Below are positions 1-38,499 of a stretch of DNA of 38,499 bases, in pieces (the stretch's first letter is position 1; every line of letters begins with the position of its first letter). The position numbers and the translations under genes were made by a program. The DNA is from Thermoguttaceae bacterium (GTDB lineage Bacteria; Planctomycetota; Planctomycetia; Pirellulales; Thermoguttaceae). The notes beneath the pieces were generated by a model, which did not search any database, was not told the DNA's origin, and was given only the letters and a program-made list of their open reading frames with translations. Location of the stretch: contig JAFSMW010000056.1 of NCBI GenBank assembly GCA_017447745.1, positions 1 through 38,499 of the forward strand, given 5' to 3'.

Positions 1-35
1 TCCCTTCCCCGCTCCTTAAAGGAGCGGGGAAGGGA
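1..35. repeat. Perfect 16-bp inverted repeat
   Basis: Bases 1-16 are exactly complementary to 20-35, with the loop TAA at 17-19. The stem is GC-rich and there is no T-run after it, so a simple intrinsic terminator is less likely than a repeat-type palindrome. It sits at the window edge, and an upstream gene could still use it as an end signal. Confidence 0.85.
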
Positions 36-74
36 TGGGAGGGGAAGCGTCTGGGAGAGCCGCGTTTGTTTAGT

Positions 75-94
75 CCCCCAGATAAATCTGGGGG
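75..94. repeat. 9-bp hairpin of CCCCCAGAT type
   Basis: CCCCCAGAT (75-83) pairs perfectly with ATCTGGGGG (86-94), with a 2-base loop. It is flanked by TAG and CTA, which extends the partial symmetry. It is one of several palindromes in this block. Confidence 0.8.
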
Positions 95-121
95 CTACGA
101 TAATTGAATAGTTTTTATTCC

Positions 122-141
122 CCCACGTCTAAAGACGTGGG
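122..141. repeat. 9-bp hairpin of CCCACGTCT type
   Basis: CCCACGTCT (122-130) pairs with AGACGTGGG (133-141) around a 2-base AA loop. It has the same size and design as the hairpin at 75-94 but a different stem sequence, as if the structure rather than the sequence were kept. Confidence 0.8.
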
Positions 142-195
142 AACAGAATCAGGCAAAATATATATGTCGATTTCTTTTTTCGTTGCTCTTTAATT

Positions 196-277
196 CCGTG
201 GGTTAAAACGCACGGCTAGAAATACTGAACCGCTAACGCAGTTCTAAACCCGGGAACTAACGTTCCCGGCTCGCCTA
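196..277 (+). repeat. Dispersed hairpin unit, copy 1
   Basis: The unit has three hairpins in a row. The first is CCGTGGGTT-AAAAC-type at 196-215. The second is GAACCGC / GCAGTTC at 227-244 with loop TAAC. The third is CCGGGAAC / GTTCCCGG at 250-269, also with loop TAAC. Copy 2 lies at 368-449. The first two modules recur at 23231-23280 and, inverted, at 38138-38187. Confidence 0.85.
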
Positions 278-289
278 ATCGCTTCAGTT

Positions 290-331
290 CCTTTTCCTTT
301 CGTCCCCCTAACGGAGGACGAGCGGAAAAGG
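290..331. repeat. Long imperfect hairpin between the two repeat units
   Basis: CCTTTTCC (290-297) pairs with GGAAAAGG (324-331). The inner part continues with seven pairs (299-305 with 316-322), then an unpaired position and two more pairs, closing on a TAAC loop at 309-312. The same loop occurs in neighbouring hairpins. Confidence 0.75.
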
Positions 332-367
332 TTATTTGGCAATATTCTTTTTTGTTTGTTCCTTGTT

Positions 368-449
368 CCGTGGGTTAAAACGCACGGCTAGAAACATTGA
401 ACCGCTGACGCGGTTCTAATTCCGGGGGCTTACGCACCCCGGCTCGCTA
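368..449 (+). repeat. Dispersed hairpin unit, copy 2
   Basis: This is a diverged direct copy of 196-277, 172 bases downstream. The first 20 bases are identical. The middle hairpin (399-416) is now perfect with loop TGAC. The third (422-442) has a different stem, CCGGGG / CCCCGG, with an inner GC-TTAC-GC cap. Stem changes that keep pairing suggest the fold is conserved. Confidence 0.85.
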
Positions 450-490
450 ACCCCTAACTCCTAACTCCCTTCCCCCCGCCCCCTCTGTTA

Positions 491-518
491 TTTTCAGAAA
501 TTTGCTTTACAATATAAT
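491..518 (+). promoter_or_regulatory. Possible promoter of the larA-like gene
   Basis: A good -10 (TATAAT, 513-518) lies 16 bases after a weak -35 (TTTTCA, 491-496). A C-rich tract runs just upstream (about 467-484). There is no Shine-Dalgarno sequence before the ATG at 583. Confidence 0.4.
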
Positions 519-582
519 ATATAAGCTGACAGACGGCGTCGGCGTTGATATTGAACATTAAAACCCTTTACCTGTAGATACC

Positions 583-1872
583 ATGTGGTTTAAACAAGAA
601 TCGTCGAATATTTCCCATGAACAGATTCTCGAACTGGCGCGTCAGTACGCCGCCGAGGCGAAGAAGCGCATTTGCGCCAATCCGAAGCGCGTTCTGCTGC
701 TCCCGCCGGATATTACCCGCGCTCATTCCGGTTCCGGCTGGATTGTCGAAGAACTGTATAAGATCTTTACCGCCGACGGCGCGGACGTTCATCTCATTCC
801 CACTCTCGGACAGCACGTTCCGCATACGCCTGAACAGAACAAGTGGATGTTCGGCTCCGTCCCGGAAGAGAAGATTCACGTTCACGATTGGCGCAGCGGC
901 TCGACCGTAATTGGAGAAGTCCCGTCGTCGTTCGTCAAAGAGGTTTCCGGCGGAAAAGTCGATTGGGCGATTCCCGTCAGCTTGGACAACTTCCTGCTCA
1001 ACGGGAATTGGGACCTGGTTCTCAACGTCGGACACGTCGTTCCGCACGAGGTTTTGGGGTTCGCCAACCACAACAAGAACTACTTTATCGGCTTGGGCGG
1101 AAAAGACATGATTTGCGCCTCGCACCTGATGGCGGCTTGCTGCGGAATTGAAAACAACCTCGGCACGCTGACCACGCCGCTGAGAAAATGCTTCAACAAG
1201 GCGGAAGAGGACTATCTCGGATTCCTGCCGGACGCCTATTTTGAAGTCGTCATGGCTTACGACGCCGAAGGCAAGCTGGTTCACACCGGCGTTTACGCTG
1301 GCGACGACGTCGAAACGTATCTGGAAGCGGCGCGGGCGTCACAAAAGCAAAACATTACCGTCGTTCCTCCGCTGAAAAAAATCGTCGCTGTCATGCAGGG
1401 CGACGAGTTCTATTCCACCTGGGTTGCCAACAAGGCGATTTATCGAACCAGAAAAGCACTGGCGCAAGACGGCGAACTGCTCATTATCGCGCCCGGCTTG
1501 GAACGCTTCGGCGAACAGCCGGAAATCGACGCGATTATTCGCAAGTACGGCTATTCCGGAACGGAAAACGTCATGCGGCTGTACAGGGAATGCCCGGACG
1601 ACGGCGATTTGAAGAACTTTGCCGTCGGAACCGCTCACCTGATTCACGGCTCTTCCGAAGGACGGTTCAAGATTACCTACGCCCCCGGCAAGATGAGCCA
1701 GAAAGACATCGAATCCGTCTGCTTTAACTACGCCGACATCAACGAAACGCTCAAGCGTTACAATCCCGCCGAGCTGAGAAACGGGTTCAACACCATGCCT
1801 GACGGCGAAGAAATCTACTTCATTTCCACGCCGTCCGCCGGTCTGTGGAGCACGGCTGACAGACTGAACTAA
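583..1872 (+). CDS. LarA-superfamily nickel-pincer 2-hydroxyacid racemase/epimerase
   Basis: This 429-residue protein matches the lactate racemase (LarA) superfamily, which interconverts stereoisomers of 2-hydroxy acids with the nickel-pincer nucleotide cofactor. Visible landmarks are PDITR at 42-46, GQHVPHT at 76-82 (His78 fits LarA His108), and the segment from Pro154 to Met176. There His155, Lys165 and His181 keep the exact LarA spacing of His174, Lys184 and His200, so the cofactor lysine and metal ligands look intact. The usual SGG around the lysine is replaced by ANHNKN, which suggests a subfamily with a substrate other than lactate, perhaps a sugar acid. HGSSEGRF near the C-terminus is also family-like. 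No larB, larC or larE is in the window, so the cofactor must be made elsewhere. The gene is GC-rich with C-ending codons, is monocistronic, and ends before a strong terminator. The substrate is unknown. Confidence 0.85.
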   Translation: MWFKQESSNISHEQILELARQYAAEAKKRICANPKRVLLLPPDITRAHSGSGWIVEELYKIFTADGADVHLIPTLGQHVPHTPEQNKWMFGSVPEEKIHVHDWRSGSTVIGEVPSSFVKEVSGGKVDWAIPVSLDNFLLNGNWDLVLNVGHVVPHEVLGFANHNKNYFIGLGGKDMICASHLMAACCGIENNLGTLTTPLRKCFNKAEEDYLGFLPDAYFEVVMAYDAEGKLVHTGVYAGDDVETYLEAARASQKQNITVVPPLKKIVAVMQGDEFYSTWVANKAIYRTRKALAQDGELLIIAPGLERFGEQPEIDAIIRKYGYSGTENVMRLYRECPDDGDLKNFAVGTAHLIHGSSEGRFKITYAPGKMSQKDIESVCFNYADINETLKRYNPAELRNGFNTMPDGEEIYFISTPSAGLWSTADRLN

Positions 1873-1900
1873 ACGCAGATTCGCCGTTTAGGAACAAACA

Positions 1901-1942
1901 ACGAGTTGCAGGAGTACGCTCTTGCAACTCGTTTGATTTTAG
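1901..1942 (+). terminator. Intrinsic terminator with UACG tetraloop
   Basis: A 14-bp stem (1901-1914 with 1919-1932, one G-U pair) closes on TACG at 1915-1918, which is a UNCG-type stable tetraloop in RNA. It is followed by TTGATTTT. It ends transcription of the larA-like gene 30-60 bases after its stop. Confidence 0.8.
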
Positions 1943-1991
1943 AATACTGCCAATGCGCGGCGATTATTGGCTGATATTCATCAAATAAGGT

Positions 1992-2450
1992 TTAGCCGTC
2001 TTGCTTTGGTTGTTTTGGAAAGGTTTTAGTAGTATGCTTATGAGTACTCAACAGAATCTTGACCGCTTCGGCAGCCGCCGCTTCTGATTCTGGAGTCCAT
2101 TCGCCATTGTCTCGCAAATAGGTAAAATCCTGGTAACGGGAAGAAATTTTTCTCGTAATTGGCGTGTTATCAAAAGCTGTTTCAATTGGAATAGTTTCTT
2201 TGAAATCGAATACTCTCAAAATTGGATATTCATGACGTTCTTTTCCTTCCTCATTGATTTCAATCTTTGAAGGTCCAACTTCAACAACAGCAACGATACC
2301 TTGACCCTCCTGTGATTGGTGAAGAATTAAACAATTGCAATCAACAAATTCGCGACTTCTATACTCTTCTTTTTTCTCTCCGCTTTTAATATCTTTGACA
2401 AATTGCGGTTGAATTCGAATCAAAACAGGTCTTTTTGCTTTGAATGCCAT
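1992..2450 (-). CDS. ASCH/PUA-like domain protein
   Basis: This is a 152-residue soluble protein. Residues 8-30 (VLIRIQPQFVKDIKSGEKK followed by EEYRSREF) resemble the start of ASCH domains, in which a short strand, a helix with I-x-SGEK and an E-x-R motif line a putative RNA-binding groove. Residues 40-55 (LILH to AVVEV) fit the next strands of the same beta-barrel. The start is well supported: GGAGG lies 8 bases before the ATG. The C-terminal 20 residues are Lys/Thr/Gln-rich and probably disordered. The gene is AT-richer than its neighbour at 583. ASCH proteins act in RNA-related or nucleotide-related roles, and no specific role can be given here. The domain is assigned from motif memory, not a search. 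Confidence 0.6.
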   Translation of the reverse strand: MAFKAKRPVLIRIQPQFVKDIKSGEKKEEYRSREFVDCNCLILHQSQEGQGIVAVVEVGPSKIEINEEGKERHEYPILRVFDFKETIPIETAFDNTPITRKISSRYQDFTYLRDNGEWTPESEAAAAEAVKILLSTHKHTTKTFPKQPKQDG

Positions 2451-2660
2451 GAAAAACGCCTCCGTAAAAAGATTTACGATTCGGGAAATTCATATTCCAA
2501 TTATTAAACTCTCTCCAATAACATCATCGTTATTATAACGGTATTTATTATTAGTTGCAAGGGGGAACGATAATCATTGTTGTATGATTTTTAGTTCGTC
2601 TGACAAAAGCATATCAGATCACGACTGCTGCCAGAAACCACGACAAGACGGTTAGTCCGT

Positions 2661-3518
2661 TCATTTGAAACAGGATTTCACAAGTTTCACAAACTGCTTG
2701 AGCGCCTTCTGGAATGAACCTGTTTTTATATAATACCACGTTGATTTCAGATATAAACGAGGCTTGAAGAATGCGTGATGCGAGCTTGCTTTGAATGGAG
2801 GATACGGCAGTTTTATCCCACGTCGAATAGAAGCGTCATCAATAGCTTTACAAGCCGCTTCCCATTGTTCTCTTTTTTTCCTGGAAGAGATGCTGTCGCG
2901 GCACCTCCGGTATTTAATCAATGGTTCGCGGAGGTTTTCCAGTTTTCCAATTTCACCAATCCGAAGCCACAAATCAAAATCTTGCGCGTAAGGAAGTTCT
3001 TCGTTATAGCCATTTACTTTTCTTAAAACGTCCGCGCGAATAATCACTGATGGATGTTTCATAGAACATTTTCCTGACAAATGGCGTTTTTCAATGTTTT
3101 CGTGAGTGCATACAACTCTGTCAATTCTGATCACATCCCCATCTTCATCTATAATTAAAGCGCCAGACCCGCAAACTGCGATTTCAGGGTGCGCTTCCAA
3201 ATATTGAAATTGTTTGGCAAGTCTATCAGGCATGGAGATATCATCGGCGTCCATTCTGGCGATATATTTACCTTGCGCCAAATTGATAGCGTTATTGAGC
3301 GATTTTGTAACGCCTTGATTCGGTTGGTCAATAATGCGAATTCTGGAGTCTTTTGCCTGGTAGTTTTGAATAATCTCAAGACTGCTGTCAGTTGAACCGT
3401 CATTGACGATGATAAATTCAAAATTTTTAAATGTCTGTGCAAGAATAGATTCTATCGCGATGGATAAATACCGCTCAGAATTATAAACAGGCATAATCAC
3501 GGAAATGCTAACAGTCAT
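2661..3518 (-). CDS. Family 2 glycosyltransferase
   Basis: This is a GT-A fold inverting glycosyltransferase of family 2, which transfers a sugar from a nucleotide sugar to a growing surface glycan. It starts directly with MTVSISVIMPVYNSE, then has VNDGSTD about 35 residues later, and MDADD as the DXD-type metal/nucleotide motif about 50 residues after that. MKHPSVIIRADVL and YAQDFDLWLRIGE match the acceptor-side ED-like region. I chose the ATG at 3518 because the fold begins there; a GTG at 3563 would add 15 residues. Neither start has a clear Shine-Dalgarno. The protein has no membrane helix. No other glycan genes are nearby, so the donor and acceptor are unknown. The gene is AT-rich like the ASCH gene, which could mean both were acquired. 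Confidence 0.85.
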   Translation of the reverse strand: MTVSISVIMPVYNSERYLSIAIESILAQTFKNFEFIIVNDGSTDSSLEIIQNYQAKDSRIRIIDQPNQGVTKSLNNAINLAQGKYIARMDADDISMPDRLAKQFQYLEAHPEIAVCGSGALIIDEDGDVIRIDRVVCTHENIEKRHLSGKCSMKHPSVIIRADVLRKVNGYNEELPYAQDFDLWLRIGEIGKLENLREPLIKYRRCRDSISSRKKREQWEAACKAIDDASIRRGIKLPYPPFKASSHHAFFKPRLYLKSTWYYIKTGSFQKALKQFVKLVKSCFK

Positions 3519-3667
3519 TTTAGGTTTATTGGGAGACCGAACGTCGTAAGAGCGATCAAACACGGTATAAATGATACAAAAAATCTCGCGTGAAGGACAG
3601 TGAATAAACAGGAGTTACAACAAGTCGGAAACTATACTAAATGATTCCAGCCCTGATTACAAACGTA

Positions 3668-4798
3668 CTAACGTTTTCCTTTTTCTTTTGACAGCAGCGT
3701 TATAACGCGTTGATGAACGGCGTTTTCTATCTGTCGAGCGCAGGTTTGATAGAATTCCATCGTGCCGCCGTAGGGGTCTAAAATATCGACGTTTTCCGGA
3801 TTGAGCAACCGAATTCTCGATTCCGCCTGAGGAAATGCGATGACAAGCGCTTTCCTGTGAGATTCGCAAAGTGTGAAAATATAATCGGCATAACGAATAA
3901 GCGTTTCCGAAACCGTTTGAGCGGCGTGTCCGGACAAGTCCAGCCCTTTACGTTTCATAACCGCTTGGGCGTAGTCGGAAGCCGGCATTCCTGAAATGGC
4001 AGACAAACCGCATGACAGCGCAAACCAGCCTTTGTCTTCCAACCTGTCAGGAGAGCATTTGAGCTGGTCAGCCATCTCTTTTCGGAATAGCGTTTCTGCA
4101 ATCGGAGAGCGGCACGTGTTGCCCGAACAGACGAACAATACAATCGTAGACGAAATACGTCGAATCTGGGCTGGCGACAGCGCGCCAGCGCGAAGAATTG
4201 CCGGCGTATTGCCGTCAAACTTGACAACGGTAGACGACTGCTTCCATCGGGTTATTCCGTCGTCCACAATAATATCGAGGTCGTTTTTGAGGTCGTCGAT
4301 AACCTGTTTTCCGTCCAGCGGGTCTTGAACGCCGTGATGGTTCGCGCTGGTAAGCAAAAGCGGAGAGCCAATACGGCGTAATATTTTCAGCGTCAGCGGA
4401 TGATCCGGAATTCGAATTCCAACGCACCCTTTGGGCGCGCACGCCTGAGTTACGATTGGCGGGAAGGCGTCTAACGCTCCTTCGCGAAGCGGCAGAACAA
4501 ACGTAATCGGACCGGGACAGACGCGGCGAAACAGCTTTTCTACCTTGGATTTCCAAGGCGCAGCCAGTTTTCGGGCAGATTCAATATCTGGAACAACCAG
4601 AGAAAACGGGCTTTCCGGCGTTCGCTCTTTGAGGCGGCTAAGCCGTTCGATAGCAAAGGTTGACGTTGGCGCGGCGGCAATTCCGTACACCGTCTCGGTT
4701 GGAAGAGCGACAAGCGCCCCCGACTGAATAGCTCTCGTCAGTCGTTGCACTTGATGTTCCAGCTGCGACGGATCAAATTGGATTATTTCCGCTGTCAT
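3668..4798 (-). CDS. Fusion of Sua5/YrdC threonylcarbamoyl-AMP synthase and low-molecular-weight phosphatase
   Basis: The protein has 376 residues and two enzymes in one chain. Residues 15-210 are a YrdC/Sua5 domain with ALPTETVYGIAA (31-42), KERTPESPF (57-65), PGPITF (95-100) and LLTSANHHG (148-156). This activity makes threonylcarbamoyl-AMP for the tRNA modification t6A. Residues 218-370 are a low-molecular-weight phosphatase with P-loop CSGNTCRS (Cys224 to Ser231) and the general-acid loop DPYGG (Asp341). Position 228 is Thr, as in the protein-arginine phosphatase YwlE (CTGNTCRS), rather than the Ile typical of tyrosine phosphatases (CLGNICRS). In Firmicutes the two genes (ywlC, ywlE) are close neighbours; here they are joined. 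Both active sites look complete. No Shine-Dalgarno is visible before the ATG at 4798. Confidence 0.88.
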   Translation of the reverse strand: MTAEIIQFDPSQLEHQVQRLTRAIQSGALVALPTETVYGIAAAPTSTFAIERLSRLKERTPESPFSLVVPDIESARKLAAPWKSKVEKLFRRVCPGPITFVLPLREGALDAFPPIVTQACAPKGCVGIRIPDHPLTLKILRRIGSPLLLTSANHHGVQDPLDGKQVIDDLKNDLDIIVDDGITRWKQSSTVVKFDGNTPAILRAGALSPAQIRRISSTIVLFVCSGNTCRSPIAETLFRKEMADQLKCSPDRLEDKGWFALSCGLSAISGMPASDYAQAVMKRKGLDLSGHAAQTVSETLIRYADYIFTLCESHRKALVIAFPQAESRIRLLNPENVDILDPYGGTMEFYQTCARQIENAVHQRVITLLSKEKGKR

Positions 4799-5099
4799 TA
4801 TAAAGGGGTTTAAGGAAAATATTTATACCAGATATAGGGTTAAACGAATGTTTCTCTATATATTTTATTGTAGCTACTGAATGATTTGAAGTCAAGAGCA
4901 AAATCAGGGAGTAGGGAATGGGGTAGATAGTTATTATATCGGCGTGAAATGAAATTTAACGTTTAGAATAGCTAATCTCTCTGATTTTCGAAAAAAAATA
5001 AAAAATTTTGCGTCCCCTCCCTTGCAAAGATTGAAATATATGATAGAATCCTATACGTAAGTTTGAGGAACGACTGCAAATAAGCAGTTCCCCTTACAA
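4799..5099. other. Intergenic region between the Sua5 fusion and tRNA-Asp
   Basis: This is an AT-rich divergent spacer with no open frame of note. The right end holds the tRNA promoter (5022-5049), which is preceded by a C-rich stretch (5013-5021). I see no clear promoter for the leftward gene, although AT-rich segments at 4800-4870 could hold one. Confidence 0.6.
5022..5049 (+). promoter_or_regulatory. Probable tRNA-Asp promoter
   Basis: TTGCAA (5022-5027) and TAGAAT (5044-5049) are spaced by 16 bases, about 50 bases before the mature tRNA end. A C-rich tract abuts the -35. Confidence 0.5.
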
Positions 5100-5173
<74 letters not shown>

Positions 5174-5185
5174 ATTTACAAAAAT

Positions 5186-5214
5186 AGCAGACGCATTTGC
5201 GTCTGCTTTTTTTT
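5186..5214 (+). terminator. Bidirectional intrinsic terminator
   Basis: A perfect 10-bp stem (AGCAGACGCA at 5186-5195 with 5198-5207) is followed by a run of T to 5214. A-rich bases on the left side give a weaker T-run on the other strand, so it probably also ends the leftward gene at 5289-7091. Confidence 0.9.
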
Positions 5215-5288
5215 ATTGTCGCTTGAGTCTTTGCAAAGCGGTCTGGATTGGAATAATCTCTTCCGTTTTTTACGTTGCTTGTTTTCTA

Positions 5289-7091
5289 TCAAAAACGTCC
5301 CAAAAGGAAAGCTGTAGTTCTCTTCTCGATAGCGTATGAAATTCCTTTGTTAGAAAACGGTCCGGGCGAACGAAACTTTGCGACATAACAATTCGGAGGA
5401 ATGTTGCCAGGATTTTTATTTAATGAAGATGCGGTTACATTCCAGTTAGGCTCTGAAATCAAAGATTGGAATTCTGAGACAGTTTTATAATTTGTTTCTT
5501 CAAGGGAGTTGGAAAACGTTAAAGTCGCTTTTTCCCCTGCGCCAATATTTTCCGCTTTCCAGAGCGTTCCATCAGCGTCCCGAACATACAACAGTTCAAT
5601 GTCTTTTCCCAATCCGTTAACAACGTATGGATAGGCTGCTTTGAAATCAAAATCCAGATTTAAACGCGACGTTCCTGTTTTTCGTATTTTATAATAGGCG
5701 GGATTTCGAACTGGCGCAAAAGTGGAATGAATAACCTGTTTTCCGCTTGTCCAGTCGATATTTAACCTGTCAGATTTTATACGCTCGATAATATTCAACT
5801 CGTCTTCAGCGTCAAATGTAACATTTGACGGAGACGTTCGCGCATAAACGCCCATTTGAGTCATTGAAGCGTAGGTTCCGTCTCGCTGATCCAAATAGTC
5901 TATAACGCAAAGACGCGTTTCTGTTTTAAATCCCTCTGACAAGGTTACATACAAAAGAATTGCGCCTGCAAACAAAAAAGAAAGAACAGGAACCGTTACC
6001 AGCAGCCAAATTCGTTTGTTATGCTTGGTCAAAAGGAATAAATTAACGGGCCCTGCAAGCAGAACAAATAAAAATATAACAAAGAGAATTCCAGCGCGGG
6101 GGATGCCAATATCGTCAACGACTGGGAATTTCTTTTGCCATTCTGATAATATGCCACGATTAAACCATGATACATCGCTGAACGACCGATAGCCGGAATA
6201 TTCATAGATATCAAGTAAAATGTTTTTATCAGAATTGGAATTTTCCGTACCGTCCTGCTTAAGAAACTCTTCTGGAGTAAAATCGAAGAGAAAAACGCGA
6301 CCAAAAGCAAGTGAATATTCTGAAAAATGGGATTTATCAGTATCCGCTGTCTTTCGATTCATATTTGTATCATTTTTTAGCTGAGTAATCCACTCAATCT
6401 TGTCAAGAGCCTCTTTTTGCTTTTCGCAGTCAAACAGCCATAGAATGCCGCCGCCAGAGACAAACTGTCGCAAAGCCGTCTGAACGCCAGCTGGCGCTGC
6501 AGACAATTCCAAAGGAGTCAGCAAAATAAAATCCAGACAGCTATAGTCAAGGCGATCTTGAGGCCAATTCTTGCAATCGCATTCAGCAAAAATACAATCC
6601 GCTTCTGCTAAACCCCTTCTTAAAGAACGACATGCCATAAAAGCATTGTTATCCAAAGTCGTTGTGTCATTATGTGAATATGACGTGTAATAATAATGTT
6701 CAAATGGAGCGCCGTTGTAACGCATGGGGCAATATAAATGCTCCACCTCTCTATTATCAACCAATATATTAACAGCGTTGCCAAAATAGGGATTGGTAAC
6801 CGGCAGGGGTAACGATGCATTTATCGTTTCGCTTGCCGGCAAGTCAAAGCTTTTAGAAGCGACTTTATCGCAAGAAAGAGTTACCTTGTGAGATTTGGAG
6901 TCAAAATTCTGAATTTTACATCGAAATACATAATACCCATGATTGATTTTAGACTCCGTCATGAACGTTTGAACGTCAACGCGAATCAATTTATTCATTT
7001 CATTGATTGTTTGAGCAAGCAACGCATCAGAATGCGTTAGACAGAATATAAGAAGTAAAAGAATTGAAGCTACTCGTTTATTTATACTCAT
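5289..7091 (-). CDS. Exported membrane protein with GATase-like domain, function unknown
   Basis: This 600-residue protein starts with a signal peptide (about residues 1-26, ending at ALLAQ). An extracytoplasmic beta-rich region follows. Around residues 180-222 the pattern CLDFILLTPLEL then LRQFVSGGGILWLFD resembles the glutamine amidotransferase-like fold found in large membrane proteins next to Bat/MoxR loci. Two membrane helices lie near 333-355 (containing LLAGPVNLFLL) and 362-385, then a 210-residue C-terminal domain on the outer side. The GPVN-x-FLL signature after the first helix is a pattern I associate with this class. No catalytic cysteine is evident, so the fold is likely structural or binding. 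The gene stands alone between the tRNA terminator and the DUF1598-like gene. No Shine-Dalgarno precedes the start, and I do not know its function. Confidence 0.65.
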   Translation of the reverse strand: MSINKRVASILLLLIFCLTHSDALLAQTINEMNKLIRVDVQTFMTESKINHGYYVFRCKIQNFDSKSHKVTLSCDKVASKSFDLPASETINASLPLPVTNPYFGNAVNILVDNREVEHLYCPMRYNGAPFEHYYYTSYSHNDTTTLDNNAFMACRSLRRGLAEADCIFAECDCKNWPQDRLDYSCLDFILLTPLELSAAPAGVQTALRQFVSGGGILWLFDCEKQKEALDKIEWITQLKNDTNMNRKTADTDKSHFSEYSLAFGRVFLFDFTPEEFLKQDGTENSNSDKNILLDIYEYSGYRSFSDVSWFNRGILSEWQKKFPVVDDIGIPRAGILFVIFLFVLLAGPVNLFLLTKHNKRIWLLVTVPVLSFLFAGAILLYVTLSEGFKTETRLCVIDYLDQRDGTYASMTQMGVYARTSPSNVTFDAEDELNIIERIKSDRLNIDWTSGKQVIHSTFAPVRNPAYYKIRKTGTSRLNLDFDFKAAYPYVVNGLGKDIELLYVRDADGTLWKAENIGAGEKATLTFSNSLEETNYKTVSEFQSLISEPNWNVTASSLNKNPGNIPPNCYVAKFRSPGPFSNKGISYAIEKRTTAFLLGRF

Positions 7092-7136
7092 GATTTTAAC
7101 AGAATGGGTACAGTTTTCAGATGAATAAATACGGAA

Positions 7137-7197
7137 AATGGATAATTACGGATTATGCGCTGTTATAAAACTCTCGCTTTTACCGTAATTATCCATT
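7137..7197. repeat. 15-bp perfect inverted repeat in intergenic spacer
   Basis: AATGGATAATTACGG (7137-7151) pairs perfectly with 7183-7197 around a 31-base loop. It fills most of the spacer between two leftward genes (5289-7091 and 7233-8564). It belongs to the AT-rich class of palindromes in this window and may end or process the upstream transcript. Confidence 0.8.
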
Positions 7198-7232
7198 ATC
7201 AATTGTTTTAACGAATTGTTATGGAATAAACC

Positions 7233-8564
7233 TTAGTTATTCCACCACCACTTTCCTTCCGGAAGCTGGCTGACTTTTGCAAATTTCGCGTCGTTGTCGA
7301 CGAGATTTTCGTCATTCAAAGCAACTTGAGGCTGAATCTGAACGCCGCCGCCAGTCGGGGTCATCAGACGTCCGCCTTTGGAAACGACGTTGCAAGCCGC
7401 CGGAGCGTACTTCAAAGGAGAACCGGTTTCAATCGAGTACTTCGTTTCGTCGCCCAAAGTCGGCATTGACCAATCCGCCTTGGCGAAAATGCCTTCCTGA
7501 TTCAAATAAGCGGCAACGATGGCAATGTCGATCAGGTTTCGGAGTTCTGCGTAAACTGGCGAAACCATAGAAACTTTTTCGTATCGATCTGTAAAGCTGC
7601 GAGTGAACGTGCGGCTGGCAGGGTTCTGAGAACCGCCGGTCTGAGCGCGAGAACCTTCAGCGGCAATGACTTCGTCTTCGCCAACCAGTTTGACGCCTTG
7701 TCCAACCAGCTGAATGGCGTTGCCGTCGTCGCTCATTTTAACGCATTGGTAATTGGGAACAAAGTACCAACGGCACAGAGCGTTGCGAGCAACGTCAGTA
7801 GCGCTTGCAGCTGAAATGAAGCTTCTTACGCCAGCAGGGGGATTTTCCAGACCAATGCCGATAAGTTTCATGCGATAGTCCGCTTCAACGAGAACTTTGG
7901 CAAAATGGGTATTTGGGCTAACGCCATCAACGCGAACGTTGTAGTTTCCAATTGAGGACGTCATGCCGTTGCGAATCTCGGAAACCGACATTCTGTACGG
8001 ATTGACTGTTCGGACGAATTGCTGGAATCGCGCCAGACCTTCTGGAGTGGGGTCGATGGAGCAGCCGATTGTGGTCGGGTCTGAACCGTCTGGACCGTAC
8101 AGACGAAGAGCGGCGACGAGGTCTTCCAAACGAACAACCGGACGTCCGGACTTAATTCCGACGACTCGGTCCAGTTCCGGATAAACAACCCAGTTTTCTG
8201 CCGGACCGGCGATGATAATATCTTTGTTTTCCGGATCAAAGAAGACGTATTCAATACGAGTCAGACCGGCGAGATATTTCATTTCTTCGGTCAGAGCGTA
8301 GTTGTTGGCTTCGATTGCCTTTTCCAGCGCGCGCAAAGAAACGCAGCGCATTTCACACGTCTCGTTGGCGGCTGAACCCAACGCTTTTCGGGCTTGCAGA
8401 GCGATGGCTTTGAGGCTGTTGTCTCGAACCGTGTTCATTTTAAGCTCGCCAGAGGCGTTAACTTGAATACCTGCGTAGCCGTTGGTCTGCGCGTTAGCAG
8501 ACGACGTGAAAAGCGCAATAACGACAGCCAATACGGTCAATAATAATGCCGAACGTTTCAACAT
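7233..8564 (-). CDS. Secreted DUF1598-like planctomycete protein
   Basis: This is a 443-residue protein with a clear signal peptide (MLKRSALLLTVLAVVIALF then SSANAQ). I set the start at the ATG at 8564, because AGGAGA lies 8 bases upstream and the signal peptide begins there; a longer frame reaching 8642 lacks both. The segment YNVRVDGVSPNTHFAKVLVE followed by ADYRMKLIGIGLE is the part I recall from DUF1598, a family described almost only from planctomycetes. The function of that family is unknown. The C-terminus is rich in Asn and Trp and ends WWWNN. A promoter-like pair lies at 8678-8706. The gene is divergent from the WD40 gene, and both products are exported. Confidence 0.7.
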   Translation of the reverse strand: MLKRSALLLTVLAVVIALFTSSANAQTNGYAGIQVNASGELKMNTVRDNSLKAIALQARKALGSAANETCEMRCVSLRALEKAIEANNYALTEEMKYLAGLTRIEYVFFDPENKDIIIAGPAENWVVYPELDRVVGIKSGRPVVRLEDLVAALRLYGPDGSDPTTIGCSIDPTPEGLARFQQFVRTVNPYRMSVSEIRNGMTSSIGNYNVRVDGVSPNTHFAKVLVEADYRMKLIGIGLENPPAGVRSFISAASATDVARNALCRWYFVPNYQCVKMSDDGNAIQLVGQGVKLVGEDEVIAAEGSRAQTGGSQNPASRTFTRSFTDRYEKVSMVSPVYAELRNLIDIAIVAAYLNQEGIFAKADWSMPTLGDETKYSIETGSPLKYAPAACNVVSKGGRLMTPTGGGVQIQPQVALNDENLVDNDAKFAKVSQLPEGKWWWNN

Positions 8565-9013
8565 ATTGATTTTCTCCTGATGCATAACTTTTATCCAAGC
8601 TATAAAGGGTTTCCTGTTTACAGAACACAATTCCGTAAACATTGCGTGTAAACCACTTTTTGCTATCTTACATATATATTGTAATTAAAGATTCTGTTTT
8701 CATCAAGTATTTTCCGCTACAATTTTGAAAAAAACTTAAATTTCTTGCGATACCATCGAAATAATCGGCAAATTTCCTCATTGCAGGCTTTTCATGCCTT
8801 TTAAACCAGATTTAATTTAAATAATGTTTAGGATAGATAAGCGTCGAAAAAGAACTTAATCTTTTACTGCCCTTGTCATCTTTTCTATTTTGACTAATAG
8901 GATTTACTGTCTTTATGAGAAATTCTGTGTTTTTATCATCCAAGCTAAACTAATAGATTCGATTAGCCGATAAATTTATCGGATAATTCCATATAGTCAA
9001 AGGATTTTATAAC
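8565..9013. other. Divergent promoter region between DUF1598-like and WD40 genes
   Basis: This 449-base AT-rich spacer has no coding frame of note. The left half carries a leftward promoter candidate (8678-8706). The right half carries a weak rightward candidate, TTGACT at 8890-8895 and TTTATG at 8912-8917, about 100 bases before the WD40 start. I see no structured RNA. Confidence 0.6.
8678..8706 (-). promoter_or_regulatory. Candidate promoter of the DUF1598-like gene
   Basis: On the minus strand TTGATG (8701-8706) and TACAAT (8678-8683) are spaced by 17 bases. The leader would be about 105-110 bases. Confidence 0.4.
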
Positions 9014-9994
9014 ATGAGCGCATCAACAAAATACTGGTTTTTACTGCCGTTATTACTTATTTTCCTTGCGTCTACGACGCAAGCGCAAGAGGTTATTAAG
9101 CCCCTGAAAAAATTACAGCTTTCGGAAAAGACGCCTGCCGATCAGGTTCCTGTTTGGACTGGCGTGGCGGTCGATTCCAAACTCCGAGCGTATGTGGGCG
9201 GAGACGATCATAAAATACGTCTTTGGAACCTGCAAACCGGTGAAATTGAAAAGAAATTGGCTCGCAACATCGACTGGATCAAGGCGGTTCGTCTTCGTCC
9301 AGACGGTTTAATATTATTGTCTGCTGACATGGGCGACGTCGGATTGATGTGGGAAACCGAGAATCCGGAAAACGCGTTTACCTCGCTCAAGGGCATCGAA
9401 ACGGCTGTTACGTGCGCCTCTTTTACCAAAGACGGCAGCAAAGTCGCTATTGGAACCTTTGGCGGCGGCGTTTTTGTATTCGACGCTAAAACGGGCGAGG
9501 CTCTTAATCGGTTGTCCGTAGGCGTTGGAACGGCAGACGCGGTTGCGTGGTCAGACGACGGTCAGTTCCTGGCGGCTTCTGGACGCATGGGCGTCATTCG
9601 CGTCTGGAATTTCAACAACGGCGTTAAGTATGTTGACTTGGTCGGACACATTCGACGAGTTCACGCTTTAACGTTCCAGCAGGACGGCATGCTCGTTTCC
9701 GGCGGAGAAGACAATCGTCTATATCTCTGGAATCCGGCTGAAGCGAAAGTTCTCGGAGCGATTGAAAATCTGCCGGGTAAAGTTCGCTGCATTACGACCG
9801 TCGGTTTGAACAAGGTTGCCGTTGGCATGTGCGACAATTCATTGGGCGTCTGGACTTTCGATTCCGGAGCGCAAACATATAAAATGGAAGGTCATACCGG
9901 CACGATTGCCGATATGGAGTGGGTTGAATCTCAAAAATGGCTGGTAACAGTCGGGTTCGACAGTTCCATTTGCGTCTGGGTTTTGGATAAATAA
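9014..9994 (+). CDS. Secreted WD40-repeat beta-propeller protein
   Basis: This 326-residue protein has a signal peptide (about 1-24, ending TTQAQ), so the propeller acts outside the cytoplasm. WD40-type blades are visible from residue about 45 onward: KIRLWNLQTG, DVGLMWETEN, GVFVFDAKTG, VIRVWNFNNG, NRLYLWNPAE, NSLGVWTFDS and SICVWVLDK, which gives seven blades. The GH dipeptide is kept in VGHIRRVHALTF and EGHTGTIADMEW. AAAGGA lies 9 bases before the ATG and supports the start. WD40 propellers are protein-interaction scaffolds, and no enzyme domain is attached. It lies between the DUF1598-like and LEERLLLS genes, all exported, but whether they cooperate is only a guess. Confidence 0.88.
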   Translation: MSASTKYWFLLPLLLIFLASTTQAQEVIKPLKKLQLSEKTPADQVPVWTGVAVDSKLRAYVGGDDHKIRLWNLQTGEIEKKLARNIDWIKAVRLRPDGLILLSADMGDVGLMWETENPENAFTSLKGIETAVTCASFTKDGSKVAIGTFGGGVFVFDAKTGEALNRLSVGVGTADAVAWSDDGQFLAASGRMGVIRVWNFNNGVKYVDLVGHIRRVHALTFQQDGMLVSGGEDNRLYLWNPAEAKVLGAIENLPGKVRCITTVGLNKVAVGMCDNSLGVWTFDSGAQTYKMEGHTGTIADMEWVESQKWLVTVGFDSSICVWVLDK

Positions 9995-10232
9995 CAAGCT
10001 TCAGACAAAAATTGCATAAGCAATTCGGATTGTAACAGATATGGCGATTGTTCGTTCGCGCTTAAAGTGAAATTGCAATAAATCGCTGTAAATATGAAAA
10101 ACAAGGGAGCCGTTGCATTCGTCAGAATGATTAACGGGAGAAACAGTAACAAATAACGACGTCGGCGACTGAAGGCTACGCCTTCAAACCGTGGCGTCAA
10201 ACACGAAAAGAACTATTTTTTGGAGGTTTGCC
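9995..10232. other. Leader region of the LEERLLLS protein gene, with hairpin
   Basis: No gene is visible here. A 7-bp hairpin (TGAAGGC at 10170-10176 with GCCTTCA at 10180-10186, loop TAC) lies about 47 bases before the start codon. It shares the TAC loop seen in other intergenic palindromes. I looked for a known riboswitch and could not match one. Confidence 0.5.
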
Positions 10233-13200
10233 GTGAGCAAGTCAAAAATCAGCAAAAAGAATCGCAAGTTCAATCATCCGTGCACAGTGGAATCATTGGA
10301 AGAACGACTGCTGCTTTCGGTCGCGCCAGCGGACGTAGACGCTCTTCAGGTTGGTTCTATTTATATTGAAGGCACGTTCGGCAGCGACCAGCTCACCGAC
10401 GACTCCTACGGCGACTATCTGGAAATCTCATACAACGGCGGCGTTCAGGGTACGAACCTTGACAAGCTGGAAATCAACCTCGATAAAAACGACAACGGTC
10501 AGGTTGACATCAACGAGGCGTTCTTCCACCTGGCTCAGGGCAATCCCGAATACGGCGCCTATAACAGCGTTCAGTTTGAAATCGTCGACGCCAACGGGAC
10601 GATCAAAACCGGCGACGTCAGATGGACGATTTCCAACAACAATCAGTTGTTGACCATGGAGTTTGAAGACTTCGAATCCGGCGACAAGCTGGTCTGTCGG
10701 TTCGACGTTGACTTCTACAAAGGCGTCAGCCCGATTTACGACGAAGACGGCGAAGTCATTGACCGCAAAGAGTCCTCCAACGTTACCGTCAACGGCGACG
10801 ACTTTGAAGGTTCCCGAATCAAAGCGTATTTCAGCGCTGACAACTACGAAGACGTTTCGATTGAAAAAACGTACATCGACAACTTTGGCGCCGTCAAGTA
10901 CGGTCTTGACCTGAATGAAAACGCCTACTTCCCGGAAGACGTTACATCCGCAGACGAATACGTCGCTGGCGCTTTTGGCTCCATCGTTCAGACGCCGATT
11001 GTCAACACGGTTTCCGGCTACGTCTATGACGACATCGACGGTTCTCTGACGCTCACTGAAGCAGACGAGCTTTTGTCAAACGTTACCTTGACGCTTTACG
11101 AACTGGATTCAACGGGAAATTACGTTTCCACCGGTTTGACGACGACCACCGACGCAAACGGGTTCTACGAATTCACCGACCTGTTTAACGGAACGTACAT
11201 GGTTCTGGAAACGCAGCCTGAAGACTACACAGCCGTCTGCGCCAACGCTGGTTACGTGCCGTCCACAACACAGGTTTCGACCGTTCGCGACTTGAATTGC
11301 ATTTACAAGATTGAACTCAAGGGCAATCAGGACAGCGTCCAAAACAACTTCGGTCAGAACTCGCCTGGACAGCTCAGCGGTATCGTTTGGCTCGACGCCA
11401 ACCTCAACGACCTCTACGACGCTGGCGACACGCTGCTCAAGGACGTTACCGTCAATCTGTATGATGAAGACGGCTCGCTTTTGGCGACAACCAAAACCGA
11501 CAGTAACGGGTACTACGAATTCACTGGGCTGTATCCGGGCCTGTACACGGTTGAGGAAGAATGGCCGACCGAGTACATTCATTCCGGCGAAATCCCCGGC
11601 ACGACGGGCGGATACGTCAACTCCGACGACGACCCCGGATTCATTTACGATATTGTCATTACGTCGCGCGGCATTTCCGAGTCCAACAACTTCTGGGAAA
11701 TCCTGCCGGGCATGATCAGCGGATACGTCTTTGAAGACAATCAGGCCATTGAGCGCAATTCTGACGGCTCGATTCCGGATCAGTACAAGATTACCACTGG
11801 CGTCAAAACGGCGGACAGCGTTCCGATTTCGGGCGTTACACTTGGTTTGTACAACATCGACGGCACCGTTGCCATTACCGATGCAGAAGGCAACCCGCTG
11901 ACCACGGTTACCGACGAAAACGGCTACTATGAGTTTACTCACCTTATGCCGGGTTCTTACTGCGTTATTGAAACGCAGCCCAAAGAATACATCGACGGTT
12001 TGGATACAGCCGGCACCGGCGGCGGCTGGGCGTTCAACCCGACCGACGCTCAGTATGAAGTAACAGTCAAGCAGTTCGGAACGGACAGAAACAACGACGC
12101 GATTATTCGAATCAGCGTCAAGTCCGGCGAGAACTCGGAGCTGAACAACTTCGCGGAAGTCAACGTTGTTGACCCAACGCCTACTCCAACCCCGGGTGGC
12201 GGAGAAAAGGTTCCGAAAGTGTCCTATCCGCAGGTTTCGCGCTCGTCTGGCGGCGGATTCCAGTCTGTTGCGTACATTCCTTCCTACATGAGCCGCGGTC
12301 TTTCCGCCCTGTACGGCGGCGGTGGATCAGCTGTTTCCGCTTGGCATTTGAGCAGTCTCAACGCCGGCATGGCGCGTCGTTTGGGCGATGGCGTCGTCCT
12401 GAAAGGTCTTCAGGGAGAAGGGCTGACTACCGATATGATGTCCGCAAGCGGACTGATCGCCAACGGTTTGATTAAAGAAGGTTACTCAGTGGACGCGTTG
12501 GCAAATCTGTTCTCGCCGATTTTCGACCCGATCAACTGGAATGGAAGAACCAATCCGGAACTGGCGTGGAACATGGCGGATTGGCGTGACGGAACTGTTA
12601 CATTTGTCGGAGAATACGGCGTCATGGAAGGCATCCCGCTTACGGGAGACTTCAACGGCGACGGCAAAGACGAACTGGCGGTATTCGTTGACGGCGTCTG
12701 GTTTATCGACATCAACGGCAACGGATTCTGGGACGCAGACGACCTTTGGGTTCAGCTGGGTGAACGCGGCGATCAGCCGGTTGTCGGCGACTGGGACGGC
12801 GACGGAAAAGCTGACATCGGCGTTTACGGCAAGATCTGGGCTGGCGACTGGGCTTTGGTCGAAAACGATCCTGGGCTTCCGGACGCTGAAAACCTCACTC
12901 GCGGCGTTTACAAGAATATGCGTCCTCGCGTTGCTGTCAAGACGGCGGCTTCCGGCTTCTCCAAGCTCACCAGTACAGGCGATATTTATGAAAGAGCCAT
13001 TGACCACGTCTTCTACTTTGGCAATCAGGGCGATCGCGCCATTACGGGCGACTGGAATGGCGACGGCGTCGACAACATCGGCGTGTTCAATAACGGAAAC
13101 TGGTATCTGGACGTTGACGGCAACGGTCGCTTGACCAGCGCTGACCGCGGATACGAGTTCGGCAAGACGGGCGACATTCCTGTTACAGGCGACTGGAACG

Positions 13201-13394
13201 GCGACGGCGTTACCAACATCGGCGTTTATCGCAATGGCAAATTTATCCTCGATACCAACGCTAACGGCGTCATGGACGAATCCGACGCAGTTGTTGAATC
13301 CGGACAAGCCGGCGACATCCCGATTTCCGGCGACTTCAACGGCGACGGCGTCGACGAAGTTGGAACCGTCAAACTGTCGAGCATTCGCCAGTAG
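10233..13394 (+). CDS. Planctomycete LEERLLLS surface protein with SdrD-like B domains and FG-GAP-like repeats
   Basis: This is a 1053-residue exported protein. The start is the GTG at 10233, because GGAGG lies 7 bases before it; an upstream GTG at 10191 has no such site. There is no classic signal peptide. Instead a basic N-terminus leads into VESLEERLLLS (about 19-29), the motif planctomycetes use on many large extracellular proteins. Three SdrD/Cna-B-like beta domains follow (roughly 257-360, 378-485, 494-640), each with SG-x-V and NG-(F/Y)-YEF landmarks. A TPTPTP linker and a Gly/Ser-rich region come next. Five FG-GAP/VCBS-like repeats follow from about 804 to the end, with GD(F/W)NGDG and VDGNG-type calcium loops. 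This architecture suggests an adhesin or cell-surface structural protein. A terminator-like hairpin follows the gene. Confidence 0.85.
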   Translation: MSKSKISKKNRKFNHPCTVESLEERLLLSVAPADVDALQVGSIYIEGTFGSDQLTDDSYGDYLEISYNGGVQGTNLDKLEINLDKNDNGQVDINEAFFHLAQGNPEYGAYNSVQFEIVDANGTIKTGDVRWTISNNNQLLTMEFEDFESGDKLVCRFDVDFYKGVSPIYDEDGEVIDRKESSNVTVNGDDFEGSRIKAYFSADNYEDVSIEKTYIDNFGAVKYGLDLNENAYFPEDVTSADEYVAGAFGSIVQTPIVNTVSGYVYDDIDGSLTLTEADELLSNVTLTLYELDSTGNYVSTGLTTTTDANGFYEFTDLFNGTYMVLETQPEDYTAVCANAGYVPSTTQVSTVRDLNCIYKIELKGNQDSVQNNFGQNSPGQLSGIVWLDANLNDLYDAGDTLLKDVTVNLYDEDGSLLATTKTDSNGYYEFTGLYPGLYTVEEEWPTEYIHSGEIPGTTGGYVNSDDDPGFIYDIVITSRGISESNNFWEILPGMISGYVFEDNQAIERNSDGSIPDQYKITTGVKTADSVPISGVTLGLYNIDGTVAITDAEGNPLTTVTDENGYYEFTHLMPGSYCVIETQPKEYIDGLDTAGTGGGWAFNPTDAQYEVTVKQFGTDRNNDAIIRISVKSGENSELNNFAEVNVVDPTPTPTPGGGEKVPKVSYPQVSRSSGGGFQSVAYIPSYMSRGLSALYGGGGSAVSAWHLSSLNAGMARRLGDGVVLKGLQGEGLTTDMMSASGLIANGLIKEGYSVDALANLFSPIFDPINWNGRTNPELAWNMADWRDGTVTFVGEYGVMEGIPLTGDFNGDGKDELAVFVDGVWFIDINGNGFWDADDLWVQLGERGDQPVVGDWDGDGKADIGVYGKIWAGDWALVENDPGLPDAENLTRGVYKNMRPRVAVKTAASGFSKLTSTGDIYERAIDHVFYFGNQGDRAITGDWNGDGVDNIGVFNNGNWYLDVDGNGRLTSADRGYEFGKTGDIPVTGDWNGDGVTNIGVYRNGKFILDTNANGVMDESDAVVESGQAGDIPISGDFNGDGVDEVGTVKLSSIRQ

Positions 13395-13404
13395 GATATG
13401 GAGT

Positions 13405-13426
13405 GCGACGCCTTGGCGTCGCTTTC
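13405..13426 (+). terminator. Terminator-like hairpin after the surface protein
   Basis: GCGACGCC (13405-13412) pairs with GGCGTCGC (13415-13422) and is followed by TTTC. The T-run is short, so termination may be partial. It lies about 10 bases after the stop codon. Confidence 0.6.
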
Positions 13427-13605
13427 ATTACCAGTTCCGATGCAAACCTGAAAAATATTATTCGTGCCAATGGTGCAATGTAAATATAGAGTCATAAAAA
13501 TATTTCATTGCGTTCTTGGCACGAAATACTTTTACTTGGTTCTCAGCGTTAATTCTTTAAAAGCGACGGCAAGGCGCGAAGCCGCGCGGGCAGAAGGACA
13601 AGGTT

Positions 13606-14616
13606 ATGCCTCCGAAAAAGCCTGTTTTGGCGCTCCCCACGTCCACTCAGGAACCGACCTTGTCGGCGTCGCACTCCAAAATGATTATCAAACTGCTTTT
13701 TCCTCGTGGTTTTTGCGCTGGCGTCTATCGAGCGACAAGCGCTTTGAGTACGGCTTTGGAACGGTACGGCGCTCCCATCTACGTCTATCATGAAATCGTT
13801 CATAACAAGTGGGTTGTAGAATATTTTCGACAAAAGGGCGCGGTGTTTGTCAATTCGTTGGACGACATCCCAGACGGATCTGTTACGCTCTTTTCCGCTC
13901 ATGGCGTCTCGCCTCAAATTGAAAAGCAGGCAAAACAAAAGAAATTGCAATACGTCGACGCCTCCTGTCCTCTGGTTCAAAAAGTTCATCGGGAAGCGAA
14001 ACGGTTTGTTCAACAGGGGTACACCGTATTATTAATTGGACATCCGCATCACGACGAGGTAGTTGGCGTTCAGGGCGAAGCTCCGGATAAAATCTTTATC
14101 GTTAAGACGAAAGAATCGATCGACAGCTTGCCACTGACTGCTCACGACAAGGTTGCGTACATTACTCAAACAACGCTGTCTTTAGACGAATCAACGACTA
14201 TCATCGAATATCTCAAATCACGATTTCCCAATATTGTTGGACCGAAGATAAAAGATATCTGTTATGCAACTCAAAACCGTCAGAACGCCGTCAAGATGGC
14301 GGCTCGTAAATACCATCAAAAGAATCTGATCGTCAAAGCAGTGATTGTTGGCAGTTCAAACAGTTCCAACAGCATCCGGTTAAAAGAAATCGCTCAAGAA
14401 CAAGATATTTCAGCGTTTCTGATCGACAGCCCCGCCGATATCAATTCAGACGATTTTACCAACGTTGACGTCGTATTGCTTTCCGCAGGCGCATCCGCTC
14501 ATGAATCTGTAGTCCAGCAGGTTGTTGAGTACTTTCAATCGACCTTTAACGCAAGCGTTGAAGAAGAGCGTATTTGCGAAGAAAACACCTCTTTTCCAAT
14601 ACCGACAATGCCGTAG
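13606..14616 (+). CDS. ispH: 4-hydroxy-3-methylbut-2-enyl diphosphate reductase
   Basis: IspH is the last enzyme of the MEP isoprenoid pathway. It reduces HMBPP to IPP and DMAPP with an iron-sulfur cluster. The three cluster cysteines are present: Cys37 in PRGFCAGV, Cys121 in DASCPLV and Cys219 in DICYATQNRQ. Substrate residues His66 (EIVHN), His99 (SAHG), His149 and Glu151 (HHDEVVG) fit the family, and SSNSSNS near residue 255 matches the phosphate-binding Ser/Asn motif. The ATG at 13606 follows AAGGACAAGG and gives 336 residues. An ATG at 13681 would match the usual IspH N-terminus but has no ribosome-binding site, so a 25-residue N-terminal extension is likely. No other MEP gene is adjacent. 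Confidence 0.95.
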   Translation: MPPKKPVLALPTSTQEPTLSASHSKMIIKLLFPRGFCAGVYRATSALSTALERYGAPIYVYHEIVHNKWVVEYFRQKGAVFVNSLDDIPDGSVTLFSAHGVSPQIEKQAKQKKLQYVDASCPLVQKVHREAKRFVQQGYTVLLIGHPHHDEVVGVQGEAPDKIFIVKTKESIDSLPLTAHDKVAYITQTTLSLDESTTIIEYLKSRFPNIVGPKIKDICYATQNRQNAVKMAARKYHQKNLIVKAVIVGSSNSSNSIRLKEIAQEQDISAFLIDSPADINSDDFTNVDVVLLSAGASAHESVVQQVVEYFQSTFNASVEEERICEENTSFPIPTMP

Positions 14617-14625
14617 AGCGGGCGA

Positions 14626-14694
14626 ATTAGTAATTAGTAATTAGTGGTTAGTGGTTAGTACGCAAGCGTTCATCTAACTTACCACTTACCACTT
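14626..14694. repeat. TTAGT/ACTAA-type intergenic palindrome
   Basis: Short repeats of TAATTAGT and GTGGTTAGT (14626-14660) are followed, after ACGCAAGCGT, by near-complementary ACTTACCACTTACCACTTAC (14678-14697). It fills the convergent spacer between ispH and the regulator gene and reaches into that gene's stop codon at 14693. It may act as a two-sided transcript end. Confidence 0.7.
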
Positions 14695-15394
14695 ACAGCG
14701 ACGGATAGTCTTCCAGAACAAGTCCCAGTTTTTGTATCAGATCGGCAAACGACTTCGCCTTCATGGTTTTCATGATTGTGGATCGGCGATTTTCTATTGT
14801 ACGGAGTTTTTTACCAGACCGATCGACAATTTCGTTATTTGAAAGCCCCTGATACACCAGTATGGCGGTTTCCTGAATTGGAGGCGAAAGCTGATTGAAC
14901 AGCTCCAGAGCTTCGTAACGGGCGTTAAGCCGTTTCCTCGCCAGTTCTGATTTTTCCAGCCAGCTTAGAATGACGTTTGTCTGTTCAGATTTGTCTCGAG
15001 TGATCTTTCCGATAATGTCGCTGGCTCCGTATCGAAGATAATTCAGAGCGCTGGAAATATCTGGATATTTCATATAGACGATTATCGGAGCAGCAAGACA
15101 GGCTCTGTCAATTGCGAATTTCAGTCTGGTTATCAGTTCTTTAGCTGAACGGATGCTGGATTCTTCCAGAAGTAAAAGAATGCAGCCGGCTCGAGAGCGG
15201 TCAAACGACGCCAAGACCTGCTCACTGCGAAAATACGTGTCAACGATTACGCCCCTGGACTGCAGATCCATTGTCAGAAAGTTGTCATAATCCAGGCTTT
15301 CTACCAAAACATAGACCCTCGGCGCAGACTCGGTAAAAAAGGCGGGATCTGCGCTGGCAATCGGTTCGTTAGCTACGGCTGACGCTTGTTTCAT
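14693..15394 (-). CDS. Pseudo-receiver/LuxR-type transcription regulator
   Basis: This 233-residue protein has the layout of FixJ/NarL response regulators. Residues about 25-145 align well with a receiver domain (compare APIIVYMKYPDISSALNYLR with FixJ). However, the acidic pair is replaced by Glu-Ser, the phosphorylated Asp is Leu (in CILLLLEES) and the switch Thr is Met; only the lysine (GKIT) remains. Normal phosphorylation is therefore unlikely. Residues about 168-225 are a LuxR/GerE helix-turn-helix (LSPPIQETAILVYQGLSNNE and IENRRSTIMKTM). The start codon overlaps the M48 protease stop by 4 bases (ATGA), so the two are translationally coupled. The regulator probably responds to a protein or ligand signal linked to that protease rather than to a kinase. 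Confidence 0.85.
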   Translation of the reverse strand: MKQASAVANEPIASADPAFFTESAPRVYVLVESLDYDNFLTMDLQSRGVIVDTYFRSEQVLASFDRSRAGCILLLLEESSIRSAKELITRLKFAIDRACLAAPIIVYMKYPDISSALNYLRYGASDIIGKITRDKSEQTNVILSWLEKSELARKRLNARYEALELFNQLSPPIQETAILVYQGLSNNEIVDRSGKKLRTIENRRSTIMKTMKAKSFADLIQKLGLVLEDYPSL

Positions 15395-17439
15395 ATTGCA
15401 TTTCCTGTATTATGATCAGTGGAACGAATGTCATAACTCAGGTTAAGACTCGCTCCGATAACATTGATCAGGTCTTCTTCTTTGGGTGTGATTTTCCCAT
15501 CGTAGTTTATGCAGGCTACAAACGCCTGGAAAAACATCTTCCGAATTTCCATCGTAGAACGCTGAATTTTCTTTAGCGAAGTTGCAAAGGCGTTCAAAGA
15601 GCGTTCTTTTTTGTCGATAAAGGTGATATTCAATGCGCCAATTTGTGACGCCGCCGCCATGAAAGCGTTGTAAGCGTCCTGTTCATTATTGGCTCCCTGC
15701 CACGCTATGTATCCAAGCGTAAGACGAAATTCGTTGAACAGATCGTTGGGAGAGTAATATTGGATCGATTCTTGCCGCAATCCGAAAGCGACATCCAAAC
15801 GACCTGTCAGAATCATTCGCAAACCGAATTCATACAGGTCTATTTTTTGGTCTGCTTCAGTTAAGGCGGCAATATTGGCGCGAAACGTCTGATACTGTTC
15901 AGGCGACATTTGCCGCAATGCGGAAACGCTCAGTTCTGAAACGCGAATTTTGTCCGCGCATGATAAAGACTCTACCTCAGGAATAAGCCGTTCTACCAGT
16001 TTGAGCAAGTGTTCGTTTTGATTGCTGCAAAGAACGTTCCATTGCTGATTTTGGATTTCCGGATATGGATCCATCAAAAGGGCGTAAATAACCCCATGAA
16101 CAGAATACGGATCGTGAATCAGCTCGTCCAACGACTCGGAATCGTCTGACGATTGAACCGGCGAATCGGACGAACTGGCAGACGAGTTGTCTAAAGCGCC
16201 ATATCCAAAAACGCCGATCTGATCCTGAACCTGTTTCGGTAAACGATCTTTTAGGATGCCAAAAGGACGTTTTGGAAAACGCTTCTTCAATCTGTCAGAA
16301 GAATTATCCTGCGATTCTTCAACGTCGTCATTCATTCTTCCTGGAGGATATTTCAAATCGCGAAGAACGCTTTGCGGAATCTTTCCATCGTAATTCGGCA
16401 GAATTCTGGCGATGCGTTCATTTAGCGGCGGATGAGAATCCCAGAGATTGGCTGCGTTGATGCTGGAGAAAAAGAAGTGTCCGCACGCCGCAGCATTCGG
16501 GTTGGTAATTGGCTTTCGGGCGTTAATCTGACCGATTTTTATCAACGCGTACCCGATGCCTTCTGGATTTCGGGTAAACTGAACCGACGAGGCGTCTGCC
16601 AGGTATTCTTTTTGACGAGAAACCGCCATGCGTATGAGATTAGCGGCGATCTTGCCAATATAACCGATAACCATAATGATTAAGCCGATTATCAAAAACA
16701 GTAATAAAGCGCCGCCGCCCCCTTTGGAATCTTTATCTGACGATGATGAACGGTTTGAATTGGAAGACGATTCCAGCATTACTCTAAAAAGGAAGTAGCC
16801 GCACAGGAATATCAGTTCCAAACCAAACAGAAGACCAATCATTCGCATGTCAACAGTCATGTCGCCATTGAGAATATGGCTGAATTCATGTCCGATAACG
16901 CCCTGAAGTTCGTCTCGATTAAAATAATCCAAAGCGCCTCTTGTTACCGCTATTGCCGCTTCATTTGTATCCCACCCGGAAGCAAAGGCGTTGATGGATT
17001 TCTCATTGTCCAAAACATACACTTTCGGAACAGGAACCCCCGAAGCAATCGACATCTCCTCTACAATATTGAGCAGCTGTCGTTCTCGCCGGTCCGTTGT
17101 ATTGGAAGGCACCAAACGACCTCCGAGAGATTCCGCCACCTGTCCGCCATTGAGACTTTTCAGCTGGCTGGATCGAAAGCCGGCGCCGCTGAAAATCAAC
17201 AGAGAAGACACGCCCGTTATGCATGCAATTGCGCCAGCAAATCCTTCCGTAGTCTGATAAAACGACAAGGATTCTTTCAAGGAAGCTGAATCCAACTCGT
17301 AAAGGAATTGTAATACTCCCAACAAGCAAACATTCAGGGCGACAATCACAAACAAGACCGCAATAAAAAAGTAAATATACAACCTGCGAGTTGTTTTTCG
17401 GGCGCGGTCTTGATGTTCAAAAAAGTTCATCGTGGACAT
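15391..17439 (-). CDS. HtpX-like M48 membrane metalloprotease with long C-terminal region
   Basis: This 682-residue protein has an HtpX-type core. There are two N-terminal membrane helices (about 22-45 and 65-88), HEFSH at 184-188 as zinc ligands and catalytic Glu, two more helices (about 197-222 and 245-265), and Glu278 in KEYLADASS as the third zinc ligand. HtpX degrades damaged membrane proteins. HtpX itself is about 290 residues; here about 320 residues follow, first a Ser/Asp-rich linker, then a helical domain ending in FVACINYDGKITPKEEDLIN, which looks TerB-like. The ATG at 17439 is chosen; a TTG at 17454 lies inside the AT-rich repeat, and no Shine-Dalgarno helps decide. lemA lies upstream, as in many bacteria where LemA and M48 proteins are paired, and the regulator is coupled downstream. 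Confidence 0.88.
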   Translation of the reverse strand: MSTMNFFEHQDRARKTTRRLYIYFFIAVLFVIVALNVCLLGVLQFLYELDSASLKESLSFYQTTEGFAGAIACITGVSSLLIFSGAGFRSSQLKSLNGGQVAESLGGRLVPSNTTDRRERQLLNIVEEMSIASGVPVPKVYVLDNEKSINAFASGWDTNEAAIAVTRGALDYFNRDELQGVIGHEFSHILNGDMTVDMRMIGLLFGLELIFLCGYFLFRVMLESSSNSNRSSSSDKDSKGGGGALLLFLIIGLIIMVIGYIGKIAANLIRMAVSRQKEYLADASSVQFTRNPEGIGYALIKIGQINARKPITNPNAAACGHFFFSSINAANLWDSHPPLNERIARILPNYDGKIPQSVLRDLKYPPGRMNDDVEESQDNSSDRLKKRFPKRPFGILKDRLPKQVQDQIGVFGYGALDNSSASSSDSPVQSSDDSESLDELIHDPYSVHGVIYALLMDPYPEIQNQQWNVLCSNQNEHLLKLVERLIPEVESLSCADKIRVSELSVSALRQMSPEQYQTFRANIAALTEADQKIDLYEFGLRMILTGRLDVAFGLRQESIQYYSPNDLFNEFRLTLGYIAWQGANNEQDAYNAFMAAASQIGALNITFIDKKERSLNAFATSLKKIQRSTMEIRKMFFQAFVACINYDGKITPKEEDLINVIGASLNLSYDIRSTDHNTGNAI

Positions 17440-17440
17440 G

Positions 17441-17602
17441 ATGACAATTAGCAATTATCAATTAGCAATTTTCAATTGACGCAAAGCGCCACAATAATTA
17501 GCAATTGTCAATTAGCAATTAACAATTGACGCAAGCGCCGCTATAAACTCTTATGAGAAACGCGAAGCGTAAGTGCTAATTGCTAATTTCTAATTGTCAA
17601 TT
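17441..17602. repeat. Large CAATTAGC-type palindrome between lemA and the M48 gene
   Basis: Bases 17445-17540 carry repeated CAATTAGCAATT-like words and two ACGCAAGCG-like words. Bases 17560-17602 carry the complement (GCTAATTGCTAATTTC, then TAATTGTCAATTA). The RNA could fold into a long hairpin. The right end overlaps the lemA stop codon at 17601. The element separates two genes that otherwise look co-transcribed, so it may set their relative expression. Confidence 0.75.
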
Positions 17603-18251
17603 AGAACTTTACCTTGGGAGCTTCTTTTTCAGTCGGATTTTCAATGACGAATTCGGTTGACGGCAGGAATCCGCAGAAACCAGCAACCATATTCGCCGGG
17701 AAAACTTCTCGTTGAGTGTTGTAAGTCATGACAGCGTCGTTATACGCCTGACGAGCGAACGCGATTTTGTTTTCTGTCGAGGTGAGTTCTTCCTGAAGCT
17801 GCATAATGTTCTGGTTTGCTTTCAAGTCGGGATAGCTTTCAAAGACAGCCATCAAGCGTCCTAACGCTCCGCCCAAATTGGATTCGGCGGCAGACAGGCT
17901 TCTCATCGCTTCGGCGTTGGTGGGGTCGGCAGCGGCGGCTTTATTGGCAGTAAAAGCAGCGGCGCGAGCGGAGATAACGGCTTCCAACGTGCCTTTTTCG
18001 TGTCCCATATAACCCTTGACAGCTTCTACCAGGTTAGGAATGAGATCGTATCGGCGTTTGAGCTGAACGTCAATCTGGGAGAAGGCGTTTTTAACGCGGT
18101 TGCGAAGCGTAATAAGACCGTTGTAAACGCTGACTCCCCAGAAGAAAATCATGGCGCAAACTGCCAACGCGCCGCAACAAATAACGCCGACAAGCATTAC
18201 CCATGGTCCTGGCATTGAGCCCTGCGCCAATAAAAACATGCTTTCGTTCAT
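17601..18251 (-). CDS. LemA family membrane protein
   Basis: This is a 216-residue LemA-type protein. A membrane helix (about 17-41) is followed by helical repeats: the typical YNGLITLRNRVKNAFSQIDV, then LKRRYDLIPNLVEAVKGYMG, and EELTSTENKIAFARQAYNDA with a NTQREVFPAN motif. The last 20 residues are charged. LemA proteins are membrane-anchored helical bundles often encoded with M48 proteases or TPM-domain proteins; their biochemical role is not settled. GGAGG lies 9 bases before the ATG. This is the first gene of the leftward operon, under a good promoter at 18389-18417, so LemA is probably made in excess over the protease. Confidence 0.92.
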   Translation of the reverse strand: MNESMFLLAQGSMPGPWVMLVGVICCGALAVCAMIFFWGVSVYNGLITLRNRVKNAFSQIDVQLKRRYDLIPNLVEAVKGYMGHEKGTLEAVISARAAAFTANKAAAADPTNAEAMRSLSAAESNLGGALGRLMAVFESYPDLKANQNIMQLQEELTSTENKIAFARQAYNDAVMTYNTQREVFPANMVAGFCGFLPSTEFVIENPTEKEAPKVKF

Positions 18252-18388
18252 TTGATATAACCTCCATTAAAGCGTTTTGTAAAATAAGAATCAACGGAGG
18301 AGGAGCGACCTGTTAGGATGCATAAAGCTGAAAGCTTTTATTGCTGGAAGCTAAAAGCTCTATTTTCACTCTCCTCAACTAGAATAGT

Positions 18389-18417
18389 ATTATACAACAA
18401 AATTTATTTGTTGACAA
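18389..18417 (-). promoter_or_regulatory. Promoter of the lemA operon
   Basis: On the minus strand TTGTCA (18412-18417) and a perfect TATAAT (18389-18394) are spaced by exactly 17 bases. The leader would be about 130 bases and would contain the 18333-18359 hairpin. Confidence 0.65.
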
Positions 18418-18435
18418 CACCCCCCGCGCCCCCTA

Positions 18436-18464
18436 TTGCAATTAATATTCTTTTCTATTAAAAT
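18436..18464 (+). promoter_or_regulatory. Promoter of the TIM-barrel isomerase gene
   Basis: TTGCAA (18436-18441) and TAAAAT (18459-18464) are spaced by 17 bases, about 60 bases before the start codon. A C-rich tract precedes the -35. Confidence 0.55.
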
Positions 18465-18524
18465 ATAAGGATGCTTAAGCAAAGAATTGAGCGTTTTCCA
18501 TAACTACTAACCAATTTCAGTAAC

Positions 18525-19547
18525 ATGACCAAACCAACAATCATCCTTTCCGGCTTCGCCGACGAAGCAGTCAACCGTACAGAAACAAAATCCCTGGTCG
18601 AACAGTTTACCGCTTTTGCCGCCATGGGATTGCAATACTATTCCGTTCGTTTTGTCGACTTGGGCGACGGCTCCGGGACGAAGAACGTCATGAAGCTGTC
18701 GACAGACGAAATCCAGCAGATTAAACGTCTTCAGGACGAATACGGGTTGAACGTCTCCTCGATCGGGTCGCCCATTGGGAAGGTCAAGCTGGTCGATCAG
18801 GAAGACGGCACGAGAAACGTCTACATTCCGTTCGACAAGTATCTCAAAGAAGACGTTGCCCGCGCCTGCGACATCGCTCATGCGTTTGAATGCAAACTCA
18901 TTCGCGGATTCTCATTCTATCATCCGCACGGACAGGACTATAGAGCCTATATGAATCAGGCGGTTGACCAGCTTGGACAGATCGCCGAGGCGTGCCATCG
19001 TTCAGACTTGACTTTCGGTCTGGAACCGGAGCCGAACCTGGTCGGGGCGAACGGCTGGCTGTTGGCGGAGATTTACGAGAAGGTCAATCATCCAGGCATG
19101 GTCTTGATTTTCGACGGCGCGAACCTGGTCGTTCAGGGATACACGGCTCTGGAACTGCTTGATCAATTCCGTTCCTGCCTGCCGGGCTTGGGCTGGCTTC
19201 ATATCAAAGATTACCGCAACCCTCAGCCGGTCGGCGACGGTCCGGTAGACGAAGAATCTCTGTGGAACTTCGTCCCTTCCGACTGTGGCGACAGCGGTCA
19301 CGAAGCAATTCTGCGCGAGCTGAAAGAATATCTCCCCGCCATGGAACAGAACCTCAAACGACGCGGTTTGCCGGGCGTGTTCTGCGATCTGGAACCGCAC
19401 GTCAAGGGCGGCGGACAGTTCGGCGGATACTCCGGACCGGACGGTTTTGGAATCGCCCTTCGCGCGTTCTGCCGTCTGCTGGACTACGTCGGAATTGACT
19501 ACCACCTGCGCGACTTCAACGACCTCAAAGCCGCAAGAGGATTCTGA
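18525..19547 (+). CDS. Sugar-phosphate isomerase/epimerase-like TIM-barrel protein
   Basis: This 340-residue protein belongs to the xylose isomerase-like/AP endonuclease 2 TIM-barrel group, which includes inosose and hydroxypyruvate isomerases. Likely metal ligands are Glu167 or Glu169 (FGLEPEPN), Asp197 (LIFDGAN), His226 (WLHIKDYR) and the Glu in FCDLEPHVKGGG near residue 288. There is no signal peptide, so it acts in the cytoplasm. No Shine-Dalgarno precedes the ATG at 18525. The gene is GC-rich with C-ending codons, like the larA-like gene, which suggests good expression. No sugar transport or catabolic gene is adjacent, so the substrate cannot be named. Confidence 0.82.
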   Translation: MTKPTIILSGFADEAVNRTETKSLVEQFTAFAAMGLQYYSVRFVDLGDGSGTKNVMKLSTDEIQQIKRLQDEYGLNVSSIGSPIGKVKLVDQEDGTRNVYIPFDKYLKEDVARACDIAHAFECKLIRGFSFYHPHGQDYRAYMNQAVDQLGQIAEACHRSDLTFGLEPEPNLVGANGWLLAEIYEKVNHPGMVLIFDGANLVVQGYTALELLDQFRSCLPGLGWLHIKDYRNPQPVGDGPVDEESLWNFVPSDCGDSGHEAILRELKEYLPAMEQNLKRRGLPGVFCDLEPHVKGGGQFGGYSGPDGFGIALRAFCRLLDYVGIDYHLRDFNDLKAARGF

Positions 19548-19750
19548 AAATAGATGAGCCGGGCGCAGCGCAGGCACGGTCAGACGCGAATCGATTTTTT
19601 CCGAAAAAATTATAAAGTGTGATATCGGGGAGTGCGGCGGCTTGACGCCGCCTTGTCCAATGCCCTGTAAAAAATCTTCGACGCAGCGGAAAAACTCATC
19701 GGATCGCGAACGATAGCTCGCGTTTTTCTTTTGCTGACTTTGTCCGCGTA

Positions 19751-19789
19751 TTTGGAGTGCGACGGCAAGCCGTCGCACTCCAAATTTTT
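19751..19789 (+). terminator. Strong intrinsic terminator
   Basis: A perfect 16-bp stem (19751-19766 with 19769-19784) with a 2-base AA loop is followed directly by TTTTT. It would end readthrough from the TIM-barrel gene and insulate the moxR-bat locus, although it lies about 200 bases after the stop codon. Confidence 0.8.
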
Positions 19790-19968
19790 CGCCTTTCGGC
19801 GAATGCGGGCGATACGCCCGCGATCCGGGTACGCTAACGCGGTTGGGAACAGCATTTCGCCACTCGCTACTAAAATAATATACATATCTCTACTATAATC
19901 GTCAAAAATTTTTACGCCTTTTTGAGAAAGTCTGGAAAAAATAGCGAACCAAAATGGGGGTTGGGGGG

Positions 19969-20006
19969 TATAATATAATTATGACGAGTTCGACTGATGT
20001 CAGTCG
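19969..20006 (+). promoter_or_regulatory. Candidate moxR promoter -10 with adjacent operator-like palindrome
   Basis: A perfect -10 (TATAAT, 19969-19974) is preceded by a G-rich run and has no recognisable -35, so it may need an activator. CGACTGA-TG-TCAGTCG (19991-20006) is a perfect 7-bp inverted repeat placed about +10 to +26 from the expected start of transcription. That is where a repressor would sit. No T-run follows, so termination is unlikely. Confidence 0.4.
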
Positions 20007-20041
20007 TTAAATAATCAATCGTTCATTTACAATATTATATT

Positions 20042-21031
20042 ATGAGTTTCGACATTCAATCGATTAATATTCAGGTTTCTCAACAGTCTGAGAAACTAAC
20101 GCTGCTGCGGCAGGAAATCGGCAAGGTTTTGATTGGTCAAAAGACAATGGTTGACCGTCTTTTAATTGGGCTGCTGACCGGAGGGCACATTCTTCTGGAA
20201 GGCGTTCCCGGGTTGGCGAAAACCACGGCAATCAAGGCTCTGGCGCAGGCTCTGGACTCTAAATTCCAGAGAATTCAGTTTACCCCTGACCTTCTTCCCG
20301 CCGACCTGTTGGGAACGATGATCTACGTTCCCGGAACCGGCAATTTCCAAACCCGAAAGGGTCCGATTTTCTCTAACTTTATTTTGGCGGATGAAATCAA
20401 CCGCGCCCCGTCTAAAGTCCAGTCCGCTCTGCTGGAAGCGATGCAGGAAAAGCAGGTAACGATCGGCGATTCTACTTATAAGCTGGACGAGCTGTTTTTG
20501 GTCATGGCAACGCAAAACCCGATTGAGCAGGAAGGCACGTATCCGCTGCCGGAAGCCCAGCTTGACCGATTCATGCTCAAGGTGAAAATCACGTATCCCA
20601 AACCGGACGAGGAACTGCTGGTTCTCAATCAGGCGTTGGGAGCGGAAGTCCCGACGACGTCGCCCGTTCTATCCGAAGCGGATATTCTGTCCATGAAAAA
20701 GACGGTGGAACAGGTTTATATTGACGAACTGATTAAACGATACATTCTCTCGATTGTTCAGACGACGCGTAATCCTGAAATGTTTGGTCTGAACGATCTC
20801 AAGCCGATGATCGAATACGGCGGATCTCCTCGAGCGACGATTTATCTGGCTATTGCCGCTAGAGCGGAAGCGTTTCTCAACGGTCGCGGTTTTGTTACGC
20901 CGCAGGACGTCAAAAATATTGCCTACGACGTATTGCGTCATCGTATAATTCCAACGTACGAGGCTGAGGCGGAAGGCTTGGCGTCAGAGGATATTATTGA
21001 CGCTGTTCTTCAGGCGGTTCCTGTCCCTTAA
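20042..21031 (+). CDS. MoxR-family AAA+ ATPase
   Basis: This 329-residue cytoplasmic MoxR ATPase is a chaperone-like motor that works with vWA-domain proteins. Walker A is GVPGLAKT (54-61) and Walker B is FILADEINRAP with Asp117-Glu118. Sensor 1 is MATQNP, followed by LPEAQLDRF. SPRATIYLAIAARAEAFLNG is the sensor 2 helix. The length is typical. It is the first gene of the moxR-DUF58-bat cluster, and no Shine-Dalgarno precedes its ATG. The 109-base gap to the next gene contains nested hairpins that could set relative expression of MoxR against the rest. Confidence 0.95.
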   Translation: MSFDIQSINIQVSQQSEKLTLLRQEIGKVLIGQKTMVDRLLIGLLTGGHILLEGVPGLAKTTAIKALAQALDSKFQRIQFTPDLLPADLLGTMIYVPGTGNFQTRKGPIFSNFILADEINRAPSKVQSALLEAMQEKQVTIGDSTYKLDELFLVMATQNPIEQEGTYPLPEAQLDRFMLKVKITYPKPDEELLVLNQALGAEVPTTSPVLSEADILSMKKTVEQVYIDELIKRYILSIVQTTRNPEMFGLNDLKPMIEYGGSPRATIYLAIAARAEAFLNGRGFVTPQDVKNIAYDVLRHRIIPTYEAEAEGLASEDIIDAVLQAVPVP

Positions 21032-21053
21032 TTGATTGAAAGGCGGTAATGGA

Positions 21054-21124
21054 GTTCGCCAACGGCGAACGGAATTACGCATTCGCCGTCAGGCGAACAT
21101 TTTTCTTTGAATGCGTAACTCCGT
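21054..21124. repeat. Nested hairpins between moxR and the DUF58 gene
   Basis: One hairpin is GTTCGCC-AAC-GGCGAAC (21054-21070). An overlapping larger one pairs 21069-21084 with 21109-21124 (15 of 16 positions). A third, smaller TTCGCC/GGCGAA hairpin lies inside it. The first and second share bases and are mutually exclusive, which resembles a switch or an attenuator, but no T-run follows. Confidence 0.7.
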
Positions 21125-21140
21125 TTAACAATATGCAACT

Positions 21141-22043
21141 ATGAACGAATCCAATCCTTTATCCTCTATTGGCATCACCGCAGAGAAAGTCCGTCGATTG
21201 CAGATTATCGCCAATCGACGCGTAGACGATCTGTTGGCGGGACAGTACAAAAGCGTGTTTCGCGGTCGCGGCATGGAGTTTGACGAAGTGCGTCAGTATC
21301 AGCCCGGCGACGATATTCGCGATATAGACTGGAATGTAACAGCGCGGTCTGGCGAGCCGTTTATTAAACGGTACTGCGAAGAACGCGAGCTGACGATTAT
21401 GTTTCTCGTTGATGTTTCCGCGTCCGGGATTTTCGGGTCGGCGAACAAGTCGAAGCTCGACGCTATGACGGAAATCGCGGCTGTACTGATGTTTTCCGCA
21501 TTGAAAAACAACGATAAAATTGGCATGATTACGTTTGCCGACGACGTTGTCGAGCATCTTCCGCCCCGAAAGGGAAAATCATACATTCTGTCGTTGATTC
21601 AAAAACTGGTAACGATCAAGCCGGTGCGACGTCAAACGAATCTGTCTGCCGCGCTGGAGTTCATGACCAAGGTTTTGAAACGCCGCGCAGTCGCGTTTCT
21701 CATTTCCGACCTCGACGGAGAACTGTCTCAGCGCGCGCTCATGGTCGCTAACAGACGTCACGATTTGGTGTCGTTGAGAGTTAACGATCCCCGCGAGTAC
21801 GAAATCCCGGACGTTGGCTTTATAACGCTGGAAGACGCCGAGACGGGAGAACAGATTGAACTCGACGCCCGATCGCCCAAGGTTCGCGCTCTGTTCGCTC
21901 AAAACGCGCAACAGCGAGACGAACAAATCAACGACCGCCTTCGTCGCTCGAAAGTCGATCAATTAAAACTCAATACGCAGTCCGACTCCGTTGACGAACT
22001 GCGTAAATTTTTCGATATGAGGGAACGGAGGATTAGGCATTAA
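21141..22043 (+). CDS. DUF58 domain protein
   Basis: This 300-residue protein has the DUF58 signature: FRGRGMEFDEVRQYQPGDD followed by IRDIDWNVTARSGEPFIKRY at about 40-78. It then has a vWA-like fold with DVSAS (about 93-97) in place of the MIDAS DxSxS and FLISDLDGE later. DUF58 proteins almost always follow moxR and are thought to be its partners. It has no signal peptide or membrane helix and no Shine-Dalgarno. The next gene begins 100 bases later, after a repeat-rich spacer. Confidence 0.93.
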   Translation: MNESNPLSSIGITAEKVRRLQIIANRRVDDLLAGQYKSVFRGRGMEFDEVRQYQPGDDIRDIDWNVTARSGEPFIKRYCEERELTIMFLVDVSASGIFGSANKSKLDAMTEIAAVLMFSALKNNDKIGMITFADDVVEHLPPRKGKSYILSLIQKLVTIKPVRRQTNLSAALEFMTKVLKRRAVAFLISDLDGELSQRALMVANRRHDLVSLRVNDPREYEIPDVGFITLEDAETGEQIELDARSPKVRALFAQNAQQRDEQINDRLRRSKVDQLKLNTQSDSVDELRKFFDMRERRIRH

Positions 22044-22096
22044 GAAGTTGCGAGTTGCGAGTAGCGAGAAGATTTTGTGATGCGCATGCGTAACTC

Positions 22097-22124
22097 CTCA
22101 CTCCTCACTCCTAATTCCTAACTC
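22097..22124 (+). repeat. Left arm of inverted repeat flanking the DUF4381-like gene
   Basis: This 28-base element of CTCACTCCT/CTAATTCC words matches the reverse complement of 23095-23122 at 26 of 28 positions. It lies 20 bases before the start of the gene at 22144. Confidence 0.85.
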
Positions 22125-22143
22125 ACACACCTCAGACAATAAT

Positions 22144-23121
22144 ATGAAAACCAATTACATTCTGTCGTTATGGCTTATACTGGCGCTGCTGGCGGTTGAG
22201 CCGGCTGGCATGGCGCAAGACGCAGCCAAAACTGGAAAGGACGCGACGCCGTCTGCTGTTTCGGTGGAGTCGTCGATTTCGCCGCAGGAGAATGTTACAC
22301 TGGCTACGGATGTCAAATGGACGATTAAAGTCAATCTTCCTGAAGGTTATGTTCTCCCCCCGGTAACGATTCCGAAAAAATGGGGCGTCTGGACGATAGC
22401 AGCGTCGGAAACGCTTCAGACCAGCCCAACGACTCACGAGATTCGGCTGACGCTGCGTCCGACGAAACTGGGCGAGCGCCCCGTTCCTACTTTTCCCGTA
22501 TTCTATAAGGACAAGTCCGGCAAACCTGGCTGCGTGGAAGTGAAATCGTTTAATATCGACGTTGTTTCTAAAGTCCCGAAAAACGCAGCAAATCTAAAGG
22601 GAATGGAATCTCAAAACGATCTGGTTGCCATAAGAAAAAAGATGTTGCCGTATATTTTGGCGGCTTTGGCGGTTATGGTTATTCTTATCGTGATCTGGGC
22701 GGCGTTTTTCAAACGAAAGAAATTGTCCGAAGCGGAGACGCCCAAATCGCCATACGAAGTGGCGATGGAACGGATAAAGGCGCTGATGGAATCCGGATTG
22801 GCTTATCGCGACGTTAAAATGTTCTGTGTGGAACTGACGAACATCGTCCGAGAGTTTATCGAAAAAACAACGTCGATTAACGCTCCAGAATTAACAACAG
22901 AGGAATTCCTTTACAAAATCAGTCAAAGCAATATTTATACCGATGCGGAATGCGTTCAGCTGAAACATTTTTTGGAGATGGCTGATATGGTCAAGTTTGC
23001 CAAATACGATCCTGGAGAAGCGTGCCGCAATATGGCGAAAAGCGCCGAGGCGTTTATTTGTATGGAGATGGAAAAGAAAGCACAAGAGAAAAGTGAGTTA
23101 GAAGTTAGGAGTGAGGAGTGA
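22144..23121 (+). CDS. DUF4381/BatD-like membrane protein
   Basis: This 325-residue protein has a signal peptide (about 1-24, ending GMAQ). An immunoglobulin-like outer domain (about 35-150) follows, then a membrane helix (about 166-189). The cytoplasmic helical domain (about 198-310) contains TTEEFLYKISQ and FLEMADMVKFAKYDPGE. This layout and position between DUF58 and BatA match DUF4381-type proteins of Bat loci. The same cytoplasmic domain ends the BatD protein at 27656 (TTDEVINLL, then ILEMADAARFGG), so the two are distant paralogues. The last nine codons and the stop lie inside an intergenic repeat (23095-23122), so the tail EVRSEE is repeat-derived. No Shine-Dalgarno. Confidence 0.8.
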   Translation: MKTNYILSLWLILALLAVEPAGMAQDAAKTGKDATPSAVSVESSISPQENVTLATDVKWTIKVNLPEGYVLPPVTIPKKWGVWTIAASETLQTSPTTHEIRLTLRPTKLGERPVPTFPVFYKDKSGKPGCVEVKSFNIDVVSKVPKNAANLKGMESQNDLVAIRKKMLPYILAALAVMVILIVIWAAFFKRKKLSEAETPKSPYEVAMERIKALMESGLAYRDVKMFCVELTNIVREFIEKTTSINAPELTTEEFLYKISQSNIYTDAECVQLKHFLEMADMVKFAKYDPGEACRNMAKSAEAFICMEMEKKAQEKSELEVRSEE

Positions 23122-23122
23122 G
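23095..23122 (-). repeat. Right arm of inverted repeat, overlapping the gene's 3' end
   Basis: GAGTTAGAAGTTAGGAGTGA and the following eight bases are the inverted partner of 22097-22124. The element encodes the last codons and the TGA stop (23119-23121) of the gene at 22144. Confidence 0.85.
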
Positions 23123-23190
23123 GCGGCGAGGCGCCGCTCCCAGCCCGCGCTGCCGCGCGAGATGTATTATCATCGCTCCCGCTGGTCGCT
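23123..23190 (+). repeat. Second dispersed repeat (GCGGCGAGGCGCCGC type), copy 1
   Basis: It begins with the GC-rich GCGGCGAGGCGCCGCTCCCA and continues to CGAGATGTATTATCATCGCT and CCGCTGGTCGCTT. A close copy lies at 38188-38255. Both copies lie next to a CCGTGGGTT-type unit, so the two modules seem to travel together. Confidence 0.8.
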
Positions 23191-23230
23191 TCGTTACCGT
23201 CTTTCATATTCTCGCAACTCGTAACTCTTT

Positions 23231-23280
23231 CCGTGGGTTAAAACCCACGGCTATAAATATTGAACCGCTACGCGGTTCTA
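23231..23280 (+). repeat. Dispersed hairpin unit, copy 3
   Basis: CCGTGGGTT-AA-AACCCACGG (23231-23250) is followed by GAACCGC-TAC-GCGGTTC (23262-23278). It matches the inverted copy at 38138-38187 at 48 of 50 positions. It lies 48 bases before batA. Confidence 0.9.
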
Positions 23281-23328
23281 GCAGAACGCTGACGCGTCTG
23301 TTATTATTTTCGCAACTTAATATAAATC

Positions 23329-24405
23329 ATGAATTTTGAATTTCATTCGCCGTTATGGTTTTTACTGCTAATCCCATGGACAATTATGTTTTTGTCCATC
23401 GTCTTTCCATTTTGGAAACAACGCAGCGCGGCGATTATATTTCCTGACGTCAGTTCGATTCGAGCGCTTCCTGTAACGTTTGCTTTGAGAATCAAACGCC
23501 TTTTGCCATTTGTTCTTTTTGCAGCGGGCGTATGCGCGATTGTCGCTTTGGCTAGACCCCGTCAGGGAGATGACGAGTTTCGCGTTCAGACGGAAGGCAT
23601 TGCCATTGAAATGGTCGTTGACCGAAGCGGATCAATGCGCGCTCTGGATTTCAAGCTCAATGGACGCAAGGTCAATCGTCTGGACGCGATAAAAGACGTT
23701 TTCAAGCGGTTTGTCATCGGAGACGGCAAACTGCCGGGTCGTCCGAACGACAACATCGGTTTGATTTCTTTTGGCGGCTATGCGGAAGACCGCTGTCCGC
23801 TGACGCTGGATCACGATGCATTAATCAGCGTTTTAAATGAAGTAAAAATATCAGATCCGATTGTAGACAGCTATGGGCGGCTGCTCAACGACCGTTTACT
23901 TCAGGAAGAAAACAGCACGGCTATCGGCGACGCGTTGGCGGAAGGCGTTGAACGTCTTCGGAACGCAGAAGAAAAGACTAAAATCATGATCTTTCTTTCC
24001 GACGGCGAGCAGACGGCTGGAGCGCTGACTCCAGAGCAGGGCACCGCTCTGGCAAAAAAATACGGTATAAAGGTTTATACTATTGGAATCGGCTCCAATG
24101 AATTGACAGAAGCTCCAATAATGCTTTCCAACGGTCGGGTTATTACGCAAAAGGTAATTTTGAGTCTGGATGAAAAGACGCTTAAAAATATTGCAAAACA
24201 GACCGGCGGCGTTTATTTCAATGCGAAATCAACCCAGAATCTGGAAAAGGTTTATCAGGAAATAGACAAGCTCGAGAAATCCAAAATTGAAGGACGCCTG
24301 TACACGCATTATAAAGAATTGTTTACCATTCCTCTCTGGGCGAGCCTGATTTTGATTTTGGCGTATATTTTATTAACAATGACGCGATTCAGATCGCTTC
24401 CATAA
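23329..24405 (+). CDS. batA: BatA-type membrane vWA protein
   Basis: This 358-residue protein has membrane helices near the N-terminus (about 8-27 and 58-76) and at the C-terminus (about 333-352), with a von Willebrand A domain between them. The metal site DRSGS (Asp98, Ser100, Ser102) is intact, and a Thr (NSTAIGDAL) and IMIFLSDGEQT complete the MIDAS. In Bacteroides, BatA is part of a membrane complex linked to oxygen tolerance. The order moxR-DUF58-DUF4381-batA-batB fits known loci. No Shine-Dalgarno precedes the ATG. BatB follows after 22 bases. Confidence 0.9.
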   Translation: MNFEFHSPLWFLLLIPWTIMFLSIVFPFWKQRSAAIIFPDVSSIRALPVTFALRIKRLLPFVLFAAGVCAIVALARPRQGDDEFRVQTEGIAIEMVVDRSGSMRALDFKLNGRKVNRLDAIKDVFKRFVIGDGKLPGRPNDNIGLISFGGYAEDRCPLTLDHDALISVLNEVKISDPIVDSYGRLLNDRLLQEENSTAIGDALAEGVERLRNAEEKTKIMIFLSDGEQTAGALTPEQGTALAKKYGIKVYTIGIGSNELTEAPIMLSNGRVITQKVILSLDEKTLKNIAKQTGGVYFNAKSTQNLEKVYQEIDKLEKSKIEGRLYTHYKELFTIPLWASLILILAYILLTMTRFRSLP

Positions 24406-24427
24406 AGAATTTAACTGGACTGAAAAA

Positions 24428-25444
24428 ATGAACTGGGGCAATCCTGGAATACTATCGTTAATATGGCTTGAACCGGTAATTGCCGCTCTGGCGTATTATT
24501 CGTTTCGCAGTCGAAAAAAGGCGTTGAACCGATTTATCGATCAGGACGCTCAGAAGCGTTTGGCGCCGCAGTTGTCGGGAATCCGAGCGACCTTCAAAAC
24601 GCTGTCTCTGCTTTTGGCGGTAACGTTTTTTATTTTCGCTCTGGCATGTCCTCGTTTTGGGGTGTATTATGAACAGATTCAGAGCCGCGGGGCGGACATG
24701 TTTATTCTGCTTGACACGTCAAAGTCGATGGACGCTCAGGACGTCATGCCCAGCCGACTGGAACGGGCAAAGACGGATTGTCTGGATTTGCTCCGGGAAC
24801 TCAAGGGTGAACGGGTCGGTCTGATAATCTTTGCCGGAAAGCCGCTTTTGAAAGTCCCGCTGACGACGGATCAGGGCTTTTTCAAACGAGCGCTCAAAGA
24901 TATCAATACGCAGTCTGCGTCGCGCGGCGGCACGCTTATGGGCGACGCAATTCGCCTGGCGATAGAGTCCATGCCGGAACAGTCCGACCGCGATCGGGCG
25001 ATTCTGCTTATTACCGATGGCGAAGACCATGAGTCGTTGCCGGTTGAAGCTGCGGCAGAGGCGGCGAAGAGAAAAATTCACGTCTTTACGATGTCGATTG
25101 GCGACGCTAAAGAGGGAATCCGAATTCCCGTTGTCGAGGGGCGTAACAAATCGTATCTCAAAGACAAAAGCGGTCAGGAAGTGTTCAGCAAAGCAGACGA
25201 AGCCCTTCTTCAGCAGATCGCTCAGGCGGGCGACGGCGTTTACATTCCAGCTGGAACTAAAAATTATGATTTAGGACAGGTGTACAAAGACACGCTCAGC
25301 AAACTCAAGCATGGTACAGACGACGTCGAAGAACGCATCCGTTATCGGGAACAGTACCAGTGGTTTTTGGCTGCGGGCTTTGTATTTTTAACGGCATTTG
25401 TTTTAATTTCAGATCGGAAGAGAGCTTTTACGCTGGCTAATTAA
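24428..25444 (+). CDS. batB: BatB-type membrane vWA protein
   Basis: This 338-residue protein has membrane helices at about 8-25, 58-75 and near the C-terminus (about 312-330). The vWA domain carries DTSKSMDAQD (Asp96, Ser98, Ser100), GGTLMGDAI and ILLITDGEDHES, so the metal site is complete. It is a sister of the BatA protein upstream and is expected to sit beside it in the membrane. The spacing suggests one transcript. No Shine-Dalgarno is visible. Confidence 0.9.
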   Translation: MNWGNPGILSLIWLEPVIAALAYYSFRSRKKALNRFIDQDAQKRLAPQLSGIRATFKTLSLLLAVTFFIFALACPRFGVYYEQIQSRGADMFILLDTSKSMDAQDVMPSRLERAKTDCLDLLRELKGERVGLIIFAGKPLLKVPLTTDQGFFKRALKDINTQSASRGGTLMGDAIRLAIESMPEQSDRDRAILLITDGEDHESLPVEAAAEAAKRKIHVFTMSIGDAKEGIRIPVVEGRNKSYLKDKSGQEVFSKADEALLQQIAQAGDGVYIPAGTKNYDLGQVYKDTLSKLKHGTDDVEERIRYREQYQWFLAAGFVFLTAFVLISDRKRAFTLAN

Positions 25445-25479
25445 AATAATTGTTCTTAACCCTAACTTATTAACAGAAC

Positions 25480-27540
25480 ATGTCAATACGTTTATTTATG
25501 CTGTTCGTTTTGGCGATTTCGCCTCAGTTATTGTTGGCGGAAACCGTTCCGACAATGGAGTCGGCTCAAAGCGATTACAATGCCGGCAAGTATACTCAGG
25601 CGGCGGATAAATATCAGAAAATTATTGATTCGCTTACGATAAAGGGAAAATCGAATTCGTCAAATCAGGAATTGATAATTTGTCAATACAATTTGGCTCG
25701 CTGTTTGGATAAAGCTAAACAGTTCGACAAGGCAAAAGAAGTTTATATTGCCATAGCCGGATCGACAGACAACAAAATGGCTCTCCGGGCGAAATACGAT
25801 TTAGGATGTTTATACGCACAAATTGTCAACCTGGAAGCCGGAGCGGATCCGAATCAGGCAGAGGAGTCCGTCAGAAAAATGATTCGTTCCAACGTTAATT
25901 CCGCCGTTGAGCAATGGCGAGCCGTTTTAGAAATTCAGCCGGATTATCCCGACGCTGCTGAAAAGATGGAACGCATTCTGACCGTTCTCATGGATTGGGA
26001 ATCCGCATGGAAAGACGCTGATTTGAAAAAGGACGCTGAAAAGAAAACCGCTTTACAATACGTCGTTGATGTAGAGAACGAGATTTTCGAAACGAAAAAG
26101 AAAAGCTCCCGATTGGGATTAAAAGCGGATTCTTTGGAAACGCGTCAGGAATTCTTTCAAACCGCAGAACAGTTATCGGATACCGTTAAAAAAGTTGGAC
26201 TGCTTCCCGATAAAGCTATCAAAGCGATGACGGGACAGGAAGCTGTCGGAGAACAGGGACAGCCGGTTCAGCCAACGGCGCCGCCCGAATTGACGCCGGA
26301 ACAGGAAGCGCAACTGGAAGCAGCTAAAGTTCAGATTGAACAATTGATCAAAGACTCTCAGGAAACTCTTGAAGAATCGGCGAAGGAGCTTTGCGCTTTG
26401 GATTCTAAAGCGTCTTCCGCATCCCAGTTGAAAGCCTATCAAACGCTTGACGGTTTCTATTTGGCGTTGTCTCCTTTGCACGAGATGATCGCCCGATCTA
26501 TTAAAGAGCAAAAAGATCTGATTAAAGTTACAGAGAAAAAGATCAAAAAGAATCAAAAAACTTCTAAAAAAGAATCGAAACAGGATGCAGAAAAGACGGA
26601 GAATCAAAGCGCCAATCCGTCTGACGACAAACTGTCTCAAATTGAATTGGAAGAGAATGTATTCAAGCAGAGCGCGCTCCTTCCATTGACTCAGGCTATT
26701 GTTCCAAAAGCAAAGGTAATGCTTCAGCAGCTTCCTCCGGAAAAGGCGGCGCCTAATGGCGGCGACAATTCAACGCTTAAGGAGAACGCAGAGAACCTTC
26801 AGGACGCTTTGGACGCGTTGCAGAATCCGGACGACGCGGCGATTGATCCGAATTCCGCCAACCCACAGGATCAGCAGGTTCAGAAGATTCGAAACATGTG
26901 CAAAAAAGCCGTTGAACTTGGTCCGAAGATTCCGCCTTTGGTTCAAAGCGCTGCAGACGATTTAAATGCGTCAAAGCTGGAATCCGCTCTGGAATCGCAA
27001 AAAGAAGCGCTCCGATTACTGGAAGAGATTATCAAAGACGATTCACAGCAGAATAAGGACAATCAAGACCAGCAGAATCAGGATCAGCAGAACCAGGACA
27101 AGCAGAACCAGGACAAGCAGAACCAGGACAAGCAGAACCAAGACAAGCAGAACCAGGACAAGCAGAATCAAAATAAAGATCAGCAAAATCAGGACAAGCA
27201 GGATCAAGACAAACAAGATCAGCAAGACCAGGATAAGCAAGATCAAGACAAACAGGACGAGCAGAATAAAGACGAGCAAGATAAAGACGAGCAAGATAAG
27301 AAGTCCGAGGAAGAAGAGCAAAAAGATCAAGATGAGAAGGACGCTCAACAGGACGAACAGGACGCTCAACAGCAGGAAGGTCAGGAGCAAGAGGCTCAAC
27401 AAAAAGAAGGTGAATTGACAGACGCTCAGGAGCGCGGTCTGATGCGTCGCGTTCAAGCTCGTCAAGAAGAACAGAAAAAATTGGAGGCTAAGCTTCGCGC
27501 TTTGCTCAACCCCCCTGACAAAGTTGAAAAAGATTGGTAA
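25480..27540 (+). CDS. batC: BatC-like TPR protein with long Asn-Gln-Asp-Lys tail
   Basis: This 686-residue exported protein has a signal peptide (about 1-20, ending LLLA). TPR-like helices with YNAGKYTQAADKYQKII and YNLARCLDKAKQFDKAKEVY cover about 27-150. A long helical region follows. From about 523 to 607 the chain is tandem NQDKQ-type five-residue repeats, then an acidic/Gln-rich stretch and a basic end (LMRRVQARQEEQKKLEAKLR). The repeat zone is highly charged and likely disordered, perhaps a periplasmic spacer. BatC proteins are TPR proteins of the Bat locus. A palindromic repeat spacer separates it from batD. Confidence 0.82.
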   Translation: MSIRLFMLFVLAISPQLLLAETVPTMESAQSDYNAGKYTQAADKYQKIIDSLTIKGKSNSSNQELIICQYNLARCLDKAKQFDKAKEVYIAIAGSTDNKMALRAKYDLGCLYAQIVNLEAGADPNQAEESVRKMIRSNVNSAVEQWRAVLEIQPDYPDAAEKMERILTVLMDWESAWKDADLKKDAEKKTALQYVVDVENEIFETKKKSSRLGLKADSLETRQEFFQTAEQLSDTVKKVGLLPDKAIKAMTGQEAVGEQGQPVQPTAPPELTPEQEAQLEAAKVQIEQLIKDSQETLEESAKELCALDSKASSASQLKAYQTLDGFYLALSPLHEMIARSIKEQKDLIKVTEKKIKKNQKTSKKESKQDAEKTENQSANPSDDKLSQIELEENVFKQSALLPLTQAIVPKAKVMLQQLPPEKAAPNGGDNSTLKENAENLQDALDALQNPDDAAIDPNSANPQDQQVQKIRNMCKKAVELGPKIPPLVQSAADDLNASKLESALESQKEALRLLEEIIKDDSQQNKDNQDQQNQDQQNQDKQNQDKQNQDKQNQDKQNQDKQNQNKDQQNQDKQDQDKQDQQDQDKQDQDKQDEQNKDEQDKDEQDKKSEEEEQKDQDEKDAQQDEQDAQQQEGQEQEAQQKEGELTDAQERGLMRRVQARQEEQKKLEAKLRALLNPPDKVEKDW
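27046..27300 (+). repeat. 15-bp minisatellite encoding NQDKQ repeats
   Basis: AACCAGGACAAGCAG and near copies repeat in frame with a 15-base period, most regularly at 27090-27169, then decay into a looser 15-to-18-base pattern. The repeat is entirely within the batC-like gene. Copy number could vary between strains. Confidence 0.9.
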
Positions 27541-27544
27541 AATA

Positions 27545-27636
27545 GTAGTGGTAAGTTGCAAGTGATTAGCGCTCAGGGCGCACCGCCGCAATAACTTTTT
27601 ACTAACCACTAAAAACTAACCACTTGCTACCAGGAA
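27545..27636. repeat. AGTGGTAAG/CTAACCACT-type palindrome between batC and batD
   Basis: GTAGTGGTAAGTTGCAAGTG (27546-27565) is nearly complementary to AACCACTTGCTAC (27618-27630), with GCGCTCAGGGCGC in between. The same words appear in the spacer at 14626-14694. It begins 4 bases after the batC-like stop codon. Confidence 0.7.
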
Positions 27637-27655
27637 TAAACTAATAACTGCAATC

Positions 27656-29635
27656 ATGAGATATTCACATACGTTTTTATCGTTAATAATCCTGACGTTC
27701 TTTTCGACGCTGGCTCTGGCGGAGGAGTCGTCAATAAAGTCTGTCATGACTGTTGATGGACAAAAGATTGGAGAGTCCGTTTATGAAGGGCAGACGATAG
27801 AATGGAAAATAACGCTCAAGGACGCCAGTACGAATAATCAGTCATTTACCCATAATGGAATGGGCTTTAGTTTTTCGTTCAGCAGCTCCTCCGATCCGAT
27901 TAAACCGCCAGAGGTGGAAATGAACGATAATTTTGAGTTGAGCTCTCTTGGCGTCAAGCGACATTTTAGCAGCTCGGGTTATGATCCATTCAGCAACAAA
28001 CCTGTTGAAAACGGTATTATCTATACATATCAACTTGTTCCTTTAAAAACAGGCGAGCTTCAATTGCCTCGACTTGTTTTTGAAATCAACGGTCAACGAT
28101 TGACAGCTGGCGGAGGAACGCTGACGGTGAAAGCGCCTGAAGAACAGGATGTTGTTAAAATGAAAATCTTTGCTCGACGTAACGGGCAAGACGTCTCAGA
28201 TTCTTCAGTATATCCATTGCAAAGTTTTGAAGTTGTTCTTCAAATTAACGTCAAGGCAATTCCAGGTTCCAATCAAAATCCGCTTTCCGTTCAGGATTCG
28301 TCGCCTGTACATCTGAAAATTCCATGGGCTACCGACAAGCTTCCAGATGGTTTGACGACGCCGTCGGATGTAAGCGTCTGGCTGGGACCGTATCAAAGCG
28401 CCTCTGGCGGTTTTAGTATTAATAAAATTGTATATGGAGGAATGTTTAATCAATATTTGGGCGTTTTCATGCCTAATCCGAAAAAAGTAATGCTGCCAGA
28501 TGCAAACGGAAAGGAAACGAAATACTGGCAGTATGAACTTGTCAGACGTTATACCGCTCGAAAAACCGGAACGTATGTATTTGGACCGGTTTTCTTCCAG
28601 GGCGTTCTGGCAGTTGATTCTCAAAATGGCAAGTTGAAAGGCGGTTCTTTTTTTGCCAGCGCGAAGGCGTTATCGCTGAAAGTTATTGAACCTCCGACTA
28701 ATGGGCGTCCGGACGATTACATCAACGCCATCGGGCAGTTTGACATGGAAGCGTCTGTTACGCCAGATAAAGTTAAGGTCGGCGATCCGATTACTCTGAC
28801 GCTTCGCATTCGAGGATCCGGATCTTTTGAGGATATGACGGCTCCAAAACTGGAATCCAATCCGGCTTTCGCCGATAACTTTAAAATTTACGAATCGTCA
28901 GACAGGCTTACCGACGGACAGATGGAGTTTAGCTGGTCAATGCGTCCGATGAACGATAAAATTGATCAGATTCCGGCGATAACAGCGTCCTATTTTAATC
29001 TTGACGCCGGACAGTATGTCCAAATGAAAACCAAATCAATTCCTCTGACGGTGGAAAAGGGCTCGGCGCTGTTGATGGCTCCGTCCAAAAATCCCAATGC
29101 GGAAAACGGCTCTTCAGATCAAACCTGGAAAACGAGTCAGGGCGGCGTTCACGCCAATGTTACAGACGTCAGCCTTCTTCGTGAATCCAACTTTGATTTG
29201 ATGAAATCGCCCTCGCCGTTTATGTGGGCTAACGGGATCGTATACGGCTCTTTTATTGCGCTGTCCGTTATTGTGTTGATTGTCAGAATTACAAAATTGA
29301 ATCCTGCTCAAGCCCGTCGTCGTCACGCAGAATCCGTTGCGCTGGCAGCGATTCGTCAGGCGAAAGAGCTTGCTGATCCTGATCAACAGCTGGACGCCGT
29401 CGTCAAGGCGATTACTGCATACGCCGCCGACAGACAAAACGTTCCCTCTGCCGGTTTGACGACCGACGAGGTGATTAATCTTTTGCGTCAGGACGGCTGC
29501 AAGGATGAAAACATTCTCGACGAGGCGCGTTCGATTCTGGAAATGGCGGACGCAGCGCGTTTTGGCGGCGTGAACGCTGACGTCAATGTTCCGGATAAAG
29601 CGGAAATGATTATTAAAGGGTTAAAACAGAAATGA
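27656..29635 (+). CDS. batD: BatD-like protein
   Basis: This 659-residue protein has a signal peptide (about 1-22, ending TLALA). Tandem beta-sandwich domains outside the membrane cover about 25-500. A membrane helix lies near 521-545, and a cytoplasmic helical domain (about 555-655) contains GLTTDEVINLL and ILEMADAARFGG. This matches BatD of aerotolerance loci. ISVDG-like and GDPITLTLRIRGSGSFED segments are typical of the BatD beta domains. The C-terminal domain resembles that of the DUF4381-like protein at 22144. The stop overlaps the start of the next gene by 4 bases. Confidence 0.85.
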   Translation: MRYSHTFLSLIILTFFSTLALAEESSIKSVMTVDGQKIGESVYEGQTIEWKITLKDASTNNQSFTHNGMGFSFSFSSSSDPIKPPEVEMNDNFELSSLGVKRHFSSSGYDPFSNKPVENGIIYTYQLVPLKTGELQLPRLVFEINGQRLTAGGGTLTVKAPEEQDVVKMKIFARRNGQDVSDSSVYPLQSFEVVLQINVKAIPGSNQNPLSVQDSSPVHLKIPWATDKLPDGLTTPSDVSVWLGPYQSASGGFSINKIVYGGMFNQYLGVFMPNPKKVMLPDANGKETKYWQYELVRRYTARKTGTYVFGPVFFQGVLAVDSQNGKLKGGSFFASAKALSLKVIEPPTNGRPDDYINAIGQFDMEASVTPDKVKVGDPITLTLRIRGSGSFEDMTAPKLESNPAFADNFKIYESSDRLTDGQMEFSWSMRPMNDKIDQIPAITASYFNLDAGQYVQMKTKSIPLTVEKGSALLMAPSKNPNAENGSSDQTWKTSQGGVHANVTDVSLLRESNFDLMKSPSPFMWANGIVYGSFIALSVIVLIVRITKLNPAQARRRHAESVALAAIRQAKELADPDQQLDAVVKAITAYAADRQNVPSAGLTTDEVINLLRQDGCKDENILDEARSILEMADAARFGGVNADVNVPDKAEMIIKGLKQK

Positions 29636-30408
29636 AACAATATACAATAGCATTTTCAATGACGTTGGCGATGGCGCTTTTGACCTGCTTGCTAACAATA
29701 TCCGGATGCACTCAATCGTTGCCGCCGGACAAGGTTCAGCAGTTTCAAAAGGGATTGGACGAATTTTCGCAGGCGCAAAAGCCGGACGATTATCTCAAAT
29801 CTGCCCAAACGTATTTGAATCTTGTCAATCAGGGAGTCAAGTCCGGAGCGGTTTATTACAATCTTGGCAACGCCTACGCAATGGCGGGCGACAAGCCTCG
29901 CGCTTTGGCTGCGTACCGTCAGGCGATTCCGTACATGCCGTCCAATCCGCATTTGCTTGACAATATCCAGTCCGTTGGCGGAAAAGAGCAGAGCGTTCCC
30001 CTGTTTGAAAATCTGTTCTTCTGGCAGAACTGGATTTCTTTTCCGAACAAAGCCCTTGTTGCAACAATTTTATCTATCGTTACAACGTTGACAATTCTGG
30101 CGTATTTTATTTTTCTTAAACGCCCGATTTTGTATGTTGGAGTTGTTTTTGTTCTTTTGACCGTTTGCGCTTTCGTTTCGGTTCATTACGATTATCAGCG
30201 ATTTGTTCAGACTCAGCACGGCGTTGTTACAGCGTCGAAAGTGGTTGCTCGTAAAGGCGATGCCGATACGTACGCTCCCGCGTTAACGAAGCCGATTACC
30301 GCTGGCGTAGAGTTTACCGTTTCGCAGCGCCGCGGCGACTGGATTCTGATTAATCTGGACGATTCCCACGAGGGCTGGATTCCGGTTTCGTCTGCGATTA
30401 TATATTGA
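29632..30408 (+). CDS. batE: BatE-like lipoprotein with TPR and SH3 domains
   Basis: This 258-residue protein has a lipoprotein signal peptide with lipobox ISGC (Cys26). TPR motifs follow (AVYYNLGNAYAMAGDKPRAL, then AAYRQAIPYMPSNPHLLDNI). Two membrane helices lie near 140-162 and 164-183. A C-terminal SH3-like domain spans about 195-258 (KVVARKGDADTYAP, RRGDWILINLDDSHEGWIP). This TPR-helix-SH3 plan is that of BatE. The ATGA overlap with batD shows translational coupling. It is the last gene of the cluster. Confidence 0.87.
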   Translation: MKQYTIAFSMTLAMALLTCLLTISGCTQSLPPDKVQQFQKGLDEFSQAQKPDDYLKSAQTYLNLVNQGVKSGAVYYNLGNAYAMAGDKPRALAAYRQAIPYMPSNPHLLDNIQSVGGKEQSVPLFENLFFWQNWISFPNKALVATILSIVTTLTILAYFIFLKRPILYVGVVFVLLTVCAFVSVHYDYQRFVQTQHGVVTASKVVARKGDADTYAPALTKPITAGVEFTVSQRRGDWILINLDDSHEGWIPVSSAIIY

Positions 30409-30537
30409 ACGTTTCAGACAATCGGAATGTAAAATTATTTGGAGCGATGCCATCGAAATGGACGTTGTGAAGTCCAAGGCGTAAGCGCTCCAGTCGCCTT
30501 GCCCTAATTCCGAATCTGCATTGAACTCAATAATCAA

Positions 30538-31386
30538 TTAAAACAGATCCGTTGTTGCCAAATAGACGAACAGAAGATAAAACAGAACAATATACAGTTT
30601 TATTTCCCATTTGTTTTTTGAAAAGAGTTTTTCTGGAATAAAGTCTTCGTTTTGAGCGAGCTTTAATTCAATGAGTCTTTTTTGTCGCCATGCGTTGACT
30701 GCGCTGTTTAACCAGCCAACAAAGAAAATATTCAAACCGAGAAACGTTGATTGAAGCGCGCTGAGACTGAATTCTCCGCGCGTCAGACAGGCGGCTTCCA
30801 GAGCGGCAAAAACAAAAGCCCAGATTGCGCCGCAATAAATCCAGAGCTTCGACAGGGATTGCGCCCGACGTCGTTTGACCAAAAACAGATATTGGCACTG
30901 TTTGATATAAATCCAGAACGAAAGGATAATTGCCGCAGGATATGCGACATATAGTCTTATCCAATCGTTGGACGGGGCGAACAGTTTTCGCGCCACGGCG
31001 CTGGAGGCAAAAAGACAGGCGGCAAGAAGCGTCAGCGCTGTTGTCCAGATGAGCAAATACGAAAGGAAAAGCGTAAATGAACTGCGCGATTCCGTTTTTT
31101 CTTTGGATTTCGCCTGTTCTTTAGATTTTGGTTGACTTTGTTTTTTTCCTTGCTCTTTGGATTTCGTCTGAACAGCTGGGGCGGGTTCGGCGTCTCTCTC
31201 GCTTTTTTTATCTGCCGGGGCTTTGTCGCTGGACTCCTTTTCAGAATTTCGCTGTCTGTTCAGAGCGGCAAGTCTCGCCTGAAGAGGCCCAGCTTTTTTC
31301 GGCTGAGGATCCGGTTCTGGAGTTAAATCGTCGATGGAATCATCGTCCCAGTCGGCGCGATCGGAATGTCGTTTTTTTCGTCCCAT
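30538..31386 (-). CDS. Hypothetical membrane protein with charged N-terminal tail
   Basis: This 282-residue protein has a highly charged, probably disordered, Lys/Glu/Ser/Gln-rich first 105 residues. About five membrane helices follow (approximately 107-130, 143-161, 182-200, 211-230, 262-280). No family was recognised. The charged N-terminus should face the cytoplasm. It lies 15 bases after the lipase gene and reads in the same direction, so the two are likely co-transcribed. It converges on batE with a 129-base spacer that contains small GGAGCG/CGCTCC and AAGGCG/CGCCTT complementarities. Confidence 0.7.
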   Translation of the reverse strand: MGRKKRHSDRADWDDDSIDDLTPEPDPQPKKAGPLQARLAALNRQRNSEKESSDKAPADKKSERDAEPAPAVQTKSKEQGKKQSQPKSKEQAKSKEKTESRSSFTLFLSYLLIWTTALTLLAACLFASSAVARKLFAPSNDWIRLYVAYPAAIILSFWIYIKQCQYLFLVKRRRAQSLSKLWIYCGAIWAFVFAALEAACLTRGEFSLSALQSTFLGLNIFFVGWLNSAVNAWRQKRLIELKLAQNEDFIPEKLFSKNKWEIKLYIVLFYLLFVYLATTDLF

Positions 31387-31401
31387 ATATTTTATTTATA
31401 A

Positions 31402-32448
31402 CTATCGAAGCGGCGTCATTTGTTCCGGGGAAAGGAAATAACCGAATTCCAAAAATCGGTTGACCATTTCCGCCGTTTCCGGTTGAAACAGGAGCGCGTT
31501 GTGTTTGTAAAACATAACTTTATAATCGCTGGCGCCGGAAAGCCGCGTACTGGACAGCTCGACAACGCCGTCGTCGTCCCCGCGCAAACCGCCGCAATGT
31601 CCTTTCCCGTCTGGCGTTCCGCCGGCTATGACGCCGTAAGGGCAGGGGGGAACGATAAGCCCTTTGGAAAACTCTTTCCAGCCTTCCCCCATTTGATACA
31701 ACGATGCGCCTGCAAAGTCTTTGGCAAGCGGATTGGTTTGGTAATGGTATTGGGCGGTGTACGTTCCGTAGTTTGGCGTCCCGATAAAAACGACGCGTCC
31801 AAATCGCCGGGGATCAGGACGAATTCCGAGTTTGTTTCCCTTTCCGGACATGTAGGATCGAACGACAAGCCCTCCCATGCTGTGAGCGACAAAATCAATG
31901 GTTGTAATTCCGTCCAGAGAGGAAATCAGCCGTTCCATCCAGGCGGCGTGCGCTTCCAGCGACCCTTGCGTTGATGGATAGGCGACTTGAATGACCTGGT
32001 CGTATCGCCCAGACTGACGAAGGCGATTGCCGATCTTGTCCAGATATTTATAATTAGATAAAAATCCGTGAACAAGGATAACCGCTCTCCCGTGCATGGG
32101 CGGTAAATGTCGCGCCTGTTTAATCTTTTCCAGTCGCTCTTTGCAGTGTTTGAACGAGCCAAAAGCGTACTGATTTGCGTTTGGGTCAAGGAGTCGGCTT
32201 TGCTTGAAGACGCTGTTGTACTGAATTCTCCAGCCCTGAAACCAGACTTCGTCTGACCAGTACTGCATGCCACCCATCGTCGGGATGGGAATAGCAAACG
32301 GTTCTGACGTCTCGGTTTGGGGCTGCGGAGTTTTGTATCCAGCAGGGGGGAGGACTCCCCCTTGACCGAAAATGTTTGTTGTGGATACTATTAGGCAAAC
32401 GAATACCGAATAAAGAATGACATTCTTGATTCTCTCGATGCGGATCAT
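31402..32448 (-). CDS. Secreted lipase-like alpha/beta hydrolase
   Basis: This 348-residue exported serine hydrolase has a signal peptide (MIRIERIKNVILYSVFVCLI to NIFGQ). I set the start at the ATG at 32448 on that basis; the longer frame to 32874 would run antisense through ruvX. VILVHGFLSN (about 124-133) gives the oxyanion-hole HG. Ser190 in VAHSMGG is the nucleophile. GDDDGVVELSSTRL supplies the likely acid, and YKHNALLFQ the catalytic His. The fold resembles lipases and esterases of the PGAP1/lipase class. Its substrate is unknown. It is the first gene of a two-gene leftward operon. Confidence 0.85.
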   Translation of the reverse strand: MIRIERIKNVILYSVFVCLIVSTTNIFGQGGVLPPAGYKTPQPQTETSEPFAIPIPTMGGMQYWSDEVWFQGWRIQYNSVFKQSRLLDPNANQYAFGSFKHCKERLEKIKQARHLPPMHGRAVILVHGFLSNYKYLDKIGNRLRQSGRYDQVIQVAYPSTQGSLEAHAAWMERLISSLDGITTIDFVAHSMGGLVVRSYMSGKGNKLGIRPDPRRFGRVVFIGTPNYGTYTAQYHYQTNPLAKDFAGASLYQMGEGWKEFSKGLIVPPCPYGVIAGGTPDGKGHCGGLRGDDDGVVELSSTRLSGASDYKVMFYKHNALLFQPETAEMVNRFLEFGYFLSPEQMTPLR

Positions 32449-32628
32449 AATGTTCCCGATATTGCTTAAAACGCGTTTTTTAACGAGTGAGATTATTCGA
32501 AATATTTTATCTTCTTTGTTTGATGAACAAAGTCGATTTTCGTTCGTAATCATATTTACCGTTAAAAAATGATTGTATTTAATAATTGTATTTGGATTAT
32601 TATAATCTCTTAATACATTTTTAGCAAG

Positions 32629-33108
32629 ATGAATATAACAGACCCCTTGCCGCCAGGCAAGATTGCAGCAGTCGATTTCGGAACGGTTCGGCTTGGCGTG
32701 GCAATTACCGATTTTGACAGAAAAATGGCTTTCCCGTACGAAAATCTGACAAGAAGGACTCAACGTCTTGACGGTCAGTGGTTTACGGAATTTGTCAAGG
32801 AAGAGCGGGTTGTTTGTTTTGTTGTTGGTCTTCCATTGTATCCCAGCGGAGACGAAAGTCCAAAATCTGTTCAAGCCAGAGAATTCGGCGCGTGGCTGGA
32901 AGCTTTGACCAACGTTCCAGTTGTTTTTTATGACGAACGATACAGTTCCAAATTTGCTGACGAACTGATGAGAGACGCCGATTTTTCATCGAAGAAAAAA
33001 AAAGCAAATCGCGATAAATTGGCGGCTTACGTTCTGTTGGCGTCTTATTTGGAGGCGCTTAATAAATCAACCGGAGACGTTTATTTGGCAAATCGAAATC
33101 TGGAATAG
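32629..33108 (+). CDS. ruvX: Putative pre-16S rRNA nuclease / Holliday junction resolvase
   Basis: This is a 159-residue YqgF/RuvX family protein with an RNase H-like fold. AAVDFGTVRLGVAITD (14-29) carries the first catalytic Asp. FVVGLPLYPSGDESP is the GLP motif. FYDERYSSKFAD is the DER(Y)SS motif, and RDKLAAYVLLASYL supplies the last acidic residue. All key residues are present, and the length is a little above the usual 140. The family acts in 16S rRNA maturation, with a resolvase role also proposed. A TATAAT at 32601-32606 precedes the start. No Shine-Dalgarno. Confidence 0.9.
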   Translation: MNITDPLPPGKIAAVDFGTVRLGVAITDFDRKMAFPYENLTRRTQRLDGQWFTEFVKEERVVCFVVGLPLYPSGDESPKSVQAREFGAWLEALTNVPVVFYDERYSSKFADELMRDADFSSKKKKANRDKLAAYVLLASYLEALNKSTGDVYLANRNLE

Positions 33109-33118
33109 GCGCTATGCC

Positions 33119-33146
33119 TTGACTTTATTCTTAATTGCGGTACAAT
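33119..33146 (+). promoter_or_regulatory. Promoter of the pseudo-endonuclease III gene
   Basis: TTGACT (33119-33124) and TACAAT (33141-33146) are spaced by 16 bases, about 57 bases before the start. It starts right after the ruvX stop, so the gene has its own promoter. Confidence 0.6.
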
Positions 33147-33202
33147 ATATATTCAAAATGTAATATTATACCCTGTCAGGGGGGATTCAGGAGCGAAACT
33201 AT

Positions 33203-34456
33203 ATGAATAACGCTGAACGTGCCTCCGTGTTAAAGCGGATGGTTACAGTACTTAAAAAGAACTTCAAGGTTGAACGTCCAGACGTCAGTCGTACGCCAAT
33301 TGAACAGCTCATTTACTCAATTTGCCTGGAAAATGCATCTTTTTCCGCTGCAGACGACGTCTATAACGCTTTGACGCACAATTACTTTGACTGGAATGAA
33401 GTTCGCGTTTCCAGTTCCCGCGAATTGGCGGAAACGATGAAAAATCTGCCGGAACCGGCTCAGACCGGACTCCGGCTCAAGCGTATCCTGCATTACATTT
33501 TCGATAAAAAATACGCTTTTGAAATCGATGAAGTCAAAAAAATGAGCGTTAAGGCGTTCAATGAGTACGTTGCAAAAATGGAAAATGTTACGCCCTTCAA
33601 TTCCGCTTATGTAATGATGACTGTCATGGGACGCCACGCCATACCGGTGTCCTCCGGAGAGCTTGAAGTCCTTGATATTCTTGGTCTTATTGACAAAAAA
33701 GACAGGGAAAAGAACGCTGTTTCGTGGCTGGAACGCGTCATTGAAAAGAAGAAAGCGAATGAATTCTTTTCGCTGCTGCATCAATTGGCGGCATTGTACG
33801 TGAAAAATCCCTATGGTCGCAAGGTCATGGAGATTCTTGTTGCGATTGACCCGACATCCAAGGATAGAATTCCAAAGCGTCGCAAGACTGATGAGGAAAT
33901 TCAGCAGGCTGATTCAACATCTCCTGCGGTTCCGCAAACTGACGTTGCACCAGAAAACAGTGTAAAGCCGGAAGAACCGAAAGCGGATTCTGCAAAACCG
34001 GAAGAGAAGAAGCCCGTAGTCAAACCCGCAGTCGAAAAGAAGCCTGCTGCCGAAAAGAAGCCCGCAGCCAAGTCTGCTGTCGAAAAGAAAGCCGCTGCTG
34101 AGAAGAAGCCCGCAGCCAAGCCCGCAGTCGAAAAGAAAGCCGCAGCCGAGAAGAAGCCCGCAGCCAAGCCTGCCGCTGAGAAGAAAGCCGCAGTCGAAAA
34201 GAAAGTCGCAGCTGAAAAGAAGCCCGCAGCCAAGCCTGCCGCTGAGAAGAAAGCCGCAGTCGAAAAGAAAGCCGCAGCTGAAAAGAAGCCTGCTGCCAAG
34301 TCTGCTACTGAGAAGAAGCCTGTTGCCGAAAAAAAGCCCGCAGCCAAGTCTACTAAAGCTCCCGCTCCTGCAAAGAAGACGGCTGCCGCAAAGAAGGCGG
34401 AACCTGCCAAGACGTCAAAGTCAACAGCGGCAAAATCAACAAAGAAATCAAAATAA
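33203..34456 (+). CDS. Catalytically dead endonuclease III-like protein with histone H1-like tail
   Basis: This 417-residue protein is in two parts. Residues 1-225 follow the endonuclease III (HhH-GPD) fold; for example EQLIYSICLENASFSAADDV aligns with the Nth helix FELLIAVLLSAQATD. At the helix-hairpin-helix, LPGVGRK becomes MENVTPF, so the catalytic Lys120 is Phe132. Eighteen residues later, as in Nth, the catalytic Asp138 is Ser150. The four C-terminal cluster cysteines are absent. Residues 240-417 are a Lys/Ala/Pro tail built of EKKPAAKPAVEKKA-like repeats, like histone H1 and the chlamydial Hc2 protein. The tail should bind DNA. I infer a nucleoid-structuring protein, not a repair enzyme. 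AGGAG about 10 bases before the ATG supports the start, and the gene has its own promoter. Confidence 0.75.
   Translation: MNNAERASVLKRMVTVLKKNFKVERPDVSRTPIEQLIYSICLENASFSAADDVYNALTHNYFDWNEVRVSSSRELAETMKNLPEPAQTGLRLKRILHYIFDKKYAFEIDEVKKMSVKAFNEYVAKMENVTPFNSAYVMMTVMGRHAIPVSSGELEVLDILGLIDKKDREKNAVSWLERVIEKKKANEFFSLLHQLAALYVKNPYGRKVMEILVAIDPTSKDRIPKRRKTDEEIQQADSTSPAVPQTDVAPENSVKPEEPKADSAKPEEKKPVVKPAVEKKPAAEKKPAAKSAVEKKAAAEKKPAAKPAVEKKAAAEKKPAAKPAAEKKAAVEKKVAAEKKPAAKPAAEKKAAVEKKAAAEKKPAAKSATEKKPVAEKKPAAKSTKAPAPAKKTAAAKKAEPAKTSKSTAAKSTKKSK
34020..34345 (+). repeat. In-frame repeats encoding the K/A/P tail
   Basis: Repeats of GAAAAGAAGCCCGCAGCCAA type, with 12-, 21- and 48-base sub-periods, form the tail of the gene at 33203. 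Blocks such as GAGAAGAAAGCCGCAGTCGA occur at least twice. Length may differ between strains. Confidence 0.85.
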
Positions 34457-34542
34457 TTTAAACTTCGCCGGAGGTTGAAATTGGCAAACGATCGAAATGT
34501 CGTCTGCTGATTTCAGCCTGTTGGCGTATAACGATATAATAA

Positions 34543-37269
34543 ATGAAATTCCATTTACTGTATATAAAGCTGGTTCGCATTGCGCGTATTTTTCCGGGAA
34601 TAATATTATTTCTATGGATAACGTCGTCATGCGCTCTTTACTCTCAGGATGCAAATCCGGAAGCCTCTTCAAATCAATCCAATAAAGCCGAACCGTTAGT
34701 CTTGCATGGCGTTTTTCCGTGGGACGATCCCGTGAAGCCCCTGTCTGTTAAACGAAATCTTACACCTCAAGAACAGGATAAAGCGCAAGCTCAAATTCTG
34801 TTTTCTGTTGCTCGAGACCTTGAACGGCGCAGTGAAGTTCATAAAAAGTTTTACGGAGACGATTTCCCTAACGCATCGAAAAATTCTGAAAGAATTAAAT
34901 ACACGCCCTATCAAAAACGATTGCTTGAAGCTCAGGCGTTAAAAAAATATCAGCGTGCGGCTCGTCTTGATCCGAATACGACCACGTCCATTCGCATTGT
35001 TGAAATGGCTTGTCTTCGAGAACAGTACGATTTAGCCGCTCGATACATAGACGAGATGTATTATCAGGGTCAGCCGGTTGGCGGAATTGATCCGATGTTG
35101 CTTCGTCAGCTGGCATCCCGGCTTATTCGCGTTGAAGCAGTTGACGAGGCGTATAAGCTTTATAAATCAATTTTGGAAAAACTGGGGTCTCGATTTGATC
35201 CACAGGCGGTTGTCTTGAATTACGAGACTGCCCGCTGCGCCTATTTGGCGGGAGATTATACGCAGGCGTCAGACTGCTTTGAATTTGTCTATCGCGCCGC
35301 CAAAGACCCGAAAGAATTTGGTCTTTCTCCGCGTTTAATTGACATTCTCGAAATAGAAAAAGCGGATACGCTCCGTCTTGTTGCAGACGCTTTTTTGATG
35401 GACAAGCGTTATGAAAGAGCTGAACTGTTTTTTGAAATGGCGGATAAGCTCAATAAAAATACGCCTGTTTTGTCCTATCATAAAGCGCGCATTGCCTTGG
35501 CGAAAGAGGATTATGACGCTGCAAAAAAGTATCTCGTCGAGGCGTTAAAGGGGGATTTATCTGGCGAAGGACAAGAGCCGATGTTTCTTATGGAGGAGTT
35601 GGTTAAGAAAATAAATCAACCAGAATTGGCTGACCAAACGCTCCAGGGCATCGTTTCAAAAATTGCTCAGAAAATTCAAACGCTTCAAAAAAACAAAGCG
35701 TTGTCCGGAATGTCAAAGAAGATTCTGACGAATTTTGACGATGACGTTTGGGAATATTATTGCGATTCATTGGCTAAAAAAGACAAAAAAAGCGAGGCGA
35801 TTAAACAGCTCAAGCGTTATTACAACGTTAAACCGAATCGGGAAACGCTTGACAAGATAATTCAGTATCAGCTGGAAGCCGGTCTCTTTTCAGACGCTTT
35901 TGACGCTATGGCGCGACTGTTTAAAGCAACTGGCAATATTAAACCATTTATCGAAACGACTACTAAATTCCTTGAGGATGATAAAAACCGCCAGTCCTTT
36001 GTCGCCGCAGCGGCAGACGCTCAAAACCGTATTCTCAAAGACGCTGCCGATAACGGATATAATGTCGGGAAGGGTTGGTCTGTTTTTCATGCTGGCGCAG
36101 TTAGTTTGTCGTTAATGAGCGCTTATCAAAAAATTTCCAAACCCAATCAGACGACAGCTCCCGACGACGCCTCGGAAGACAAGCCGGAAAGTCCGCAAAT
36201 TGCTGAATTGCGTCAGTTTGTGGATTATGCCATGTCGAAGGGCGTCGTTCCGAAATATACAACTAAACGTCAAAACGCTGTGGAGTCCGTTTTATCCAAA
36301 GCGTCGCAGCTGCTTTCCGGAAATGAAAACGAATCTGACGACAATCTGGTTCTTCCTCCAGGGGAATTCAATGGTCAAAACGTTGGCATGACTTGGGGGG
36401 TGTGTCTCATGCGGGATTCTCAATACGCTTCTGCCGTCAAGGCGTTTGAAAACGTTAAAAAGTGGCTTCCAAATCAACGCAGCGTTAACAGTTGTGATTT
36501 CTGCATGGCTGGCGCGCTGGTTCTGAACAAACAGTACGACAAGGCAATGGAGCGGATTGACTCCTGTTTGAAAAGCGATCCAAACGACATCGAGTTTCTC
36601 GTCAGAAAAGCGTGGTTGCTGCATTTGGCTAACAGAACAGACGAATCTGAGGCCTTGTACGAAAAGATCATTGCTGACAATATCGATAATTACGAAGACG
36701 CATGGGTTCAGGAAAACGTATCTGAAGCTCGACATTCGCTTGCTGGCATTTATGATCTTCGTTGCGCTGATCCGAATCTGGACGATTCCAAAAAACACGA
36801 ATATCAGATTAAGTCTATGGAATTGCTGGAGCAGGTTTTAGACGAACACCCCGGTTCTTTGGTTGCCATGAACTCGTTGGCGTTCATGCAGGCAGAACAG
36901 AATGTAAATTTGCATCGCGCGGAAAAAATGTCGCGCCGCACGTTGGAAGAGGAGCCTGAAAACTGCGCCTATCTTGACACGCTGGGCTGGATTGAATATC
37001 GGCTTCAAAAATACGATGAAGCAATCGATTTGATTCAGCGCAGTTTAAACGGGTTAAAAGATCCAGTGGTATACGATCACCTGGGCGACGTCTATGCAGC
37101 CAAAAACGATATGGAAAATGCCGTATCAGCCTGGAAAAAGGCATTGGATGCGTTAGACGCTGAAGCAGAAAAATCGAGTCCGCATTTGCGCGCCGCTCTT
37201 GAAAAGAAACTCAATAGCGTTCACCCTCCATCAGAGGAAAGTTTGCAAACGGAACCGGAATCGAAATAA
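34543..37269 (+). CDS. Large exported TPR-repeat protein
   Basis: This 908-residue protein has an N-terminal hydrophobic export segment (about 16-34, IFPGIILFLWITSS), and a Cys right after (SSCALYS) could be a weak lipobox. Many TPR-type helix pairs follow, for example LEAQALKKYQRAARLDPNT, ERAELFFEMADKLNKNTPVL, AEKMSRRTLEEEPENCAYLD, and near the end IDLIQRSLNGLKDPVVYDHL then YAAKNDMENAVSAWKKAL. TPR arrays bind other proteins, and no enzyme domain is seen. No Shine-Dalgarno is visible, and a TATAAT at 34533-34538 is only a few bases from the ATG. The gene probably stands alone or is read from the upstream promoter. Confidence 0.8.
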   Translation: MKFHLLYIKLVRIARIFPGIILFLWITSSCALYSQDANPEASSNQSNKAEPLVLHGVFPWDDPVKPLSVKRNLTPQEQDKAQAQILFSVARDLERRSEVHKKFYGDDFPNASKNSERIKYTPYQKRLLEAQALKKYQRAARLDPNTTTSIRIVEMACLREQYDLAARYIDEMYYQGQPVGGIDPMLLRQLASRLIRVEAVDEAYKLYKSILEKLGSRFDPQAVVLNYETARCAYLAGDYTQASDCFEFVYRAAKDPKEFGLSPRLIDILEIEKADTLRLVADAFLMDKRYERAELFFEMADKLNKNTPVLSYHKARIALAKEDYDAAKKYLVEALKGDLSGEGQEPMFLMEELVKKINQPELADQTLQGIVSKIAQKIQTLQKNKALSGMSKKILTNFDDDVWEYYCDSLAKKDKKSEAIKQLKRYYNVKPNRETLDKIIQYQLEAGLFSDAFDAMARLFKATGNIKPFIETTTKFLEDDKNRQSFVAAAADAQNRILKDAADNGYNVGKGWSVFHAGAVSLSLMSAYQKISKPNQTTAPDDASEDKPESPQIAELRQFVDYAMSKGVVPKYTTKRQNAVESVLSKASQLLSGNENESDDNLVLPPGEFNGQNVGMTWGVCLMRDSQYASAVKAFENVKKWLPNQRSVNSCDFCMAGALVLNKQYDKAMERIDSCLKSDPNDIEFLVRKAWLLHLANRTDESEALYEKIIADNIDNYEDAWVQENVSEARHSLAGIYDLRCADPNLDDSKKHEYQIKSMELLEQVLDEHPGSLVAMNSLAFMQAEQNVNLHRAEKMSRRTLEEEPENCAYLDTLGWIEYRLQKYDEAIDLIQRSLNGLKDPVVYDHLGDVYAAKNDMENAVSAWKKALDALDAEAEKSSPHLRAALEKKLNSVHPPSEESLQTEPESK

Positions 37270-37328
37270 TTTTTGCTTACAATCAGATTTAATCACCTAA
37301 CAAAATACAAAAGAAAGAGGTTTACAAA

Positions 37329-38117
37329 ATGTCAGGACATTCACATTGGGCTGGAATCAAACATAAGAAAGCTCTGGTCGATAACAAACGCGGACGTCTT
37401 TGGAGCAAACTGTCCAAGGCGATTATCGTTGCTGCCAAGGCGGGCGGCGGAGACGTCGATACGAACCTGAAGCTGCGTTACGCTATTGACGAAGCCAAAG
37501 CCGTCAGTATGCCAAAGGAAAACATTCAGCGCGCCATCAAAAAGGGAACTGGCGAACTGGAAGGCGGCAACCTCGAAGAACTGGTGTACGAGGGCTACGG
37601 AGCGGGCGGAAGCGCCGTTATCGCAGAAGTTCTTACCGACAACCGCAACAGAACGGCTCCGGAAATCCGCAAGATTTTCGAAGTCTGCGGCGGCAAGATG
37701 GGAAACCCCGGCTGCGTCGCGTTCATGTTTGACCGCAAAGGACAGTTTTACATCCCGATCGATCAGATGCCCGACGAAGACGCCATGACCGAACTCATTC
37801 TCGACTTGGGCGGCGAAGACTGCACTGTTGAAGAGGATTACGACGACAACGACAACCTCGTGAAGTACTACAATATTCTCTGCTCGACAGACGATTTTGG
37901 CGCCATGATGCAGGCGTTTACCGACAAGGGCTTGCACCCGTCGAAATCCCAGATGGTTCGTATCGCGTCAAATACCGTTGAACTGGGACTTGACGACGCT
38001 CGCAAGGCTCTCAGACTGTTTGACCGCTTGGACGAACACGACGACGTTCAGAACGTCTTTGCCAACTTCGTCATTCCGGAAGACGTCCAGAAACAGCTGG
38101 ATGCGGAAGAAGAATAA
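37329..38117 (+). CDS. yebC: YebC/PmpR family protein
   Basis: This 262-residue YebC-family protein starts with the signature MSGHSHWAGIKHKKALVDNK and RGRLWSKLSKAIIVAAKAGG. It continues with MPKENIQRAIKKGTGE, YEGYGAGGSAVIAEVLTDN, NRTAPEIRKIFEVCGGKMGN and GCVAFMFDRKG. YebC proteins have been described as DNA-binding regulators and, more recently, as translation factors. The length is slightly above the usual 240-250, with an acidic C-terminal end. AGAGG lies 9 bases before the ATG. The C-ending codon use is that of a well-expressed gene. ruvC-type neighbours, common in other phyla, are not present. Confidence 0.95.
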   Translation: MSGHSHWAGIKHKKALVDNKRGRLWSKLSKAIIVAAKAGGGDVDTNLKLRYAIDEAKAVSMPKENIQRAIKKGTGELEGGNLEELVYEGYGAGGSAVIAEVLTDNRNRTAPEIRKIFEVCGGKMGNPGCVAFMFDRKGQFYIPIDQMPDEDAMTELILDLGGEDCTVEEDYDDNDNLVKYYNILCSTDDFGAMMQAFTDKGLHPSKSQMVRIASNTVELGLDDARKALRLFDRLDEHDDVQNVFANFVIPEDVQKQLDAEEE

Positions 38118-38137
38118 TGGGCGCGAAGCGCATCCGC

Positions 38138-38187
38138 TAGAACCGCGTAGCGGTTCAATATTAGTAGCCGTGGGTTTTAACCCACGG
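38138..38187 (-). repeat. Dispersed hairpin unit, copy 4 (inverted)
   Basis: This is the reverse complement of the 23231-23280 copy at 48 of 50 positions, containing the GAACCGC-TAC-GCGGTTC hairpin and the CCGTGGGTT palindrome. It begins 20 bases after the yebC stop. Confidence 0.9.
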
Positions 38188-38255
38188 GCGGCGAGGCGCC
38201 GCTCCCAATCCGAGCTTCCGCTCGAGACGTATTATCGTCGCTTCCGTTGGTCGCT
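38188..38255 (+). repeat. Second dispersed repeat (GCGGCGAGGCGCCGC type), copy 2
   Basis: This is a close copy of 23123-23190 with the same GGCGCCGCTCCCA start and GTATTATCRTCGCTYCCG core. It directly abuts the inverted hairpin unit at 38138-38187, whereas at the first locus the two modules are 40 bases apart and in the other order. Confidence 0.8.
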
Positions 38256-38319
38256 TGCGCCAATTCCTCGCCTAACCAAAGATTTTTAAAAATTTTTCGA
38301 AAAAGCGCCTTTCCCCCCA

Positions 38320-38349
38320 TTGACGGGAATTAAAAAAGCGCTATATTAT
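38320..38349 (+). promoter_or_regulatory. Strong promoter, probably of an rRNA operon
   Basis: TTGACG (38320-38325) and TATATTAT (38342-38349) give a near-consensus promoter with 16 to 18 base spacing, depending on the -10 register. It is preceded by a C-rich tract (38311-38318) and an A/T-rich segment (38281-38302) that could be an UP element. Confidence 0.6.
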
Positions 38350-38390
38350 CCCCCGTTGTTTGCGCGACAGCAAGTCGAGTAAGCAACAAA

Positions 38391-38411
38391 TGACCTTTGA
38401 CAATTTGGCGG
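38391..38411 (+). promoter_or_regulatory. boxA-like antitermination element
   Basis: TGACCTTTGACAATTTGG and the next three bases match the E. coli rrn boxA region (TGCTCTTTAACAATTTATC) at 15 of 21 positions. NusB-type antitermination boxes lie in rRNA leaders. A preceding imperfect stem (GTTGTTT near 38355 with AAGCAAC near 38381) could be the boxB-like stem. The rRNA gene itself is outside the window. Confidence 0.55.
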
Positions 38412-38439
38412 AACAGACATTGTACCTTAAAAGATGAAT

Positions 38440-38460
38440 AAGAGATAGTCTCTTGTTTTT
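38440..38460 (+). terminator. Short hairpin with T-run in the leader
   Basis: AAGAGA (38440-38445) pairs with TCTCTT (38449-38454) around TAG, followed by GTTTTTT. It is weak as a terminator but well placed for attenuation that boxA-dependent antitermination could override. It may equally be a processing stem. Confidence 0.4.
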
Positions 38461-38479
38461 TCCTTTGTGAGCAAGTTGT

Positions 38480-38494
38480 GAGTCGGAAAGACTC
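38480..38494 (+). repeat. 5-bp hairpin at the window end
   Basis: GAGTC (38480-38484) and GACTC (38490-38494) pair around GGAAA. It could be part of an rRNA leader processing stem. The window ends five bases later. Confidence 0.4.
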
Positions 38495-38499
38495 AATAA

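Follow-up and report, generated by a model that had tools for sequence, protein, structure and literature searches.

The gene at positions 3668-4798 of the window (the whole stretch of 38,499 nucleotides analysed here, from a Thermoguttaceae bacterium) encodes on the minus strand a single chain of 376 amino acids, in which a threonylcarbamoyl-AMP (TC-AMP) synthase of the TsaC/Sua5 family is followed by a low-molecular-weight (LMW) phosphatase of the YwlE type. We consider it fairly probable that this is one chain with two enzymes, a TC-AMP maker and a YwlE-type phosphatase, which arose from fused neighbour genes and is tied to the machinery for t6A, an essential tRNA modification with TsaC/Sua5 as its first enzyme. 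The fusion is a new arrangement of known kinds of enzyme.

The first-pass annotation had listed the open reading frame without a strand; the frame was confirmed on the minus strand, where it starts with an ATG at 4798 and stays open for 376 codons, and the plus strand of the same interval carries stops throughout. The claim that both enzymes reside in one chain was borne out by Pfam, as PF01300 (E 6.8e-47) covers residues 23-205 (4184..4732, minus) and PF01451 (E 5.7e-28) residues 220-363 (3710..4141, minus), both matches being far above the cut-off. The Sua5 half also matches the NCBIfam model TIGR00057, L-threonylcarbamoyladenylate synthase, with 145 bits (cut-off 123.2), and alignment columns place intact active-site motifs at K57-x-R59 (4622..4630, minus) and S151-A-N153 (4340..4348, minus), so that the TsaC core with its K-x-R and SAN motifs resembles that of known enzymes (YwlC, TsaC2). 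Unlike long-form Sua5, the protein has a phosphatase in place of the C-terminal SUA5 domain (PF03481), which was absent from the Pfam scan. On these grounds the window copy very probably makes TC-AMP.

The phosphatase half combines the PF01451 fold with a CX5R(S/T) P-loop and a general-acid Asp, as expected for LMW protein tyrosine phosphatases (LMW-PTPs). Its P-loop reads, as had been claimed, C224-S-G-N-T228-C-R230-S231 (4106..4129, minus) with C224 as nucleophile, and alignment to YwlE, which has DPFGG, identifies D341 (3776..3778, minus) in D-P-Y-G-G as the general acid. In the homologue alignment the P-loop columns C, G, N, C, R and S and the D341 column are invariant. Since both active sites are intact, the window protein is most likely bifunctional.

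A ColabFold AF2 model of the whole protein, built with 23 homologues, had a mean pLDDT of 95.8 and a pTM of 0.88. Foldseek searches with this model returned full-length Sua5 proteins first, with YwlE (4etn, 4pic) best among the phosphatases; by sequence, the closest PDB entries to the phosphatase half are 4egs and then YwlE (4pic, 4kk3). YrdC/TsaC-like domains also occur within the larger enzymes HypF and TobZ, but there the partner is a Kae1-like domain and not a phosphatase. An assembly join as the source of the fusion was ruled out, as dozens of independent genomes have the same one-frame architecture. Elsewhere in the window, a LarA-like homologue is encoded at 583-1872 (plus strand; NF052594, 'nickel-dependent putative hexonate epimerase', above cut-off), and a 152-residue protein at 1992-2450 (minus strand) has no Pfam or NCBIfam match and is, as we take it, ASCH/PUA-like in look.

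In a scan of 84,980 species the fusion was found, among the matches listed, in Planctomycetota, where it is widespread, in Ca. Omnitrophota, in Ca. Aerophobetes and in two Bacillota, and in five other Bacillota loci among these matches Sua5 and the phosphatase are encoded by neighbour genes. That ywlC and ywlE stand as separate neighbours in Firmicutes thus holds for these five loci, in which 440-512 nt of a shared strand, filled by the C-terminal region of Sua5, lie between the two domains, but not for the two fused ones. The latter encode three-domain Sua5-SUA5-YwlE proteins (L253:614-2398 and L258:3980-5587, Ca. Fermentithermobacillus), which share with the window protein the union of both partners in one chain, the Thr P-loop and McsB in both genomes. 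In contrast to the window protein they have kept a SUA5 domain (PF03481), which separates the halves, and in a tree their Sua5 halves group with Bacillota; in fusions outside Bacillota only 3-22 residues separate the profile-matched domains, and the SUA5 domain is absent where scanned. The retained SUA5 domain and the position of the Sua5 half imply that the Bacillota fusion is separate, so that mapping the fusion on a phylogeny, as the first-pass annotation had proposed, gives at least two fusions of the pair.

Tree tests agree with this number. A single clade of all fused phosphatases was rejected (AU test, p 0.004). For the planctomycete, Omnitrophota and Aerophobetes proteins taken as one clade the phosphatases gave p 0.025, but the Sua5 halves were compatible with it (p 0.49), which again sets the number of fusions at no fewer than two; deep forks of the phosphatase tree are poorly resolved. 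Frames of 497-616 residues that looked like a triple fusion with RpiB were rejected, since in the cases checked the extra residues come from open frame that precedes the gene. We searched for viral copies of the fusion and found none, and the open-access literature, of which our coverage was incomplete, yielded no description of a Sua5-phosphatase fusion.

This history also suits a plainer account, namely that an operon of two unrelated housekeeping enzymes became stuck together in one chain with no link between t6A and arginine dephosphorylation, a reading that we take seriously without thinking it the probable one. The genes are neighbours in Bacillota and were fused at least twice where adjacent, and in 4egs, a Thermoanaerobacter tengcongensis (T. 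tengcongensis) phosphatase deposited as RpiB, which has the P-loop CTGNTCRSP and is nearest to the phosphatase half among solved structures, the apparent fusion partner is a different neighbour gene, rpiB. Fusion of adjacent genes may therefore explain the join by itself, including what the first-pass annotation had taken as a sign of a functional tie between t6A synthesis and protein dephosphorylation. Against this account, however, the fusion is retained across most of a deep phylum even though separation is possible, as the phosphatase stands alone in some planctomycetes, and the Sua5 domain is still attached, not lost, in lineages where its active site has changed.

These changes are confined to the fused proteins in our sample. 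All 47 stand-alone Sua5 proteins retain the equivalents of K57, R59, S151 and N153, whereas among 118 fused proteins 73 have an intact Sua5 active site, 7 carry one change and 38 two or more, a changed active site being defined by alignment columns and checked by two methods. Proteins with two or more changes span at least 12 of the 41 surveyed family codes and include every member examined of families f4 and f7. The phosphatase C/R/D triad is intact in all 118, and 36 of the 38 proteins with a changed Sua5 half have Thr at the fifth P-loop position (X5). As the loci were partly found via the phosphatase, which favours intact phosphatases, we also considered a less biased subset found with the whole fusion, in which the Sua5 half was changed in 7/27 and the phosphatase in 0/27. 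Examples of a changed Sua5 half with an intact phosphatase are L023, L025, L030, L031, L084, L085, L088, L090, L102, L106, L108, L113 and others; a single-sequence AF2 model of the L030 protein had a pLDDT of 40.

A changed copy is rarely the only match in its genome: the fusion is the sole match in 1/29 genomes with such a copy versus 22/54 genomes with an intact one (p 2e-4; p 0.003 at family level), a contrast that would follow if the essential reaction in changed-copy genomes fell to another Sua5. This second Sua5 is presumed from match counts; G216 has only one LMW phosphatase, so that its second match must be to something else. Active-site loss in about a third of the fused proteins argues against a simple two-enzyme reading, and lineages in which the fold has outlasted its catalytic residues suggest that it has a structural, docking or sensing role there. 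In several of them, judged from the aligned residues, the Sua5 fold has probably become a non-catalytic part of the phosphatase.

Such losses could mean that the Sua5 domain senses a ligand or serves for docking (of ATP, threonine, TC-AMP or a t6A protein) that controls removal of phosphoarginine (pArg), catalysis being secondary and lost several times. We find this doubtful. It would account for the changed Sua5 sites beside uniformly intact phosphatases and for the scarcity of sole matches among changed copies, and the high-confidence model and short linker are in line with it, but the window copy is intact, the changed residues could also abolish ligand binding, finding loci partly via the phosphatase favours intact phosphatases, with 7/27 versus 0/27 remaining in the less biased set, and the second Sua5 is a presumption. 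A more specific form, in which the planctomycete TsaC/Sua5 domain, repeatedly without its active site, would be the sensor or targeting part of an arginine phosphatase and the t6A state (threonine, ATP, TC-AMP or TsaD contact) would decide which pArg proteins escape ClpC, appears rather unlikely to us.

Returning to the reading as two enzymes in one chain, the P-loop bears on the likely substrate of the phosphatase half. In YwlE and Staphylococcus aureus PtpB the fifth P-loop position sets specificity for pArg (Thr) versus phosphotyrosine (pTyr; Ile) (PMC8001253). That the fusion has Thr at this position, as the first-pass annotation noted, proved correct: the residue is T228 (4115..4117, minus), and among 99 fused proteins in a census of Planctomycetota loci, 86 have Thr and 8 have Ser at X5. 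The stand-alone relatives in the census are mostly of the tyrosine type (CLGNICRS or CMGNICRS) or the ArsC type, and only 5/34 stand-alone non-ArsC LMW phosphatases have Thr at X5 (p 2e-14 against the fused proteins). When X5 is masked, a YwlE-type profile gives the window phosphatase 117 bits and an Ile-type profile 51 bits, and 58/58 fused domains in the test set favour the YwlE-type profile, a result that separates them from the Ile type only, as ArsC proteins lean towards YwlE too. The phosphatase tree, with its poorly resolved deep forks, does not add to this preference for YwlE over the Ile type. The likeness to YwlE/PtpB of Bacillus, Geobacillus and Staphylococcus comprises the LMW-PTP fold, the C(T/S)GNTCRSP P-loop, the DP(F/Y)GG acid loop and McsB in the genome; in contrast to these enzymes, the window phosphatase is the C-terminal domain of a Sua5 protein, occurs outside Gram-positives and is known from sequence. 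Taken together, these features make a preference of the phosphatase half for pArg likely.

That it acts instead on pTyr or another substrate, the P-loop Thr being incidental, we regard as quite unlikely: Pfam and NCBIfam assign it to the general LMW-PTP family only, a few fused members carry I, L, M or R at X5 and Omnitrophota mostly Ser, but Thr or Ser occupies X5 in 94/99 fused versus 5/34 stand-alone proteins, the fused phosphatases are YwlE-like beyond the P-loop as well, many Planctomycetota genomes have separate Ile-type enzymes, and McsB is present. Five of the six fused proteins with M, L, I or R at X5 are from McsB-bearing genomes. One planctomycete fusion (L199:4001-5074) has the Ile P-loop CTGNICRS, and no McsB was found in its genome, possibly reflecting a switch to pTyr or an incomplete genome.

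The search for mcsB that had been suggested was successful in the host genome (4.35 Mb, 249 contigs, 87% complete), although on another contig than the fusion. McsB is encoded at L002:93-1136 on contig C59, matches NF002194 ('protein arginine kinase') above cut-off and has McsB structures as nearest solved relatives, 6fh1 being the best PDB entry. The McsA-McsB-ClpC set is completed by an McsA-like protein, assigned by its CxxC motifs and a UVR match and encoded at L311:979-1614 (plus strand) on contig C67, and by a ClpC-like protein on contig C112, assigned by two Clp_N repeats together with a UVR motif. The host McsA-like gene lies apart from mcsB, whereas in most relatives it is directly upstream. 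The fusion is the sole match for both Sua5 and LMW phosphatase in this 87% complete genome; no second copy of either was found in its 249 contigs.

The McsB family is present in 371/392 Planctomycetota genomes, usually with an McsA-like gene just upstream of mcsB in the loci read, and in 24/27 further fusion genomes beyond this phylum survey; fusion-bearing genomes with McsB include 5/6 from Omnitrophota, the one from Aerophobetes and both from Bacillota. An absence of arginine kinases from fusion genomes, named in the first-pass annotation as evidence against its reading, was therefore not seen. Co-occurrence within the phylum was rejected as proof, since McsB is near universal there whatever the phosphatase state, which leaves such a comparison without statistical power. 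The positive control with PF00217 gave no match in B. subtilis, unexpected for an McsB species, but other Bacillota genomes matched, so that the family search works. Families f46 and f77 (e.g. G088, G217 and G206) have near-complete genomes, several of them complete in f46, with McsB but mostly without an LMWPc match; McsB thus does not need this phosphatase.

A route from TC-AMP to arginine phosphorylation leads via TsaD, which uses TC-AMP. The B. subtilis enzyme is phosphorylated at Arg282, degraded via McsB/ClpCP and stabilised by YwlE, and the R282K variant is stabilised (PMC7546277). By analogy, this work provides a concrete candidate for the tie between t6A synthesis and dephosphorylation. 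The host genome encodes TsaD on contig C154, with the conserved Arg of GGVAANxxLR to which Arg282 aligns; as this motif is conserved everywhere, its presence gives no specific support. For this alignment Arg282 was placed on what we take to be the B. subtilis sequence, checked against Bacillota homologues only. That TsaD and the t6A machinery are the favoured target of the phosphatase half is a tentative proposal.

In the mechanism that we propose, the N-terminal TsaC/Sua5 half would supply TC-AMP for tRNA t6A synthesis and the C-terminal YwlE-type half would strip the McsB mark from proteins before these are degraded by ClpC-ClpP. The fusion, born from joined neighbour genes, would tie both the amount and the position of the phosphatase to the t6A machinery, and attachment to the TC-AMP maker would place the phosphatase close to TsaD. 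The likeliest benefit would be that t6A enzymes, TsaD first, are shielded from turnover by McsB/ClpC. In other planctomycete lineages the Sua5 half, without its active site and still attached, would serve the phosphatase as a non-catalytic component.

Work on arginine phosphorylation has centred on Gram-positive bacteria. Nearly all sampled Planctomycetota genomes have McsB, whose likely phosphatase is joined covalently to an enzyme of universal tRNA modification. That the Sua5 active site was lost repeatedly while the phosphatase stayed intact constitutes a natural experiment on the purpose of the fused domain, and the fusion itself would be the physical form of a link that in B. subtilis is so far only genetic, the stability of TsaD via McsB/YwlE.
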